This document shows, one piece after another, positions 1 to 64,000 of a stretch of DNA of 64,000 bases. Origin of the DNA: Gelidibacter mesophilus DSM 14095. Its GTDB lineage: Bacteria; Bacteroidota; Bacteroidia; Flavobacteriales; Flavobacteriaceae. Numbering within the stretch: position 1 is the stretch's first letter; every line of letters starts with the position of its first letter. The translations under genes were made by a program, and so were the position numbers. The notes under the pieces were generated by a model, which did no database searches, was not told the DNA's origin, and worked only from the letters and a program-made list of their open reading frames with translations. The stretch lies in assembly GCF_000423005.1 (NCBI RefSeq), contig NZ_AUHD01000004.1, positions 310,001 to 374,000 of the forward strand. Reading direction: 5' to 3'.

Positions 1-1
1 C

Positions 2-223
2 ATTGTTTATATTGACAGCGGAGAGCAGCTTTCTGAAAACTTGTCGCGTTTTGATCACTTTATTCAAATTATAGAAGGAAAGGCTGAGGTCCAAATCGAT
101 GACAATTCTTTAAATCTTATCTCGGGCGAGTCCATTATCATTCCTGCTCATTCTAAAAACACCATTAAAGCCAATGAACGTTTCAAAATGATATCAACCA
201 TTATCAAAAGTGGTTATGAATAA
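2..223 (+). CDS. Cupin-domain protein, 5' end outside window
   Basis: The reading frame is open from base 2 to a TAA at 221-223, so the true start lies to the left of the window. The visible 73 residues have the look of a cupin beta-barrel: a GKAEVQIDD strand-turn-strand, then a glycine turn (SGESIIIPAHSKNTI) typical of cupin motif 2. Small cupins like this include sugar-phosphate isomerase-type and sugar-binding regulatory domains. The gene lies 24 bases before the PIG-L gene on the same strand, so it probably belongs to the same sugar-polymer operon. The metal-binding part would lie mostly outside the window, so activity cannot be judged. Confidence 0.6.
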   Translation: MVYIDSGEQLSENLSRFDHFIQIIEGKAEVQIDDNSLNLISGESIIIPAHSKNTIKANERFKMISTIIKSGYE

Positions 224-247
224 CCTCATCCAAAAAAATCGAAACGT

Positions 248-903
248 ATGGAACTCAATAAAAATAAGGCGGTAATAGTTGCCCATCCAGATGACGAAAC
301 GCTGTGGTGTGGCGGTGAGATTTTAAAACACCCAAAAGACCTTTGGTTCGTGGTGAGTTTATGCCGAAAAAATGATTCGGATCGGGCTCCAAAATTTAGA
401 AGAATGCTTGCAAATTATAATGCAGAGGGTGTGATGGGCGATTTGGATGATGGTCCAGAACAAGTTCCGTTAAAATCAAAACAAGTAGAAGAGACGATTT
501 TAGATTTGCTGCCAGAAAAAAAGTATGACCTTATTACACACATAGCCCTTTTGGGGAATACACAAAACATTTGCGCCATGAGGAAGTTGGTAAAGGCGTT
601 ATCACCTTATGGCACAAAAAAAAAATAACCACCAATTCACTTTGGCTTTTTGCATATGAAGATGGAAATAAGGCGTACCATCCGCGTGCCATAGAGAAGG
701 CTGATTTTTGTGAAAAATTACCGTTAAGTATATGGCTTGAAAAATACCGGATTATCACAGAAATCTATGGTTTCGAAAAATCGGGGTTTGAGGCCAAATC
801 CACTCCCGAAAAAGAGGCCTTTTGGCAATTTAAAGATGCGGAAATGGCCTTAAAATGGTTCAATCTAAAACGATCTAAAGAAAACATTATAAAACATGAC
901 TAA
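248..903 (+). pseudogene. PIG-L family N-deacetylase, frameshifted
   Basis: The first part (248 to about 535) encodes the zinc-binding signature AHPDDE near residue 12 and reads as a GlcNAc-PI/LmbE-type de-N-acetylase. The frame then breaks. The continuation in the next frame gives THSPFGEYTKHLRHEEVGKG, the second conserved block of this family, and runs to the TAA at 901-903. Adding one base at about 533-535 (a likely TTT reduced to TT, restoring YDLIYTHSPFGEY) gives an unbroken protein of about 218 residues, a normal family length. The stop overlaps the start of the next glycosyltransferase (TAATG). The family removes N-acetyl groups from sugar conjugates. Either the gene is decayed or the base was lost in sequencing. 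Confidence 0.8.
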
Positions 904-2045
904 TGAAAGTGCTTGTTCTTTATGATTATCCTCCTTCCCCTGGCGGTCTTGCGACGCAGGGAGACATGCTCTACAGAGGTTTGTTGGAGCTGGGGGTTGA
1001 TGCACATGCAGTTCATTTTGAATCGGCTCAAGAGAAAGAATGGTATTACCGATGGTTTGAGCCCGATGTGGTGGTTGGGGTGGGCTATTGGGGCCATACG
1101 CCACATCTGATACTCCATCCGCAACGTTATGGAATTCTGGCCGTTCCTTGGCTGGTCGCAGATGGGTATATCGCCAATTATCAAGAAGTTTTAAACGAAT
1201 TGCCACTGATCTTGGTTACCTCCAATTGGGTGAAAGAAATGTATGTGCGTGATGGCATCCATCCGGATAATATTGAAGTTCTTCCCGTAGGAATAGACAC
1301 GGATGCTTTTACGCCTTTGGAGAAGAACAATCCAAAAATTGCTGCAGTTCGTGAATCTTTAGGCATTTCTCCAGATCAAGTTATGATTTTGACCGTGGGT
1401 GGTGATGCCTCATCTAAAGGCGCCCAAGAAGTCATGCAGGCCTTGGCCATTATAGATACTAAAGCCCCCGATTGGAGATACATTTGCAAAGTATGGCCCC
1501 AACCCCGAACTCTCGTCCAAAATATGATCGATCTGAAAATGGCCGAATCTCTTGGACTCGAAAAAAATATAACCTACGCCACCAATACAGTATCCCGAAA
1601 TTTTATGCCCTATCTTATTGGGGCGTGCGATATTTATGCTGCGCCTTCACGCCTTGAAGGCTTCGGAATGCCACAAGTTGAGGCTGGTGCATGTGGCAAA
1701 CCTGTTATTGGTATCAATGCTATGGGCATGTTGGACACTCTTATCCATAACAAAACCGCCCTTTTGGCGAATGTTGCTCAAAAAATAACCGTAAACGAAG
1801 TTATATTAGGTGAAGAATCGGGTTTTGAAAACAATAGAAAAATTCACTTCGATAGTCCCAGGACAGTAGATTACCGCGCCAATACACAAGATATCGCCAA
1901 GGATTTGCTTAAACTGATGGAAGATGAAAAACTCCGCATAAAAATGGGAGCCGCTGGACGTGCCCGCGCGGTAGAATATTTTGATTACAAAGTGGTCTCC
2001 AAAAAATTTCTCCAAATATTGCAAGAGCGATTAGGAATTAAATAG
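903..2045 (+). CDS. GT4-family glycosyltransferase
   Basis: A 380-residue GT-B fold retaining glycosyltransferase. The N-terminal half begins with the glycine-rich loop PPSPGGLATQGDMLYRG that contacts the acceptor or donor in GT4 enzymes. The C-terminal half carries the E-x7-E nucleotide-sugar motif (EGFGMPQVE, Glu252 and Glu260). No signal peptide or membrane segment is visible, so it should act in the cytoplasm. The start overlaps the stop of the PIG-L gene by one base, and the next gene begins 7 bases downstream, so the three are probably translated from one message. The donor is probably a nucleotide sugar such as GDP-mannose, given the GH130 gene nearby, but that is inference. Confidence 0.85.
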   Translation: MKVLVLYDYPPSPGGLATQGDMLYRGLLELGVDAHAVHFESAQEKEWYYRWFEPDVVVGVGYWGHTPHLILHPQRYGILAVPWLVADGYIANYQEVLNELPLILVTSNWVKEMYVRDGIHPDNIEVLPVGIDTDAFTPLEKNNPKIAAVRESLGISPDQVMILTVGGDASSKGAQEVMQALAIIDTKAPDWRYICKVWPQPRTLVQNMIDLKMAESLGLEKNITYATNTVSRNFMPYLIGACDIYAAPSRLEGFGMPQVEAGACGKPVIGINAMGMLDTLIHNKTALLANVAQKITVNEVILGEESGFENNRKIHFDSPRTVDYRANTQDIAKDLLKLMEDEKLRIKMGAAGRARAVEYFDYKVVSKKFLQILQERLGIK

Positions 2046-2052
2046 ATTTTAA

Positions 2053-3249
2053 ATGAATCCAGAAGATAAAAAATTAATCACCTCTGCAAAAAAGGCCGCC
2101 ACTGACGTGCTTTTGCACAACGCCCATGGCACTGTCGCCGATTTACCACGCACGGCGGGATGGGGGTATCCGGAACCCTATACCAGAGATCTTCTGATAT
2201 CCGTCTTAGGGATTGCAACTACAGGAAATAAGCAACTTTTGCAGAGTGTAAAAAATGTACTTCTGACCTTAGCAAGCAATCAGTCGGAACATGGGCAAAT
2301 TCCATCGCTTGTTCACGATAAGCATAATTTAGGTTCAAGTGATACCACACCTCTTTTTTTGATGGCGGTTGGTATTTTCAGAACCCTACTTGATGATCCT
2401 CATTTTTTGGAAGCCGCTGTGGAAAACGCCGTTGTCTGGATGGCCTACCAGTGCCCCACCAATCATTATTTGATAGCGCAACAACCTACCAGCGATTGGC
2501 GCGATGAACAATGGGTGCTTGGGTACGGTCTTTATGTAAACACACTCACCTACTGTGGTCTTAGGTTTTTGAAAAAGGAAGGACTGGCCAAATATCTTGG
2601 AGATGCCATCGGGCAATTGACCTATGCTTCAGATACATCGCATAAATGCCCACATGAAGGACTTGCCATTTATGACCAACCGTATTTTGCCTTATGGTCT
2701 TATAAAGTATATAGCAGTAATCGGTTTGATTTATTGGGAAACAGTCTCGCCATTTTATCCGGTTTAGCTTCGACGGAAAAAGCCCAAGCCATGGTGAAAT
2801 GGATAGAAAATGAGTGCCAAGCTATGAATCGCACGAAAAATTTAATATTGGATCTGACTCCTAATTTTTTTCCTTTTATCCTACCCGAAGATCCCGACTG
2901 GCTACCAAGATATAGCGATTTTAATAGACCTGGGGATTATCATAATGGCGGGATATGGCCGTTTATCAGTGGGTTTTATATTGCTGCGTTGGTTGCTGCG
3001 AAAGAATTTGATCTGGCCGAAAAGAAACTTTTAGCATTGACCCAGCTCATCAAGAAAGGTAGAAATAAATCGCTGCAATTCGGTTTTAACGAATGGTACA
3101 AAGCCCAAACCGGTGAGCCAATGGGCCAGGATTGGCAAACCTGGAGTGCATCAAATTATCTATATGCGGCTGCCTGTGTGCAAGAACGAAGTATACCTTT
3201 TTTTGATACAATACAATTAAATTCAAATCGACAAACAAATCCAATGTAA
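2053..3249 (+). CDS. (alpha/alpha)6-barrel glycosidase-like protein (GH100/debranching-like)
   Basis: A 398-residue protein with the repeated helical pattern of an (alpha/alpha)6 barrel. Recognisable blocks are PEPYTRDL near residue 40, HGQIPSLVHD and SSDTTPLF around residue 97 (candidate acid Asp), DWRDEQWVLGYGLY in the middle, NGGIWPFISGFY, and NEWYKAQTGEPMGQDWQ starting near residue 346 (candidate base Glu347). This resembles GH100 neutral invertase and amylo-alpha-1,6-glucosidase-type proteins. No signal peptide is seen, so it should be cytoplasmic. It starts 7 bases after the GT4 gene. It may trim or process the glycan that the neighbouring transferases make. Substrate unknown; the fold call is more secure than the family call. 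Confidence 0.7.
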   Translation: MNPEDKKLITSAKKAATDVLLHNAHGTVADLPRTAGWGYPEPYTRDLLISVLGIATTGNKQLLQSVKNVLLTLASNQSEHGQIPSLVHDKHNLGSSDTTPLFLMAVGIFRTLLDDPHFLEAAVENAVVWMAYQCPTNHYLIAQQPTSDWRDEQWVLGYGLYVNTLTYCGLRFLKKEGLAKYLGDAIGQLTYASDTSHKCPHEGLAIYDQPYFALWSYKVYSSNRFDLLGNSLAILSGLASTEKAQAMVKWIENECQAMNRTKNLILDLTPNFFPFILPEDPDWLPRYSDFNRPGDYHNGGIWPFISGFYIAALVAAKEFDLAEKKLLALTQLIKKGRNKSLQFGFNEWYKAQTGEPMGQDWQTWSASNYLYAAACVQERSIPFFDTIQLNSNRQTNPM

Positions 3250-3353
3250 AACAGGTCAATATATTGAATTCCTCATTCGCCTGCTTATTGTTTAATTAGG
3301 ATTAGTGCACACAAGAGAATAATAGAAAACAATAGTATAAAACCCTTACAAAA

Positions 3354-5603
3354 ATGAAAATTGCTTTTGTAGCTACATATCCACCACGACAGTGCGGAAT
3401 AGGCACATTTACACACAGTCTCGCTCATGCTATGAAAAACATAGGTGATGGCGAAAATGAAATCATCATAATAGCAATGACTGATAATCATGAAACCTAT
3501 GCATTTCCTCCAGAGGTAAAACTAGTTATACACCAAGAACAGCAAACCGATTATCTAGCCGCTGCCGATTTTATTAACCGAAGCGGGGCCGACGTGTGTA
3601 TTCTTGAACACGAATTTGGTATTTATGGTGGTCAGAGCGGCGTCTACATTTTACCACTTTTACATCGGTTACATATTCCGCTGATCTCAACGTTACATAC
3701 CATTCTTGAAAATCCTTCTTATACAGAAAAAGCCATTTTACAACAGATCTGTAAAATGTCAGATAAATTGGTCGTCATGAGCCATAAGGCAATTGAATTT
3801 CTTAAAGATATTTATGAGGTCCCTACAGAAAAAATTACAAGGATTGAACATGGTGTTCCAGACTTTCATTTTGATAAAAAACAGTCGAGAAATGAACTGA
3901 AATTGGATGACAAGAAATTGCTTTTGACCTTTGGATTTGTTGGGCGCAACAAAGGTATTGAGACCGTAATAAAAGCCTTGCCACAAATTATTGAAAAGCA
4001 TCCCGAGGTGTTTTATATGGTATTGGGAAAAACACATCCCAATGTACTTAGAAGTGCGGGTGAAGAATATAGGAGCTACCTCCAGATGCTCATCAAGAAC
4101 TTAAAACTTGGTGAGCATGTTGTTTTGCTCAACGAATTTGTTGAAGAAAAAGAACTTTTTAAATACTTGGCGGCCTGCGATATTTATATTACCCCTTATA
4201 TCAATGAAGCCCAAATTACCAGCGGGACACTCACGTACGCCATGGGGTCTGGTTGTGTGGTAGTCTCCACTCCTTATTGGCATGCGGCAGAATTACTTAC
4301 AGAAAATAAAGGCTGTCTTTTTGATTTTAAAGATGAGGCTGGATTGGCAACGGTCTTAAACGAGTTGTTAGAGAAGCCCAATTTAATGAAAACCATTCAA
4401 CAGAAAGCCATACAATATGGTCAGGATATTATCTGGCCAAAAATTGGAAAGAGCTATTACGATCTATCCAAATACCTGATGTTGGAGTTGTCTAAACCGA
4501 GACAAAAAAAAGAAACGGACATCGATCTTTTATTGTTGCCCCCATTTTCATTGGCGCATATTAAAAGACTTACGGACGATACCGGCATCATCCAGCACGC
4601 CAAGTTTGGGATTCCAAATCTAAAGGAAGGCTATTGTCTTGATGACAATGCCAGGGCACTTCTGATGGTTTGCATGGCTTACAAACAGAAAAAAAGCATG
4701 CTGGCTTTAGAGTTAATGCCGGTATATATGAGTTACATCCATTATTTGCAAAATACGGATGGCACTTTTCGGAATTTTCTGAGTTTCAATCGGAATTTTT
4801 TGGATCAAGTCGGTTCTGAGGATTCCTTTGAGAGGACTATCTGGGTATTGGGCTACCTAATGGGCCATGCACCAAATGACGCCTATTATCAAAGTGCACG
4901 TTTGATTTTCTTTAATGCTTCCCCTAATTTTGAAAAGCTCAAATCTATCCGAGGTATCGCCAACACCATTATTGGCATCTGTTACTATCTTAAAACAAAT
5001 ACGTCAGATGCTGAGATGAAAATGATTTTACTGCGACTGACGGACATCCTTGTTGCTCATTTCGAACAAAATCAATCAGAAAATTGGAATTGGTTCGAGT
5101 CACTCTTGGCCTATGACAACGGCATTTTGCCCCTTGCCTTGCTCCATGCTTCACAGACTCTAGAAAACAAAAAAGTAAAGAAGATTGCTTTTAAGGCGAT
5201 GCAGTTTTTAACGTCCCACACACTTAAAGATGGGTATCTTTCAGTAATCGGGAACCGACAGTGGTATGTAAAAGACAAAGAACGCTCCATTTATGCACAA
5301 CAGCCTATCGATGCCATGGCTATGGTGCTCATGTATCATCAGGCTTTTGTTATAACAGCGGAACGAGGATATTTGGAGAAATTGTTTACGTCTTTCATGT
5401 GGTTTTTAGGTGAAAATGATTTGCGCATGAGCCTTTATGATTTTGAAACGAAGGGTTGTTGCGATGGGTTTGAAGATTACGGTGTCAACCGAAATCAGGG
5501 TGCAGAAAGTTCACTGGCCTACCTTATCTCTCACCTTACGGTGCTTCAGGCTTATGAGGAGTCTTATCATGGGCAAGAATTAAAAGTTTTTACTGATTTG
5601 TAG
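3354..5603 (+). CDS. GT4 glycosyltransferase fused to an (alpha/alpha)6-type domain
   Basis: A 749-residue two-domain protein. Residues 1 to about 375 are a GT-B glycosyltransferase with the N-terminal loop YPPRQCGIGTFTHSL and the donor-site stretch GFVGRNKGIETVI. The usual E-x7-E is altered: Glu285 is kept (NEAQITSGTLTYAMG) but the second Glu is Leu. Residues from about 396 on (LAHIKRLTDDTGIIQHA, then a LDDNARALLMV block) form a helical repeat domain like the six-hairpin glycosidases. The preceding gene encodes a separate (alpha/alpha)6 protein, so the locus carries this fold twice. No signal peptide. It lies 104 bases after the glycosidase-like gene. The fusion suggests that elongation and trimming, or substrate binding, are coupled in one polypeptide. 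Confidence 0.8.
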   Translation: MKIAFVATYPPRQCGIGTFTHSLAHAMKNIGDGENEIIIIAMTDNHETYAFPPEVKLVIHQEQQTDYLAAADFINRSGADVCILEHEFGIYGGQSGVYILPLLHRLHIPLISTLHTILENPSYTEKAILQQICKMSDKLVVMSHKAIEFLKDIYEVPTEKITRIEHGVPDFHFDKKQSRNELKLDDKKLLLTFGFVGRNKGIETVIKALPQIIEKHPEVFYMVLGKTHPNVLRSAGEEYRSYLQMLIKNLKLGEHVVLLNEFVEEKELFKYLAACDIYITPYINEAQITSGTLTYAMGSGCVVVSTPYWHAAELLTENKGCLFDFKDEAGLATVLNELLEKPNLMKTIQQKAIQYGQDIIWPKIGKSYYDLSKYLMLELSKPRQKKETDIDLLLLPPFSLAHIKRLTDDTGIIQHAKFGIPNLKEGYCLDDNARALLMVCMAYKQKKSMLALELMPVYMSYIHYLQNTDGTFRNFLSFNRNFLDQVGSEDSFERTIWVLGYLMGHAPNDAYYQSARLIFFNASPNFEKLKSIRGIANTIIGICYYLKTNTSDAEMKMILLRLTDILVAHFEQNQSENWNWFESLLAYDNGILPLALLHASQTLENKKVKKIAFKAMQFLTSHTLKDGYLSVIGNRQWYVKDKERSIYAQQPIDAMAMVLMYHQAFVITAERGYLEKLFTSFMWFLGENDLRMSLYDFETKGCCDGFEDYGVNRNQGAESSLAYLISHLTVLQAYEESYHGQELKVFTDL

Positions 5604-5828
5604 ATGGCAACAAACAACTGTAATAACTCAATACCCACTTAGACTGAGCGTCCGTCTCAATCATGTACTTTAAAACTATAAAAATTGTCCACTTGACATG
5701 AGTACATTGATTATGACGACTGGTGGCTAAAATTTATAGAAGTTAGCCTAACTTTATTACGATTGAAAAATTTTTAACCTTTAACGTGATAGATATTGAG
5801 TCAATTTTATTTTAAATGAAATCAACGG
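5604..5828. other. Convergent intergenic region, nothing recognised
   Basis: The 225 bases between the ends of the fusion glycosyltransferase and the GH130 gene hold no clear hairpin with a T-run and no coding signal that I can see. Confidence 0.4.
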
Positions 5829-7297
5829 TCAATTTTCCATAGCCTCAAATAATGCTGTCATTTCCACTACAGCATATGTGGTAGAATAATCGGAAACTGC
5901 ATAAGGCAAGATCAAATTATTGTTATGGATAACGGAGCCACAGGAATACACAACATTAGGCACATAGCCTTCCCTTTCGGTTTCTAAAGGCATAAGCAAT
6001 GGTTCTTTGAGTCGGCCAATTTCTTTGGTCGGATCGTCTAAATCGAACAAGGAGGCCCCTATACAATACCGCCGCATTGGGCCTACCCCATGGGTAATAA
6101 TCAACCAACCTTTTTCAGTCCAGATCGGAGATCCACAATTTCCCATTTTTGAAAATTCCCAAGGATATTTTGGCTGTTGTAAAAGAATTGGATCCGTCCA
6201 AAGCGTGTTTCTATCCGAAAACATAATGTAATTATTGATCCCATCCAATCGAGAAAGCATGGCATATTGGCCGTTGATCTTTTTAGGGAAAAGTGCCAAG
6301 TTTTTACCCATAGCACCTTTACCGTGCAAAGGCATGATCCGAAAGGTGTAAAAATCTTCAGTAGACAGGAACTTAGGTAAGATGGTGTGGCCATTATACG
6401 CAGTATAAGTAGCATAATAGGTAATGCTGCCGTCATCGTCAGTAAACTGAACAAAACGCGCATCTTCTATGCCTCCGCTCTCTGATTCTGAAACCGGATA
6501 AATGACCCGTTCACTGATATCAGAATCGCGTTCAAATTCTATGTCATAATAAGAATCCACCAGCCAAGTGATTTCTTCAAGAGCTACCCGTTTATCAATA
6601 CTAATATCCGCATCCTTTAAAATATGATTTACCGAATTTTTCAAGGTAAAATACTCAAAATGGTCTGGTAAGTTTTCTACTATCACCTTTGAATATTTAT
6701 CTGGAATTTCCATCTCCTTCATTTTTTTTACAAAACGGCCCTTATGATATAGTTTTTTATGAGATACATCTGCGGTGTCCATGGAATTACCGATCTTCAT
6801 TAAATGAAGATTATTATGTATATCAAGAATTGCCCTTCTAAATACAATTGATGAAATATGTCCTTCACCCGTAGCCCTGAAAGAAATAATAACGCGCATT
6901 TCACCTTTCTCCAAATAGGTCTGATCACTGTCAGGAATGATGGAGGGATTAAAAAAAGCTGTCGATTCCATGGAGTATTCCATAGTAAGATAAGAACCTA
7001 TAAGCATTTTCCGGTCCACAGAAATCGCATCAAGTTGACCTCCATCTGGTCAATTAAACCTCTAACATTTTCGCAATGTCTTTTAAATAATTTAGTGATG
7101 TTACGATGTCTTGCAGAAAACTCCCGCAATGTTTGCTGTAAAGCAACGTGAACCTCGTTTTCAGTCATACCAAATACCAGTGATAGCATATTCTTTGTAC
7201 CTTGATCGCCATTCATAAAATAGCGGGCAATAACCCTGCTAGAATCGGGTAGAAATTTCAATTCTTTTCGTGTTACAGGAACTCTCATTTTATTCAA
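5829..7297 (-). pseudogene. GH130 beta-mannoside phosphorylase/mannosidase, frameshifted
   Basis: Two minus-strand segments make one enzyme: 7297 down to about 7031 gives the N-terminus (LPDSSRVIARYFMNGDQ, RHRNITKLFKRHCENVRG), and 7019 to 5829 gives the rest (TMEYSMESTAFFNPSI, GEGHISSIVFRRA, GGIEDARFV, SRLDGINNYI, GNCGSPIWTEKGW). They are out of frame by one base. Adding one G between minus-strand positions 7031 and 7030 (TTGGATGCG instead of TTGATGCG) reads NLDAISVDRKMLIGSY and gives about 489 residues, the usual size of this long GH130 form. Members cleave beta-mannosides by phosphorolysis or hydrolysis; which applies cannot be decided here. It is convergent with the GT genes. The start could be 7297 or the Met at 7288. 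Confidence 0.85.
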
Positions 7298-7342
7298 TTA
7301 TATAGGTAATTTACGATTAATTCAGGAAAATTATTCTGTTTT

Positions 7343-7381
7343 CAGGGAATAATTTGCGCTGAAACAAGTAATAATTCCCTG
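7343..7381. repeat. Imperfect inverted repeat upstream of the GH130 gene
   Basis: CAGGGAATAATT (7343-7354) and AATAATTCCCTG (7370-7381) pair over 11 of 12 positions with a 15-base spacer. The element sits about 50 bases before the GH130 start and could be an operator or a leader hairpin. No T-run follows, so a terminator is unlikely. Confidence 0.4.
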
Positions 7382-7758
7382 TCCTCATCTAAAATAAAAA
7401 CGTCTCTAAAGCACTACAAAGTCTTAAATCTAAAAGTCTAAAGAGTGCATAGCGGTTGAAATTGGATAAATATATTAGTGTCCGACCATTCCAACTTTGA
7501 TATTGCGATGTCCTATAAATGGTCATTTAAAAAGATTAACTAGTATAAGTATAAATGCGCCGCATTAAACAAAGTCGATTTAATTCTTGCACCGGATTTT
7601 TTCATGCTTCTTAACTTTTGAAATCAAGATGCATTGAAACTTTAAACTATACAAACTAGAAAAGAAAAGACAAAACTTAAAAAGTTTACCCCTAAGCTCA
7701 TAACCCATCGTTTCAGCAAATATTTTACTTATTTTAACTCTTATACACTTGCAATTTT
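7382..7758. other. Divergent intergenic region between GH130 and OMP genes
   Basis: AT-rich sequence with frequent stops in all frames by eye. Apart from the inverted repeat before it and the promoter-like element after it, I see nothing to annotate. Confidence 0.4.
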
Positions 7759-7766
7759 TATATTTG
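7759..7766 (+). promoter_or_regulatory. Candidate -7 element for the OMP gene at 7799
   Basis: TATATTTG fits the Bacteroidota -7 consensus TAnnTTTG and lies 33 bases before the start codon. No clear TTG lies at the right distance upstream, so this is a moderate candidate. Confidence 0.35.
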
Positions 7767-7798
7767 TTTGAGGTTAATTTTCCAAACCTAAGTAGTTC

Positions 7799-8734
7799 AT
7801 GATCAAATATCTTTATATTCTTCAGGCTGTAATCTTAAAAATAGGATTTTTAATAGCTATATTAATTCACGCCAATAGTTTTTCGCAGGATATAGAACCT
7901 AGACGATGGACCTCTATGCCTATAGGGACAAATGCTGTTGGTTTTGGTTACAGTCATGTTTTTGGAAATATCGATGTGGATCCTGTGCTACAGTTAAAGG
8001 ATGGCAGCGTAATGGTAAATTCCATTGCTGTTCAATATGTCCGCCCATTTAGAATTGGTAATAGACAAGCACGAATTGACGTTCAAATTCCCTACTCTTT
8101 TGCGAAATGGGAAGGTATTCTTAACGGAGAGGACAGAGAAGTCTCTCGAAATGGCTTTGCCGATCCAAGAATTCGCCTTTCTCTTAACTTTATTGGGCCT
8201 AAAGCCATGAGCCCTAAAGAAATGCAGGCTTTTAGGAAGGAAAACCCTAGCTATACCACGTTCGGGGCCTCAATTGCGGTTAATTTACCCATAGGACAAT
8301 ACGATGGTGATAAGTTATTGAATATAGGTACTAATAGCGTTGTTATCAGACCTCAAATAGGAATGGTACATATTTGGGGAACTTGGTCTTATGAATTATC
8401 GACTTCTGTATTTTTCTATACCAATAATACTGATTATTATGTAAATAAAACGAAGGAACAGAATCCGCTTTTTGCAATGCAAACACATTTGACCAAAGAA
8501 TTCAAGCACAGAATTTGGACAACCATAAGTTTTGGTTATGGTTTAGGCGGCCATTCTATTGTGAATAGACAATCGAAAAATGATGAGAGAGGAAATTTGT
8601 TAGGTGGACTTTCAGCAGGAATGCCTATATATAAAAAGCAATCTTTAAAAATAGGCTACGGAACGACTCTTACTGTAAAGGATATTGGCGCCACTACGAA
8701 TGGTTTTTCAGTTGGTTGGTCTAGCATTTTCTAG
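7799..8734 (+). CDS. Outer-membrane transporter-like beta-barrel (phenol meta-pathway OMP superfamily)
   Basis: A 311-residue protein with a long N-terminal hydrophobic stretch ending at ANSFSQD, a plausible signal peptide. The rest alternates polar and aromatic residues as in an outer-membrane barrel and ends in aromatic IF, the usual C-terminal barrel signature (GFSVGWSSIF). The opening of the mature part (RRWTSMPIGTNAVGFGYSH) matches the family often annotated as transporter or MetA-pathway-of-phenol-degradation outer-membrane protein, thought to admit small hydrophobic compounds. It stands alone, with the patatin gene convergent to it. No substrate can be assigned. Confidence 0.65.
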   Translation: MIKYLYILQAVILKIGFLIAILIHANSFSQDIEPRRWTSMPIGTNAVGFGYSHVFGNIDVDPVLQLKDGSVMVNSIAVQYVRPFRIGNRQARIDVQIPYSFAKWEGILNGEDREVSRNGFADPRIRLSLNFIGPKAMSPKEMQAFRKENPSYTTFGASIAVNLPIGQYDGDKLLNIGTNSVVIRPQIGMVHIWGTWSYELSTSVFFYTNNTDYYVNKTKEQNPLFAMQTHLTKEFKHRIWTTISFGYGLGGHSIVNRQSKNDERGNLLGGLSAGMPIYKKQSLKIGYGTTLTVKDIGATTNGFSVGWSSIF

Positions 8735-8830
8735 TTCTCTGTCAGGGTCTTCGATTTTCGGTCTTCAGTATTATACTTAAAATTATCAACTCTGGATAAA
8801 TTGCTTCAGTTATACTAACCAAGTTTTAGG

Positions 8831-11185
8831 CTAGTTTGATCGGCCCATGTGAAATCCAATACCTATAAAAAAACGAACTTTATCGATATGATTGACCCAT
8901 GAAACATCAAAATTAATTGGTCCCAAAAGTGAGTTATAGGAAAAGGTTGAACCAGCCGAAATCAGAATACTAGAGTCGATGGAATCAGACCATTTTCCAT
9001 TTGCAGACAAGGCATCATCCAAATACTCTCTGAAATCACCAAAACCCAGTGAAGCGATATTAAAATGAGGTGTTATATAAATATTGTTCAGCAAATTATA
9101 TTGCAACCCCAAATTTAACTTTACGAATTGACTCACACCAATTTCCTCCTCTTTCAGGCCTGGGAAAATATAGTAATTATTTCTTGGTGTACCAATATGG
9201 CCTCCCAAAAAATATTTTGAGTTTAAGGCAAGTTCAGAAAACAGATCGTCAGTTCCACTTTTTTCATCCTCTAAAAAGAAGTGTCCAGAAACCCCGATAA
9301 TTGAGGTCAAACGATTTGAAAGTGGAAATCTTTTTTCAAAATCGGCTCCCAATCGTGTAAACCCATTGGTAGCACCGTTGTAGTTGATTGTTGGGTCTCC
9401 TAAAATTTTCAGTTTTAAATTTCCGATTAAAGACCTTCCAAAAAACCCCTTGATTATTTCACCGTCGGTGGCAAAAAACACTTTGTCCATCGTGTTGGAA
9501 TTAAATTGAGCGTAAAGTTCAACATCGTAATTATCATAATTGCTAAATTGAAACGTATCAGTATTTAAAGTGGGGTTGACCGCAGGTTTGATATGGGTAT
9601 TATGATATTTCAAACCAAAACCCACATAGCTTCTCAAGGCACTCAAATTCAAATTTATCTGATTATCAAAAGCATGGTACCTATTCTTGATATTATCAAC
9701 ATATTGTCCTCTCAAAAAAACTTTTTGTTTAAGCTGATGTCCGTACAATTCGGTGCGCCACCACCAATTCCGATACTCCCCAAAATTCTTTTGATATTGC
9801 ACACGTAGTTTTGGCTGCTCGGCAATATCTACCGTGATCAAAAAACGGGAAGCATCACCCATGATGTTTCTGCCCGTATAATTTGCGATGATCCCAACGC
9901 CATTATAGCCATCATAATGAAGCGCTCCCTTGACGCGATGGGTGGACCGTTCAACGCCGTAAATTTCTAGAGTTTCAGAATCATCAATAATATCAAGATT
10001 ATAGGTCATTTGTTTAAATATGGTTGTGCCCATAGCCCTATTTACCCCTTCTATCACGTCTTCTATGGTGGATGGGGTCTTTGTTTTTATATTGGCACGC
10101 GCTTTAACCAAACCGAGGTTCGCATCACTAATGCCATTAAACGTAACAGAATCGATTATAAATTTATCTTTAAGTGAAGGTAGGACAACTTTGCGCTGTT
10201 CAAATTGATTTAGCACCACAGCCAATGCAGTTAAAGTATCCCTTTGTTCTTGGGTGGCCGTCTTTCCTTCCTCATATATGGAAAGCGCATCCTTAAAATC
10301 GCCTGTGGAATAAGTTAAGTGTCCGCCATGATCAATCAAAATATCACACAGCGCTCTATTTTCAGGCCGCTTGATATTGCTGCTGAGCATGGTACTTTGA
10401 AAAATCAGGGATTGGAGATTTTCGAGGTTTTGTTTGGTTAAGGTGGGAGCCCCCACATCACTACCAATGATGATATCTGCACCCAATCTTTTTGCAACAT
10501 CCGTTGGGAAATTATTTAATAGTCCGCCATCTACCAGCAAGGTCTCCTCGTGAGATACGGGTTGAAAAACACCGGGTATGGACATACTTGCCCGCATTGC
10601 CAGCGCCAAAGAACCATTATCCAATACCAACTCTTTCCCATTGACAATATCAGTAGCGATGGCCCTGAAGGGAATAGGCAATTCATTAAAATCATTGATA
10701 TCATAAACTGGATAAGTGAGCATGGTTATAAACTCTCTCAGGTTTTGATCGTTCAACAAGGCATTCCCTAGTTCTACTTTATCCTTAGACCAATCCAATT
10801 CAACAATATAGCGATTAAACTCTGCCTTTTCTTCAACGCCCACATCCCGTAAAGAAACACCACCGCCCATTAACTTATCCCATTGGGCTTTTTTCACAAT
10901 ATTGACAATACTGTCACCAGAATACCCCGAAGCATATAAAGCACCTACAATGCTCCCCATACTATTGCCAACGATCAAGTCTGGAACGATACCTAAGGAA
11001 TCCAACAATTGCAAGGTTGGAAGATGCGCAATGCCTTTTGCTCCGCCTCCACTAAGAACCAAAGCAACTTTTGGCTTTTTTTCTAACGGTTTGAGTGATT
11101 TAGTTGCAATCGTGTCTTGAGCGTGAACCGTACTTAGCGCAAATAAACAACAGAGGCCGACAAATAGTAATATTATTTTTCTCAT
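8831..11185 (-). CDS. Patatin-like phospholipase with C-terminal outer-membrane barrel (PlpD-like)
   Basis: A 784-residue protein. Signal peptide residues 1-22 (ends VHAQ). The patatin domain follows, with oxyanion loop GGGAKG (46-51), nucleophile Ser75 in GNSMG and the dyad Asp219 in VDGG. From about residue 345 there is a POTRA-like segment (FIIDSVTFNGISDANLGLV) and then a 16-strand-type barrel like BamA/Omp85, ending at GIGFHMGRSN. This order is that of type Vd autotransporter phospholipases such as PlpD, common in Bacteroidota. It probably cleaves phospholipids at or outside the outer membrane. It stands alone with no obvious operon partner. Confidence 0.85.
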   Translation of the reverse strand: MRKIILLFVGLCCLFALSTVHAQDTIATKSLKPLEKKPKVALVLSGGGAKGIAHLPTLQLLDSLGIVPDLIVGNSMGSIVGALYASGYSGDSIVNIVKKAQWDKLMGGGVSLRDVGVEEKAEFNRYIVELDWSKDKVELGNALLNDQNLREFITMLTYPVYDINDFNELPIPFRAIATDIVNGKELVLDNGSLALAMRASMSIPGVFQPVSHEETLLVDGGLLNNFPTDVAKRLGADIIIGSDVGAPTLTKQNLENLQSLIFQSTMLSSNIKRPENRALCDILIDHGGHLTYSTGDFKDALSIYEEGKTATQEQRDTLTALAVVLNQFEQRKVVLPSLKDKFIIDSVTFNGISDANLGLVKARANIKTKTPSTIEDVIEGVNRAMGTTIFKQMTYNLDIIDDSETLEIYGVERSTHRVKGALHYDGYNGVGIIANYTGRNIMGDASRFLITVDIAEQPKLRVQYQKNFGEYRNWWWRTELYGHQLKQKVFLRGQYVDNIKNRYHAFDNQINLNLSALRSYVGFGLKYHNTHIKPAVNPTLNTDTFQFSNYDNYDVELYAQFNSNTMDKVFFATDGEIIKGFFGRSLIGNLKLKILGDPTINYNGATNGFTRLGADFEKRFPLSNRLTSIIGVSGHFFLEDEKSGTDDLFSELALNSKYFLGGHIGTPRNNYYIFPGLKEEEIGVSQFVKLNLGLQYNLLNNIYITPHFNIASLGFGDFREYLDDALSANGKWSDSIDSSILISAGSTFSYNSLLGPINFDVSWVNHIDKVRFFIGIGFHMGRSN

Positions 11186-11378
11186 AGCAATTGAAACTGA
11201 ACTAGTATAGAATGATGAAGTTTAGCACATTAAATCATAATAGGAAGCATGTCCAACATCTCTAATACTGTCATTGACTGGTATAGTACATTATTGAGAT
11301 TATAAAAGTAGTAAAACTAAACCGGCATTGACCATCATAGACTTTAATTCTATCTGTATTAATTTAAGCTTCTATAAA

Positions 11379-11523
11379 TTAAAACTTCGGCAAATTATCA
11401 TATTCGAAAGGCTGTGATGCGGTTTCATTATTACCTACACTGTTTTTTCCTCTTAGCTTTTTAACGGTATATTGAAAATAATTAAACGGATTAAGACCAA
11501 AATTTAGGAAAGAATCAAAATCA
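11379..11523 (-). pseudogene. C-terminal remnant of an unidentified protein
   Basis: The minus strand carries a 48-codon open stretch with protein-like composition (SFLNFGLNPFNYFQYTVKKL, then TASQPFEYDNLPKF and a TAA at 11381-11379). It is preceded by an in-frame TGA at 11526-11524 and has no start codon. The residue pattern resembles the C-terminus of a real protein rather than random translation. I cannot name the family. It may be the leftover end of a gene deleted from this spot. Confidence 0.45.
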
Positions 11524-11545
11524 CCTCAATAACCAACATAAACAA

Positions 11546-11571
11546 AAGGCCAACAATTTCTCGTTGGCCTT
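11546..11571 (-). terminator. Hairpin, minus-strand terminator candidate
   Basis: AAGGCCAAC/GTTGGCCTT, a 9-bp perfect stem with an 8-base loop. Read on the minus strand it is followed by TTGTTTATG, a modest T-run. It may end whatever minus-strand transcript the remnant region once belonged to, or be a second terminator for the KdsB cluster. Confidence 0.45.
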
Positions 11572-11783
11572 CCACTTTCTCATAGCAATGATTTCACAAT
11601 CAAAAGAAAGTTAGTAATATTTGATTAATAGCTTTAGTCAATTAATTATTGACTTCACTAATGTATACGCAATTTTTAGAGATACGGTTTTATTATTTAT
11701 TGATATAAGCATTATTTTATTTTATCAAATTCAAATAATTAAAAAAACAAAACACATACATCTGAAAATAAGTTTTTTAAAAT

Positions 11784-11813
11784 AAAAAGCTATCATTTTA
11801 GAGATAGCTTTTT
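11784..11813 (-). terminator. Rho-independent terminator, likely for the kdsB-acyltransferase operon
   Basis: AAAAAGCTATC/GATAGCTTTTT, an 11-bp perfect stem with an 8-base loop and T-runs on both strands. It lies about 200 bases beyond the end of the acyltransferase gene, the last gene of the minus-strand cluster. Confidence 0.6.
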
Positions 11814-12016
11814 AAGTCACAAATTATACTAATGTTTCTCTTTAGGGACAAAAAAAAGGTTACTGGATGTTTCATTAGACAACTGCAGCACTCACAAACC
11901 AAATTGTATGGCGACATAGTTTGATACTTTGGCCCTAAAGCAAATGCGACCTTCATGGCATAAGAAACTAATATTTAAATTAGAAACCAACTACTCTTTT
12001 TGTCATAAATTAATGA

Positions 12017-12565
12017 CTAAGAATACAATACTTTTTTTCCTTTGACTCCTTCAAAAAAGCTCCGCATAAATTTAAAATCAGCCTCTATATCTTCAGTTGT
12101 AAAGAAAGGTTCTGAAATTCTGTTTTGCTTGTTTTCAAAATCGAAGGTAAACATTATAATGGGCACATTTCCTTTTTTAGCAATATAGTAAAACCCAGTT
12201 TTCCATTCTTCCACTTTCTTCCGGGTGCCTTCAGGAGACAATGCCAATCTGAATTCATCTCTGTTTTCAAATAATTTGGCAATGGCCTCAACTTTGTTTT
12301 GCCCAGGACGTCTATCTAGCGGGGAGCCACCAATAGCCTTAAAATAATAACTAAAGGGCCATTTAAAAAGTTCCTTTTTAGCCACAAAATTTGATTTAAT
12401 ACCAATCACGCTCCGCATTAAAAGAGCAATGTAAAAATCTTGCCAACTCGTATGAGGGGCACCAATGATCACGGCTTTTTTAATACTATTTTTAGACATC
12501 GTGACATTTCCTGCCAGCTTCCAACCTAAAATTTTAGAATATATAAATTTTGCTAACAACCCCAT
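12017..12565 (-). CDS. Lysophospholipid acyltransferase-like (PlsC superfamily) protein
   Basis: A 182-residue protein with the PlsC-type motifs: HTSWQD (His38, Asp43; the HX4D catalytic motif) and SPEGTRKK (110-117; phosphate-binding motif III). The usual Asn before the catalytic His is replaced here (APHTSWQD), as in many short bacterial members. It lacks clear membrane spans and is short for a lipid acyltransferase, like the 1-acyl-sn-glycerol-3-phosphate acyltransferase-annotated proteins of flavobacteria. It begins 1 base after the KdnB-like gene ends, so it is the last gene of the four-gene cluster and may act on lipid A or an LPS precursor. Confidence 0.75.
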   Translation of the reverse strand: MGLLAKFIYSKILGWKLAGNVTMSKNSIKKAVIIGAPHTSWQDFYIALLMRSVIGIKSNFVAKKELFKWPFSYYFKAIGGSPLDRRPGQNKVEAIAKLFENRDEFRLALSPEGTRKKVEEWKTGFYYIAKKGNVPIIMFTFDFENKQNRISEPFFTTEDIEADFKFMRSFFEGVKGKKVLYS

Positions 12566-12566
12566 A

Positions 12567-13649
12567 TTACATTTTTTCGTAGAGGCTTCTTAATTTTTCT
12601 CTAGTGGCCGTTTGCTTCCAATTTTTACCAAGAGCATTTTCCCATAATGGCTCCAATCCTAAAGCTACATCAATCATAATATCAAATTGATAATCTTCAA
12701 GATGCGAACAGATACCTTTTGGAATTGTAATCTCGTGAATTTCTTTCATCTTTTTAAATAAAGCCACGCCTTCTGGATAAAATTCTTCCAAATGATCAAA
12801 CACAATGCAATTGCCTACGCCGTGCTTTGTACCTAAAAGATACCCCAATCCATAGCTCAATGCATGCGCTACCCCCACTTGGGAATAAGCAATGCTCATC
12901 CCACCGTGCCATGATGCCATCATCAATTTATCTTGCATTTCTTCTTCCTTATTATTTCCATCAACAAAAATATCGACACATAATTCATAGGCTTTCTCCC
13001 CATAACTCTGGCTAAATGCATTCAAAAAAGTACCTTGCAATGATTCCACACAATGGATATAACAGTCCATTCCTGTATAAAACCATTGGTCTTTTGGAAC
13101 GCCTTTTGTCAATTCCGGATCTAAAATAACTTGATCAAATGGTGTGTAATCCGAATTGATACCCAACTTCCTTTCAGGACCTGTCAATACGGTTGTTCTT
13201 GAAACTTCCGCTCCTGTGCCTGAAATAGTAGGTACGCCAACGTGATAGATGGCTGGGGATTTTACGAGATCCCAACCTTGATAATTCTTTGATTCCCCAG
13301 AATTGGTCAACATTATGGATACAGCTTTGGCCAAGTCCAAAAGTGTACCTCCCCCAATTCCAATAATTCCTGAAGGCCTGTCTTTATGCTTTAAGATAAT
13401 CTTTTCAACTAAGGCATCTACTTGCGATGTTGTAGGCTCTTCATTGGCAGAGATAAAAATCAATTCATCTTCATAGCCTAAAGAAATTCTTGAAGTCAGC
13501 CAAGCATTACCCTTGAAAACATCATCCACCAAATAAATAAAGGGTGCTTTTTCATTTAATCGTTTTGGTGCGATAATATCGCTTAATTGATTGAAACTGC
13601 CTCGTCCAAAAACTACCCTGGACACCATAGGAAAATTTTTATAAGTCAT
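12567..13649 (-). CDS. kdnB: Iron-containing alcohol dehydrogenase, KdnB-like (Kdo 8-oxidase)
   Basis: A 360-residue group III (iron-dependent) dehydrogenase. The NAD(P) loop is GIGGGTLLDLAKAVS near residue 95, and the metal-binding region has GMDCYIHCVESLQG and later GVAHALSYGLGYLLGTKHG with the conserved histidines. Characteristic stretches such as YQGWDLVKSPA, SGTGAEVSRTTVLTGP and LGINSDYTPFDQ match the KdnB type described in Shewanella, which oxidises C8 of Kdo so that an aminotransferase (KdnA) can make 8-amino-Kdo. No KdnA gene lies beside it here. It overlaps the HAD gene by 11 bases. Its position two genes from kdsB supports an LPS-core sugar role; the precise substrate is inferred. 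Confidence 0.7.
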   Translation of the reverse strand: MTYKNFPMVSRVVFGRGSFNQLSDIIAPKRLNEKAPFIYLVDDVFKGNAWLTSRISLGYEDELIFISANEEPTTSQVDALVEKIILKHKDRPSGIIGIGGGTLLDLAKAVSIMLTNSGESKNYQGWDLVKSPAIYHVGVPTISGTGAEVSRTTVLTGPERKLGINSDYTPFDQVILDPELTKGVPKDQWFYTGMDCYIHCVESLQGTFLNAFSQSYGEKAYELCVDIFVDGNNKEEEMQDKLMMASWHGGMSIAYSQVGVAHALSYGLGYLLGTKHGVGNCIVFDHLEEFYPEGVALFKKMKEIHEITIPKGICSHLEDYQFDIMIDVALGLEPLWENALGKNWKQTATREKLRSLYEKM

Positions 13650-14373
13650 TTTTTTGAGTTTTTAATCTTTTGTTCAGAATTGGAAGCACCTCCAATAAAC
13701 TATGTATGGTATTAAATTTTTGATGTTCAGGTTTACTGGGAACAACCTGTTCATGGATCCAAGTGGTATGGAAAGGTACATGAATTGCCTGCGCTTTAAT
13801 GTTGATTAAAGGCAATATATCTGATTTTAACGAGTTTCCGATCATTAAAAACTCAGAAGGTTTAATATCTAAATGATTTAACAAATTGGAATAATTAGCT
13901 TCCTGTTTATCGCTGACCACTTCTATGTGATGAAAATACTTCAACAATCCAGATTTCTCCAACTTCCGTTCTTGATCTAACAAATCACCCTTGGTCACAA
14001 CAATCAATCGGTAATCTTGGGATAATGTTTTAAGCACTTCCTCCACGCCATCCAAAAGCTCGACAGGTTTATTGAGCATAGCCTTCCCCAGGTTCAATAT
14101 GGCGGCAATGGTTTCATTACCGATAGAATTATTGGAAAGTTCTAAGGCAATCTCTACCATCGAAAGAATAAATCCTTTAATGCCGTAGCCATACAGAGGT
14201 AAATTCTCTATTTGTCGTTTAAATAGCTCCTGATCAATCTTATTTGCCGTTTCATAGGCGGCCATCAGTTTTGAAAATTCAAGTTCAGCATCCCTGAAAT
14301 AGGTCTCATTGACCCATAATGTATCATCGGCATCAAAACCGATGACCTTAATATTGGTGTAATCTATTTCCAT
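13639..14373 (-). CDS. HAD-superfamily phosphatase
   Basis: A 244-residue C1-capped HAD hydrolase: motif I FDADDTLW (nucleophile Asp14, acid Asp16), a helical cap of about 90 residues, motif II around VVTKGDLL, and motif [17 protein letters not shown]. It overlaps kdsB by 10 bases and the KdnB-like gene by 11, an arrangement that indicates translational coupling. In this setting it may dephosphorylate an eight- or nine-carbon sugar phosphate, as KdsC does for Kdo-8-phosphate, but its sequence is of the general pyrophosphatase-like HAD type, not the short KdsC type. Substrate therefore open. Confidence 0.75.
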
Positions 14374-15092
14374 AATCGTTTTGCACGTTCCAAATCTTCA
14401 GGCGTGTCAATTTCCACACCTTCTACATGGGTTTCTATCATTTTAATTCGTTTTCCATATTCCAAATAACGAATACATTCTATCTTCTCAGAAGCTTCTA
14501 GGAATTGCATTGGTAAATTATAAAAATCAAGAAGTGCCTGTTTTCTAAAAGCATAGATTCCTTTATGTTTAAAATAGCGTGCTCCTGACTCTTTATCACG
14601 TGGAAATGGGATTGGACTTCTCGAGAAATAGAGCGCGAAATTATTCTGATCTACAATAACTTTTACCGTATTCGGGTTACTTATTTCGTCCCAGTCGTGA
14701 ATTTCCACCATTAAAGATGCCAAATCAATTTCTTTTTTATGATCATTCTTAAAAGCATCCAATACTTTCTCCAAACTTTCGCGTTCAGTAAAAGGTTCAT
14801 CACCTTGCACATTCACTACGATATCAACGTCTAAGTTTTGAACAGCTTCAGCAATGCGATCGCTTCCTGACTCATGTTCCTTTGAACTCATGATGGCCTT
14901 ACCCCCATTGTTGACAATTTCATCATGAATGATACTACTATCCGTCACTACATAGACATCGTCAAAAAGATTAGTGGCCAGAGTAGCTTCATAGGTTCTA
15001 AGAATAACAGTTTTTCCCGCAAGGTCCTGCATTAATTTACCAGGGAACCTTGAAGCTTTGTAGCGTGCCGGAATCATTGAAATTATCTTCAT
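14364..15092 (-). CDS. kdsB: 3-deoxy-manno-octulosonate cytidylyltransferase (CMP-Kdo synthetase)
   Basis: A 242-residue nucleotidyltransferase that activates Kdo (or its 8-amino form) with CTP. The start [20 protein letters not shown] carries the family nucleotide-binding signature, followed by [10 protein letters not shown], the conserved RSPIPFPRD and the C-terminal [14 protein letters not shown] chose the Met at 15092 rather than the upstream Met at 15116 because a promoter-like TATTTTTG ends at 15114 and would place transcription start near 15107. It is the first gene of the cluster kdsB-HAD-kdnB-acyltransferase. Confidence 0.9.
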
Positions 15093-15113
15093 AGGGCTTT
15101 GTTTATTTCTATT

Positions 15114-15121
15114 CAAAAATA
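15114..15121 (-). promoter_or_regulatory. Candidate -7 element for kdsB cluster
   Basis: Minus-strand TATTTTTG fits TAnnTTTG. No good TTG lies 19-20 bases upstream, so the -33 half is weak. It implies a leader of about 15 bases before the kdsB start at 15092. Confidence 0.45.
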
Positions 15122-15306
15122 AAGCTTTTTAAAGTATTTCGTGGTTTGGAATGTTTAATCTTTTTATTAAGTTCAAATTATGCTCATAAAATATCAAAAG
15201 CCACTTCTAGATGCTCTTTTTCACTTCACTTATAAGATCAACCTATTTCAAACTTCAGATTATTTCAGGGGCATGGTCTTTTTGAGCAGTTTAAAATAAT
15301 TAGTCA

Positions 15307-15336
15307 TTGTAATTTCAATAGTGCTGATTATTTTTG
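15307..15336 (+). promoter_or_regulatory. Bacteroidota-type promoter for the gene at 15413
   Basis: TTG at 307-309 and TATTTTTG at 15329-15336, separated by 19 bases, match the Bacteroidota sigma consensus TTG-N19-TAnnTTTG well. Transcription should start near 15343, about 70 bases before the start codon. Confidence 0.65.
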
Positions 15337-15412
15337 CCTACAATGCGCAATTCAATTATCTTTCTGTAATTGAGCAAATAATTGTAATTTTTAAAATTAA
15401 AATTTTAATAGG

Positions 15413-16171
15413 ATGAAAAGTAAAGTCATTAATATGTTCGGAGAGAACCAAGGTCAGCAAGAGAGCGGAAAATATTCTAGTTTATTAGAGACGTTTATTT
15501 CACCTTTTTCTCAGGCCTTTACTGATACAGAATATGCTGAAGAGGTTTTTGAATTTGCCATAAATGCGTGGAATTTCGGAAATATGAAGACGATCATGCC
15601 GGTAGAGGAATTTCAAGAGACGATTAATGCCATTAATGATCAGGATAACCTGGATAGTGTTCTATTACAGAAAATGATTGATTATAAGACATCCAAATTC
15701 AAAAAACACACCAACTTTATCGTTGATTTTGAGCTGAAAGAAACCAAAAATGGCCCAGTTTTATCTGTTGTTACGCAAACTGAAGAAGCGTATTTAACTG
15801 AGGTGATTCATTCTATGGAAAATGATAGTTCAGTCGAAGATTTTGAAGAAAACTTTATTAATCGCAGTGCCATAATTCTAAAACCAAAACAACCTTTATG
15901 TGATTGGCTCAACAATTTGCATCCCGATGAAGATTTTGAACTAGCATTTCTCGACCTCAATATTTATCTAATTGATGATGACATTGAGGATATTGAACAG
16001 TGGTTAAGTAAAAAATTTGATAAGTTCTTTACGCTGGAATTAAAAGCTTGGAGTGCCAATAAAAAGGAATGGCCTAAAAAACGAACATTTGAAATATTTA
16101 AACTTTGGTTTGATTTTGAGGTCTCGCAAATGATTTATGATACTGAAAAAAGACCTGTTTTGAAATATTAA
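15413..16171 (+). CDS. Conserved flavobacterial protein of unknown function
   Basis: A 252-residue soluble, acidic protein with no signal peptide, membrane span or motif I recognise. It contains an acidic stretch (LIDDDIEDIEQWLSKKF, near residues 184-200) and ends in a Trp- and Lys-rich part (KAWSANKKEWPKKRTFEIF). A well-formed promoter precedes it and it forms a single-gene unit; the next gene, a helicase, is convergent. By its looks it is a conserved hypothetical protein of flavobacteria. Confidence 0.65.
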   Translation: MKSKVINMFGENQGQQESGKYSSLLETFISPFSQAFTDTEYAEEVFEFAINAWNFGNMKTIMPVEEFQETINAINDQDNLDSVLLQKMIDYKTSKFKKHTNFIVDFELKETKNGPVLSVVTQTEEAYLTEVIHSMENDSSVEDFEENFINRSAIILKPKQPLCDWLNNLHPDEDFELAFLDLNIYLIDDDIEDIEQWLSKKFDKFFTLELKAWSANKKEWPKKRTFEIFKLWFDFEVSQMIYDTEKRPVLKY

Positions 16172-16329
16172 TCATATATGTGCAATCCCCTAAGAAAACT
16201 TTTGAGTTGGCAATTGATCTCACCGGTTATTCATTTTGATATGCGCTCACAATATTAAGAAACTCAAATACACTGAATTCAAAAATCGTTCATAGTTTAG
16301 TAGTCGCTCATTATGGTTTTCGGATTATT

Positions 16330-17769
16330 TCACGAAACAAAAAACTCTTCAGGAAATCCTATTAAATACAACTTTCCTTTTGCTCGCGTAATGGCGGTAT
16401 ATAGCCACCTCAAATAATCCTTATCAATGCCGTTGGGTATATAAGGATGTTCCACAAAAACAGTGTCCCATTGACCACCTTGCGATTTATGACAAGTGAT
16501 TGCATAAGAAAACTTGACCTGTAAGGCATTGAAATGCTTGTTATTCTTAATTTTAAGGAACTTCTTATAATTTGAAGTTTCATATTCGTAATCCTTTTGA
16601 ACTTCTAAATACAATTTATTGGATTCTTCGTAAGGCAATGAAGGTGATTCTGCCTCAATGGTATCCAAAAGCAATACGGTTTCAAAAGGTTCCATTTTTG
16701 GATAATCCACCATTTTTACTTTCACTTCAGCAAATCGGAATCCGTATAAATCCTGGATGCTGAAAATTTCCAAAACCTGAACAATATCACCATTGGCTAT
16801 AAATCCTGCTTCCGAAGTTGGTTTTACCCAAAAATAATTATTTTTCACAACCATTAGAAAATCACCCACGGTAATTTCATTTTCATTATTTAAAATGCGT
16901 TCTCTAATTTGTTTGTTATATAAATTTGCCCGTTTATTACTTCTAACAATAATGGCGGTCTCTTCATGACCCTGATATGAATACCCATCATTTATAGCGT
17001 CCATAATCTCATAGCCATCAACTAATCTCACAATATCTGAATAACCTTTAAGGTTGAACTTAAAAGATTCATAGAACTCACCTTCCAATACTTCGCGTAA
17101 ATTGGTGGCGTTCATCAAAATTCCAGAATCTTGATCTTGTCTTACCACTTCATCCAACTCCATGGAAATGACATTTTTATTATAATTTAGATTAAGTTGA
17201 ATGCTATCCAACGCAGGACTTAAATCTGATTTTACAGGTGGCAACTGTGCTTTATCGCCAATGAGTAACAACTTGCAATTGTGGCCTGAATAAACATATT
17301 GCATTAAATCATCCAAAAGTGATCCGTTTTCAAAAAGTTTCGAATCAGAAGGCGCATCAGGTATCATGGAGGCTTCATCAACTATAAATATGGTATTTCT
17401 GTGTTTATTGGGCTGCATCACAAATTTAACGCCACCACCCTTATCTTTTTTTGGGAAATAAATTTTTTTATGGATTGTAAATGCTTCCTTTCCTGAGTAA
17501 TTGGAAATTACTTTTGCCGCTCTTCCTGTGGGTGCCATTAATACGGCACTTTTTTTAACATGCCACAAATTGGAAACTAAGGTGCCGATGATGCTTGTTT
17601 TTCCGGTTCCAGCAAAGCCTTTAAGAAGATATAATTGATTGGAATTGGTGTCTAAAGCGAAATTCGCAAGCTGATCGAGGACAATATTTTGTTTTAATGT
17701 AGGTTCAAAAGGAAATTTTTGTTTTAAATGCTTATAAAATTCGGAGGCGTTCATTTGAGGAGGAATCAT
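16330..17769 (-). CDS. RecD-like superfamily 1 DNA helicase/ATPase
   Basis: A 479-residue ATPase of the RecD/Pif1 branch of SF1 helicases: Walker A GFAGTGKTS (51-59), the motif Ia stretch MAPTGRAAK (78-86), Walker B DEASM (131-135), the Q-box GDKAQLPP, and the C-terminal UvrD_C_2-type stretch FSYAITCHKSQGGQWDTV plus YTAITRAK. It is shorter than RecD2 because it lacks the N-terminal OB/HhH region, as is usual in flavobacteria. It is cytoplasmic and acts on DNA, probably in recombination or repair. Start at 17769, or the Met at 17754 (MNASEFYKHLK). Confidence 0.85.
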   Translation of the reverse strand: MIPPQMNASEFYKHLKQKFPFEPTLKQNIVLDQLANFALDTNSNQLYLLKGFAGTGKTSIIGTLVSNLWHVKKSAVLMAPTGRAAKVISNYSGKEAFTIHKKIYFPKKDKGGGVKFVMQPNKHRNTIFIVDEASMIPDAPSDSKLFENGSLLDDLMQYVYSGHNCKLLLIGDKAQLPPVKSDLSPALDSIQLNLNYNKNVISMELDEVVRQDQDSGILMNATNLREVLEGEFYESFKFNLKGYSDIVRLVDGYEIMDAINDGYSYQGHEETAIIVRSNKRANLYNKQIRERILNNENEITVGDFLMVVKNNYFWVKPTSEAGFIANGDIVQVLEIFSIQDLYGFRFAEVKVKMVDYPKMEPFETVLLLDTIEAESPSLPYEESNKLYLEVQKDYEYETSNYKKFLKIKNNKHFNALQVKFSYAITCHKSQGGQWDTVFVEHPYIPNGIDKDYLRWLYTAITRAKGKLYLIGFPEEFFVS

Positions 17770-17887
17770 TTTCTAAAAGCGGAAAGATAGGGTTTATATA
17801 GAATTGTTGTAACTTTAGGAGACTATTTTTGATTGAAATAAATAAATTATGGCAAATAGATTTTTAAATTTCATCATTTTTACTAGG

Positions 17888-17923
17888 TTTGGTTTTCGTG
17901 AATAAAAAAAAATTGTAGATTTG
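17888..17923 (+). promoter_or_regulatory. Promoter candidate for the gene at 17958
   Basis: TAGATTTG at 17916-17923 fits TAnnTTTG. The best upstream TTTG at 17888-17891 gives a 24-base spacer, slightly long. The start codon is 34 bases beyond the -7 element. Confidence 0.5.
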
Positions 17924-17957
17924 CGTAAGACCAATTATAAAAATAAACTCACAAACT

Positions 17958-18683
17958 ATGCTAACAGTAATTCTTGCTATTGTAATTGTTATCCTTCTTA
18001 CGATTGGAATCGTCTGGGTGATTGACAAATTTGTTCCAAAAAACTTTAAGCCTATTTTACACATTTTACTTTGGGCAGTTATTGCTTTTCTTGGCTACTC
18101 CACCTTCATGTCAGTTTATGGAGAGATTCAATTCAATGAACTTAAAGAAAAACGCTATGCGATTGTTATTGAAAAGCTAAAAGATATTAGAGATGCTGAA
18201 TTGGCATACAAACAAGTCAACGGAAAGTTTACAGATAGCTTTGAAACTTTAATTTCATTTGTTGACAATGGTAAATACACTATAGTACAGCGTAAAGATT
18301 CTTCTATTGTTGATGTTGAAATGACAAAACGATTTGGTGGTGTGACGATGATGAAAGATATTGTTATTGTAGATACTTTAGGTTTTGTTCCAGTGAAAGA
18401 TTCCTTATTTGGTGCTGACACAAGATATAAGACTATGATGAATGTTCCTGTAGGAAAATCAGGAGCGAAATTTGATCTAAAAGCAGGCATGTTAGATAAT
18501 ATTCCAGTATTTGAGGCAAGCGTTGATAAAGCAATTATTCTTGATGGAGAGGATAACAACCTAATCTCTAAAGAAAAACAAGTAGTTTCTGTGGATGGTG
18601 TTAATGGTCCTAAACTTATGGTAGGTTCTATGGATGAGGTTAAAACCATTGGTAACTGGCCTAAAAATTATTCAACTGATTAA
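17958..18683 (+). CDS. Membrane protein of unknown function
   Basis: A 241-residue protein with two N-terminal transmembrane helices (about residues 2-23 and 33-52) and a soluble remainder of mixed character. The segment YAIVIEKLKDIRDAELAYKQ plus the mid part resembles pseudopilin-like or periplasmic accessory domains only vaguely, so I assign no function. It lies 28 bases before the DUF3822 gene, which overlaps rsmD, so the three probably form one operon. The C-terminal part repeats the pattern of short hydrophobic stretches (VDGVNGPKLMVGSMDE). Confidence 0.6.
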   Translation: MLTVILAIVIVILLTIGIVWVIDKFVPKNFKPILHILLWAVIAFLGYSTFMSVYGEIQFNELKEKRYAIVIEKLKDIRDAELAYKQVNGKFTDSFETLISFVDNGKYTIVQRKDSSIVDVEMTKRFGGVTMMKDIVIVDTLGFVPVKDSLFGADTRYKTMMNVPVGKSGAKFDLKAGMLDNIPVFEASVDKAIILDGEDNNLISKEKQVVSVDGVNGPKLMVGSMDEVKTIGNWPKNYSTD

Positions 18684-18711
18684 TAAATTGGAATCAAATC
18701 CTTTAAACAGA

Positions 18712-19497
18712 ATGTCCATTCAAATTAGTTTGAGTGGACTTTCTTTTTGTATCCTTAGCAGTTCTGAGTCCAGGATCGTTTATTTGAAACGTGTTGACTT
18801 CAAAAACAAACGGACACCGGAAGCGGTGTTGGTGGAATTACAGAACCATATTTCTAACGAACCATTGCTTTCTCAGCCATTTGAAACCGTGTTAGTATTA
18901 TTTCAAAATGAGCTTTCCAATGTTGTCCCTGAAGAATTTTTTGAAGAAGAAAATGCAGCAGACTATTTAAAGTACAGCTCAAAAATCATCAAAACAGATT
19001 TTATCTCACACGATAAAATAGAAGCCAACAATAGCATAAATGTATTTGTTCCTTATATGAACATTAACAACTATCTGTTTGAGCTTTATGGTGAATTTGA
19101 GTACAAACACGCTTCTACCATTTTGTTGGAACGTGCCTTATCAGACATCAGAAACAGAGAGAAAGATAAGATTTATTTGAATGTTGAACCTTTCCATTTT
19201 GAAATGGTGGTGGTCAAAAAAGGGCAACTTCAACTTTACAACACCTTTGAATATTACACCAAAGAAGATTTTATCTACTTCATTCTTTTCGCTATTGAAC
19301 AACTCAAATTAAATCCTGAGACCGTGATAGTTAAATTGACCGGACATATTCTCAAGAATGATCCGCTGTGGCAAATTCTTTATACGTATATCAGATATGT
19401 TGAATTTGATCGGCCATCAAAAGAGTATAGCTATGACGCCTTGGAAAATCCTCTACAAAAGCATCAATACACCCTTATTTTAAACAGTTTTAACTAA
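18712..19497 (+). CDS. DUF3822 family protein
   Basis: A 261-residue protein of the DUF3822 type, an actin/Hsp70-like ATPase-fold family found beside rsmD in flavobacteria. The first part reads MSIQISLSGLSFCILSSSES, a strand-rich start that suits this fold. I chose the Met at 18712; the longer upstream frame overlaps the previous gene and a TTG at 18688 is possible. Its stop overlaps the rsmD start by one base (TAATG), so they are coupled. Its role is unknown. Confidence 0.75.
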   Translation: MSIQISLSGLSFCILSSSESRIVYLKRVDFKNKRTPEAVLVELQNHISNEPLLSQPFETVLVLFQNELSNVVPEEFFEEENAADYLKYSSKIIKTDFISHDKIEANNSINVFVPYMNINNYLFELYGEFEYKHASTILLERALSDIRNREKDKIYLNVEPFHFEMVVVKKGQLQLYNTFEYYTKEDFIYFILFAIEQLKLNPETVIVKLTGHILKNDPLWQILYTYIRYVEFDRPSKEYSYDALENPLQKHQYTLILNSFN

Positions 19498-20042
19498 TGC
19501 GAATCATCTCAGGCCAATATAAAGGAAGACGCATCAACGCGCCAAAAAAACTACCAGTACGTCCAACGACTGATATGGCTAAGGAAGCACTCTTCAATAT
19601 TTTAAATAACAGCTTTTATTTTGATGAAATCTCAGTACTGGATCTATTTGCCGGCACGGGCAGTATAAGTTATGAATTTGCTTCGAGAGGCACGGAAAAC
19701 ATAACGTGTGTAGATGAAGATTTTGGTTGTATTAAGTTTATCAATAAAACTGCTGAAGAATTTGAAATGAACATCAGTACCATTAAAAGTGATATTTTTA
19801 AATTCTTGGAAAACACCAAACTTCAATCGACAGTAATTTTTGCCGATCCGCCTTATAATTTCAGTTTGGAGCAATTTTCTAAAATCCCTGAATTGGTGTT
19901 TCAAAATAGTCTTTTAGAAAGTGGCGGTATTCTTATTGTGGAACATGCCAAGCAAACTGATTTATCACATTTGGAATATTATAGCTACCAAAAAGATTAT
20001 GGCGGCAGTGTGTTCAGTTTTTTTGAATTAAAAGAAGACTAA
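19497..20042 (+). CDS. rsmD: 16S rRNA (guanine966-N2)-methyltransferase
   Basis: A 181-residue SAM-dependent methyltransferase of the RsmD family. It has the start MRIISGQYKGRRI, SAM motif I LDLFAGTGSISYEFASRG (49-66), the acidic CVDED (71-75), and the catalytic DPPY (117-120). The family methylates G966 of 16S rRNA. The start overlaps the stop of the DUF3822 gene. Confidence 0.9.
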   Translation: MRIISGQYKGRRINAPKKLPVRPTTDMAKEALFNILNNSFYFDEISVLDLFAGTGSISYEFASRGTENITCVDEDFGCIKFINKTAEEFEMNISTIKSDIFKFLENTKLQSTVIFADPPYNFSLEQFSKIPELVFQNSLLESGGILIVEHAKQTDLSHLEYYSYQKDYGGSVFSFFELKED

Positions 20043-20331
20043 AATCTCTCAGAGTCGCAAAGACACAAAGTTCTGTTGAAGTCCTTTTCAAATTTGTGGA
20101 CTATAGATTGTGTGGACTTTTCTCCATTCAGAAGTTTCCTTAATGAGAAAACTTTAGCATAAACAGACAAATCAGAATATCACATTAAAAGTGTGGTGAA
20201 TTCAACCAGCAACTACATTGTGCATCGCTCTTGTATTTTGTACTTTGATCCCGCTAAAAAGCAGGATTAGTTCAATTAGCATATTACAATGTGCCTATAG
20301 CCTATGGAATGGGTTGCACTAAATAAACAAA
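20043..20331. other. Intergenic region with a short dispersed-type repeat
   Basis: Starts with CTCAGAGTCGCAAAGACAC (20049-20067), which resembles the TTTGTGTCTTTGCGACT-type sequence scattered in Bacteroidota intergenic regions. Beyond it I see no gene; the only hairpin belongs to rnpB. Confidence 0.35.
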
Positions 20332-20355
20332 GCTCCTTGAAAAATTCCAAAGAGC
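20332..20355 (-). terminator. Terminator of rnpB
   Basis: On the minus strand GCTCTTTG/CAAGGAGC forms an 8-bp stem (two G-T pairs) with an 8-base loop, followed by TTTGTTTATTTAG. It lies directly after the 3' end of rnpB. Confidence 0.6.
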
Positions 20356-20365
20356 CTGTTTAAAT

Positions 20366-20773
20366 AAGTAAATCTATAAGCCGAATTCTGTACCACGCCT
20401 TGGCATGGCCCTTATCATTTATCTGAGCGTACTGTTACCAGCACACTTTAGCTGCCTACCCTCCAACAATCGAGCGTGCCGCCCTCCCGCCTGCCACCAT
20501 CTGTTAAATACAAACGGCGGACAAGCAAACATTGGTATACATGACATTGCACCACATAGAGTTTACCTGGTTTCACTACAGCATGACCTGTACATTCTTT
20601 CTGTTGCACTTTTCCTGATCTCACGACCGATGGCCATTAACCATTATGTTGCACTATGGTGTTCGGACTTTCCTCCAAATCTTCGCAAAAGCAAGGATCT
20701 CATAAAAGAATCTTTCAATCCAAATTATAAGATGTCCATCAAGTTGAACATTCAGCGATAAGGCGATTTACTT
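20366..20773 (-). ncRNA. rnpB: RNase P RNA (M1-like catalytic RNA)
   Basis: On the minus strand this region contains GAGGAAAGTCCGAACACC near 20668-20685 and ends with ACAGAATTCGGCTTATAG, both hallmark sequences of bacterial RNase P RNA. The 5' AAGTAAATC and 3' GATTTACTT form the terminal helix P1, which sets the boundaries to within a few bases. Length of about 408 nt is normal for Bacteroidota. The RNA is the catalytic part of RNase P, which trims the 5' leader of tRNA precursors. A terminator-like hairpin follows; no protein gene fits here. Confidence 0.9.
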
Positions 20774-20957
20774 AAATGCAAAATTAGTGTAAAGTTAGAA
20801 GTGAATAAAGATATATGCAGGTAAAATTCGTCAATTATGAAAAATTCAACTTTTCAATGACTTTAAGTGCTTAAGGCACTTTTCACTCCCTACTCCTATT
20901 TGTTAATAACTAATGCTAAAATCACCACATGTCATTCCTTTATTAGCACCGAATTTT

Positions 20958-20965
20958 TAACTTTG
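20958..20965 (+). promoter_or_regulatory. Candidate -7 element for dnaX
   Basis: TAACTTTG fits TAnnTTTG and lies 50 bases upstream of the dnaX start; no clear -33 TTG accompanies it. Confidence 0.3.
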
Positions 20966-21015
20966 TTACTTCAAGATGTGCATGACAGATGCGCAATTGA
21001 ATTCAACAAAAAACA

Positions 21016-22746
21016 ATGGAACATTTCGTCGTATCGGCACGCAAATACAGACCACAGACCTTTAAGGATGTTGTGGGCCAGCAGGCCATTACCAATACGT
21101 TGCTGAATGCCATTGAACATCATCATTTAGCCCAAGCTTTATTATTTACAGGGCCGCGTGGGGTTGGTAAAACCACCTGTGCACGTATTTTGGCCAAAAT
21201 GATCAACAGCGACGGGACCGAAAAAGAAGATGAAGATTTCGCTTTCAATATTTTTGAATTGGATGCCGCATCAAATAACTCTGTAGATGATATCAGAAAC
21301 TTAACTGATCAGGTTAGGATTCCACCCCAAGTAGGAAAATACAAAGTTTATATTATTGATGAGGTGCACATGCTCTCTCAGGCGGCATTCAATGCCTTTC
21401 TAAAGACTTTGGAAGAGCCACCAAAACATTGTATTTTTATTTTAGCCACTACTGAGAAGCATAAAATCATTCCTACAATCTTATCGCGTTGTCAGATCTT
21501 TGATTTTAAACGTATAACAGTTAAAGACGCTAAGAATTATTTAAAATACATTGCGGAAGAACAAGGTATTGAGGCCGAAGATGATGCCCTTCATATCATT
21601 GCTCAAAAAGCAGATGGCGCCATGCGTGATGCCCTGTCTATTTTTGATAGAGTGGTTAGTTTTTCTGGTAAAAATTTGACAAGACAGGCCGTTACAGAGA
21701 ATTTAAATGTACTGGATTACGAAACATATTTTATAAGTACCGATTATATTTTAGAGAATAAAATCCCGGAATTACTCATTCAATTTAATGACACCTTATC
21801 AAAAGGATTTGACGGGCACCATTATGTTGCCGGATTGGCGTCGCATTTTAGGGACTTAATGGTCTGCAAAAATGAAAAGACCGTTGAACTTCTTGAAGTG
21901 GGTGAAGACACCCAAATAAAATATATGGAACAGTGCCGAAAGACCTCCTATGAATTTCTGATGAAGGGCATTGCACTGGCCAACGATTGTGATCTCAAAT
22001 TTAAAAGCAGTAAAAATCAACGCTTACTCGTTGAACTCACCTTAATGCAGCTTGCCTCTATCACTTTTGATGGAGAAAAAAAAAATAGCAAACATTACAT
22101 AATTCCTGCTTCTTATTTTAAAAACAAAGGAATTACCCCAGTACCAGTAGCACTTCCAAAGAAAGAGAAAATAGAACCTACAATTGTTGCTGAATTTACT
22201 GAACAAAAGTCGGAGCTAAAAAAACCGCAAGCATCCAGTGAATATGCCCAAAAGATAATTCCTAAAATTGGTTTAAAACCAGATCCACAACGCACCTCAG
22301 GACTTTCTTTAAAAAGTATCAGGGCTAAAAAAGAACATCTCATCAAGCAGATGGAGGTGGTCATTGATCCCAACGATTTACCAAAGGAAGAATTTACCGC
22401 GGAGGCTTTCCAATTAGCTTGGTCAAATTACATCAAAACCTTACAAGATAAAGGAGAAAAGATCATGATCTCGATTTTGGAAATGAACACACCTCGCTTA
22501 AATGGCACCGAAATTCATGTAGAATTTCCAAATGAATCTCTCAAAATAGAACTGGAACGTGCCCAATTTCCATTAATGGAATACCTCAGAAAAGCAGTTA
22601 GGAATTTTGAACTAACTTTGCATGTCCACGTGAATGAAGAGGTTGCAAAGAAATACGCCTTTACGCCCATGGAAAAATACCAGAAATTAAAAGAAAAGAA
22701 CCCCAATATTGAACTCTTGAAGAAAACCTTTGGGCTGGACCTTTAA
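21016..22746 (+). CDS. dnaX: DNA polymerase III subunit gamma/tau
   Basis: A 576-residue clamp-loader ATPase that, with DnaE and the other clamp-loader subunits, loads the beta clamp. Walker A GPRGVGKTTCA (46-56), Walker B IIDEVHM (around 113), and the sensor region FILATTEKHKIIPTILSRCQ are present. The zinc-module cysteines usual after Walker A are absent; the sequence continues DGTEKEDEDFAFNIFELDAASNNS, which from memory is the normal flavobacterial form. The tau-specific C-terminal part is present to the end. Its partner gene follows 38 bases on. Confidence 0.9.
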   Translation: MEHFVVSARKYRPQTFKDVVGQQAITNTLLNAIEHHHLAQALLFTGPRGVGKTTCARILAKMINSDGTEKEDEDFAFNIFELDAASNNSVDDIRNLTDQVRIPPQVGKYKVYIIDEVHMLSQAAFNAFLKTLEEPPKHCIFILATTEKHKIIPTILSRCQIFDFKRITVKDAKNYLKYIAEEQGIEAEDDALHIIAQKADGAMRDALSIFDRVVSFSGKNLTRQAVTENLNVLDYETYFISTDYILENKIPELLIQFNDTLSKGFDGHHYVAGLASHFRDLMVCKNEKTVELLEVGEDTQIKYMEQCRKTSYEFLMKGIALANDCDLKFKSSKNQRLLVELTLMQLASITFDGEKKNSKHYIIPASYFKNKGITPVPVALPKKEKIEPTIVAEFTEQKSELKKPQASSEYAQKIIPKIGLKPDPQRTSGLSLKSIRAKKEHLIKQMEVVIDPNDLPKEEFTAEAFQLAWSNYIKTLQDKGEKIMISILEMNTPRLNGTEIHVEFPNESLKIELERAQFPLMEYLRKAVRNFELTLHVHVNEEVAKKYAFTPMEKYQKLKEKNPNIELLKKTFGLDL

Positions 22747-22784
22747 TCAGGAAAAGAAAAGCTTAAGAATCTTTAGGTTCAAAA

Positions 22785-23357
22785 ATGAAAAGACTTATGA
22801 AAATCTCAATTTTATTGGTTGCTTTAATTTCAATTGTTTGTTTGAGTTGTGACGGCAGACAAACCAAAAAAGAGGCTTTAGAACGGGCTGTTTCCGAATT
22901 TAATTTAAAGAGCACGCCGTTAGAGCTGGCTACCTTTCATCCAAAAGGTTATGTTGAAATAGTAACGGACACTATTATTGGAAACGGCATCAATGTCCAT
23001 ATCAAAAATTATTCACTGTTAGCGGAGCAGATATTGGTATCCAACAGTACAGAAGACAGTTCCAAAAATGCAAGTTATCAACGAGTGTTCGAATCTGAAA
23101 TAACCATTTCATCAGCTTTCAAGGATATTTTTAGTACTCATATTTCCGCAAGACAGTTTAAGGCCTTTGATAAGGATCAGTTTTGGGATCACGCCACCTT
23201 ACAACACACTTGGGTAAACCAGGAGCTTTCAACCGATAACCTTATTAGATTAGATATTTCCTTCATCAACCCAAAAAACAAAACTTATAAGTTGTACAGA
23301 ATGTCCATTGATAATTTCGGTCAACAAACACTGAACTTAGTAGAAGAGCAGAGTTAA
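22785..23357 (+). CDS. Lipoprotein of unknown function
   Basis: A 190-residue protein with a lipoprotein signal peptide: hydrophobic stretch then lipobox ending SC at Cys22 (CLSC). The mature part is mixed alpha/beta with no motif I recognise. It lies 38 bases downstream of dnaX and 54 before miaE on the same strand. It is probably an envelope lipoprotein facing the periplasm. No enzymatic residues can be identified. Confidence 0.6.
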   Translation: MKRLMKISILLVALISIVCLSCDGRQTKKEALERAVSEFNLKSTPLELATFHPKGYVEIVTDTIIGNGINVHIKNYSLLAEQILVSNSTEDSSKNASYQRVFESEITISSAFKDIFSTHISARQFKAFDKDQFWDHATLQHTWVNQELSTDNLIRLDISFINPKNKTYKLYRMSIDNFGQQTLNLVEEQS

Positions 23358-23411
23358 AATTATTGAGATTATACCTCTCATCTTCTACATCAAAAAAAAA
23401 ATTAAACACAA

Positions 23412-23993
23412 ATGCTCGGACTTAAATTACCTACAGACCCACGTTGGGTCAATATTGTTGAAAAAAACATTGAAGACATACTCACGGATCATGCCTATTG
23501 CGAGCAAAAAGCGACAAGCACAGCTATTTCTCTGATTGTTAGTTTTCCTGAATATACAGAGTTAGTTCAAGAAATGGTTGCCTTGGTGAAAGAGGAAATC
23601 AGCCATTTCAAAATGGTGCATGACAAAATTCTCGAAAACGGGTGGTTACTTGGCAGAGACCGGAAGGATGATTATGTAATTCAGCTGTTAACCTTTTTCC
23701 CTAAGGGTGGAAGCAGAACCACACAATTGGTCCATAGGCTGCTCTATGCTGCATTAATTGAAGCGAGAAGCTGTGAACGTTTTCGTTTGCTTTCAGAAGA
23801 ATTGGAGGATAAGGAATTGGCTGAATTCTATAGAAAGTTAATGGTCAGTGAAGCTAACCATTATACAATGTTTTTAGGCTTTGCAAGACAGTATGGCGAC
23901 CGTAAGGAAGTAGACATCAAATGGAATGAACTGCTGGAATTTGAAGCGCAAATCATGAAAGATTTAAGTAAAAAAGAGACCATACATGGTTAA
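23412..23993 (+). CDS. miaE: tRNA-(ms2io6A)-hydroxylase
   Basis: A 193-residue non-haem di-iron protein of the MiaE family, which hydroxylates ms2i6A at position 37 of tRNAs that read UNN codons. Glu/His ligands expected for the di-iron centre are visible as EEISHFKMVH (near residue 58), EARSCERF (near 117) and SEANHYTMF (near 148). The length is normal. It follows the lipoprotein gene and ends at a bidirectional terminator. Confidence 0.85.
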   Translation: MLGLKLPTDPRWVNIVEKNIEDILTDHAYCEQKATSTAISLIVSFPEYTELVQEMVALVKEEISHFKMVHDKILENGWLLGRDRKDDYVIQLLTFFPKGGSRTTQLVHRLLYAALIEARSCERFRLLSEELEDKELAEFYRKLMVSEANHYTMFLGFARQYGDRKEVDIKWNELLEFEAQIMKDLSKKETIHG

Positions 23994-24030
23994 ATAAGGG
24001 CCTTTTAATTAAGATAAGATGATAACTCAT

Positions 24031-24062
24031 AAAAAAAGCTCCAAAATTTGAAGCTTTTTTTT
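24031..24062. terminator. Bidirectional terminator between miaE and the outer-membrane barrel gene
   Basis: AAAAAAGCT/AGCTTTTTT, a 9-bp stem with an AT-rich loop and long T-runs on both strands. It lies between two convergent genes. Confidence 0.75.
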
Positions 24063-24082
24063 ATAGGATATTTTAAACGCTA

Positions 24083-24610
24083 TTAGAGCCTGTAAGTAAA
24101 ACCAAACTGCATGACGCCTTGTCTGGCTTCAAGGTTCATATCGTCATCAAAGACGTTTGAAATTCCGTATAAATAACGGAAATCAACACCAATCTCGTCA
24201 GTTATCATATACTCTGCAAATCCAACGCCTGAAAATACAAAATTTTTAAATCCGTCATTCTCTTTATGAATTTTCAAACCTACTTGTGGACCAACGCCAA
24301 CTTTGAATCCACCAAAAATATTGTAGTTCAATATCACAGGTAAGTTCAAATAATCAGTTTTATAGTATTGCAAATTTGCACCTTCTGGAGAATATTGCAA
24401 TTCTGTCATAACCGCTAAAGTTTCCGTAAAACCGTAGTCTACAAAAGCTCCAAAAACAAAACCATTTCTGTGCGGATTTGGACGAATGCCGTCGGTTTCA
24501 TAGTCCATATTGGAGACATTGGTCGCAAAATGCACTCCGTATTTAATGTCTTGAGAAAATGAGTAGGTAGTCATACCTACAAAAAGTAGAAGGGTAAATA
24601 TTTTTTTCAT
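24083..24610 (-). CDS. Small outer-membrane beta-barrel protein
   Basis: A 175-residue protein with a signal peptide (cleavage after SFSQ, about residue 20). The mature part has alternating beta strands with a final aromatic-ended strand (QGVMQFGFTYRL), like the OmpW/OmpA-type eight-stranded barrels of flavobacteria (porin family). It resembles the barrels at 61-63.6 kb in general pattern. No promoter or operon partner is clear. Function unknown. Confidence 0.7.
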   Translation of the reverse strand: MKKIFTLLLFVGMTTYSFSQDIKYGVHFATNVSNMDYETDGIRPNPHRNGFVFGAFVDYGFTETLAVMTELQYSPEGANLQYYKTDYLNLPVILNYNIFGGFKVGVGPQVGLKIHKENDGFKNFVFSGVGFAEYMITDEIGVDFRYLYGISNVFDDDMNLEARQGVMQFGFTYRL

Positions 24611-24703
24611 AATTCGTGATTTGAGGCTGTCAAGATATATTGAAAATTAGTATTACAGGTAAAAATTAGATATGTAACAGAAAAAAGAAGATAAACGGCT
24701 AAC

Positions 24704-25612
24704 TTATACCAAGTTTACACTTGAAACCGTTCCAAAATAGACACTTTTGACAATACCATCTGACAACCCGATTTTTGGAACATAAATGTATTTTGCATCG
24801 CTCCATTTCATTGCTGAAAGATATATTCTAGTAGCTGGAATGATCACATCGGCCCTATCTTGATTGAGATCCAATTCTGTAATACGCTCTTCATAGCTGT
24901 AGGTTTGAAGCATATTATAATAGGAAGTCAAATAGAAATAAGTTAACGGTTTTCCTGCAGCTTTTCCTGAAATCTTGAATATTTTGTTAATGTTTCCACC
25001 CGAACCAAGAAGATTCATCTTTTCAAAATCTTTAGTATTCTGTTTTATCCAAGTTTCTAATTCCAACCATACTTCTTTTGGAACAATGTCGTTCAACAAC
25101 CTTACTGTACCAATTTTAAATGATTTTGAAGCCGTTGTCACCCCTTCATGAATGACTGAGAACTCAGTACTCCCTCCACCAACATCAACATACAAGTAAG
25201 TTTTACTCCTATCGATAAAACTATTCAAATCAGTAGCGGCTATAATAGCGGCTTCCTCTTCCCCATCGATAACATCAATCTTTATCTTAGTTTGTTTTTT
25301 TATGAGCTTTACAATGTCGGTGCCATTTTCTGCTTCACGCATTGCTGAAGTTGCACACGCTTTATAAGCCACAACCTTATGGGATCTCATCAGCAACTTG
25401 AAAGCATTCATGGTGTCTACCAAGCGTAATTCATTCTCTTTGGAAATTGTTTGATTCAAAAACACATCCGCCCCCAAACGGATGGGTACACGCACCAATG
25501 AGCTTTTTTTGAAAAGCGTGGGCTTTCCTTTTTGCTCAATGATATTTGAAATAAGCAACCGTACAGCATTGGATCCAATGTCAATAGCAGCATATTTTTT
25601 TATGGTCAGCAT
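24704..25612 (-). CDS. ppx: Exopolyphosphatase / guanosine pentaphosphatase family
   Basis: A 302-residue protein of the Ppx/GppA family, an actin-like ASKHA ATPase fold. The phosphate-1 loop AIDIGSNAVR (9-18) and phosphate-2 loop YVDVGGGSTEF are clear. It lacks the C-terminal HD domain of long Ppx, so it is the short form, as usual in Bacteroidota. It starts 3 bases after ppk ends, so polyphosphate synthesis and hydrolysis are co-transcribed. Confidence 0.85.
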   Translation of the reverse strand: MLTIKKYAAIDIGSNAVRLLISNIIEQKGKPTLFKKSSLVRVPIRLGADVFLNQTISKENELRLVDTMNAFKLLMRSHKVVAYKACATSAMREAENGTDIVKLIKKQTKIKIDVIDGEEEAAIIAATDLNSFIDRSKTYLYVDVGGGSTEFSVIHEGVTTASKSFKIGTVRLLNDIVPKEVWLELETWIKQNTKDFEKMNLLGSGGNINKIFKISGKAAGKPLTYFYLTSYYNMLQTYSYEERITELDLNQDRADVIIPATRIYLSAMKWSDAKYIYVPKIGLSDGIVKSVYFGTVSSVNLV

Positions 25613-25615
25613 AAT

Positions 25616-27676
25616 TTAATTTTCAAGTTTATTGACATAATAATCATAGATAGCAAATTGCGACCTAACTTTTGGCAAATCATTACGTCTGTATTTATTT
25701 TCATGATTGCCACATAGCAAGCGGGCTTTCACATTGTCATTCCAGGCGATTTCAAAAACGTCCAATAGTTCATTCTTGATATCCTTGTCATAAATTGGGC
25801 AAGTGACTTCCACTCTATTTTCAATATTTCTTGACATCCAATCTGCAGAAGAAATAAAAACTTTGGGGTCATCATTATTGCAAAACACCAATAATCGGGT
25901 ATGTTCCAAAAATTTATCGATAATACTAATAACTTCTATATTTTCACTCATGCCTTGAATGCCTGGAACCAAACAGCAAATACCTCTCACAATCATTTGG
26001 ATCTTTACGCCTGCCCTACTAGCTTCATAAAGTTTATCTACCATCATATAACTAGAAATACTATTGAGTTTCAGTTTTATGAAAGCTGGTTTTCCGTTCT
26101 TAACATTTTCAATTTCGGTATCAATAAGCTTGAACAGTTTCGTTTTGGTATAATGTGGCGAAACAATAATATGTTTATATCTAAAAATTTTGTAATTGGT
26201 TTCAAAAAAGTCAAAAACCTTGACCACATCCTTTAAAATTTTTTGATCGGAGGTAAATAAGGTATAATCTGTATAAAGTTTAGCTGTGGACTCATTAAAA
26301 TTACCAGTGCTCAAAAATCCATAGCGTTTGATCTTATTGTTTTCTTCCCGTTCTATAACGCACATTTTGCTGTGCACCTTGAGACCTTTAACTCCAAAAA
26401 GAAGATTGATCCCATCAGTTTCCATTTGTTCGGCGTAATCAATATTGGCTTGTTCGTCAAAACGCGCCTGTAATTCAATGGCCACAGTCACTTTTTTACC
26501 GTTTTTAGCGGCATTGATTAACGAACTTGCCACATGTGAAATTTGTGCCAATCGATAAATGGTAATCTTAATGTTTTTTACTTTAGGATCGAGTGCCGCT
26601 TCCCGTAAGAATTTTACAACATAAGAAAAAGTTTGATACGGCGTGTGCAGTAAATAATCCTTTTTGGCGATATTGTTAAAGATGCTCGTCTCTAAGCTTA
26701 AGCCTTTTATTGGTAAGGGTTTTATTTTACCATACAGTAAATCGGTTCTCCCCAAACTAGGAAAATCCATGTAATCCCTCCTGTTATGGTAACGCCCACC
26801 CGGAATTACACTGTCTTTGGAATCAATGCCCATCATGTTCATCAGCAACTGCAAGGTTTCAACATCAATGGTTTTATCGTAAACAAATCTAACAGGCTCA
26901 CCTATTTGTCGATGTTTAACACTATCAGAAATTTTCTCAATAAAACTTTTACTCAAGTCACTCTCAAAGTCCAATTCGCCATCACGCGTGATTTTGATCA
27001 TGTGTGCCGAAATCGATTCATACTCAAAAATATTAAAAATATCATTTAAGCAGTACCGCAATAAATCGTCCAACATGATGATATAGTTGTTGTCGTCTTT
27101 TTTTGGAAGGACCACAAATCGATCCATTGACTTGGGAATTTCAATAAGTGCAAACTGTTTTTGTTGGTTTTTAAGGACCATTTTTACGGCGAGATATGCT
27201 GCATGGTCTTTTAAGGTTGGCAATTTCACCTTGTCACTCAAAACGATGGTCACCAAAGCAGGACTGACATACTGAATAAAATAATTTTTTATAAAACGAT
27301 GTTGTTTTTCGTCAATTTGTGTTTCATTGACGATATGGATATTTTCAACTTCCAAACGCTTATGTATAGTAGCCAAAATATCGAGACTATCACTTTGTTG
27401 TTTAATGACTATTAGTGTAATAATTTCCAATAATTCGCTTGCTGAAATTCCTCCCAATTCACTTTTACCTGTTTTTCCGGCTTCATCAATGCGTTTGACG
27501 GTGGCATAGCGCACCTTAAAAAATTCATCGAGATTATTTGAGAAAATCCCCAAAAACCGAAGACGTTCAATGAGTGGTACGGTTTCATCTTCTGCCTCTT
27601 GCAGAACACGTTCGTTAAACTGTAACCAGCTCAATTCTCTATTGATGTAGGTATTGGATTTTATATCTGAAACCAT
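25616..27676 (-). CDS. ppk1: Polyphosphate kinase 1
   Basis: A 686-residue Ppk1, which polymerises ATP gamma-phosphate into polyphosphate. The N-terminal domain starts NRELSWLQFNERVLQEA, and the two phospholipase D-like halves carry the phospho-histidine site VHSKMCVIE and the conserved RYGFLSTGNFNESTA. It is next to ppx and in the same direction as the sixA-like gene. The start MVSDIKSN at 27676 is preceded by a good -7 element. It should reside at the inner face of the membrane. Confidence 0.9.
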   Translation of the reverse strand: MVSDIKSNTYINRELSWLQFNERVLQEAEDETVPLIERLRFLGIFSNNLDEFFKVRYATVKRIDEAGKTGKSELGGISASELLEIITLIVIKQQSDSLDILATIHKRLEVENIHIVNETQIDEKQHRFIKNYFIQYVSPALVTIVLSDKVKLPTLKDHAAYLAVKMVLKNQQKQFALIEIPKSMDRFVVLPKKDDNNYIIMLDDLLRYCLNDIFNIFEYESISAHMIKITRDGELDFESDLSKSFIEKISDSVKHRQIGEPVRFVYDKTIDVETLQLLMNMMGIDSKDSVIPGGRYHNRRDYMDFPSLGRTDLLYGKIKPLPIKGLSLETSIFNNIAKKDYLLHTPYQTFSYVVKFLREAALDPKVKNIKITIYRLAQISHVASSLINAAKNGKKVTVAIELQARFDEQANIDYAEQMETDGINLLFGVKGLKVHSKMCVIEREENNKIKRYGFLSTGNFNESTAKLYTDYTLFTSDQKILKDVVKVFDFFETNYKIFRYKHIIVSPHYTKTKLFKLIDTEIENVKNGKPAFIKLKLNSISSYMMVDKLYEASRAGVKIQMIVRGICCLVPGIQGMSENIEVISIIDKFLEHTRLLVFCNNDDPKVFISSADWMSRNIENRVEVTCPIYDKDIKNELLDVFEIAWNDNVKARLLCGNHENKYRRNDLPKVRSQFAIYDYYVNKLEN

Positions 27677-27703
27677 TAAGTGCGGACTGAATTTAATCTA
27701 TGA

Positions 27704-27711
27704 CAAATATA
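27704..27711 (-). promoter_or_regulatory. Candidate -7 element for ppk-ppx
   Basis: Minus-strand TATATTTG fits TAnnTTTG and implies a leader of about 20 bases. A TTTA rather than TTTG lies about 19 bases upstream. Confidence 0.5.
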
Positions 27712-27816
27712 TTCTAATTATAAAATAAAGATACTTCACAAGATATAATTATTTGTTAAGGATAGTCGCATTATCTAAAAAAATTTCAGATCTATCTCTT
27801 TTAAAAATGAGGTATT

Positions 27817-28302
27817 TTATTTAAAATCTTTAGGTTTTAAGATGACTTTTGTTTTGCCTCGAATCAAGTCCTTCCATTGGGAAATTTCAAAATCGATCAT
27901 AACCAAACCGGAAGTTGGTAAATTATCTACAGAGATGTCTCCTAAAGTATTAGCAAGGGTAGTGAACGCGTAATTATGTCCAAAAATCATCACTTTTCCC
28001 AAGGAATTGTCTAACGATTTTATAAAACGTAATACTTTATCGCCACCAAAATCATAAAGCTTTTCGTCAATGGTCAATAAATCGATCTCTAAATCAAGAT
28101 TATCCATAAATATTTGACAAGTTGTTCTTGCTCTGTTTGCAGAACTAGAGTAAATGGCATCAGGAATAAAATTATAAGTTCCAAATGCGTTCGATACCAA
28201 AGTGGCGTCCGTAAAACCTCTCCTGCTTAAAGGACGGTTTAAATCACTGACCTCATAATCCCAAGATGATTTTGCATGTCTAACAAATACTATTGATTTC
28301 AT
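27817..28302 (-). CDS. SixA-like histidine phosphatase
   Basis: A 161-residue member of the histidine phosphatase superfamily with the RHG-like catalytic motif VRHAKSSW (7-14) and the second conserved His in IFGHNYAF. SixA in E. coli removes phosphate from a His-containing signalling protein. In flavobacteria the function is undefined. It lies 140 bases upstream of ppk on the same strand, so it may share the polyphosphate unit, but the promoter before ppk suggests separate transcription. Confidence 0.8.
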   Translation of the reverse strand: MKSIVFVRHAKSSWDYEVSDLNRPLSRRGFTDATLVSNAFGTYNFIPDAIYSSSANRARTTCQIFMDNLDLEIDLLTIDEKLYDFGGDKVLRFIKSLDNSLGKVMIFGHNYAFTTLANTLGDISVDNLPTSGLVMIDFEISQWKDLIRGKTKVILKPKDFK

Positions 28303-28310
28303 AATTTTAT

Positions 28311-28342
28311 TCGATTAAGTGTAATTTTTATCGACTAAGTGT
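28311..28342. repeat. Short direct repeat upstream of sixA-like gene
   Basis: TCGATTAAGTGT (28311-28322) and TCGACTAAGTGT (28331-28342), 11 of 12 bases identical, 20 bases apart, just upstream of the minus-strand start at 28302. Two turns of DNA apart, so a binding site for a dimer is possible. Confidence 0.35.
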
Positions 28343-28753
28343 TGTGTATATTGAAATAAAAGTTTAATGTTGTGTTAAATTTATAAAGTTTTTTTTTAAC
28401 TAACTAAAACCTGAGCACTATGATTGCAAAACTTTTAATACGTATTTAATAAATACCTTACATAATAAACACAGTCGTTTAAATCTTTAAATTACCGTTA
28501 AAGTGTGCAGCCATGTCCATTTAACGATTATTTTAGTGAGTTATCACTTTTATTTGATTTGACAATTAAATCGATCGTTCTTTGTTGGAAGCTATTAATT
28601 AATTATGACCCCAAATCAATATAATTTCTTAATTCAATACGAATTAGTTTATCCTATTATCTTCCCTCAAGTAAATTTACTGTTTAAAAATTGTATTTTC
28701 CATCTTTTGATGATGGTCAATGTATTAAGATTTTAATTCCCAATCGTAACGAC
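28343..28753. other. Divergent intergenic region, T9SS operon upstream
   Basis: AT-rich, about 410 bases, between the sixA-like gene and the T9SS operon. I see no -7/-33 pair of good quality and no gene; a 43-codon ATG frame at 28605-28736 lacks coding character. Confidence 0.4.
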
Positions 28754-31651
28754 ATGAAAAAAATTACCTCTCCTATTCTACTAAAATTAAATTTAGTATT
28801 GGTTTTTCTTTTATTTGCAAATGTGCTTGATACAAGTGGACAGACCACAGCAGCGCCTTCCTCGCCCACTATAGAAGATAGTAGGTCTCAAATAAACAAA
28901 ACCTCTCCATTTTATGATGTTGTCATAAATGAAAACAAACCTGTGAATCATCGTTCTTTGCTGAAGTCTGCTGCATTGGACGCGCCTTTTGATTGTGCCG
29001 ATGGATTGGCTTTTATTCTGACGAATACAGGAACCAGTCAAGATAATTATGTAACTGGTTTGCACACTTTAAATTTAGCCACGAACGTCCAAAATTTGGT
29101 GAAGTATCCTTTGGTAGAGGAGGCATCTCCATCGCGATTCATAAACGCAATTGGCTATAACATTATGGACAATTTCTTATATGGCTTACTTCAAAACACC
29201 AACAAAATAGCAAAAATTGATACTGCAGGTGAGATTCAATATTTTGACATCACCGGCTCTTTTACTCCTGGTTACTATAGTTCAGGAGATATGGACACCA
29301 CCGGAACTCTTTATTTATATAATGGAATAAGGTTTGTAGCAGTAAATCTTGATCCATCCAATCCAAATTTCTTAGAGGCTGTTAATTTATTGACCTATTC
29401 AGCTCCTGTCAACGATTTAGCATATAACACCATGGATAATAGCTTGTATATGGTTACCAGTACAAAGTCTCCAAAATTGTTACGTTATGATTTAACTGCA
29501 AATACAGTGACAGACTTGGGTGTGATTTCAGGCTTAGAAGCTGAGACCACAAGTTCTTTTGGTACCTCTTTTATGGATAGTATGGGGAATTTGTTCATTG
29601 CCAATAATAGTTCAGGTAGAACATACAAAATTGCCTCTCCAAATACAGGAGGTACTACTGCAACATTTTATAGTTCAGCAATGGATGGACTTCAACCTGG
29701 AGATGGTGCGCGTTGTCAAAATGAAATTACCTTTCCTGTAACCAATGATGATTTAATTTGTATTACTGAAGGTACTGAAACAATAATTGATGTAATGGCC
29801 AATGATGGCGAAGGCTCGTATGCTTTAGATCCAAGTTCAATTGAACTTATTGATCCTGCTACCACTTTACCAGTAAGTTCAGTAACAATTAGCGGTCAAG
29901 GTACATTTACAGTTGATGGAACTGGAATGGTAACTTTTGTTCCTGCGGACACTTTTACTGAAACTTCGGTGCAATACACAATTAGAGATGTACTTACAAA
30001 TCTTTCTCAACCCGCTACAATAACAGTTTATCTTAATACGACAGAAGCACCAACTGCCGAGGCTTTACAATCTTTTTGTGCCTCATCTAACCCAACAATT
30101 GCTGATTTATCTGTAATTGGAAACACTATTCGTTGGTACGATAGCGAAACAAGCACAACAGTATTGAGTGCAACTACAGCATTGGTTGATAATAAAACCT
30201 ATTATGCTACTCAAACTAATGAAAATGGCTGTGAGAGTATTAAAAGACTTGAAGTAACAGTTAAGATAAATGAAGATGTGACACTTGTAAGTCCGGAAAC
30301 GGCTACATGTAATGAAGATAGAACCAGCTATACTGTTGAAGCTACATTTAAGGGAACTGCGCCGTTTACTGTCACAGGATCTGGAACCCCAGGAACATGG
30401 ACTGACAATATGGATGGAACACATTCTTGGAGATCTAACGCCATTGCCTCTAATATAGACTACTCTTTTGAAGTTGTAGATTCCAATGCATGTAACACTG
30501 TTGTTTTAAGTGCTACTGCTCCACTGTGCTGTACGTTTGAAGTAGAATGTCCAACGTTTGCAGAGACTGCTGTAGAGTGCTATAGTGAATTACCAAGTGC
30601 TACATCTTACACTGTTGAAGAGTTTGAAGCTTTAGGAAATGCTGACGGACGTATTGATTCATCATGTGGTATTGTTCAAATCACGGCATCAAACAGTAGT
30701 GACAATGGCTCATGTTCACAAACTGTAACACGTACCTACACTATAACCCATTATGAGGATACCAATAACAATGGTGTTCTTGATGGTGATGAAACTACCA
30801 TTCTTAATGTGAAAGAATGTATCCAAAATATTAGTGTGGCAGATGTCACGGCGCCAAACTTGGTAACTGACTATGAAGCTGTAATCGACATTACTTGTGA
30901 TAGTATTCCTGCAATTCCAGAATTAGTATTTGAAGATGCATGCTCAAGTAATATGCAAGTTAATTTTGATGAAACTTCCACAGGTACAGAGGGTAGTTCT
31001 CAATATGTTGTAACAAGAACTTGGACGGTTTCTGATTCGTGTGCCAATGAGGCAGTTTACACGCAAATCATCAATGTGACCAATGCGGCTCAAATTACAG
31101 CAACAGATACAGAGCTTTGTAATGATGATAATTTCAATTTTGATCTCTTTGACTTACTCAGTGGATCTTATGATGATAGCGGCACATGGAGTGTTGTTGC
31201 AGGTAATGCAACTATAGATGGCAGCTTATTTAATCCTTATCAATTGGATTTAGGTACTTACACTTTCAAATATACTTTATCTGATGATTACTGTACTTCT
31301 GAAACTTTAGTAAATATTGAATTAAATGACGACTGTGTAACCTTACCATGTGGAATTGATGATGTTGTTATTTCTAAAGCAGTAACAACCTATCTTGATG
31401 GCAAGAATGATTTCTTTTCGGTCACTGGTATTGAATCTTGTGGATTTACCATTGAAGTTCAAATATTCAACCGTTGGGGCGCCAAGATTTTTGAGTCCAA
31501 CAACTACCAAAACAATTGGAATGGCTCTTCATCAAAAGCATCTGTTGGAAGTTCAAAATATGTGCCAACAGGAACCTATTACTATGTCGTTAACTTAAAA
31601 AATAGTGGATTAAAACCTTTTGCAGGACCAATCTACGTTGCAACCAAATAA
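28754..31651 (+). CDS. Gliding-motility-type CTD surface protein (T9SS cargo)
   Basis: A 965-residue secreted protein. The signal peptide covers about residues 1-30 (ends DTSGQ). An N-terminal repeat region looks like a beta-propeller (around YNIMDNFLYGLL and YNTMDNSLYMVTS). Next come Ig-like and cadherin-like repeats of the CshA/HYR kind (EVECPTFAETAVECYSELP, Cys-rich). The end is a gliding-motility-associated C-terminal domain (EVQIFNRWGAKIFESNN, PTGTYYYVVNLKNSG), the type B T9SS signal. I chose the Met at 28754 because it begins the signal peptide; the upstream 21 codons would precede it. It is 10 bases before porP/sprF. Confidence 0.8.
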   Translation: MKKITSPILLKLNLVLVFLLFANVLDTSGQTTAAPSSPTIEDSRSQINKTSPFYDVVINENKPVNHRSLLKSAALDAPFDCADGLAFILTNTGTSQDNYVTGLHTLNLATNVQNLVKYPLVEEASPSRFINAIGYNIMDNFLYGLLQNTNKIAKIDTAGEIQYFDITGSFTPGYYSSGDMDTTGTLYLYNGIRFVAVNLDPSNPNFLEAVNLLTYSAPVNDLAYNTMDNSLYMVTSTKSPKLLRYDLTANTVTDLGVISGLEAETTSSFGTSFMDSMGNLFIANNSSGRTYKIASPNTGGTTATFYSSAMDGLQPGDGARCQNEITFPVTNDDLICITEGTETIIDVMANDGEGSYALDPSSIELIDPATTLPVSSVTISGQGTFTVDGTGMVTFVPADTFTETSVQYTIRDVLTNLSQPATITVYLNTTEAPTAEALQSFCASSNPTIADLSVIGNTIRWYDSETSTTVLSATTALVDNKTYYATQTNENGCESIKRLEVTVKINEDVTLVSPETATCNEDRTSYTVEATFKGTAPFTVTGSGTPGTWTDNMDGTHSWRSNAIASNIDYSFEVVDSNACNTVVLSATAPLCCTFEVECPTFAETAVECYSELPSATSYTVEEFEALGNADGRIDSSCGIVQITASNSSDNGSCSQTVTRTYTITHYEDTNNNGVLDGDETTILNVKECIQNISVADVTAPNLVTDYEAVIDITCDSIPAIPELVFEDACSSNMQVNFDETSTGTEGSSQYVVTRTWTVSDSCANEAVYTQIINVTNAAQITATDTELCNDDNFNFDLFDLLSGSYDDSGTWSVVAGNATIDGSLFNPYQLDLGTYTFKYTLSDDYCTSETLVNIELNDDCVTLPCGIDDVVISKAVTTYLDGKNDFFSVTGIESCGFTIEVQIFNRWGAKIFESNNYQNNWNGSSSKASVGSSKYVPTGTYYYVVNLKNSGLKPFAGPIYVATK

Positions 31652-31661
31652 ATTTTAACCT

Positions 31662-32579
31662 ATGAAATTTGTAAAACTTAATATTATCGTTTTCATACTG
31701 TTCTCAAGCTGGGTAGGATTTGCTCAACAGCTACCCCAGTTTACGCAGTATATGTACAACACCATTTCCATCAATCCCGCATATGCAGGTAGTAGAGAAA
31801 CATTGAGTATAGTAGGACTTCACAGAAGTCAATGGGTTGGTCTCGAAGGAGCTCCAACTACCCAAACACTATCCATACATGCGCCGCTTCGCAATGAAAA
31901 AATTGGATTGGGAATGTCCTTTATTAATGATGAACTAGGATATCAAAATTTTCAATATATCTATGGCGATTTTTCCTATACGATTCAAACAGGAGAAAAA
32001 AGCAAATTGGCATTAGGTTTAAAAGCTGGTTTTACGGGCTTTAGTCTTGACTCTGATTTTAGAGAAGCTGAATTTAATGATCCAGTGGTCTATGGTTTTG
32101 AAAACCGATGGAAACCAAATATGGGTGCAGGTGCTTATTGGCATTCAGAAAGATGGTACCTAGGTCTTTCTGCGCCAAGACTACTGAATACGGATTATAA
32201 TGGTGAAGAGGAATTTGAAGCTTTAGAGGCAATTAGTTATTATTTCACCGGGGGTTATGTATTTGACCTTGGTGGATCAACCAAATTCAAACCTGCATTC
32301 TTGCTAAAAGCAACTAATGGTGCACCATTATCACTAGACTTAACGGCAAACTTCTTATTCAATGAAAAGTTTTGGCTCGGTGGGGCCTATAGAATAGATG
32401 AAAGAACATCTTCCCTTGGTGCCATTGTTGATTTTCAAGTGTCTAAACAGTTACGAATTGGTTACGCCTATGAATATCCATTCTCTGACCTTAGACCATA
32501 CACAAGTGGCACTCATGAAGTGTTGCTGATGTTTGAAATCTTTAAAAGTAAACGTATTAAATCGCCTCGATACTTCTAA
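31662..32579 (+). CDS. PorP/SprF family type IX secretion outer-membrane protein
   Basis: A 305-residue protein with signal peptide (ends VGFAQQ) and the PorP/SprF opening QLPQFTQYMYNTISINPAYA, which is diagnostic. These barrels associate with a specific T9SS cargo or gliding adhesin and help place it at the cell surface. The gene is between the CTD protein and the OmpA gene with spacings of 10 and 11 bases, a common flavobacterial trio. It should be specific for the neighbouring large surface protein. Confidence 0.85.
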   Translation: MKFVKLNIIVFILFSSWVGFAQQLPQFTQYMYNTISINPAYAGSRETLSIVGLHRSQWVGLEGAPTTQTLSIHAPLRNEKIGLGMSFINDELGYQNFQYIYGDFSYTIQTGEKSKLALGLKAGFTGFSLDSDFREAEFNDPVVYGFENRWKPNMGAGAYWHSERWYLGLSAPRLLNTDYNGEEEFEALEAISYYFTGGYVFDLGGSTKFKPAFLLKATNGAPLSLDLTANFLFNEKFWLGGAYRIDERTSSLGAIVDFQVSKQLRIGYAYEYPFSDLRPYTSGTHEVLLMFEIFKSKRIKSPRYF

Positions 32580-32590
32580 AACCTATAACT

Positions 32591-34498
32591 ATGAAAACAA
32601 AATTATTTATATTCTTTCTCGCGTTTAGCAGCACGTTCATGGTGGCTCAAAAAAAGCTGGCAGATAAATTCTTTGAAAATTTTGCCTATGTAAAAGCCAC
32701 TGAACTCTATGAAGAAGCAGTAAAAAAAGGTGATAGCAGTGAACACGTATTAACCCGTTTGGGCGATTGTTATTATAACAATTCCAGATCAAAGGAAGCC
32801 GCATTTTGGTACGGTAAGGCGGTCAACAAATATGATAAAGTCAATCCTGAATACATTTTTAAATATATCCAGAGTTTAAGAAGTATTAAAGATTATCAAA
32901 AAGCTGATAAATGGTTAGTGAAGTTTAAAAATATCCAAGGTGGCGACAGTCGGGTAAAAGACTTTGATGCCAACAATCTTGACCTTTATGAAGATTTAGC
33001 CTCCACTGAAGACCTCATTGTAACTATTGAAAATATGCCTTTCAATACCCAATATTCTGATTTTGGCAGTTATGTATTTGGGGATCAGCTCTATTTTGCT
33101 TCTGCAAGAGACACTGTTGTGAAAAAAAGATATGGCTGGAATGCAGAACCATTCTTAGATATATATTTTGTAACAGTAACCGAGAGTGAAGGCAAAAAGG
33201 AATTTACTGGAGCTGATTTTATAAACTCTTCAAAAATTAACACACCGTACCACGAAGCTTCAATAGCTATGACCAATGACGGACAGACGATGTATTTTAC
33301 AAGAGATAATGTCAACCGCAGAAATAAATTGGGATATGACCGCAAAGGAACGTCCCACTTAAAATTATACAAAGCGTCTTTAGATAATGGGAATTGGAAT
33401 AATGTGGTTGAATTGCCATTTAATGATGATTATTTTTCTAATGGCCATCCTGCTTTGAGCCCTGATAATAAACAGTTGTTTTTTGTATCGGATCGTGAAG
33501 GTGGTTTTGGACAGACGGATATTTATGTTGTCGATATTTTAGAAGATGGCAAATATAGCGAACCAAGAAACCTAGGTCCTAAAGTGAATACGGAAGGACG
33601 CGAGATGTTTCCTTTTGTAGCAAATGATAACACGTTTTATTTTTCTTCGGATGGTTATTTGAATTTAGGGCTACTGGATATTTATAAGTCTAAAATTTTA
33701 ACAGACGCCAACGCTGAACCTGAAAATCTTGGTGCCCCATATAACAGTGGCTATGATGATTTTGCGTTCTTTTTAAAAGATGACAGTAAAAAAGGTTACT
33801 TCTCATCTAACCGTCCGGGCGGAAAAGGAAGTGATGATATTTATGCCTTTAATGCTGAACCTTGTAAACAAATCATTCAAGGTATAGCTAGAAATAGTAA
33901 AACTAATGAAGTTCTTGCGAATGTGGAAGTTCAATTAATCAACACAAACGGTAAAATTATTGCAACGGAAATAACATCCGCAACTGGCGCTTATGTTTTT
34001 GAAGCTGATTGTGATAAGAGCTTTACGCTCTTGGGAAGTAAGAAAGATTACAAGAACGCTATCACAGCAATAGTAACCAATTTAGAAAATGGCAAAGTCA
34101 ATATCGCTGATCTTTACTTAATACCATTAATTGAAGACAACCAAATTGTCATCAACCCTATTTTCTTCGATTTTGATAAATGGAATATTAGAACAGATGC
34201 TGAATATGAATTGGAAAACATTGTGGATGTCATGAGAGAACACCCTGGTATGGTCATCAAAATCGAATCGCATACAGATAGTAGGGGAAGCGACAATTAC
34301 AATATGAAATTATCGGACAGAAGAGCAAAATCTACAAGAGATTATATTTTGTCAAGAGGAATTACTGCGGATCGAATTGAGAGCGCAATTGGCTATGGTG
34401 AAACACAGTTGCTGAACAAATGTGCAAACGGTGTAAAATGTACCGCAGAAGAGCATCAATTGAACAGAAGATCATACTTCTATATATTGAAGGATTAA
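32591..34498 (+). CDS. OmpA-family protein with TPR-like, PD40 and carboxypeptidase-regulatory-like domains
   Basis: A 635-residue protein with a signal peptide (ends MVAQK). It has TPR-like helices at residues 25-115, PD40 beta-propeller blades (SPDNKQLFFVSDREGGFGQTD), a CarboxypepD_reg-like repeat (RNSKTNEVLANVEVQLINT) and a C-terminal OmpA peptidoglycan-binding domain (IESHTDSRGSDNYNMKLSDR). This is the layout of the PorE-like OmpA proteins that link outer-membrane T9SS parts to the cell wall. It is third in the operon, and a strong terminator follows. Confidence 0.85.
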   Translation: MKTKLFIFFLAFSSTFMVAQKKLADKFFENFAYVKATELYEEAVKKGDSSEHVLTRLGDCYYNNSRSKEAAFWYGKAVNKYDKVNPEYIFKYIQSLRSIKDYQKADKWLVKFKNIQGGDSRVKDFDANNLDLYEDLASTEDLIVTIENMPFNTQYSDFGSYVFGDQLYFASARDTVVKKRYGWNAEPFLDIYFVTVTESEGKKEFTGADFINSSKINTPYHEASIAMTNDGQTMYFTRDNVNRRNKLGYDRKGTSHLKLYKASLDNGNWNNVVELPFNDDYFSNGHPALSPDNKQLFFVSDREGGFGQTDIYVVDILEDGKYSEPRNLGPKVNTEGREMFPFVANDNTFYFSSDGYLNLGLLDIYKSKILTDANAEPENLGAPYNSGYDDFAFFLKDDSKKGYFSSNRPGGKGSDDIYAFNAEPCKQIIQGIARNSKTNEVLANVEVQLINTNGKIIATEITSATGAYVFEADCDKSFTLLGSKKDYKNAITAIVTNLENGKVNIADLYLIPLIEDNQIVINPIFFDFDKWNIRTDAEYELENIVDVMREHPGMVIKIESHTDSRGSDNYNMKLSDRRAKSTRDYILSRGITADRIESAIGYGETQLLNKCANGVKCTAEEHQLNRRSYFYILKD

Positions 34499-34516
34499 TT
34501 TTAACGAAATTTATTC

Positions 34517-34547
34517 AAAAAAGCAGACTAGAGTCTGCTTTTTTTTT
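34517..34547 (+). terminator. Terminator of T9SS operon
   Basis: AAAAGCAGACT/AGTCTGCTTTT with a 2-base loop-like centre, followed by nine T. It is 19 bases after the stop of the OmpA gene. Confidence 0.75.
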
Positions 34548-35076
34548 GTTTATATTTAAAAAAACTAAGATCTATATTTATTTCTGAAATTTCTGAGATT
34601 AAATTAAAGCGGTTAATAGTAGCCTTCATTTAAATACAAATGGTTATAAATGCAGGATGACTTATACATTAAATCCATATCGCCTTCGTATGCTTTTGAG
34701 TATATATGAACTAATTTATTAGAATCTGGGACTTGATGATAAAATGCTCGAAAGATGCTCAGATAAAACATCACAGTGAGATTAGTGCATCATGTTAACT
34801 CTTAAAGCATGGTAGACCCCTAATTTATGCTATAAACCGATGATATTTTCTGATGATTGATGAGTCAACAAAGAAACGTTTAGACGTTAAATTTAGGAGT
34901 TGAATAGCGCACTTTCGTAGGTCATTGATGTACGTGTGCATCTTTATTTATATAACGTTCAGACAATTCTAAATTTTGAGAACTTGTGTACAAGGACTAT
35001 AAGCTCTTCATTATAGATGAAAATCTCAAATTTTGTTTGATTGTCACTAAATGCACTATTTAAAATATTACTATAC
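34548..35076. other. Intergenic region, nothing recognised
   Basis: About 530 AT-rich bases between the T9SS operon terminator and the CAP-gene terminator. I find no ORF with coding character, no tRNA-like fold and no repeat worth naming. Confidence 0.4.
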
Positions 35077-35100
35077 AAAAAAGTCGCTCCTAAAAGCGAC
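35077..35100 (-). terminator. Terminator of the CAP-domain gene
   Basis: On the minus strand GTCGCT/AGCGAC is a 6-bp stem followed by six T; it lies 40 bases beyond the CAP stop codon. Confidence 0.65.
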
Positions 35101-35139
35101 CTCTTCGAACAACTAACAATTTCAAAACTCAATTCTTGA

Positions 35140-35634
35140 TTAACGTTTTATAAAAATATTTGTAAAGTACCATTTACCTTCAGAATTTTGCTCTGCCGAA
35201 ATATCAAAATCGGTAAAATCACCTTCAATATTTGCTTTATGACCCGGACTGCTCAACCATGCATTAACTACCGATTCGGCCGAATTATAAGCATAGGCTA
35301 CATTTTCTGTAACTTTAATAGCCGAAGCATTTTTAACTAAACTCGATTTACGTTGAAAAAAATAATCGTGGCTTACTTTATTTATAGATACCATATAATC
35401 AGTATGGGTATAGGCTACAGATTTAATGATCTTTAAATTGTTTAATGGGGTCAAGTTCACTCCTATTCTGTAATTATTGATCAACTCTAAAATTTCTACT
35501 TCAATGACCTTAGCCGGTGGCGCCTTCTCCATTAGAGAACTTTCAAAATTATCTTCTTGCAAATCTTCAGAAGAACAGGAAAAAGTGAACATGGCTAGTA
35601 AAACCATCATTGGCAGGTAGGTAGATAATTTCAT
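35140..35634 (-). CDS. CAP (SCP/PR1)-domain lipoprotein
   Basis: A 164-residue protein. I chose the Met at 35634 because it opens a lipoprotein signal peptide (MMVLLAMFTFSCSS, lipobox Cys20). The mature part is a CAP domain with HTDYMVSINKVSHDYFFQRK, TENVAYAYNSAESVVNAWLS and SPGHKANIEGDF, matching the three CAP family signatures with a conserved His and Glu. CAP proteins occur as secreted proteins in bacteria; their activities are largely unknown. It is probably a single-gene unit with its own terminator. Confidence 0.8.
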   Translation of the reverse strand: MKLSTYLPMMVLLAMFTFSCSSEDLQEDNFESSLMEKAPPAKVIEVEILELINNYRIGVNLTPLNNLKIIKSVAYTHTDYMVSINKVSHDYFFQRKSSLVKNASAIKVTENVAYAYNSAESVVNAWLSSPGHKANIEGDFTDFDISAEQNSEGKWYFTNIFIKR

Positions 35635-36035
35635 AAGTAGGTTAATTCGATTTGGTACCGCTAAATTAGAAGAACAACCGAAAGAAACTGTTAAGGAAAT
35701 GTTAAAATCGATGAAATACGTGTAGTTTGTCGGTTTTATATGTAAATCATCGATGAAATACAACCTTACTCAAGAATTTCAGGTTACTTAGCGATGAAAC
35801 CTATCCTTTTGTCGATTTGATTACAATTTAGACAAGAAGATAGTTGAAGTTTTAAGTAAGAAAAGATACGGTTCCTTCAAACCATCGGACAGCTATAAAC
35901 ATCTACTATCCAAATACTGAATTAATTCTCTAAGGAAACTACTGCTTCCTAGTTCTGAGGTCATTGTCGAACGAGGAAACCTTTATGGACCTAAGTCTTT
36001 ATATAAGATAAATAATCAACTGGTAGCCGCTCTAA
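35635..36035. other. Intergenic region, nothing recognised
   Basis: About 400 bases between the CAP gene and the pdxH 3' end. No clear promoter, repeat or gene by eye. Confidence 0.35.
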
Positions 36036-36683
36036 TCAAGGTGACAATCGCTCCATAACCCAATTAAATTCTTCGGTTAACCTAAATCTTATTCTGTCGT
36101 GCAACCTGTTTGGGCGTCCTTGCCAAAACTCAATTGAAATAGGTTTTACAATAAAACCTCCCCAATGTTCTGGTCTGGGAATCTCTTTGTTTTCAAATTT
36201 TCTCTCCAAATGGTGCAATTCTTCCTCCAACACTTCTCTATTTGCAACGACGTCACTCTGATGGGAGACCAACGCCCCTAATTGACTTCCTCGTGGTCGC
36301 GATTCAAAATAACCATCACTTAAGTTTGGAGATATTTTTTCAGCACTACCTTTTATGATAATTTGTCGTTCTGCCTTTGGCCAAAAAAACGATAAGCAAA
36401 CTTTTGGATTAGCCATAATGGCCTTGCCTTTTTCACTTTGATAATTGGTGTAAAATATGAAGCCTTCATGCGTATATTTTTTGAGTAGCACGACTCTGCT
36501 TTTTGGGAAACCATCCAAACCAAGCGTTGAGATTGTCATGGCATTAGTCTCACCTTCATCAAAATTTGCATCGACTTCATAAAACCATTTTTGAAAAACC
36601 TCCATCGGATTATCACTAATGTTCGCTTCGATTAATGCTTGCTTTTCGTATGATTTTCGGTAATTCCCTAAATCTGTATCCAT
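36036..36683 (-). CDS. pdxH: Pyridoxamine 5'-phosphate oxidase
   Basis: A 215-residue FMN-dependent oxidase converting pyridoxine/pyridoxamine 5'-phosphate to pyridoxal 5'-phosphate. Characteristic stretches are AMTISTLGLDGFPKSRVVLL, the FMN-binding FYTNYQSEKGKAI, and the C-terminal EFWQGRPNRLHDRIRF. Length is normal for PdxH. It is divergent from the hypothetical gene at 36766 and shares an 82-base intergenic region. Confidence 0.9.
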   Translation of the reverse strand: MDTDLGNYRKSYEKQALIEANISDNPMEVFQKWFYEVDANFDEGETNAMTISTLGLDGFPKSRVVLLKKYTHEGFIFYTNYQSEKGKAIMANPKVCLSFFWPKAERQIIIKGSAEKISPNLSDGYFESRPRGSQLGALVSHQSDVVANREVLEEELHHLERKFENKEIPRPEHWGGFIVKPISIEFWQGRPNRLHDRIRFRLTEEFNWVMERLSP

Positions 36684-36765
36684 TACAAATGTCTTAAATG
36701 TTAAAATCTTACTATTTTTTTATTAGTAATCAAATTCTCATAAATTTAGGCATAATTTGTCTTAA

Positions 36766-37185
36766 ATGCGATTTCAAGAAAGTAAATATTTTAACTTATT
36801 AGAGCATTCAAAAATAGAATTTTCATTTGGTGATTTATATTTCTTTGAGAACTTTATCCTCTCAGAATTACATGAAGGCATACACTTTGATTGGGATAAA
36901 ATTCTGGAAGTTATTGGAGCAACTTTAGATTATTATAGTGGCGAATTCGAGATTGCTTACATTTCAAATCGCGTTAATTCCTACTCCACTGATCCACAAT
37001 TATGGCAAAGATTCCATCAGGAATTCAACTTCATCAGCGCTATTGCGACCGTCACCTACAATGATTTTGGGTACATCAATGCATCAATTGAGAAACAATT
37101 TGCAAAAATAAGTCTGAAGCGGTGTGATCATTTAGAAGAGGCCTTGACCTGGGTGAAACATCTTAGGGAATTTAGTCAAAATTGA
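36766..37185 (+). CDS. Conserved hypothetical protein
   Basis: A 139-residue cytoplasmic protein without signal peptide, resembling the small alpha/beta proteins found beside rnz in flavobacteria. It is convergent with rnz and overlaps its 3' end by 14 bases. No catalytic motif is visible. The sequence FDWDKILEVIGATLDYYSGE has a mixed helix/strand pattern vaguely like STAS or SpoIIAA-type domains, but this is weak. Function unknown. Confidence 0.55.
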   Translation: MRFQESKYFNLLEHSKIEFSFGDLYFFENFILSELHEGIHFDWDKILEVIGATLDYYSGEFEIAYISNRVNSYSTDPQLWQRFHQEFNFISAIATVTYNDFGYINASIEKQFAKISLKRCDHLEEALTWVKHLREFSQN

Positions 37186-38080
37186 AATGCAGCCCATCCT
37201 TTGCCAATTTAACGGGTTTAAAAATCGTCTGCGCTTCTAATTTAAAAGCGTTCAAGTCTTCATACCGCGTTGAATAATGACCTAAAATCAAAGTTTTTAC
37301 ATTTGCTTTTTTCGCAATGAGTGCCGCTTCTTTTGCAGTAGAATGTTTGGTTTTTGGTGCCAAATGCGCGTGTTTATCCAAAAAAGTAGATTCATGATAT
37401 AAGACATCTACATTTTTTATAATTGAAACAATATCTTCTTTATACGCAGTATCACTACAAAAGGCATAGCTTTTAGGAGGGTTTGGGGGCAAAGTTACTT
37501 TTTTATGGTCGATAAGGATCCCATCATTATTCAGTACATCATGGCCCTGTTTCAATTTGTTGTAATAAGCCACGTCAATATTAGCTTCTAAAACGGAAGG
37601 GAGGTGTAAATGTCGTTCGCCTTCTTTCTCCTTAAACAAAAATCCATTCGTATAAATACGATGATCTAAAGGTATGGTCCATACCGCTACCTTGTCATCT
37701 TCAAAAATAAGTTCTGAGGTATTAGAAGTTAATTCATGGAAATAAAGTGGGTAGTTGGTCCACGAATCAGCCAACTTCATCTGTAAGGTGATGACTTCCT
37801 TCAAACCTTTCGGACAATGGATATGTAATTCGGTTTCTCTGGTCAATAACCGGAATGTGGAAATCAATCCAACCAACCCGAAGAAGTGATCGCCATGTAA
37901 ATGGGATATGAAAATGTGTTTTATTCTGGAAAACTTGATTTTGTTGCGGCGTAATTCCACCTGAGAACCTTCGCCACAATCAATCATAAATAAATGGTTA
38001 TTGATTTCCAAAACCTGTGAGGTTGGATTGGTATCTTTACGTGGCGTGGCACTGAAGCAGCCAAGAATTGTAAGTTTCAT
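37172..38080 (-). CDS. rnz: Ribonuclease Z
   Basis: A 302-residue metallo-beta-lactamase-fold nuclease that removes the 3' trailer of tRNA precursors. The zinc motif HLHGDH is at 60-65 (ISHLHGDHFFGL), the later ligands are in FCSDTAYKEDIV and TLILGHYSTRYE. The gene follows the STAS-like gene and pyrB on the minus strand, 54 bases after the former. Its 3' end overlaps the converging hypothetical gene by 14 bases. Confidence 0.9.
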   Translation of the reverse strand: MKLTILGCFSATPRKDTNPTSQVLEINNHLFMIDCGEGSQVELRRNKIKFSRIKHIFISHLHGDHFFGLVGLISTFRLLTRETELHIHCPKGLKEVITLQMKLADSWTNYPLYFHELTSNTSELIFEDDKVAVWTIPLDHRIYTNGFLFKEKEGERHLHLPSVLEANIDVAYYNKLKQGHDVLNNDGILIDHKKVTLPPNPPKSYAFCSDTAYKEDIVSIIKNVDVLYHESTFLDKHAHLAPKTKHSTAKEAALIAKKANVKTLILGHYSTRYEDLNAFKLEAQTIFKPVKLAKDGLHFNFD

Positions 38081-38134
38081 TTTTATAGTTTAGAAGTCAG
38101 GAGTTTTATAGTTTAGCATCTAAACCTTAAATTT

Positions 38135-38467
38135 TTAAATTCCAAGATCCCGTTCCATTTCTTCCATTTCAATGACGTCATAGGCTTCTTTTAAGGTTGG
38201 CACCACAACAATTTCATCCGGCATGTCGTCTAGATTTGCTTGACTTGAAACGATAACAAATGAATGTTTTGCCCGACGATGCCTGTTTGAAACTTCCAAA
38301 AACTCCACAATGTCCTGCAAACCAATTTGTTTTAAAACAGATAAATTAATGATGACATTATCATTTTCGAATCTTGGATAGGTTGCCTGAAGTTTTTTAA
38401 CCAATTCAATAATGGTGCTTTTTTCTTGTGTAATGATGGTTGTGTTGTTCTCTTTATCAAAAATCAT
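38135..38467 (-). CDS. STAS-like domain protein, rnz/pyrB neighbour
   Basis: A 110-residue acidic protein with the alternating strand-helix pattern of STAS/anti-sigma-antagonist-like domains (VIINLSVLKQIGLQDIVEF, then HSFVIVSSQANLDDM). It lies between pyrB and rnz, 11 bases downstream of pyrB, so it is in the same transcript. I recall that this kind of protein is often annotated as ribonuclease Z by neighbour transfer, which its sequence does not support. Role unknown. Confidence 0.65.
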   Translation of the reverse strand: MIFDKENNTTIITQEKSTIIELVKKLQATYPRFENDNVIINLSVLKQIGLQDIVEFLEVSNRHRRAKHSFVIVSSQANLDDMPDEIVVVPTLKEAYDVIEMEEMERDLGI

Positions 38468-38478
38468 AATCGTTGGGT

Positions 38479-39408
38479 TTAGTGTTTAATCTTAGAAGCT
38501 AATAAATATATAACAGCCATCCTAATTGCAACGCCATTTTGAACTTGATCCAATATAATGGCTTGTTTGGAATCGGCCACATCACTCGTGATTTCTACAC
38601 CCCGATTAATAGGTCCTGGGTGCATTATTGTGATTTCCTTATCGAGAGAATTCAGCAAAGCCTTATTGACACCATATTGTTGTGTATATTCTCTCGTAGA
38701 TGGAAAATAGGTCATATCCATTCGCTCATTCTGCACCCGAAGCATATTGGCAACATCACACCATTGGAGTGCTTTTTTTAGATTGGTCTCCACCTTCACG
38801 CCTAGTTTATCTATATATTTTGGCAATAAGGTTTTTGGTCCGCACACCATCACGTTGGCCCCTTGTAGCTGTAGCGCAAAAATATTGGAAAGAGCCACAC
38901 GACTGTGCAAAATATCGCCTACAATAACCACATTTTTACCTTGTACCTTACCCAGACGCTCTCTAATAGAGTAACTGTCCAATAAAGCTTGTGTTGGGTG
39001 TTCATGAGCGCCATCTCCAGCATTAATAATACTTGCGTTAACATGTTGGGATAGGAATACACTAGCTCCGGGATTTGGATGGCGCATGACCACCATATCT
39101 ACTTTCATGGCAAGTATATTGTTGACAGTGTCAATTAAAGTTTCTCCTTTTTTTACTGAAGATTGTGATGCCGAAAAGTTAATGACGTCTGCAGAAAGCC
39201 GCTTCTCTGCTAGTTCAAAAGATAATTTGGTACGTGTGGAATTTTCAAAAAATAAGTTAGCAATAGTAATATCTCTTAATGAAGGTACTTTTTTTATGGG
39301 TCTGTTAATGACTTCCTTAAAATGATCTGCAGTTTCAAAAATCAGTTGAATATCCTGTGAATTTAGATATTTTATTCCCAATAAGTGATTGACACTTAAT
39401 TCGCTCAT
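38479..39408 (-). CDS. pyrB: Aspartate carbamoyltransferase catalytic subunit
   Basis: A 309-residue enzyme that condenses carbamoyl phosphate with aspartate, the first committed step of pyrimidine synthesis. Motif FENSTRTKLSFELAE (54-68) binds carbamoyl phosphate, and the C-terminal MHPGPINRGVEITSDVADS motif is typical. No pyrI regulatory subunit gene is beside it. It follows pyrR by 133 bases and precedes the STAS-like gene by 11. Confidence 0.92.
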   Translation of the reverse strand: MSELSVNHLLGIKYLNSQDIQLIFETADHFKEVINRPIKKVPSLRDITIANLFFENSTRTKLSFELAEKRLSADVINFSASQSSVKKGETLIDTVNNILAMKVDMVVMRHPNPGASVFLSQHVNASIINAGDGAHEHPTQALLDSYSIRERLGKVQGKNVVIVGDILHSRVALSNIFALQLQGANVMVCGPKTLLPKYIDKLGVKVETNLKKALQWCDVANMLRVQNERMDMTYFPSTREYTQQYGVNKALLNSLDKEITIMHPGPINRGVEITSDVADSKQAIILDQVQNGVAIRMAVIYLLASKIKH

Positions 39409-39541
39409 TGTCGGTATTATTTATTATTTATTCCTATTCGTTATTCTTAAGGAACTCAATTAAAAACAAAAGCCACGATCACCTTCTCCCTGTTTTCTGA
39501 AGTTTTCCTATCTCTTAAAAACAATTGTTCGCTATCCATAT

Positions 39542-40081
39542 TTAGCTTTTGACTAAATAAACGGCATCTTCCCCACCGTGTTCTACCCAATTTACCTTTA
39601 CCTTTTCTTCGTTAATAGCATCTACCTGCCGTCCTCTATAATTGGGTTGGATTGGTAAATGTCTGCTGAATCTTCTATCTATTAAGGTCAGTAACTCAAT
39701 TTCGTTGGGTCTACCAAAAGATTGAATGGCGGTCAATGCGGCACGAATACTTCTTCCCGTATAGAGCACATCATCAATAAAGACAATGTTCTTATCCTCA
39801 ACTATAAAATTAATTTCTGTGGTATTTGCTTCCAATGGTTTTTCACCACGACGGAAATCGTCTCTAAAAAAAGTGATGTCCAAGTGTCCTAATTGAATGT
39901 GTTTTATCTTATAATCGTTCTTCAATATTTGAGCTAATCGATTGGCCAAGAATTTCCCTCTTGGTTGCAGACCTATTAGAACGGTATTGGTAAAGTCGTT
40001 ATGTTTTTCAATCAGTTGACAAGCCAATCGATGAAGAATGATGTTGATCTCTTTTGCGTTAAGTAGAACTTTTTGGCTCAT
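39542..40081 (-). CDS. pyrR: PyrR-type uracil phosphoribosyltransferase/regulator
   Basis: A 179-residue type I phosphoribosyltransferase fold with the PRPP-binding motif NIVFIDDVLYTGRSIRAAL around residues 98-116. In Gram-positives PyrR binds pyr mRNA to regulate attenuation and has weak UPRT activity; whether it regulates in flavobacteria is unknown. It is the first gene in the pyrR-pyrB-STAS-rnz unit and has a good promoter and a short stem (CCAAA/TTTGG, 40088-40101) in its leader. Confidence 0.85.
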   Translation of the reverse strand: MSQKVLLNAKEINIILHRLACQLIEKHNDFTNTVLIGLQPRGKFLANRLAQILKNDYKIKHIQLGHLDITFFRDDFRRGEKPLEANTTEINFIVEDKNIVFIDDVLYTGRSIRAALTAIQSFGRPNEIELLTLIDRRFSRHLPIQPNYRGRQVDAINEEKVKVNWVEHGGEDAVYLVKS

Positions 40082-40105
40082 AGTTTTCCAAACGTATTTG
40101 GTTTA

Positions 40106-40135
40106 CAAATTTAGGATAAAAATTCTTGTGGGCAA
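40106..40135 (-). promoter_or_regulatory. Bacteroidota-type promoter for pyrR-pyrB-rnz
   Basis: Minus-strand TTG (40135-40133), 19-base spacer and TAAATTTG (40113-40106) match the consensus closely. Transcription should start near 40099, giving a leader of about 18 bases. Confidence 0.65.
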
Positions 40136-40180
40136 TGGTTTTATGATCATAAGACTCAAAGTACGCCCGTATAAAATAAA

Positions 40181-40208
40181 AAAGCCTTCAACATAAGTTG
40201 AAGGCTTT
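40181..40208 (-). terminator. Terminator of rpsA
   Basis: AAAGCCTTCAAC/GTTGAAGGCTTT, a 12-bp perfect stem with a 4-base loop, followed on the minus strand by TTTTATTTTAT. It lies about 55 bases after the rpsA stop codon. Confidence 0.8.
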
Positions 40209-40239
40209 GATTATTAGATTAAAACTGAAATTCATAAGA

Positions 40240-40258
40240 TTCCTGCCTTCGCAGAAAT
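40240..40258. repeat. Short dispersed-type palindromic sequence
   Basis: TTCCTGCCTTCGCAGAAAT, near the rpsA 3' end, resembles the imperfect TTCCTGCCTTCGCAGGAA palindrome that I recall recurring in flavobacterial intergenic DNA. Only this single copy is evident. Confidence 0.3.
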
Positions 40259-40261
40259 TAA

Positions 40262-42124
40262 TTATTTCTTCCCGTCCATTTTATCTTTAAGAGCTTGTAA
40301 AGCATCATTGGCATCACCGAGAGTTGGTTTTGACTCTGCTGCAGAAGCTTCCGCTTTAGCAACAGCCGCTTTTACGTTAGCAATCTCTTCTTGTTTAAAG
40401 ATAGCAGTATGAGAAGCAACAACACGTTTGAACTCTTTATTGAACTCAATAATCTTGAATTCAGCAGTGTCACCTTTTTTCAATTTCTTACCATCTTCCA
40501 TTTCTAAATGACGTGACGGTACGAATGCAACGATATCTTCGTTAAATTCAACTGTTGCACCTTTATCTACCATTTCAGAAATTTCTGCTTTGTGCGTCGT
40601 TCCAAGAGCAAATTCAGTTTCGTATTTATCCCAAGGATTGTCAGTGGTTTGTTTGTGACCTAAACTTAATTTACGTCCTTCAACATCTAATTCCAATACC
40701 ACAACATCTAAGTTATCACCTACGTTACAGAACTCACTTGGATGCTTGATTTTCTTAGTCCAAGATAGATCGGAGATATAAATCAATCCGTCAATACCTT
40801 CTTCCAATTCAACAAACACACCAAAGTTTGTGAAGTTACGTACAATACCTGTGTGCTTAGAGCCTACTGGGTATTTACTAGTAATATCAGTCCATGGATC
40901 TGGAGTCAATTGTTTGATTCCCAATGACATTTTACGGTCTTCTCTATCAAGAGTTAAAATAACCGCTTCAATTTCATCACCTACGTTTACGAAATCTTGA
41001 GCAGATCGTAAATGCGTTGACCAAGACATTTCACTTACGTGAACCAAGCCTTCAACACCTTCTTCTACTTCAATAAATGCACCGTAGTCAGCAATAACAA
41101 CCACTTTTCCTTTGACTTTGTCGCCAACTTTTACAGTGTCGCCTAAAGCTTCCCAAGGATGCTTGCTCAATTGTTTTAAACCTAATTGGATTCTTGATTT
41201 ATCTTCATCAAAATCAAGGATTACTACATTAAGTTTTTGATCCAATTCAACAATTTCGTTTGGATGGTTGATACGTGACCAAGAAAGATCAGTAATATGA
41301 ACCAATCCATCAACACCACCAAGATCGATAAAGACACCGTAAGACGTAATGTTTTTCACAACACCTTCCAATACTTGTCCTTTTTCTAATTGGCTGATGA
41401 TTTCTTTTTTCTGCTCTTCAATATCGGCTTCAATAAGCGCTTTATGAGAAACCACAATGTTTTTGAATTCGTGGTTGATTTTCACAACTTTAAATTCCAT
41501 TGTTTTATTAACGTATTGATCGTAATCTCTAATAGGTTTCACATCAATTTGAGAACCTGGCAAGAATGCTTCAATACCAAATACGTCAACGATCATCCCA
41601 CCTTTAGTACGACATTTAACAAAACCATTTACAATTTCGCCAGTGTCATGTGCATTGTTTACACGATCCCACGCTTTGATTACTCTAGCTTTACGATGAG
41701 ATAATACCAACTGTCCGTTAGCGTCTTCACGTACATCTATTAATACTTCTACTTTATCACCAACTTTTAAATTCGGGTTGTAACGGAACTCGTTAAGAGA
41801 GATTACACCTTCCGATTTTGCGTTGATATCAATAATAGCATCACGATCAGTAATATGGATCACTACACCTTCAACAACTTCATCGTCTAGGGTATCCACG
41901 AAATTTTCTGATACTAATTTTTCAAATTCCTGAAGTTTTTTGTCATCTACTTGCTCAATACCTTCTTCGTAATTGTGCCAGTTGAAATCTGCTAGGAATT
42001 TTTCAGGGTTTGCTTGTGCTTCTGATACTTTAGGAGCTGTTTTTTCAGTAGTTTGAGTGTTTACTGCTGTTTCTGTTGCTTCCGTAGTTTCTACTTCGGC
42101 TTGATTTGTTTCTTTTTCAGACAT
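40262..42124 (-). CDS. rpsA: Ribosomal protein S1
   Basis: A 620-residue protein with six S1 OB-fold repeats. The first two are divergent (starting near GVVIHITDRDAIIDI and VNGFVKCRTKGGMIV), and the others read GVVKNITSYGVFIDL, GKVVVIADYGAFIEV, GIVRNFTNFGVFVEL and KAEISEMVDKGATVEF. S1 delivers mRNA to the small subunit, which matters in Bacteroidota because Shine-Dalgarno sequences are weak. I chose the Met at 42124 (MSEKETNQAEVE); a 34-residue extension upstream is possible in frame but lies in the transcript leader. Promoter and terminator are both clear. Confidence 0.92.
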   Translation of the reverse strand: MSEKETNQAEVETTEATETAVNTQTTEKTAPKVSEAQANPEKFLADFNWHNYEEGIEQVDDKKLQEFEKLVSENFVDTLDDEVVEGVVIHITDRDAIIDINAKSEGVISLNEFRYNPNLKVGDKVEVLIDVREDANGQLVLSHRKARVIKAWDRVNNAHDTGEIVNGFVKCRTKGGMIVDVFGIEAFLPGSQIDVKPIRDYDQYVNKTMEFKVVKINHEFKNIVVSHKALIEADIEEQKKEIISQLEKGQVLEGVVKNITSYGVFIDLGGVDGLVHITDLSWSRINHPNEIVELDQKLNVVILDFDEDKSRIQLGLKQLSKHPWEALGDTVKVGDKVKGKVVVIADYGAFIEVEEGVEGLVHVSEMSWSTHLRSAQDFVNVGDEIEAVILTLDREDRKMSLGIKQLTPDPWTDITSKYPVGSKHTGIVRNFTNFGVFVELEEGIDGLIYISDLSWTKKIKHPSEFCNVGDNLDVVVLELDVEGRKLSLGHKQTTDNPWDKYETEFALGTTHKAEISEMVDKGATVEFNEDIVAFVPSRHLEMEDGKKLKKGDTAEFKIIEFNKEFKRVVASHTAIFKQEEIANVKAAVAKAEASAAESKPTLGDANDALQALKDKMDGKK

Positions 42125-42246
42125 TTGCTGAATACTAGTTTGTATTCTGAGTGTTTTTGGAAGTTTTATGCGATCAACACACAGAAGTGTTATTTGCTTT
42201 TTTCTTTTATTCCTTTTATCTTCCACGGGTACCGCTAAAAGGAGTG

Positions 42247-42278
42247 CAAAAATACAATATTATTTTCTGATTTACAAA
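42247..42278 (-). promoter_or_regulatory. Strong Bacteroidota-type promoter for rpsA
   Basis: Minus-strand TTTG (42278-42275), 20-base spacer, and TATTTTTG (42254-42247) match the consensus fully. Transcription should begin near 42240, giving a leader of about 116 bases before the start at 42124, which may hold S1 autoregulatory sites. Confidence 0.7.
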
Positions 42279-42411
42279 TTATTTACTGAACTATAATTGA
42301 GACCTCTAACCGCTGATTTGGATCCGTTAAACATTGATAGCGATAGCGTTACTATTTAAGATAATATTTCAATATATTTACATTTACATTAATTTATAAA
42401 AAATAATTATC

Positions 42412-42789
42412 ATGGTAAAATCTAAGTATCAAAGTGTTTTAGATCTCGGAAAGGAACTAAATATTCAAAATGGCGATGTTTCTGAAGAAAATGGGGTCTT
42501 AAAGATTAAGGGCACTGCAAAAAATCAGTATGAAAAAAATCTACTTTGGGATAAAATAAAGGCAGTTGGTGGTGAAAATCCTTCAGACATCAAAGCAGAC
42601 ATTAAAGTGGCCGACACTTCTGTCTTTGCAAGACACACAGTAAAATCAGGAGAAACCCTTGGCAAAATAGCCAAGCAGTATTATGGTGATGCATCCAAAT
42701 ACCAAAAGATCTTTAAAGCAAATTCTGACATCCTGAAAAACCCTGACCTTATCCATCCCGATCAAGAACTTATTATACCAAATGAATAA
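42412..42789 (+). CDS. BON and LysM domain protein
   Basis: A 125-residue protein of the YgaU/Kbp type: an N-terminal BON-like part (residues 1-65, KIKGTAKNQYEKNLLWDKIK) and a C-terminal LysM domain (RHTVKSGETLGKIAKQYYGD to IHPDQELIIP). No signal peptide is visible, consistent with the cytoplasmic Kbp, which binds potassium in E. coli. LysM usually binds peptidoglycan, so location is uncertain. It is a single-gene unit ending at a terminator. Confidence 0.8.
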   Translation: MVKSKYQSVLDLGKELNIQNGDVSEENGVLKIKGTAKNQYEKNLLWDKIKAVGGENPSDIKADIKVADTSVFARHTVKSGETLGKIAKQYYGDASKYQKIFKANSDILKNPDLIHPDQELIIPNE

Positions 42790-42813
42790 ATCATCCGCGC
42801 TATAGCATTATCA

Positions 42814-42839
42814 AAAACGACCTGTTGGGTCGTTTTTTT
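42814..42839 (+). terminator. Terminator of the LysM-domain gene
   Basis: AAAACGACC/GGTCGTTTT, a 9-bp stem with a 5-base loop and a run of seven T. Confidence 0.8.
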
Positions 42840-42984
42840 ATGCTAAATGAATTAGACCTTCGGAACGACAATTTTTAGGCAAAAAAATAATTTGTTCTAG
42901 AAAGAACTTAATAAATTAGAATCCGTCCTAGAACAGCTATGAAAGTTTATAATATCTTTGAATTCGAAACTTAGGACTTTAATT

Positions 42985-43677
42985 TTATTCGTGCTCAATC
43001 GCATTTTTTGCCAAAGCATAGAGCTTCTCAAACTGTACTGTCAATGATAGGTTAGAATTATCAATTTCTATGGCATCATCAGCCTTCATTAAAGGTGAAT
43101 CTTCTCTTGTAGAATCAATTAAATCTCGCGATTCAACATTTTTTAAGACGTCTTCATAGCTCACATCGTCATTTCTTTCAAGCAGTTCTTTATAGCGTCT
43201 TTTGGCTCTCGTTTCTGCGGAAGCAGTCATAAAAAACTTTAATTCAGCTTCTGGAAAAACCACCGTTCCAATATCGCGACCATCCATTACAACACCTTTC
43301 TCCTGCCCCATTTGCTGTTGTTGCAAGACCAACATACGTCTTACTTCTGAAATTTCAGCGACTTGACTTACCGATTGCGAGACCTCCAAAGTCCGGATCT
43401 CATTTTCAACATTTACACCATTCAAATACATTTCAGCAAATCCTAATGTGTCATTGTACTTAAAACTGAGTTTAATAGCACCTAAGTTGGCAATCAACTT
43501 TTCAACATCAAAATAATCCTTAGATATCATTTGATTCTGCATGGCATATAAGGTCACTGCTCTATACATAGCACCAGAATCCACATAGACATACCCTAAA
43601 ACTCTGGCCAATTGTTTGGCAACCGTACTTTTTCCTGTTGATGAAAAACCGTCAATGGCAATAGTAATCTTCTTCAT
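42985..43677 (-). CDS. cmk: Cytidylate kinase
   Basis: A 230-residue CMP/dCMP kinase with P-loop GFSSTGKST (10-18), the MDGRDIGTVVFPEAEL motif that binds the base and the C-terminal RDLIDSTREDSPLMKADDA. Length is normal. It starts 33 bases after porQ ends on the same strand, so they probably share a transcript. Confidence 0.9.
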   Translation of the reverse strand: MKKITIAIDGFSSTGKSTVAKQLARVLGYVYVDSGAMYRAVTLYAMQNQMISKDYFDVEKLIANLGAIKLSFKYNDTLGFAEMYLNGVNVENEIRTLEVSQSVSQVAEISEVRRMLVLQQQQMGQEKGVVMDGRDIGTVVFPEAELKFFMTASAETRAKRRYKELLERNDDVSYEDVLKNVESRDLIDSTREDSPLMKADDAIEIDNSNLSLTVQFEKLYALAKNAIEHE

Positions 43678-43710
43678 ATTTATTCTATCTATAGACCCAA
43701 ATCTTCTAAA

Positions 43711-44730
43711 TTATCTCAAATCTATTTGGAGTCCAAAAAAATTAGTATTTGATGCGCCCGAATAACGTGCATGGGTGTAACTAAATCGCATTTTATTGAG
43801 CTTAATTCCCATCCCGAACGAAAGTCCTGAAAAGTTCCGTTCGTCGACAATCCGTAGCTCTTCTGCTCGTCTAAAATTATAACCAAATCGGAGACTAAAA
43901 CCACGATCAGGAAAAAGTTCTGCGCCAATGATCGTATGTCGCATCACTTCGTTTAAAAAACCTATTTTTTCTTGGGTTTGGTTACCATCCAAATCTGTTG
44001 TTGCCCTTGCCGGATTAGAAAAATTAATGGGCCATTGTTGTAAATTATCAAATGTTAAATGCCATCTTAGCGGCACATGTTGTAAGGTTTGAGAAAGTCC
44101 AAAATTGACTTCGAGTGGCAGTTTTTCATTAAGACCCGCATAGGTTGTAAATTGAGTTCCAAAATTTCTAACGGTCAACGCCGCATGGAAATCAAGATCT
44201 TCATTAATATAAATTACCCCTATATCAATGGCACCACCAATCGAATTGTAGCGTTCTAGTTTTGATGTTATCAATTTTGCGCTCGCCCCTACATAAAAAT
44301 CAGAATGGGGAATTTTAAACGAATAACCAAAAGACAAAGCGGCTTCATTCCCTGTAAAGGTTCCGGTAGGCATGCCACTCTCATCATAACCATCAAATTC
44401 TCCATAATTAATATAGGTCATCCCAACATGAAATGTTTGCACATGCCGGTCCCAGGTATAGGCATAAGCGCCCGTGCCATAACTGATACCCCCCAAATAA
44501 CTGGAATAATTTAATGCCAATTGATTGTCCATTTCAGGATTTATAGTTGCAGGATTGTATAAAGCTCCTGTAACATCGTAATCAAAATTGGTGATCACCT
44601 TTCCTCCCAACGCCGCCTGACGCGGAGAAGAGACAAGATTTAAAAATTGATAGGTAGATGCGCCACCTAGTTGCGCGAAAACTGTGATGTTCGAAACGAT
44701 AAAGAATAAAACAGTAATCCTCTTGGTCAT
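43711..44730 (-). CDS. porQ: Type IX secretion system protein PorQ
   Basis: A 339-residue outer-membrane barrel with a signal peptide (ends VFAQ) and the PorQ-type opening GGASTYQFLNLVSSPRQAALGG. The C-terminal strand ends in NTNFFGLQIDLR. PorQ is a T9SS shuttle component needed for cargo processing and anchoring in the A-LPS attachment complex. A -7 element TACTTTTG (44738-44745) ends only 8 bases before the ATG, so the mRNA may be leaderless. The cmk gene follows. Confidence 0.8.
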   Translation of the reverse strand: MTKRITVLFFIVSNITVFAQLGGASTYQFLNLVSSPRQAALGGKVITNFDYDVTGALYNPATINPEMDNQLALNYSSYLGGISYGTGAYAYTWDRHVQTFHVGMTYINYGEFDGYDESGMPTGTFTGNEAALSFGYSFKIPHSDFYVGASAKLITSKLERYNSIGGAIDIGVIYINEDLDFHAALTVRNFGTQFTTYAGLNEKLPLEVNFGLSQTLQHVPLRWHLTFDNLQQWPINFSNPARATTDLDGNQTQEKIGFLNEVMRHTIIGAELFPDRGFSLRFGYNFRRAEELRIVDERNFSGLSFGMGIKLNKMRFSYTHARYSGASNTNFFGLQIDLR

Positions 44731-44737
44731 AGAATGG

Positions 44738-44745
44738 CAAAAGTA
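44738..44745 (-). promoter_or_regulatory. -7 element of porQ, close to the start codon
   Basis: Minus-strand TACTTTTG matches TAnnTTTG and is followed by CCATTCT and then the porQ ATG. A start 5-8 bases downstream would fall at or within three bases of the ATG. The -33 element is unclear. Confidence 0.55.
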
Positions 44746-44791
44746 GTATTTCTTACTTAAAACGCTAATATGATTATTTTATTTGTGAATC

Positions 44792-44821
44792 AAAAAAAAC
44801 GGCAACAAATTGTTACCGTTT
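44792..44821 (-). terminator. Terminator of lon
   Basis: Read on the minus strand, AAACGGTAACA and TGTTGCCGTTT form an 11-bp stem with one mismatch, followed by TTTTTGATT. It lies about 30 bases beyond the lon stop. Confidence 0.7.
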
Positions 44822-44846
44822 AATTGACAAAATAGTAAATGTCTTA

Positions 44847-47297
44847 TTATAATGCTTTTGCATTCTTGACTTTCTGATCGGTTAAGGCGTATTTTAAAAC
44901 ATCACTCATATCCGTAACATAATGAAAGGTTAAGCCTTTCAAATACTCAGGTTTAATTTCCTCAATATCGCGTCTGTTATCCTCGCAAAGTAGAATTTCC
45001 TTAATGCGCGCGCGTTTCGCAGCTAAAATTTTCTCCTTTATCCCTCCCACTGGCAATACCTTACCTCTTAAGGTAATTTCACCCGTCATCGCTAAATTGT
45101 TTTTGACTTTTCGCTGTGTGAATAATGACACCAAAGACGTTAACATCGTGACACCTGCACTCGGACCATCCTTTGGAGTTGCTCCTTCCGGCACGTGAAT
45201 ATGCACATTGTATTTCTCAAAAACATTGGGATCAATGCCAAATTCTTCAGCGTTAGACTTTATATATTCCATGGCAATTGTTGCGGATTCCTTCATAACC
45301 GTTCCGAGATTACCCGTAATGGTTAAAGTACCTTTTCCTTTTGAGAGTATGGATTCAATAAATAAAATATCACCTCCCACTCTGGTCCAAGCCAACCCTG
45401 TAACTACGCCTGCAACATTATTATTTTCATATTTGTCACGTTCCATTCTTGGAGAGCCCAATACTTCCAAAACATCTTCATTGGAGACCTTTTTGTTATA
45501 TTCCTCTTCCATCGCAATGTTTTTGGCAGCGAAACGCACCATTTTAGCTAATTGTTTCTCGAGTCCTCTGACGCCAGATTCTCTTGTATAACCTTCAACG
45601 ATTTTTTCTAATTGTGGTTTGGCAATTTTCAGATCTTTATCTGTTAAACCATGTTCCTTAATTTGTTTTGGCAAGAGATGACGTTTGGCAATTTCTACCT
45701 TTTCTTCAATGGTATAACCCGTGACATCAATAATTTCCATACGGTCCAATAGTGCTGGCTGAATGGTGCTCAAGCTATTTGCCGTGGCAATGAACATGAC
45801 TTTAGAAAGGTCAAAGCCCATTTCAAGAAAGTTGTCATGGAACTCAGCATTCTGTTCCGGATCCAAAACTTCCAACATCGCAGAAGAAGGATCTCCTTGA
45901 TGACTGTTGGATAACTTATCAATTTCATCTAAAACAAATACCGGATTAGAAGTCCCTGCTTTTTTCAAACTTTGAAGAATTCTTCCTGGCATTGCACCGA
46001 TATAGGTTTTTCTATGTCCACGAATTTCTGCTTCATCACGTAATCCACCTAAAGACATCCTGACATATTCACGACCTAAAGCTTCAGCTACCGATTTCCC
46101 CAAAGAGGTCTTCCCTACTCCTGGAGGGCCGTATAGACAAAGAATAGGCGATTTCATGTCATTACGTAGCTTTAAAACTGCCAAATATTCGATAATTCTC
46201 CTCTTCACATCGTCGAGTCCGTAATGGTCACGATCCAAGATGCGTTTTGCTCTCTTCAAATCGAATTTATCCTTGCTAAACTCATTCCAGGGTAATTCAA
46301 GGAAAAGATCCAAATAATTTCTCTGAATGGAGTATTCTGCCACTTGCGGATTCATGCGTTGCAGCTTCATCAACTCCTTTTGAAAATGATTATCAACTTT
46401 CTCATTCCATTTTTTGGATTTCGAACGTTCTTTCATTTCATCAATCTCTTCATCGTAAGAAACCCCACCCAATTCTTCCTGGATGGTCTTCATTTGTTGA
46501 TGTAGGAAATATTCACGTTGCTGCTGGTTCATATCACTTTGAACCTTGGATTGGATGTCGTTTTTAAGTTCCATCTTTTGGAATTCAACGTTCATGAATT
46601 TTAAGGTAGCCAATGCACGCTCCTTCAAATCATTGATTTCCAACAATTTCTGCTTTTCTTCAACAGAAAGATTCATGTTTGACGACACGAAATTTACTAA
46701 AAATGAGTTACTTTCAATATTCTTGATGGCAAAACTAGCTTCCGATGGAATATTTGGGCTTTCCTTTATAATTTGAAGTGCTAAATCCTTAATGGATTCT
46801 ATAATAGCAGAAAATTCCTCGTTATCTTCAGCAGGTTTAGCCTCGGCAACATCTTTAACTGTTGCTGTGATATACGGCTCCTCTGTCATGACCTGGTCAA
46901 TTTCAAAGCGCTTTTTTCCTTGAATAATAATGGTTGTATTACCATCAGGCATTTTAAGAACACGAAGAATACGCGCAACAGTACCTGTTTTGAAAACATC
47001 TTTTCCTTCCGGATCTTCTATACTTCCATCTTTTTGAGAAACCACTCCAATAACTTTGCTGCCTTTATTGGCATCATTGATCAGTTTAATGGATTTATCC
47101 CTTCCAGCTGTAATTGGAATAACCACCCCCGGAAATAAAACCGTATTCCGTAAAGGTAAAATGGATAAAGTAGCCGGTAATTCTTCGTTGTTTATTTGCT
47201 CTTCGTCTTCAGGTGTCATCAATGGAATTAACTCGGAGTTTTCATCAAACTCCTGAAATGACAAACTGTCAAGACTTAAAAATTTAGATTCTTTCAT
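44847..47297 (-). CDS. lon: ATP-dependent protease Lon
   Basis: An 816-residue LonA protease: N-terminal substrate domain ([20 protein letters not shown]), AAA+ module with Walker [10 protein letters not shown] near residue 390 and Walker [11 protein letters not shown], and a C-terminal peptidase domain with Ser713 (PKDGPSAG) and Lys756 (GGIKEK). It degrades misfolded and regulatory proteins in the cytoplasm. A perfect 10-bp inverted repeat sits just before the start codon and may control it. Length is normal. Confidence 0.92.
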
Positions 47298-47311
47298 ATT
47301 ATATTAAAGGT

Positions 47312-47337
47312 CATTATGTCATAACATTGACATAATG
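47312..47337. repeat. Perfect 10-bp inverted repeat just upstream of lon
   Basis: CATTATGTCA (47312-47321), spacer TAACAT, TGACATAATG (47328-47337). It ends 15 bases before the lon start codon and so lies in the leader or promoter region. A dimeric regulator or an mRNA hairpin near the start could both fit. It is not the CIRCE element. Confidence 0.6.
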
Positions 47338-47618
47338 TTGTTTCTTTGGGTGTTAAGACAATAAATTAACCGCTAGTAATCAAGAGGTTAACATATCAAT
47401 TCTTGATATTGAATAGATATCTTTCCAATAGTTATGCCATAGTTCTGATATGTATTTAAAGTTCAAAGTTAAAAGCTCAGGGTTAAGCTTGAATTTGAAT
47501 TTGAAATCGCATCTGGAATTTGCCTGCCTACAGGCAGACAGATTATTTGGATCCTTTTTTATCTAAAAGTGTAACAAAGTTTAATTAATTATATCTTTAT
47601 AATAAACCCATTGTTTTA
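47338..47618. other. Divergent intergenic region between lon and the sigma locus
   Basis: Contains a palindrome-like TGCCTGCCTACAGGCAGACA at 47521-47540, of the TGCCTGCCGGCAGGCA dispersed type, and GAATTTGAATTTGAAATC-like low-complexity sequence at about 47491-47508. No gene seen. Confidence 0.4.
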
Positions 47619-48178
47619 TTGACACCCAACCAACAACATATCAGTATTTTACTTGAGCAGTGCAAAAGTGGCAATCAACATGCACAAATGGAGGTTTATA
47701 ACCGATATTTTAAGGCCATGTACAATACAAGCTTGAGAATTGTAAAGGATAATTTCTCGGCAGAGGATATTATGCAAGATTCTTTTTTGACGGCTTTTTC
47801 AAAGCTCGAAACCCTTAAAGACTTTTCAATGTTCGGGCCGTGGTTAAAGCGAATTGTGGTGAATAATAGCATCAGTTATTATCATAAAAATTCAAAATAC
47901 AATGAGGTCCGGTTAGATGATGTTCTTTATACAGTTGAAGATTCACAAGGAATAGTTGAAGACTACGAATGGACCACGATTAAGGCTGCCCAAATAGTGG
48001 AATGCATGAAATGCCTAAAAGAAAACTATCAGTTAGCGTTACCTTATTTCTAATTGAAGGTTATGATTATGAAGAAATAAGTAAAATTATGAATATCTCT
48101 TATGCCAATTGTAGAACGATAATCTCTAGAGCGAAAGACAGCCTTAGGCAAAAATTAAATCCGACGGTTGGATTTTAA
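47619..48178 (+). pseudogene. ECF-type sigma factor, frameshifted
   Basis: Residues from 47619 encode a sigma-70 region 2 (SAEDIMQDSFLTAFSKLETL, LKRIVVNNSISYYHK). The frame ends early after YQLALPYF. In the next frame, LFLIEGYDYEEISKIMNISY and CRTIISRAKDSLRQKL give the helix-turn-helix of region 4, ending at TAA 48176-48178. Adding one A near 48041 (GCGTTAACC instead of GCGTTACC) restores a 186-residue ECF sigma factor. The start is TTG at 47619; no in-frame ATG lies upstream before a stop. It precedes its anti-sigma partner by 11 bases. If the loss is real, the sigma would lack DNA-binding region 4. Confidence 0.8.
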
Positions 48179-48189
48179 AAAATGAAAAC

Positions 48190-48747
48190 ATGAAAACAGA
48201 CGAAATTGATAAACTTTTTAGGAATATAGATGGTGATTTTGATTTGGAAGCACCAAACGAAGGCCATAAAGCACGCTTTTTGGAGAAGCTGAAACACAAC
48301 CAAATCCATAGACCTAAAGAAAATTCAAAAAACGCGTTTTTAAAACCTCTCCTAGCAATTGCCGCATCGATAATTATATGTTTTGGGATGTTTGTCTTTT
48401 TACAAAATAAACCTGAAGCCAGTGGATTGGCAAGTGTATCACAAGAATTTTCGCAAACACAAGAATTTTTCTCAACCGCCATTTCTTCTGAATTAAAAAA
48501 ATTAGATGCACAAAGAAGCCCAGAAAACGAAGTTCTTGTGGCAGATGCCTTGAAACAAATTGATGTGTTAGAAACAAATTATGAAAGACTGAAAATCGAT
48601 TTAAAAGAAAGTGGCAATGATAAACGTGTGATTTATGCCATGATCAGTAATTTCCAAAGCCGGATTGACATTTTGGAAAACGTTTTAAAAACAATTGAAG
48701 ACATCAATCAACTCAAACAATCAAAACAAAATCAATCAATACTTTAA
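48190..48747 (+). CDS. Single-pass anti-sigma-like membrane protein
   Basis: A 185-residue protein with an N-terminal cytoplasmic part (MKTDEIDKLFRNIDG) and one transmembrane helix at about 53-72. The periplasmic C-terminal part is helical and polar and may be a coiled coil (DALKQIDVLETNYERLKIDL). That is the layout of transmembrane anti-sigma factors. It lies 11 bases after the sigma gene and 10 bases before the DUF4097-like gene. It has no zinc anti-sigma motif (ZAS) that I can see. Confidence 0.7.
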   Translation: MKTDEIDKLFRNIDGDFDLEAPNEGHKARFLEKLKHNQIHRPKENSKNAFLKPLLAIAASIIICFGMFVFLQNKPEASGLASVSQEFSQTQEFFSTAISSELKKLDAQRSPENEVLVADALKQIDVLETNYERLKIDLKESGNDKRVIYAMISNFQSRIDILENVLKTIEDINQLKQSKQNQSIL

Positions 48748-48757
48748 AATCAACGCT

Positions 48758-49836
48758 ATGAAAATCAGACTATATCATCTCACAATATTCTTGCTCCTTT
48801 CGCATTTTACAGTTGCTGCAAGCGATTGGAATGGCAAACATACCAAAGAAAAGACCATTAAAAAAGAATTCTCCGTAAACCGTGATGCTTTGTTAAAAAT
48901 TCAAAATAGTTATGGAAACATTAATATCATTACCTATTCTGGGAACACGGTCAGTATTGAGGTTAACATCAAAACCAACGGTAATGATTTAGACAAAGTA
49001 GAAGAAAAACTGAATACTATAAATGTTAACTTTCAAGCCTCTTCCAGCATGGTTTCAGCAAAAACCATATTTGGTAAAAGTAAGTCTGGTAGCTGGTGGA
49101 ACTGGGGCAGTAACAACAACATCAATATGGAGATCAATTATTTGATAAAATTACCAATAGTGTTGATTTAAGCAATAATTACGGTAGTATCAATTTAGAT
49201 CGGTTAGATGGGCATGCCAAAATAAACTGTGATTATGGAAAGATCACTACCAAGGAATTGATGGCCGACAATAATTCTATCTCCTTTGATTATACCAATA
49301 ACAGTTATTTTAAATATATAAAGAGTGGAAAAATAAATGCGGATTACAGTAGCTTTACAGTCGGAAAAACCAAAAATTTGGACATTCATGCGGATTACAC
49401 CAAATCAGTAGTAGAAATAGCTGAAGACATCACTTACACATGCGATTACGGATCCATAACCATTGAAAAAGCAAACTATATTAAAGGAAACAGCAATTAT
49501 TTGACGGCACGTTTTGGCGAAGTTTATAAAAATATACAAGTGACTTCTGACTATGGCTCCATAAAAATTGATAGAATGACTGCCAATGCTGGAAACGTCA
49601 CCATCGATTCAGACTACACAGGCGTCACCATAGGTTATGATTCTGACTACCAATTTAACTTTGATATTAATCTGGAATATGCGTCACTTAGGGGTGATGA
49701 AGACTTTCAGATTTCCAAGAAGAAAATAGAATCGTCAGACAAATACTATATAGGCCATTATGGGAATCCTAATACCAAAAACCTTATTAAAATCACGTCT
49801 GACTATGGAAGTGTGACCTTTAAAAAAATTAATTAA
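48758..49836 (+). pseudogene. DUF4097-like beta-solenoid envelope protein, frameshifted
   Basis: The protein begins with a signal peptide at 48758 (ends TVAASDWNGK), then repeats such as NSYGNINIITYSGNTVSIEV. The frame stops after YLIKLPIVLI at 49171. The next frame resumes as NSVDLSNNYGSINLDRLDGH and runs with repeated NCDYGKI/ADYSSF/CDYGSI/SDYGSI turns to the TAA at 49836, like the beta-helix of DUF4097/adhesin-like proteins. One base added near 49151-49158 gives about 359 residues; a 7-base loss between TTACCA repeats is a second possibility. It sits in the sigma/anti-sigma operon, likely an envelope-facing target. Confidence 0.75.
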
Positions 49837-49879
49837 TAAAATCCCCCGACATCTCGAAAACATCTAAAAATAAATCACT

Positions 49880-50593
49880 ATGAAAAACTCAATTTTATTA
49901 GTTGCTGCACTATTGATCATCAGTACCATCCAAGCACAAAAGAAAATTAAAGGAAATGGGCAAATAACCGCCATTACGCGATCAACTTCAGACTATGATG
50001 CAGTAAAATTTGCTGGTTCATTTGACTATGTTCTCGTTTCAGGAAAAGAAGGGGAAATTGAAATTGAAGGCGAAGAAAATCTATTGCAATACATTATTAC
50101 CGAAGTCAAAAATGGAACATTAAGTGTTACAACCCAAAATAAAATCAGTTTACAGCCCTCTAGAAATCAAACTATCACGATAACGGTTCCTTTTGAGAAA
50201 ATCAGTGCGGTATCTCTTGCCGGTTCAGGTGATGTCTGGAATGAAAATCCTATCTCAGCAACTCATTTCAAGGCCGCAATAGCAGGTTCAGGGGATGTGA
50301 AATTAGAGGTCACTGCAACTTCAATAGATGCCACTGTTACCGGGTCTGGTGATTTGGATTTAAAAGGCCAAACAAACAGTTTAAAAGCTAGCGTTACAGG
50401 CTCTGGCGATTATAATGGTTTTAACCTTATTGCCAATGACGTGGAAGTTTCGTTAAATGGCTCTGGAGATGCGGAAGTCGTTTGTAATGGAAGTTTAATA
50501 GCACGGGTTTCTGGATCTGGCGATATTAAGTACAGAGGCAATCCTAAAACTGAAGATTCAAAAGTTGCGGGCTCAGGAAGCATAAGTAATTGA
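49880..50593 (+). CDS. DUF2807 (head GIN domain) envelope protein
   Basis: A 237-residue protein with a signal peptide (ends TIQAQKK) and a beta-solenoid of the DUF2807 family: repeated GSGD turns (SLAGSGDVWNE, AIAGSGDVKLEV, TVTGSGDLDLKG, SVTGSGDYNGF, SLNGSGDAEVV, RVSGSGDIKYRG). These proteins are probably periplasmic or surface-associated; function is unknown. It follows the DUF4097-like gene by 43 bases in the same direction and so is likely the last gene of the sigma operon. Confidence 0.8.
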   Translation: MKNSILLVAALLIISTIQAQKKIKGNGQITAITRSTSDYDAVKFAGSFDYVLVSGKEGEIEIEGEENLLQYIITEVKNGTLSVTTQNKISLQPSRNQTITITVPFEKISAVSLAGSGDVWNENPISATHFKAAIAGSGDVKLEVTATSIDATVTGSGDLDLKGQTNSLKASVTGSGDYNGFNLIANDVEVSLNGSGDAEVVCNGSLIARVSGSGDIKYRGNPKTEDSKVAGSGSISN

Positions 50594-50711
50594 TAAAACA
50601 AATCTGTTTTCAATTTATTATAACCTTTTCTTACTATTTTATAAACAATTATAATGGAGATTATTGGAGCCCTTTTTTCATAAGAACACACACCGGTAAT
50701 TTATAAAGAAA

Positions 50712-52088
50712 CTACTCTGTTCTTGGCACTCTAAACAATAATATAATACCAATCAAAAAGAATATAAAAAGGAACAAAATGGCGTTTCGCATACTTCCTG
50801 ATATTTGGTCAATAGTCGCAAAAATGACCATACCAATGACGATTCCAATTTTTTCTGCGACGTCATAAAAACTAAAGTATGACGTGGTGTCCTTAGTTTC
50901 CGGTAAAAATTTTGAATAGGTCGATCGGGCTAAAGATTGGATACCGCCCATCACAAATCCAACAAAACCGGCAGCGATGTAAAAATCCGTGGGGGTGATC
51001 ATAAAGTAGGCGTAAAAACAAAGGCCCATCCATATAAAATTCACCACAATCAGCGTTTTTATATTCCCAAATTTCGCAGAAGCTCTAGAAGTTAAAATAG
51101 CACCTACTACGGCCACTAATTGAATAATCAAAATGCTCACGATTAAGCCCATGGTTTTGTCACTGCTATCTGCCCAGGCAATTTCTTCTTCACCAAAATA
51201 AACCGCCACCAACATAATGGTCTGTACTGCCATACTAAAAACAAAAAAGGCAGCGAGATAGCGCTTCAGCCTTAAATTGGCTGTCAATGCTTTCCACACC
51301 TTTTTTAGCTCTTTAAAACCATTGAAAACAATAGCTCTAGTGACTTTATGTCCGTTGGATACGCCTTTAGGCAAAATATAAAAGGTGTATTGACTGAAAA
51401 GAATCCACCAAAGTCCTACTGTTATAAACGCCACCCTCATAGCCTCCAGTGATGCTTTATTTCTGGCTGCTTCTAAGGCTGTTTCAATTTCAATCTCGTT
51501 TCCGGTTGCCAAAATATCTGGTGCGATATCAATATAAAATCCGAAAAACTGAGGATTCATCACCATGGCTAAATTAAAGAGTAGCAGAAGAACACTCCCT
51601 ATATACCCCAAAGAGAAACCCTTAGCACTAATTTTGTCCTGTTGCTCAGGAAATGCGATATCAGGAAGATAGGAGTTATAGAATACCAAACTGCCCCAAT
51701 AGCCAATCAACCCCATAAAATAGAACAGTAAACTCAAGTGGATGTGTTCTAAATTGAACCAATATAATCCTATGCATCCCAAGCCACCCACATAGCAGAA
51801 AAACTTCATAAAACTCTTCTTATTACCTACATAATCGGCAATACCCGATAAAATTGGCGAGGTGACGGCAACAATTAAAAAAGTAAATGCGGTAACAAAT
51901 GTAATGAGTGCCGTGCTTTTAAATTCAAAACCAAAGGCACTGACTATTTTAACTTCAGAAATAAACAATGCAGAATAAAATATGGGAAAAATGGAAGAGG
52001 CAATGGTGAGCGTGTAAACAGAATTTGCCCAATCATAAAATGCCCAAGCATTTAATAATTTCTTGCTTCCCTTTTTGTGGAGCTTCAT
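50712..52088 (-). CDS. MFS transporter, UMF1 (Atg22-like) family
   Basis: A 458-residue 12-helix transporter. The opening AWAFYDWANSVYTLTI is the UMF1/Atg22 family signature, and the later GFVGFVMGGIQSLARSTYSK is the typical repeat of the family. Substrate is unknown; yeast Atg22 exports amino acids from the vacuole, but bacterial members are uncharacterised. A -7 element lies at 52150-52157. It is a single-gene unit. Confidence 0.85.
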   Translation of the reverse strand: MKLHKKGSKKLLNAWAFYDWANSVYTLTIASSIFPIFYSALFISEVKIVSAFGFEFKSTALITFVTAFTFLIVAVTSPILSGIADYVGNKKSFMKFFCYVGGLGCIGLYWFNLEHIHLSLLFYFMGLIGYWGSLVFYNSYLPDIAFPEQQDKISAKGFSLGYIGSVLLLLFNLAMVMNPQFFGFYIDIAPDILATGNEIEIETALEAARNKASLEAMRVAFITVGLWWILFSQYTFYILPKGVSNGHKVTRAIVFNGFKELKKVWKALTANLRLKRYLAAFFVFSMAVQTIMLVAVYFGEEEIAWADSSDKTMGLIVSILIIQLVAVVGAILTSRASAKFGNIKTLIVVNFIWMGLCFYAYFMITPTDFYIAAGFVGFVMGGIQSLARSTYSKFLPETKDTTSYFSFYDVAEKIGIVIGMVIFATIDQISGSMRNAILFLFIFFLIGIILLFRVPRTE

Positions 52089-52149
52089 TGATGGTAATTT
52101 AGTTGCTTCCTATTGGTATCTCAATAAATCAAGCCGGTATGATCAAAAG

Positions 52150-52157
52150 CAAATGTA
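52150..52157 (-). promoter_or_regulatory. Candidate -7 element for the MFS gene
   Basis: Minus-strand TACATTTG fits TAnnTTTG and lies 62 bases upstream of the MFS start. The -33 half is not clear. Confidence 0.4.
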
Positions 52158-52170
52158 ACAGAAATTGGAA

Positions 52171-52214
52171 ATAAAAAAGCTGTTCTCTCCAAAATATGGT
52201 TACGAACAGCTTTT
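52171..52214 (-). terminator. Terminator of the M48 protease gene
   Basis: On the minus strand AAAAGCTGTTC/GAACAGCTTTT, an 11-bp perfect stem with an 18-base loop, then T-rich sequence. It lies 34 bases after the M48 stop. Confidence 0.7.
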
Positions 52215-52247
52215 AAAAATAGATATTAATTTTAAAATAAGGATGGA

Positions 52248-53066
52248 TTAGCTCTTAAATGTGGTCACTCCAAATTTTCTAGCTTCTGCTCTGGCCTTAT
52301 CAGCTTGTGCTTCAATATTTCTGATCCGTGTTTCATTGGCAGGATGGGTACTTAAAAACTCCGGTGGCGATTCACCCCCACTTTGCGCATTCATGCGCCT
52401 CCATAAATTGGCAGCTTCTAAAGGCTCATATCCAGCAATAGCCATTAAAATAAGGCCTATTTCATCGGCCTGAGATTCATGACTTCTGCTAAAAGGAAGC
52501 ATTACGCCTACTTGAGACCCCACACCATAAGCTTGGTTAAATAGATTTAAGGTCTCTGGATTACTGATCACGACATTTCCGGCCACAGCACCCAATTGTT
52601 GTAACATTCCCGCACTCATACGCTGCTGACCATGATTCGCGAGTGCGTGGGATACTTCATGCCCCATGATGGCAGCTAATCCGGCTTCATCTTGAGAAAC
52701 TGGCAAAATACCTGTATAGACTACTATCTTACCGCCTGGCATACACCATGCATTGACCGTTTTATCATCAACCAAATTATATTCCCATTGGTAATCTTTT
52801 AGATAACCTTGATATCCGTTGGCATCTAACCAGCGTTCAGCGGCTACGGCTATTTTTTGACCAACACGCTTTACCATATCAGCATCCTTTGTTCCCCTAA
52901 CCACCTTATTCTCTGTTAGAAACTCATCATATTGTGCAAATGCAGTAGGAAAAAGTTGTGAATTTGGAACAAGAGCTAAGGTGTTATTTCCGGTGAACGG
53001 ATTTGTAGCACATGATAAAAAAAGAGCAACCGTTCCTGTCGCTATTATCGCATTCTTATAATTCAT
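52248..53066 (-). CDS. M48-family metalloprotease, lipoprotein (BepA/LoiP-like)
   Basis: A 272-residue lipoprotein with lipobox LFLSC (Cys19). The zinc motif HEVSH is at 136-140 (IMGHEVSHALANHG), and a downstream Glu (SQADEIGLILMAIAGYE) completes the M48 site. Family members such as LoiP and BepA take part in outer-membrane quality control. It is a single-gene unit with its own terminator. Confidence 0.85.
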   Translation of the reverse strand: MNYKNAIIATGTVALFLSCATNPFTGNNTLALVPNSQLFPTAFAQYDEFLTENKVVRGTKDADMVKRVGQKIAVAAERWLDANGYQGYLKDYQWEYNLVDDKTVNAWCMPGGKIVVYTGILPVSQDEAGLAAIMGHEVSHALANHGQQRMSAGMLQQLGAVAGNVVISNPETLNLFNQAYGVGSQVGVMLPFSRSHESQADEIGLILMAIAGYEPLEAANLWRRMNAQSGGESPPEFLSTHPANETRIRNIEAQADKARAEARKFGVTTFKS

Positions 53067-53169
53067 TTTTTATTTTTTTAATTTGGGCTTAAAATTACAA
53101 AAACCATTCCCTATTTGATTAACTCAAAAAGAAATAGTTTTTGTTTTATGCGAACTGTAAACGAAGTTC

Positions 53170-55575
53170 CTATTTTCCAAAAATGTGCAACTCCGAAAAG
53201 CCTTTGTCAATGACCATGGTGTTGTCACCATTCATTTTGACTTCGCTTAAAGGAATTTCCACATTATCAATCTGTATTTTACCCACAGAAAAAGGAAGTC
53301 CATGAAGCTTTATCTTAAAACTTAGATAGTTTGCATCATACTTACCTTCTTTATGTTGCTGAATAATAAGTTCGTCAGTTTTTCCAGTCAACTTAAACGT
53401 TCTCAAACTATAACGTCCTTTGGTATAATCATAACCATCATGTGCATCATCAAATAATGTCGAGACCTCCTTTCCTTCCTTGTAATAGACTTCAAGCGTC
53501 ACTTCTTCAATTTCTTTTTCACCAACATATTGTTGAATCGGAAATTTCGGAATTATGGCTCCAGCTTTAACAAAAATAGGAATGGTTTCAATATCCGCAT
53601 CAACCCACATTTCTTTTCCACCAGACACAAGTTGATCTGTCCAATAGTTAAACCATTCGCCTCGAGGCACAAACATACGTCTACCCCGAGCGTTAGGCTC
53701 TAAAATAGGGCACACCAAAATCTGGTCTCCAAAGATAAATTCATCAGACCGGTAATGGGTATGCACATCGTCCTGATCAAATAAAACTAATGATTTAAGC
53801 ATTGGAATGCCCTCATCTACATATTTCCAAAAAGAAGTGTACAAATAAGGCAATAATTCATAGCGCAGTTCAATAAACTTGCGCACAATATCAGTCACAT
53901 CTTCATCAAATGTCCATGGCTCCTGATTGCCATGATCTCCTGATGAATGCACTCGGCAGAACGGATGGAAAATTCCTAATTGAATCCATCTTGCAAACAA
54001 TTCTCCTTGAGGTTGTTCCGCAAAACCACCAATATCACTACCCGCAAAAGAGAATCCAGACATCGCCATACGTTGTGCTTGGATATTGGCAATCCATAAA
54101 TGTTCCCAAGTAGCCACGTTGTCACCCGTCCAGGTAGAGCAATACCGTTGTGTTCCTGAATACGCAGCACGCGTAATTACGAAGGGACGTTTTGGATAGG
54201 CAAATTTCTTGACCCCTTGATAGGTCGCTCTCGCCATTTGCATGCCGTAGACATTATGGGCTTTTCTGTGGCTACATCGGTTACCGTCATATTCGTGTCT
54301 AACGTCATCCGGAAAGGTCTTGTTAGGCACTTCCATAACGGCAGGCTCGTTCATATCATTCCATACGCCTTTAACTCCAATATCTTCAATGAGTTCCCTG
54401 AATAAATCAGCCCACCAATCCCGTACTTTGCCATTTGTGAAATCAGGGAAATGACATTCTCCCGGCCACACCTTTCCTTTCATTAAAGGTCCATCTGCCC
54501 GCTTACAGAAATAGTCGTTATCTAATGCTTCCTTATAAACCCAATAATCTTTATCTATTTTAATCCCTGGATCAATAATCACGACCGTTTTAAATCCGTC
54601 GTCAAGTAATTCCTTGACCATACGCTTGGGGTCAGGGAAATGGTTTTTGTCCCAAGTAAAACATCTAAAGCCATCCATATAATCAATGTCCAAATAAATA
54701 GCGTCACAAGGAATTTTTAATTCTCTAAATTTTGAAGTGATTTCCTTAACATTAGATTCTGGATAATAACTCCATTTACATTGGTGAAAACCCAATGCCC
54801 ATAGAGGTGGCAATTGCTGAGGTTTACCGGTTAAATCGGTATAATTGGCAACCACATCTTCCATTTTAGGACCATAGATGAAATAATAATTCATTTCACC
54901 GCCTTGCGCCCAAAAACTGGTGACATTTCGTCTTTCTTGAGAAAAATCAAAATAAGTTCTAAAACTGTTGTCAAAGAAAACCCCGTAGGCCTTTTTATTA
55001 TGCAACCCGGTGTAAAAAGGAATGGCTTTATAAATAGGATCCGTTCCTCTGCCATAAGCATAACTGTCCGTAACCCAGTTTTCAAAGCGTTTGCCTTTCA
55101 GATTGAGTTCCACAGGTTTATCACCAAGGCCATAATAGCTCTCGCCATCATGAGAGGTTTTACTCATCTTCACGATGTTTCCACCATATTCATAGCTTTC
55201 CTCCCAATGGAAGCCCAATTCATCTTCATTAATGAGTTTATGATCTTTAGCGTCAAAAATATGGACTTTCATATCATTCTTCCTGATATGGCAGATAAGC
55301 TTTGACGTTGTCACCTTATATGATTCCGCCTCTTCTTCAATTTCTAATTGGTTGTATCCTGTACTTGCGTGTTTTGTAATAGCATAAGAAAAATCCCTTT
55401 CAAAAGTTCCAGTGGTTGCGTATCTAAAACGAATCACACTATCTCTCAAAATGGTCATTTTTAATACCACACCATTTTCGGCGGTAAATAAAAGAGTATC
55501 AACATCCTTTTTATAGGCAACTATTTTTGAAGGGAATAAATTCCCCTTTTGTTCTAATTCAGTATTTATAATCAT
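53170..55575 (-). CDS. Alpha-glucosidase, GH31 family
   Basis: An 801-residue glycoside hydrolase family 31 enzyme. The nucleophile lies in GVWNDMNEPAV (WNDMNE) and the acid/base in WTGDNVATWEHLWIAN. The conserved FHQCKWSYYPE and FPDPKRMVKELLDDGF stretches agree. No signal peptide is present, so it should be cytoplasmic and act on maltooligosaccharides or glycogen-derived glucans. It lies beside glgB (117 bases) in the same direction, so the pair may form a glycogen-related unit. Confidence 0.9.
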   Translation of the reverse strand: MIINTELEQKGNLFPSKIVAYKKDVDTLLFTAENGVVLKMTILRDSVIRFRYATTGTFERDFSYAITKHASTGYNQLEIEEEAESYKVTTSKLICHIRKNDMKVHIFDAKDHKLINEDELGFHWEESYEYGGNIVKMSKTSHDGESYYGLGDKPVELNLKGKRFENWVTDSYAYGRGTDPIYKAIPFYTGLHNKKAYGVFFDNSFRTYFDFSQERRNVTSFWAQGGEMNYYFIYGPKMEDVVANYTDLTGKPQQLPPLWALGFHQCKWSYYPESNVKEITSKFRELKIPCDAIYLDIDYMDGFRCFTWDKNHFPDPKRMVKELLDDGFKTVVIIDPGIKIDKDYWVYKEALDNDYFCKRADGPLMKGKVWPGECHFPDFTNGKVRDWWADLFRELIEDIGVKGVWNDMNEPAVMEVPNKTFPDDVRHEYDGNRCSHRKAHNVYGMQMARATYQGVKKFAYPKRPFVITRAAYSGTQRYCSTWTGDNVATWEHLWIANIQAQRMAMSGFSFAGSDIGGFAEQPQGELFARWIQLGIFHPFCRVHSSGDHGNQEPWTFDEDVTDIVRKFIELRYELLPYLYTSFWKYVDEGIPMLKSLVLFDQDDVHTHYRSDEFIFGDQILVCPILEPNARGRRMFVPRGEWFNYWTDQLVSGGKEMWVDADIETIPIFVKAGAIIPKFPIQQYVGEKEIEEVTLEVYYKEGKEVSTLFDDAHDGYDYTKGRYSLRTFKLTGKTDELIIQQHKEGKYDANYLSFKIKLHGLPFSVGKIQIDNVEIPLSEVKMNGDNTMVIDKGFSELHIFGK

Positions 55576-55598
55576 AATTTGGTATTAAACTCCACAAA

Positions 55599-55606
55599 CA
55601 AACATA
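55599..55606 (-). promoter_or_regulatory. Candidate -7 element for the GH31 gene
   Basis: Minus-strand TATGTTTG fits TAnnTTTG and gives a leader of about 17 bases. The -33 half is T-rich (TTTT) but not TTTG. Confidence 0.45.
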
Positions 55607-55692
55607 TAAGTTTACGAATATAAAATTTAAGTTAATAGTATTTATCAACTATAACGTTTGAGTTTGGTATAATTAATTAATTAAACTAACAA

Positions 55693-58020
55693 TTATCTGT
55701 TCTTGTCAATTTTCTTTGGAGTTAACTCTGGCTGAGTGCTTTTTGAAGTATTTTGAGTTGGTTTAATCTTAGCCGGTTTCTTCGCAGATTTTTCAGGAGA
55801 TTTGATCTTATTTTTTGTATCTATAGTTTTAATGGGATCTTCAATCTTAGAAATCAAAATCGGTTGGATTGATTTTGGTACAGTTTCACTTACATTCTTT
55901 TTAGTAGACTTATCTCTTGAAGGTTTTGGAGATTTGATTTTGGTTTCTCTTTTTCCTCCTGGCGTCGATTGAGATTCAGGCTTATCCATGTCCTTAAGCA
56001 AAATTTTTGCTTTATGTGGTTTCAAATCTTCTTTTCTATTTGATTTTTTAGAGGTTTTAGACTTCTTCTCTTTTGTCGCTTCAAGAGACTTTTTTTTAGA
56101 GGACTTAGCAAATTCTATATACTTTAAAACAACTACCCCAAGTGGAGGGATTATAATACTTGCAGAATGGTTCCGATTGTGTAAGTCGTCCTTTTTAGTC
56201 GAAATCAATTTGTTCTGAAACTCTCCAGTTCCGTTGTACCTTTTTGAATCACTGTTGAATATTTCCTGTAATTTTCCTTTATGAGACACACCAATATCAT
56301 AGTTGATCATTGGTGTTGGGGTCATATTACACGCTACTATGACGTCATTTTCGGAATTTTTCCCTTTTCTTATAAACACCAAAACAGAGTTTTTGTGATC
56401 GTCATAAGCAATCCATTCAAAGCCTTCACCAGAAAATTGTTGCTCGTATAAGGCTGGTTCAGATTGATATAAACCGTTTAAATCGATGATCAGGTTTTGA
56501 ATTCCTAGGTGAAATTCAGAATCTAACAAATGCCAATCCAAACTTGCTCTAAAATTCCATTCGTTTATCTGTCCAAACTCACAACCCATAAAAAGCAATT
56601 TGCCTCCAGGATGTGTAAACATATAACTGTACAACAACCTCAGATTGGCAAAACGTTGCCATTCATCTCCGGGCATCCTACCTAAAATAGAGCGTTTGCC
56701 ATACACAACTTCGTCATGGCTTAATGGCAACATGAAGTTTTCAGAAAAGGCATATGTCATTGAAAAGGTCAAATCATTTTGATGGTACTGACGATAAATG
56801 GGCGGTTTGCCAAAGTATTCCAGTGAATCATGCATCCACCCCATCATCCATTTCATTCCAAATCCGAGACCACCAGAAAATGTTGGTGATGACACCATCG
56901 GGAATGCAGTGGATTCTTCAGCAATATTCTGCACATCGGGGTAATTGGAATAAACGGCTTCATTCATCTCCTTAATAAAGGCCACTGCCTCTAAATTCTC
57001 TCTTCCTCCATACATGTTTGGCTCCCAGTCACCTTCATTTCTAGAATAATCCAAGTACAACATTGAGGCTACGGCATCTACACGCAACCCATCCGCATGG
57101 AATTGGTCTAACCAAAAAAGTGCATTACTAATTAAAAAGGATTTTACCTCGTTGCGTCCATAATTAAAAATTAAGCTTTTCCAATCGTGGTGATAACCTT
57201 TACGTCTATCAGGATGCTCATATAAACAGGACCCGTCAAAATACCCCAGTCCGTGGGCATCCTCTGGAAAATGCGAAGGCACCCAATCCAATAGAACGCC
57301 AATGTCATTTTTATGAAGCGTATCTACTAGAAATTTGAATTCTTCGGGATAACCAAAGCGAGAGGTTGGTGCAAAATAACCTGTAATCTGATAGCCCCAG
57401 CTTGGATCATATGGAAATTCCATTATAGGCATGAGCTCCACATGGGTAAATTTCATTTTTTTCACATAAGCTACCAAATCATCAGCCAACTCAACGTAAG
57501 ACATGAATCTATCTTCAGTTTCATGACGTTTCCAAGAGCTCAAATGTACTTCGTAGACAGAATAAGGCGCATCTAAGGCGTTATTCTTTTTACGTTTGGA
57601 CATCCAATTCCCATCCTTCCATTTATAGTCATCCTCCCAAATAATTGAGGCTGTTTGTGGCGGATGTTCCGAACGGCGGGCATAAGGATCAGCCTTTTCT
57701 GTTTTGATATTATTATGGTGGCTTGTGATTTTATATTTGTACATATTTCCTAGACCCACATTAGAGATGAATCCTTCCCATACCCCACTTTTATCCCATC
57801 TCACATTGAGTTCGTGCGCGCCTTCCTTCCATCCATTGAAATCTCCCACCACAGAAACCTTTTTTGCACTTGGTGCCCATACGGCAAAATAAGTACCCTT
57901 ACTCCCATCCAGTTCCATGATGTGGGACCCAAACTTTTCATAAAGCCTAAAATGTTTTCCTGCTAGAAATAGATTGATATCAAAATCGGTAAAAAGACTA
58001 TAAGGCTTAACGTGTGCCAT
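55693..58020 (-). CDS. glgB: 1,4-alpha-glucan branching enzyme with a long basic tail
   Basis: A 775-residue GlgB. CBM48 (GDFNGWKEGAHEL), then a GH13 domain with the nucleophile Asp315 in GLRVDAVASML and the acid Glu368/369 in NIAEESTAFP, and MLPLSHDEVVYGK. The catalytic part ends near residue 637. The last 138 residues (from AKSSKKKSLEATKEKK to PKKIDKNR) are Lys/Ser/Pro-rich and look disordered, not found in ordinary GlgB. It transfers alpha-1,4 chains to alpha-1,6 branch points in glycogen. No glgA or glgC occurs in the window. Confidence 0.88.
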   Translation of the reverse strand: MAHVKPYSLFTDFDINLFLAGKHFRLYEKFGSHIMELDGSKGTYFAVWAPSAKKVSVVGDFNGWKEGAHELNVRWDKSGVWEGFISNVGLGNMYKYKITSHHNNIKTEKADPYARRSEHPPQTASIIWEDDYKWKDGNWMSKRKKNNALDAPYSVYEVHLSSWKRHETEDRFMSYVELADDLVAYVKKMKFTHVELMPIMEFPYDPSWGYQITGYFAPTSRFGYPEEFKFLVDTLHKNDIGVLLDWVPSHFPEDAHGLGYFDGSCLYEHPDRRKGYHHDWKSLIFNYGRNEVKSFLISNALFWLDQFHADGLRVDAVASMLYLDYSRNEGDWEPNMYGGRENLEAVAFIKEMNEAVYSNYPDVQNIAEESTAFPMVSSPTFSGGLGFGMKWMMGWMHDSLEYFGKPPIYRQYHQNDLTFSMTYAFSENFMLPLSHDEVVYGKRSILGRMPGDEWQRFANLRLLYSYMFTHPGGKLLFMGCEFGQINEWNFRASLDWHLLDSEFHLGIQNLIIDLNGLYQSEPALYEQQFSGEGFEWIAYDDHKNSVLVFIRKGKNSENDVIVACNMTPTPMINYDIGVSHKGKLQEIFNSDSKRYNGTGEFQNKLISTKKDDLHNRNHSASIIIPPLGVVVLKYIEFAKSSKKKSLEATKEKKSKTSKKSNRKEDLKPHKAKILLKDMDKPESQSTPGGKRETKIKSPKPSRDKSTKKNVSETVPKSIQPILISKIEDPIKTIDTKNKIKSPEKSAKKPAKIKPTQNTSKSTQPELTPKKIDKNR

Positions 58021-58205
58021 ATTCTAAGTTTAAGAGGGTTAAAAAGTGTTAATTTAATTTAAAATAAAATCCTAAAGTACTAAAATTACGTAGACAAAGT
58101 AACAAGAAACGCATATTTAAAATCCTTGTGATTATCTTAACGCTTTAAGGAGAAAGGAATTCTAACCGCTTCCGACTTAAAATTAAATCCACAAATTAGA
58201 CCATT

Positions 58206-58694
58206 ATGAAAACACTCCCATTAATACTTTTATTGAGCCTTCTTATGAGTTGCAACAGTTCTGCCCAAAAAAAAGAGGGTAAAACACAAAAAAAAGAATT
58301 TAAAGTCACAAAGACTGATGCCGAATGGAAAGCTGAGCTCACTGCAGCACAATATAACGTCCTTCGTAAAGCAGGCACTGAACGCGCCTTCTCCAGTCCT
58401 TTAAACAACAATCACGACGTTGGAACTTATGTATGCGCTGCATGTAAAACCCCTTTATACAGAAGTGAGCATAAATTTGACTCTGGAACGGGGTGGCCCA
58501 GTTTTGACCGGGTTATCGAAGGCAACGTGGCCTTTAGTACTGATACTAAAATAGGATACCTACGCAATGAAGAGCATTGTGCCACCTGCGGCGGTCATTT
58601 GGGCCATGTATTTGACGACGGACCAAGAAAAACGACTGGAAAACGCCATTGTATCAATGGGGATGCCTTAGAATTTGTTCCTGACATTAAGTAA
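58206..58694 (+). CDS. msrB: Lipoprotein methionine-R-sulfoxide reductase
   Basis: A 162-residue MsrB with a lipoprotein signal (LLMSC, Cys16), which puts it in the envelope. The zinc sites CAAC and CATCGGH and the catalytic Cys149 in RHCINGDAL are present, plus GTGWPSF. It repairs methionine-R-sulfoxide in envelope proteins. The gene stands alone; no msrA is adjacent. It is similar to exported MsrB of other Bacteroidota. Confidence 0.9.
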   Translation: MKTLPLILLLSLLMSCNSSAQKKEGKTQKKEFKVTKTDAEWKAELTAAQYNVLRKAGTERAFSSPLNNNHDVGTYVCAACKTPLYRSEHKFDSGTGWPSFDRVIEGNVAFSTDTKIGYLRNEEHCATCGGHLGHVFDDGPRKTTGKRHCINGDALEFVPDIK

Positions 58695-58796
58695 ATATAT
58701 TTCAATGTTGTAAATTCCAAGGGTTATTTAACAATTGGAATTTGAAATTTGGGATTTAGTGCTTTTTGATTTGATTTTAATACTTAACTTTATTGT

Positions 58797-59351
58797 ATGG
58801 ATAACCAACTTTTAACTGGAGTTATAAAGCAGTTTCAGTATTACAAAACTGCGGGCGACAAAATTTTAGCGCAGCTTAGCTTTGAAGACATGAACTTTTC
58901 CCCAAACGACGAGTCTAATAATATTTCTACCATCGTGAAGCATATGGTGGGAAACATGATGAGCCGTTGGACAAATTTTTTATATGAAGATGGTGAAAAA
59001 GTATGGCGCCAACGTGAGCAGGAATTTGAAAGTTCTTACACAGATAAAGATGAGGTTTTGGCCGCTTGGGAAAAAGGATGGGCGTATGTCTTCAATGCCA
59101 TCTCTCCACTTCATGAAAGTGACCTAAATAAGATAATCTACATTAGAAACGAAGAACATACGGCAGCAGAAGCAATATTTAGACAATTGGGACATTACGC
59201 CTACCACATTGGACAAATGGCTTATATTGGAAAATTTCTTAAAGCCGATCAATGGATTTCTTTATCTATTGCAAAAGGAAAGTCCGTTTCTTATAACAAG
59301 AATAAATTCAATCAAGATAAAGGCGAGCATCCTTTTACGGATCAGGTTTAA
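58797..59351 (+). CDS. DinB/DUF1572-like protein
   Basis: A 184-residue protein with the four-helix pattern of the DinB superfamily, DUF1572 type: NISTIVKHMVGNMMSRWTNF near the N-terminus with a candidate metal His, and HYAYHIGQMAYIGKFLK near the C-terminus. Members may bind a metal and act on thiols such as bacillithiol; function is unknown. A weak -7 element TAACTTTA ends 4 bases before the ATG, so the message could be leaderless. Confidence 0.75.
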   Translation: MDNQLLTGVIKQFQYYKTAGDKILAQLSFEDMNFSPNDESNNISTIVKHMVGNMMSRWTNFLYEDGEKVWRQREQEFESSYTDKDEVLAAWEKGWAYVFNAISPLHESDLNKIIYIRNEEHTAAEAIFRQLGHYAYHIGQMAYIGKFLKADQWISLSIAKGKSVSYNKNKFNQDKGEHPFTDQV

Positions 59352-59531
59352 ATAAAGCGCTACTATTGAATGTTGTGCTCTTGACCTTAATATCGCATTC
59401 AACAGAAAAAGACAGCTCAATCAACACATAATCAATAGTGGACACCATTTAAATCAATGCACTTCTTTTTTTTCGATTTAACCGTCTTCACTCTATACAA
59501 ATAACTCTTAATAAGTGTTCGAATTTTTGAT
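59352..59531. other. Intergenic sequence before the lpdA promoter
   Basis: AT-rich with no gene. A minus-strand frame (59432-59620) lacks coding character. The lpdA promoter candidate follows. Confidence 0.35.
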
Positions 59532-59565
59532 TTTTGTAATTTGTGATTTAAAATATACTTTTTGT
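59532..59565 (+). promoter_or_regulatory. Promoter candidate for lpdA
   Basis: A TTTTG at 59532-59536 and TATACTTTTTG at 59555-59565 are about 18 bases apart. The -7 part has one extra base compared with TAnnTTTG. The start codon is about 145 bases downstream, so the leader is long. Confidence 0.4.
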
Positions 59566-59710
59566 ACCTTCGTAGCTTAAAATCTTGATTAAAAATTTCT
59601 CGGGATTCTAGCCTTGGCAAATATAATTGTTGCTATTGAAAGAACGAAATGCATACATGCGTTCTTAACTTTTTAATTTCACTTAAATATTAATTCAAAA
59701 ATATAATCGC

Positions 59711-61087
59711 GTGAGTAAATACGATATCATTGTTCTTGGAAGTGGTCCTGGAGGCTACGTAACTGCTATTAGAGCATCACAATTAGGGTTTAAAACTGCT
59801 ATTGTTGAAAAGGAAAGCCTTGGCGGTGTTTGTTTAAATTGGGGCTGTATCCCAACAAAGGCCTTATTGAAATCGGCAGAGGTTTTTGAATATCTTAAAC
59901 ATGCTGAAAATTATGGACTTTCTGTAAAGGATGCCGATAAAGATTTCAGCGCCGTTGTAAAACGCAGCCGCGACGTAGCTGGAGGCATGAGCAAAGGTGT
60001 TCAGTTTTTGCTGAAGAAAAATAAAATTGATGTTATTGAAGGTTTTGGGAAACTAAAAACAGGAAAGAAGATTGACGTTGATGGTAAAGAATATAGTGCA
60101 GATCATATCATTATTGCCACCGGTGCACGTTCAAGAGAATTGCCAAGCTTAAAACAAGATGGCAAAAAAGTGATTGGCTATAGAGAAGCCATGATTTTAA
60201 AAGAGCAACCTAAAAAGATGATTGTCGTAGGGTCTGGCGCCATTGGTGTGGAATTCGCATATTTCTACAATTCTATGGGAACTGATGTGACCATTGTTGA
60301 ATTTTTACCAAACGTTGTTCCGGTTGAAGACGAAGAAGTCTCCAAACAATTGGAAAAATCGTTTAAGAAAAGTGGTATTAAGATCATGACCTCTTCTGAA
60401 GTGACTAAAGTTGATACTTCTGGAAATGGGGTTGTTGCCACTGTAAAAACTGCAAAAGGCGAAGAAACCCTTGAAGCAGACATTATTCTTTCAGCGGTAG
60501 GCATCAAATCAAATATTGAAAACATTGGTTTGGAAGATGTAGGCATTGCTGTTGACAAAGATAAAATTTTGGTCAATAATTTTTATCAAACCAATATTCC
60601 TGGATATTATGCCATTGGTGACGTAACTCCAGGACAAGCTTTAGCACACGTCGCTTCCGCGGAAGGAATTTTATGCGTTGAAAAAATTGCGGGACAAAAT
60701 GTAGAGGCATTAGATTATGGCAATATTCCTGGGTGTACATACGCCACACCAGAAATAGCTAGTGTTGGGATGACTGAAAAACAAGCTAAAGAAAAAGGAT
60801 ACGATATAAAAGTGGGTAAATTTCCATTCTCAGCCTCAGGTAAAGCCAGTGCCTCTGGAGCTACAGATGGTTTTGTGAAAGTAATCTTTGATGCCAAATA
60901 TGGCGAATGGTTAGGTTGCCATATGATTGGTTCTGGAGTAACTGATATGATTGCTGAAGCAGTGTTGGGACGTAAATTGGAAACTACAGGACATGAAGTT
61001 TTAAAAACAGTACATCCTCACCCAACAATGAGTGAAGCTGTTATGGAAGCTGTTGCGGCCGCTTATGGAGAAGTGATTCATTTGTAA
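59711..61087 (+). CDS. lpdA: Dihydrolipoyl dehydrogenase (E3)
   Basis: A 458-residue FAD disulfide oxidoreductase. FAD motif GSGPGGYVTAI (10-20), redox pair Cys41/Cys46 in GGVCLNWGCIPTK, a second Rossmann site VVGSGAIGVEFAYF, FAD-binding AIGDVTPGQALAH and the C-terminal HPHPTMSE. It regenerates lipoamide in 2-oxoacid dehydrogenase complexes and the glycine cleavage system. The GTG start at 59711 gives the standard MSKYDIIV start. It is a single-gene unit ending in a bidirectional terminator. Confidence 0.92.
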   Translation: MSKYDIIVLGSGPGGYVTAIRASQLGFKTAIVEKESLGGVCLNWGCIPTKALLKSAEVFEYLKHAENYGLSVKDADKDFSAVVKRSRDVAGGMSKGVQFLLKKNKIDVIEGFGKLKTGKKIDVDGKEYSADHIIIATGARSRELPSLKQDGKKVIGYREAMILKEQPKKMIVVGSGAIGVEFAYFYNSMGTDVTIVEFLPNVVPVEDEEVSKQLEKSFKKSGIKIMTSSEVTKVDTSGNGVVATVKTAKGEETLEADIILSAVGIKSNIENIGLEDVGIAVDKDKILVNNFYQTNIPGYYAIGDVTPGQALAHVASAEGILCVEKIAGQNVEALDYGNIPGCTYATPEIASVGMTEKQAKEKGYDIKVGKFPFSASGKASASGATDGFVKVIFDAKYGEWLGCHMIGSGVTDMIAEAVLGRKLETTGHEVLKTVHPHPTMSEAVMEAVAAAYGEVIHL

Positions 61088-61090
61088 AAG

Positions 61091-61117
61091 CCCCTCCTAG
61101 TCTCCCTGAAGGGGAGG
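61091..61117. repeat. GC-rich imperfect palindrome, dispersed-type
   Basis: CCCCTCCTAGTCTCCCTGAA followed by GGGGAGG, with CCTCC/GGAGG arms, in the lpdA 3' region. It resembles short GC-rich repeats I recall from flavobacterial intergenic DNA. One copy only in this window. Confidence 0.4.
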
Positions 61118-61132
61118 AACTACTCATAAAAT

Positions 61133-61166
61133 AAAAAAGCGATTCAAAATTATGAATCGCTTTTTT
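61133..61166. terminator. Bidirectional terminator between lpdA and the barrel gene
   Basis: AAAAAAGCGATTCA/TGAATCGCTTTTTT, a 14-bp perfect stem with a 6-base loop and T-runs on both strands, lying between convergent genes. Confidence 0.85.
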
Positions 61167-61204
61167 ATTGGAATTTGAAAATTATATATTTTTTGGTGCT
61201 TTAT

Positions 61205-61693
61205 CTATAGCTTAAGTCCCAATCCAAAAAACAACCCGTGTGGTGCCAATTCATCTATACCCAAAGCAAATTTAATATGGCCGTCTAAATTTGAAGTAAT
61301 ATCATAGCTCGTACTTATGTCAGCACCAATTTTCACTTTACTTGTGAAAAAATCAATAAAATAGCTCACACTTGGGCCTGCCATTAAATACAATCTATTG
61401 GCCACTTCATATTTTGCATAAATAGGAACATTTAAAAAATCAAAATCGCCCACTGAGATATATAAAACTTCAGGCTGGAGACTCAAATAATCATCAATGG
61501 GAAACTCCATAAATAGGCCAGCATAAAACCCAGTTTCATTAGTCGAATAAGAGCCAAATTCCTGCATGTCCACATTAAAAAATGTCTTGTTCAAACCGCC
61601 TTTAACACCAACTTTAATATTAAGATCCTGTGCATTTACACTTATTGCAGCAACTATAAAACATAGGACCACCCCTATCCTTTTACAAATCAT
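61205..61693 (-). CDS. Outer-membrane beta-barrel protein (PorT-like)
   Basis: A 162-residue barrel protein with signal peptide (ends SVNAQD) and a PorT-family-like start VKVGVKGGLNKTFFNVDMQE. It ends in an aromatic-hydrophobic strand (HGLFFGLGLKL). It starts inside the last codon of aroQ (4-base ATGA overlap), so the two are translationally coupled, although the functions look unrelated. Similar to the barrel at 62984. Confidence 0.7.
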   Translation of the reverse strand: MICKRIGVVLCFIVAAISVNAQDLNIKVGVKGGLNKTFFNVDMQEFGSYSTNETGFYAGLFMEFPIDDYLSLQPEVLYISVGDFDFLNVPIYAKYEVANRLYLMAGPSVSYFIDFFTSKVKIGADISTSYDITSNLDGHIKFALGIDELAPHGLFFGLGLKL

Positions 61694-62118
61694 AGCGCAT
61701 CATTCAAAAAACTTTGGATAGCCAACTCATAACTTTGCAAACCAAAACCAACAATTACACCTTTTGCATTTGGTGCTATATAGGACTGATGTCTAAAATC
61801 TTCCCGGGCAAAGGTATTTGAAATATGAACTTCAACTACTGGTGTTGTGATCGCTTTTACAGCATCACCAATACCTACAGACGTGTGCGTGTAAGCTGCT
61901 GCATTTAAAACAATGCCGTCATAACTAAAACCGACCTCCTGAATTTTTGAAATCAATTCACCTTCAATATTGGATTGAAAATGGTCAATCTCAATGTTAT
62001 GATATTTTGCTTTTATAGCATCTAAAAACTCTACTAAAGAGAGACTTCCATACAAATCAGGTTCTCTTGTTCCCAATAAATTCAAATTCGGGCCATTAAT
62101 GATGATCAGTTTTTTCAT
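61690..62118 (-). CDS. aroQ: 3-dehydroquinate dehydratase, type II
   Basis: A 142-residue type II dehydroquinase of the shikimate pathway. It starts KKLIIINGPNLNLLGTREPD and contains NAAAYTHTSVGIGDAV, VEVHISNTFAREDFRH and GLQSYELAI, covering the catalytic Tyr/His region. Length is normal. It is upstream of and overlaps the barrel gene by four bases. Confidence 0.92.
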   Translation of the reverse strand: MKKLIIINGPNLNLLGTREPDLYGSLSLVEFLDAIKAKYHNIEIDHFQSNIEGELISKIQEVGFSYDGIVLNAAAYTHTSVGIGDAVKAITTPVVEVHISNTFAREDFRHQSYIAPNAKGVIVGFGLQSYELAIQSFLNDAL

Positions 62119-62144
62119 AAGATAAAAGTATTAAAAATTGAGAC

Positions 62145-62176
62145 ATAAAAAAACCACCAAGGATGTTGGTGGTTTT
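62145..62176 (-). terminator. Terminator of the barrel gene at 62200
   Basis: AAAACCACCAA/TTGGTGGTTTT, an 11-bp stem with a 5-base loop. On the minus strand a run of T follows. Confidence 0.75.
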
Positions 62177-62199
62177 ATATTAAAAAATGGTAGTTAAAC

Positions 62200-62811
62200 C
62201 TATAGTTTAAATAATAATCCAAATTGTGCCGTGTCAAAAAAGTTATTGAACACATTGATGTTGCCATTAAAACCAGAAACGGCTTCCCCACCATCAACTT
62301 TCGCAGATGAATATGAAACCACGTCAGCAAGGCCAAATGAGATCGCGATAGTCTCGGTTACAAAATAGTTGATCCCTAAATTAAGACCTACTCCAAACCC
62401 ATCGGCTTTGATATCCGCAATTTTATCTTTACTTGACACATAACCTACACCTAACTCTGTATAGGTTTTGAAACGTTTACCTAAATCCAAGAAGTAATAG
62501 CGTGCAAAAATGCCAGCTCCAAACGATTTATTATCGCCTGTATCAATTCCGGCAACTTCTCTTGTGGCAGTGTTAAAAGCACCTTCTACTCCAACCGCAA
62601 AATCTTCCGTTATAAAATATCCTACTCTAGGATTAATAGAGAACCCACTAGTTTTCGTATCCGTGTTTTTGTCTTTTGTTGTGTTAAATCCAAGACCACC
62701 TTCAAGCATTATATCACTTTCATCAAAACCATAACTAGTTTCCACTTCTTGCGCATTGACCTGTGATAATCCAAAAACTGCAACTGCAGTCATAATCATT
62801 AATTTTTTCAT
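62200..62811 (-). CDS. Outer-membrane beta-barrel protein
   Basis: A 203-residue barrel with signal peptide (ends QVNAQ), a well-ordered strand pattern (SINPRVGYFITEDFAVGVEG, YTELGVGYVSSKDK) and an aromatic final strand AQFGLLFKL. It is probably an OmpW/OmpA-like eight-stranded barrel. A promoter with TACTTTTG at 62857-62850 lies about 40 bases upstream. Function unknown. Confidence 0.7.
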   Translation of the reverse strand: MKKLMIMTAVAVFGLSQVNAQEVETSYGFDESDIMLEGGLGFNTTKDKNTDTKTSGFSINPRVGYFITEDFAVGVEGAFNTATREVAGIDTGDNKSFGAGIFARYYFLDLGKRFKTYTELGVGYVSSKDKIADIKADGFGVGLNLGINYFVTETIAISFGLADVVSYSSAKVDGGEAVSGFNGNINVFNNFFDTAQFGLLFKL

Positions 62812-62849
62812 TTGTTTTTAATTTTAAATTCTTATTAAATTTGAGGCTG

Positions 62850-62857
62850 CAAAAGTA
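62850..62857 (-). promoter_or_regulatory. Candidate -7 element for the barrel gene at 62811
   Basis: Minus-strand TACTTTTG fits TAnnTTTG and is followed by CAGCC. It implies a leader of about 32 bases. Confidence 0.55.
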
Positions 62858-62924
62858 CTTCGGTTTTCTTATTATAAAAAATTAAAAACCCTGTATTTAC
62901 TGTTGTTTTCAGCTATTATTTGCA

Positions 62925-62954
62925 TATAAAAACCGAAGCTTTTGACTTCGGTTT
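62925..62954 (-). terminator. Terminator of the barrel gene at 62984
   Basis: AAACCGAAG/CTTCGGTTT, a 9-bp stem, followed on the minus strand by TTTATATGC. Confidence 0.7.
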
Positions 62955-62983
62955 CTATGTGACTGATAGTGTTTAAGTTGCTA

Positions 62984-63586
62984 TTAGAAAGAATAACCAA
63001 CTCCAAATTGCCAAACTGAATTTTTGGCGTCGATATTTTCTAAAAGAGTGTCATCTTTAAAAATTTTGGTCAAACCGAGATTATATCTTGCAGAAACAGA
63101 TAATCCATTATCAAATTTATAACCTGCACCTAATGCTAAGTCCGTATTAAAGTTTTTGATATAAGAATCATCGATCTCAATTTCACCTCCATCTGCTCCT
63201 AGCTTATAATCGATTTCTTCCTTTACCTTAAAGCCAAATTGAGGACCTGCTTCCGCATACAATCCTTTAACCAGATAAACCTTGGCGAGTAAAGGAACTT
63301 GGATATAATCTAATTGGTATTCAACTTCATTGTCCAATCCTGCAAAGCCTTGTCCTGAATACAATACTTCTGGCTGAAACGAGAAACGCTCGCTAATTGG
63401 GAGTTCCATAAATACTCCTAAATGAAAGCTAGTTAATAGTTCAGAATCATTAACATCATCGCCAGTTACATTAGAAAGGTTGACACCTCCCTTTACTCCA
63501 AATTGTGGGCCGGTATCATCTGATTGTGCATAAATTGTAGTGGCGCTTAAAAGTGCAACCGTTGTTGCTAAAATTAAATTTTTCAT
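62984..63586 (-). CDS. Outer-membrane beta-barrel protein, PorT family-like
   Basis: A 200-residue barrel with signal peptide (ends IYAQS) and the PorT-like opening DDTGPQFGVKGGVNLSNVTG, then strands such as MELPISERFSFQPEVLYSGQG. The last strand ends WQFGVGYSF. Its mature start matches the barrel at 61205 in pattern (VKGG, ...MELPI...FQPEVLY), so the two are paralogues. It is a single unit with its own terminator. Confidence 0.75.
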   Translation of the reverse strand: MKNLILATTVALLSATTIYAQSDDTGPQFGVKGGVNLSNVTGDDVNDSELLTSFHLGVFMELPISERFSFQPEVLYSGQGFAGLDNEVEYQLDYIQVPLLAKVYLVKGLYAEAGPQFGFKVKEEIDYKLGADGGEIEIDDSYIKNFNTDLALGAGYKFDNGLSVSARYNLGLTKIFKDDTLLENIDAKNSVWQFGVGYSF

Positions 63587-64000
63587 GAGATTTGTTTTTT
63601 AAATTGAGGGTAAAGATAAGTAGTCATTATCTTACGTTTTTCAAGATTAACAGAATTTAACGAGGAGCTATTATTTTTAACATTTCCTTGTATTACTGGT
63701 CTCAGATCATATTTCAATGTCGATAAGGGTATGCGATAATCATTCTATATATGGTTAATGTATTCGAATTCTGTTTTATGGAAACCTAAATAACTTCTTC
63801 CCCTAAACACATCTCTTTAAGGAACAGAAATTTACATTCTATTTAAATCAACTGCTTTCAAACTTGGAAATATCAAAAATAATTTTCACCTATCACGTCA
63901 AAAGCAAAATACCGTTAAAATTCTAAGTTGAATTATGCTGAGGGAGCAATTTTAATGAAATTGGCAATTGGTTAAAAAATTAACATCGACTTATCAAATT
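63587..64000. other. Right-edge intergenic sequence, nothing recognised
   Basis: AT-rich sequence after the last barrel gene's upstream region. A near-match TATCTTTA (minus strand, about 63613-63620) may be the -7 element of the 62984 gene. No ORF has coding character. Confidence 0.35.

Follow-up and report, generated by a model that had tools for sequence, protein, structure and literature searches.

Background

In mycobacteria, a mannosyltransferase, ManT, and an endomannosidase, MmpH, recycle one polymer, the methylmannose polysaccharide (MMP), cuts of the mature chains providing new primers (PMC9883506). Three MmpH residues, Asp47, Asp50 and Glu262, were tested in that study (PMC9883506). 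Leishmania keeps a beta-1,2-mannan energy store, the mannogen cycle (GT108), with turnover by phosphorylase (PMC8950772). In Thermoanaerobacter, GH130 phosphorylases are clustered with a GT4 gene and with GDP-mannose synthesis; salvage was proposed, and, according to the authors, the genus had no known source of 1,2-beta-oligomannan (PMC4264767). The usual view of GH130 phosphorylases is that they serve the use of mannans from outside the cell (e.g. PMC8950772).

Here we analyse a gene of Gelidibacter mesophilus DSM 14095 that joins a glycosyltransferase to a second, barrel-like domain, and that lies in a stretch of 64,000 nucleotides (the window). We found no description of such a transferase-barrel fusion in the openly licensed PMC literature. 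From the analysis as a whole we tentatively propose, at a little less than an even chance, that the fusion serves an intracellular mannoside cycle as an enzyme of two domains, a GDP-mannose-dependent transferase and a trimming barrel.

The fusion gene and its protein

The gene and its parts are as follows.

3354-5603, forward strand: fusion gene, one open frame with an ATG start, 749 residues
3354-4502, forward strand: GT-B (GT4-like) glycosyltransferase domain, residues 1-383, without the E-x7-E pair (Pfam, fold search, motif alignments)
4206-4238, forward strand: loop E285 to Y295 in place of E-x7-E (61-row alignment; alignment to solved GT4 enzymes)
4503-5600, forward strand: C-terminal (alpha/alpha)6 domain, residues 384-749, YPO2471-like (AlphaFold2, fold search, profile search)
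4641-4646, forward strand: Asp430-Asp431, candidate catalytic pair common to YPO2471 (alignment; putative role)
5505-5507, forward strand: Glu718 of the NQGAES motif, candidate catalytic residue common to YPO2471 (alignments; putative role)

Judged from its sequence, this ORF is not a chance frame, and strong purifying selection acts on both of its parts. Reverse strand frame 1 contains many stops across it. Comparison with three Gelidibacter relatives gives dN/dS values of 0.036-0.053 for the fused barrel domain and 0.056-0.088 for the transferase, values that are rough since dS exceeds 1 in these comparisons. The two-domain architecture, a GT-B transferase fused to an (alpha/alpha)6 domain, is well supported by the predicted structures. 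AlphaFold2 models the whole protein with a pLDDT of 87.2 (61 sequences in the alignment) and the barrel domain alone (384-749) with a pLDDT of 89.5 and a pTM of 0.91. The original prediction had proposed a GT-B transferase with a C-terminal six-hairpin glycosidase-like domain; the models and their comparison with the PDB back both folds. The structure prediction of the C-terminal half, on which that proposal hinged, reveals an (alpha/alpha)6 fold, with Z-scores of 27.7 to 36.0 over 310-344 residues in the top 14 rows of the fold search.

The transferase domain and its E-x7-E loop

The N-terminal part matches Pfam Glycos_transf_1 (residues 175-353, E = 3.2e-19) and Glyco_transf_4 (residues 15-168, E = 2.7e-8). 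A fold search with the whole-protein model aligns it with sucrose-phosphate synthase (6kih, Z = 36.8), MshA (3c4q, Z = 35.3) and PimA (2gej, Z = 34.8). With regard to membership in GT4, the GT-B fold and the group-1 transferase domain are both present, and the E-x7-E pair is absent. The solved GDP-mannose transferases PimA and PimB' are found among the sequence and fold matches. GT4 enzymes that use UDP-sugars score as high as PimA in the fold search, so that the donor of the transferase is not fixed by these comparisons.

The original prediction noted Glu285 followed by Leu at +8 in place of the second glutamate. As literal sequence this holds: Leu293 is at +8 and is found in all 61 aligned close relatives, as is Tyr295, while E285 is found in 56 of them. 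Residues Q287, I288, T289, S290, G291 and T292 are also invariant in the 61 rows. The register is another matter. When the family profile is aligned to the solved GT4 enzymes 5i45, 6kih and 3c4q, a gap opens in the E285 to Y295 loop, and the second glutamate of 6kih and 3c4q falls opposite Tyr295. The structural counterpart of the missing glutamate is thus probably Tyr295, not Leu293. In a wider set covering several phyla, the loop reads Q-x-x-S-G-T-x-x-Y (24 rows), with the last place taken by F in two rows and by D in one. No glutamate occurs at column 293 or 295 in any of the 61 close relatives, or in any of the 24 wider-set rows that cover the loop. Across these alignments, the loss of the canonical pair is a property of the family, not a local mutation. 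Bacterial glycogen synthase has a tyrosine at the second E-x7-E position, so the loss of the glutamate is by itself no sign of a dead or an inverting enzyme. The fusion is a natural case in which to ask what takes the place of E-x7-E in a GT-B enzyme.

The barrel domain

The closest fold match of the barrel is YPO2471 (7tem; Z = 36.0 over 330 residues, 2.9 Å). The 50 rows listed (Z = 22.0-36.0) include known barrels such as GH9, GH76 and 2-epimerases. In terms of fold only, the GH9-type structures 3h7l and 6gdt score Z = 27.9 and 27.4, GH76 (4v1r) scores Z = 27.7, and the mycobacterial endomannosidase MmpH (7qsj) scores Z = 23.5. The mannosyltransferase that partners MmpH (7qsg) likewise turns up in the fold searches of the fusion. 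By sequence profile, YPO2471 is the only significant solved relative (E = 2.7e-19); it has in common with the barrel the motifs D-D-x-A-R-A and N-x-G-A-E-S. Neither kind of match, by profile or by fold, is in itself evidence of an activity.

Pfam includes models for GH15, GH63 and GH125. The original prediction had proposed a search against these families and GH100, and Pfam backs none of the four for the fused domain: the barrel of the window matches no Pfam family at E-values up to 1, and GH15, GH63, GH100 and GH125 are absent from the nine Pfam families matched by the 23 barrel members scanned. GH88 matches weakly in 17 of the 23 (best E = 2.4e-6) and C5-epim_C (D-glucuronyl C5-epimerase) in nine (best E = 1.9e-6), neither of them in the window's own domain; GH127 is found in two members, and the other families are single matches. 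With no match for the window's domain and weak, mixed matches in its relatives (best about 2e-6), we dropped the assignment of the barrel to a named glycoside hydrolase family.

Eight acidic residues (D408, D430, D431, D490, E582, D653, D704 and E718) are invariant in the 61 close relatives. D408 is among those that vary in distant members, and one distant row (locus L145) has a glutamate in place of Asp430. Asp430-Asp431, near the start of the domain, and Glu718, near its end, are invariant in the 61 rows and present in 7tem, and MmpH has a tested Asp/Asp/Glu set; from this we infer that these three are candidate catalytic residues.

Chain-length regulation or product binding had been suggested for the fused domain from the start. 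An active domain acting on the glycan of the transferase fits the purifying selection and the invariant acidic residues. A purely binding role, in which a catalytically inactive barrel would bind carbohydrate or sense chain length and keep the product in place for the transferase, is an alternative that we consider unlikely. There are hydrolase-like folds that have taken on a binding role, and a genome of the window's own genus (G001) keeps the transferase without the barrel, so that the transferase can exist alone. Against such a module, the barrel is conserved no less than the transferase (dN/dS 0.036-0.053 versus 0.056-0.088), and its acidic residues are invariant in 61 rows, some of them being kept even in YPO2471.

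Distribution and age of the fusion

We searched a sample of 395 Bacteroidota genomes. The transferase domain (E-value of 1e-50 or better) is present in 74 of them, at 76 places. At 74 of these places it lies in a single open frame longer than 700 codons; at the other two (L147 and L148) the domains are encoded by adjacent separate genes. The barrel-domain search is positive in 90 of the 395 genomes (E = 1e-6), a count that includes free-standing YPO2471-like proteins. A scan of the GTDB collection confirmed at least 544 relatives, of which the best 80 loci were kept; these are mostly from Bacteroidota, and some come from metagenome-assembled records assigned to other phyla, perhaps through misbinning. 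The fusion also matches 28 plasmid records, in 24 of which the match covers 80% or more of the protein; all 28 are alphaproteobacterial except one from Ilyobacter and one from Deinococcus. Where genes are annotated at the plasmid matches, their names are no more than generic, most often 'glycosyltransferase family 4 protein'.

A second, diverged copy of the fusion (34% identical) is located elsewhere in the window's genome. Besides G001, a Croceicoccus plasmid carries the transferase alone. When 39 transferase domains are placed in a tree, split copies and copies without the barrel branch from within the fused ones. This topology suggests that the fusion is old and was split or lost in places afterwards; the tree is rooted at its midpoint, and L147 and L148 are on long branches of unsure placement. 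On the basis of the 74 single frames among 76 places, together with the nested position of the split and transferase-only forms, we reject an annotation or assembly artefact.

Association with GH130

The fusion tracks GH130 across the sampled Bacteroidota, and adjoins GH130 on alphaproteobacterial and fusobacterial plasmids. At no fewer than 59 of the 76 places a GH130 gene is found within 5 kb of the transferase match, and at three more it lies at 5-12 kb; 14 places have none within 12 kb. With 3.3 GH130 genes assumed for every 4.2 Mb, chance alone would put one within 5 kb in about 1% of cases; the window's genome has five GH130 genes in 4.43 Mb. At the level of genomes, GH130 is present in all 74 with the fusion and in 67 of the 321 others (Fisher p = 5.5e-41, which overstates the independence of these related genomes). 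Long GH130 proteins (E-value of 1e-60 or better) occur in 47 of the 74 and in nine of the 321. Among the best 80 GTDB loci, GH130 is found in the flanks of 72, a lower bound as several contigs are short. The diverged paralogue also adjoins a long GH130. Among the ten plasmid records examined of the 28, nine have GH130 nearby (6 or 9 kb flanks); the Deinococcus copy has none in its 9 kb flanks, and the transferase-only Croceicoccus copy is one of the ten. Free-standing, YPO2471-like homologues of the barrel also adjoin GH130, in loci L017, L144-L146 and L155.

Mannose genes and other neighbours

The original prediction did not mention the GH130 and mannose genes, which are the strongest clue at this locus. 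The immediate neighbours of the fusion in the window are the following.

248-903, forward strand: PIG-L-type deacetylase gene, frame-broken in this assembly (intact relative of 219 aa in L034)
903-2045, forward strand: second GT4 glycosyltransferase, E252-x7-E260 intact (Pfam; E252 and E260 invariant in 12 rows)
2053-3249, forward strand: free-standing GH100/GH63-like glycosidase (Pfam GH100, E = 3.6e-12, later part; solved invertases)
5829-7288, reverse strand: long GH130 gene, convergent to the fusion, frame-broken in this assembly (Pfam PF04041; intact relative of 486 aa in L005)

The PIG-L and long GH130 genes each span two frames, through sequencing error or real decay. The adjoining GT4 protein keeps both glutamates, E252 and E260. 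The glycosidase gene preceding the fusion had been described as encoding a free-standing protein of the same general fold as the fused domain. It does encode a separate GH100/GH63-like glycosidase (scoring 46.2 bits for GH100, where the cut-off is 23.6, with solved invertases aligning over the later part only), but hhalign detects no relationship between its sequence and that of the fused domain (probability 0.2%); an origin of the two by duplication thus has no sequence support.

Approximately 5-8 kb upstream, the window's genome has a GH130, a phosphomannomutase-like HAD protein and a mannose-6-phosphate isomerase. Farther upstream on the same contig are ORFs that read as gnd, zwf, pgl and pgi. 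Four of the ten plasmid records examined have a gene for mannose-1-phosphate guanylyltransferase or mannose-6-phosphate isomerase near the fusion. The Sphingobium yanoikuyae plasmid has, in a row, guanylyltransferase, isomerase, fusion, GH130 and phosphomannomutase. Among the best 80 Bacteroidota loci, the isomerase and the HAD-type phosphomannomutase are near the fusion in three, all from Gelidibacter, a second type of phosphomannomutase is near in one other (L108), and guanylyltransferase is near in none. The same 80 loci contain a third GT4 gene in 45, the GT4 / GH100-like module in 15 and PIG-L in 16, numbers that are lower bounds given the short contigs.

A small mannosylated compatible solute as the product, instead of a polymer, seems rather improbable to us. 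In its favour, the glycosidase that precedes the fusion weakly matches glucosylglycerate hydrolase, and some loci have chaperone genes nearby; the free-standing glycosidase is, however, present in only 15 of the 80 loci, and chaperones are sparse there (Hsp20 in six, DnaK in one, GroEL in none). GroES/GroEL and Hsp20 are near the fusion on one plasmid, and DnaK and GrpE on another; ORFs that read as catalase, LigD and Ku-like lie beside the diverged paralogue. A link with stress genes, suggestive at these places, is weak in the 80 Bacteroidota loci, where catalase, Ku and LigD are also found in none.

GT4 enzymes commonly serve envelope glycans. The transferase could make an exported or surface glycan (exopolysaccharide or lipid-linked), with the GH130 neighbours serving the uptake and use of mannan from outside, a reading to which we give a low probability. 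Loci L144-L146 also carry ORFs that read as parts of sugar ABC transporters, and exogenous substrates have been given for these phosphorylases (PMC8950772). Against it, no flippase or polymerase was recognised by reading among the 14 families recurring in at least six of the 80 loci, and the GH130 association holds both in Bacteroidota and on plasmids of other phyla.

Quite improbable is a barrel of the N-acylglucosamine/cellobiose 2-epimerase type that alters the reducing-end sugar of the product or acceptor. Cellobiose 2-epimerases rank next after 7tem in the fold search (Z about 28-29), and two Rhizobium plasmids have an AGE-family epimerase as a gene of its own behind the fusion and GH130. 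Sugar 2-epimerases, however, use conserved histidines that lie in the second half of the barrel, whereas the only histidines conserved here (in at least 60 of 61 rows) are H402 and H415, near the domain start, and a separate epimerase gene would then be redundant.

A possible mannoside cycle

The mannoside cycle that we favour is based on the predicted folds, the conserved fusion, the GH130 association and, in part, the association with mannose genes. In this cycle, the N-terminal GT-B domain would transfer mannose from GDP-mannose to a growing mannoside. The fused barrel glycosidase would cut or trim the same product, setting its length or releasing primers, on the model of MmpH with ManT. 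The nearby GH130 phosphorylases may then turn the mannoside into mannose-1-phosphate, which could enter central metabolism through phosphomannomutase and mannose-6-phosphate isomerase, or be converted to GDP-mannose again.

GH130 enzymes cleave beta-mannosides, and the retaining chemistry of GT4 keeps the alpha configuration of GDP-mannose. A retaining GT4 enzyme would give an alpha-mannoside that GH130 does not cut; for the cycle to hold, either the transferase would have to invert or GH130 would have to play some other part. It is conceivable, if doubtful, that the clade lacking E-x7-E consists of inverting beta-mannosyltransferases that make an endogenous bacterial beta-mannan reserve, a counterpart of mannogen, with the chain-cutting domain on the same polypeptide. 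Should the clade invert, the alpha/beta tension with GH130 would disappear, and a beta-mannan product would supply the missing source of substrate for the bacterial beta-1,2-oligomannan phosphorylases. The assignment of beta-1,2-mannoside phosphorylases to exogenous yeast mannan (PMC8950772) counts against an endogenous cycle. So do the 14 places and the Deinococcus plasmid without a near GH130, the scarcity of mannose genes in the 80 loci, the two barrel-less copies, and the frame breaks in the window's own GH130 and PIG-L genes.

Comparison with known systems

The retaining GT4 enzymes MshA, PimA, PimB' and sucrose-phosphate synthase have the GT-B fold and both Pfam domains in common with the fusion transferase, with full-length fold Z-scores of 32-37. 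The fusion differs from them by the absence of the E-x7-E glutamate pair in all rows examined and by the attached extra domain. YPO2471 (7tem) has the fold and the two motifs of the barrel, but is itself described as an exported, free-standing protein; we found no function for it in the openly licensed literature.

The GT108 enzymes of Leishmania are dual-activity enzymes of GH130 fold, not GT-B transferases (PMC8950772), and the solved GT108 enzyme 6q50 is not matched by the long GH130 at E-values up to 0.1. The Thermoanaerobacter cluster has the same pairing of GH130 and GT4; a barrel fusion is unmentioned in the portion of that report used here (PMC4264767). The conserved fusion that tracks GH130 is a concrete candidate for making a GH130 substrate inside the cell.

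The MMP system differs from the proposed mannoside cycle in its separate genes, its alpha-1,4 linkage and the methyltransferases in its cluster, and no GH130 is named in the part of its description drawn upon here (PMC9883506). No methyltransferase was found among the proteins scanned with Pfam. What MMP recycling assigns to separate genes is a single chain in the fusion, which raises the question why a polymer-building and a presumed polymer-cutting domain stay together on one polypeptide.

Probable recombination at the GH100-like gene and interrupted neighbours

The GH100-like gene (window 2053-3249) exhibits a dS of 0.113 against Gelidibacter pelagius (locus L035), whereas dS exceeds 1 for the flanking genes on either side. 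This difference makes the GH100-like gene a likely recombination tract. Two other genes of the window are interrupted:

window 248-903, (+), PIG-L-type deacetylase gene, broken across two frames
window 5829-7288, (-), long GH130 (beta-mannoside phosphorylase) gene, transcribed towards the fusion gene, likewise broken across two frames in the present assembly

In contrast to the window, relatives at L034 and L035 carry the PIG-L-type deacetylase as a single unbroken frame. An unbroken paralogue of the long GH130 gene is present at L003 (10163-11632), the locus of the second, diverged fusion copy in the same genome. ORFs resembling a large catalase, LigD and Ku adjoin this copy and its GH130 (L003 5345-16543), surroundings that read as a stress- or dormancy-type neighbourhood. 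The long GH130 protein of relative G033 (L007 1-1326) has a C-terminal stretch resembling a response-regulator receiver domain, which suggests that phosphorolysis is regulated.

Variants and other loci of the fusion

At residue 493 (window 4830-4832), the window's protein has a glutamate; of the 61 aligned sequences, all the remaining 60 have glycine there. Another genome of the genus, G001, encodes a 383-residue transferase whose chain stops at the linker and which lacks the barrel domain (L008 1498-2649); its second transferase copy, elsewhere in the genome, is fused.

Each of the loci L144, L145 and L146 carries the fusion together with GH130 of both the long and the short type, a free-standing barrel-domain homologue resembling YPO2471, and ORFs that look like components of a sugar ABC transporter. 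A GH2-like protein is additionally encoded at L144 and L146. On two Rhizobium plasmids, an AGE-family epimerase gene lies immediately 3' of the fusion and GH130:

L153 12658-13791, AGE-family epimerase gene
L158 9658-10788, AGE-family epimerase gene
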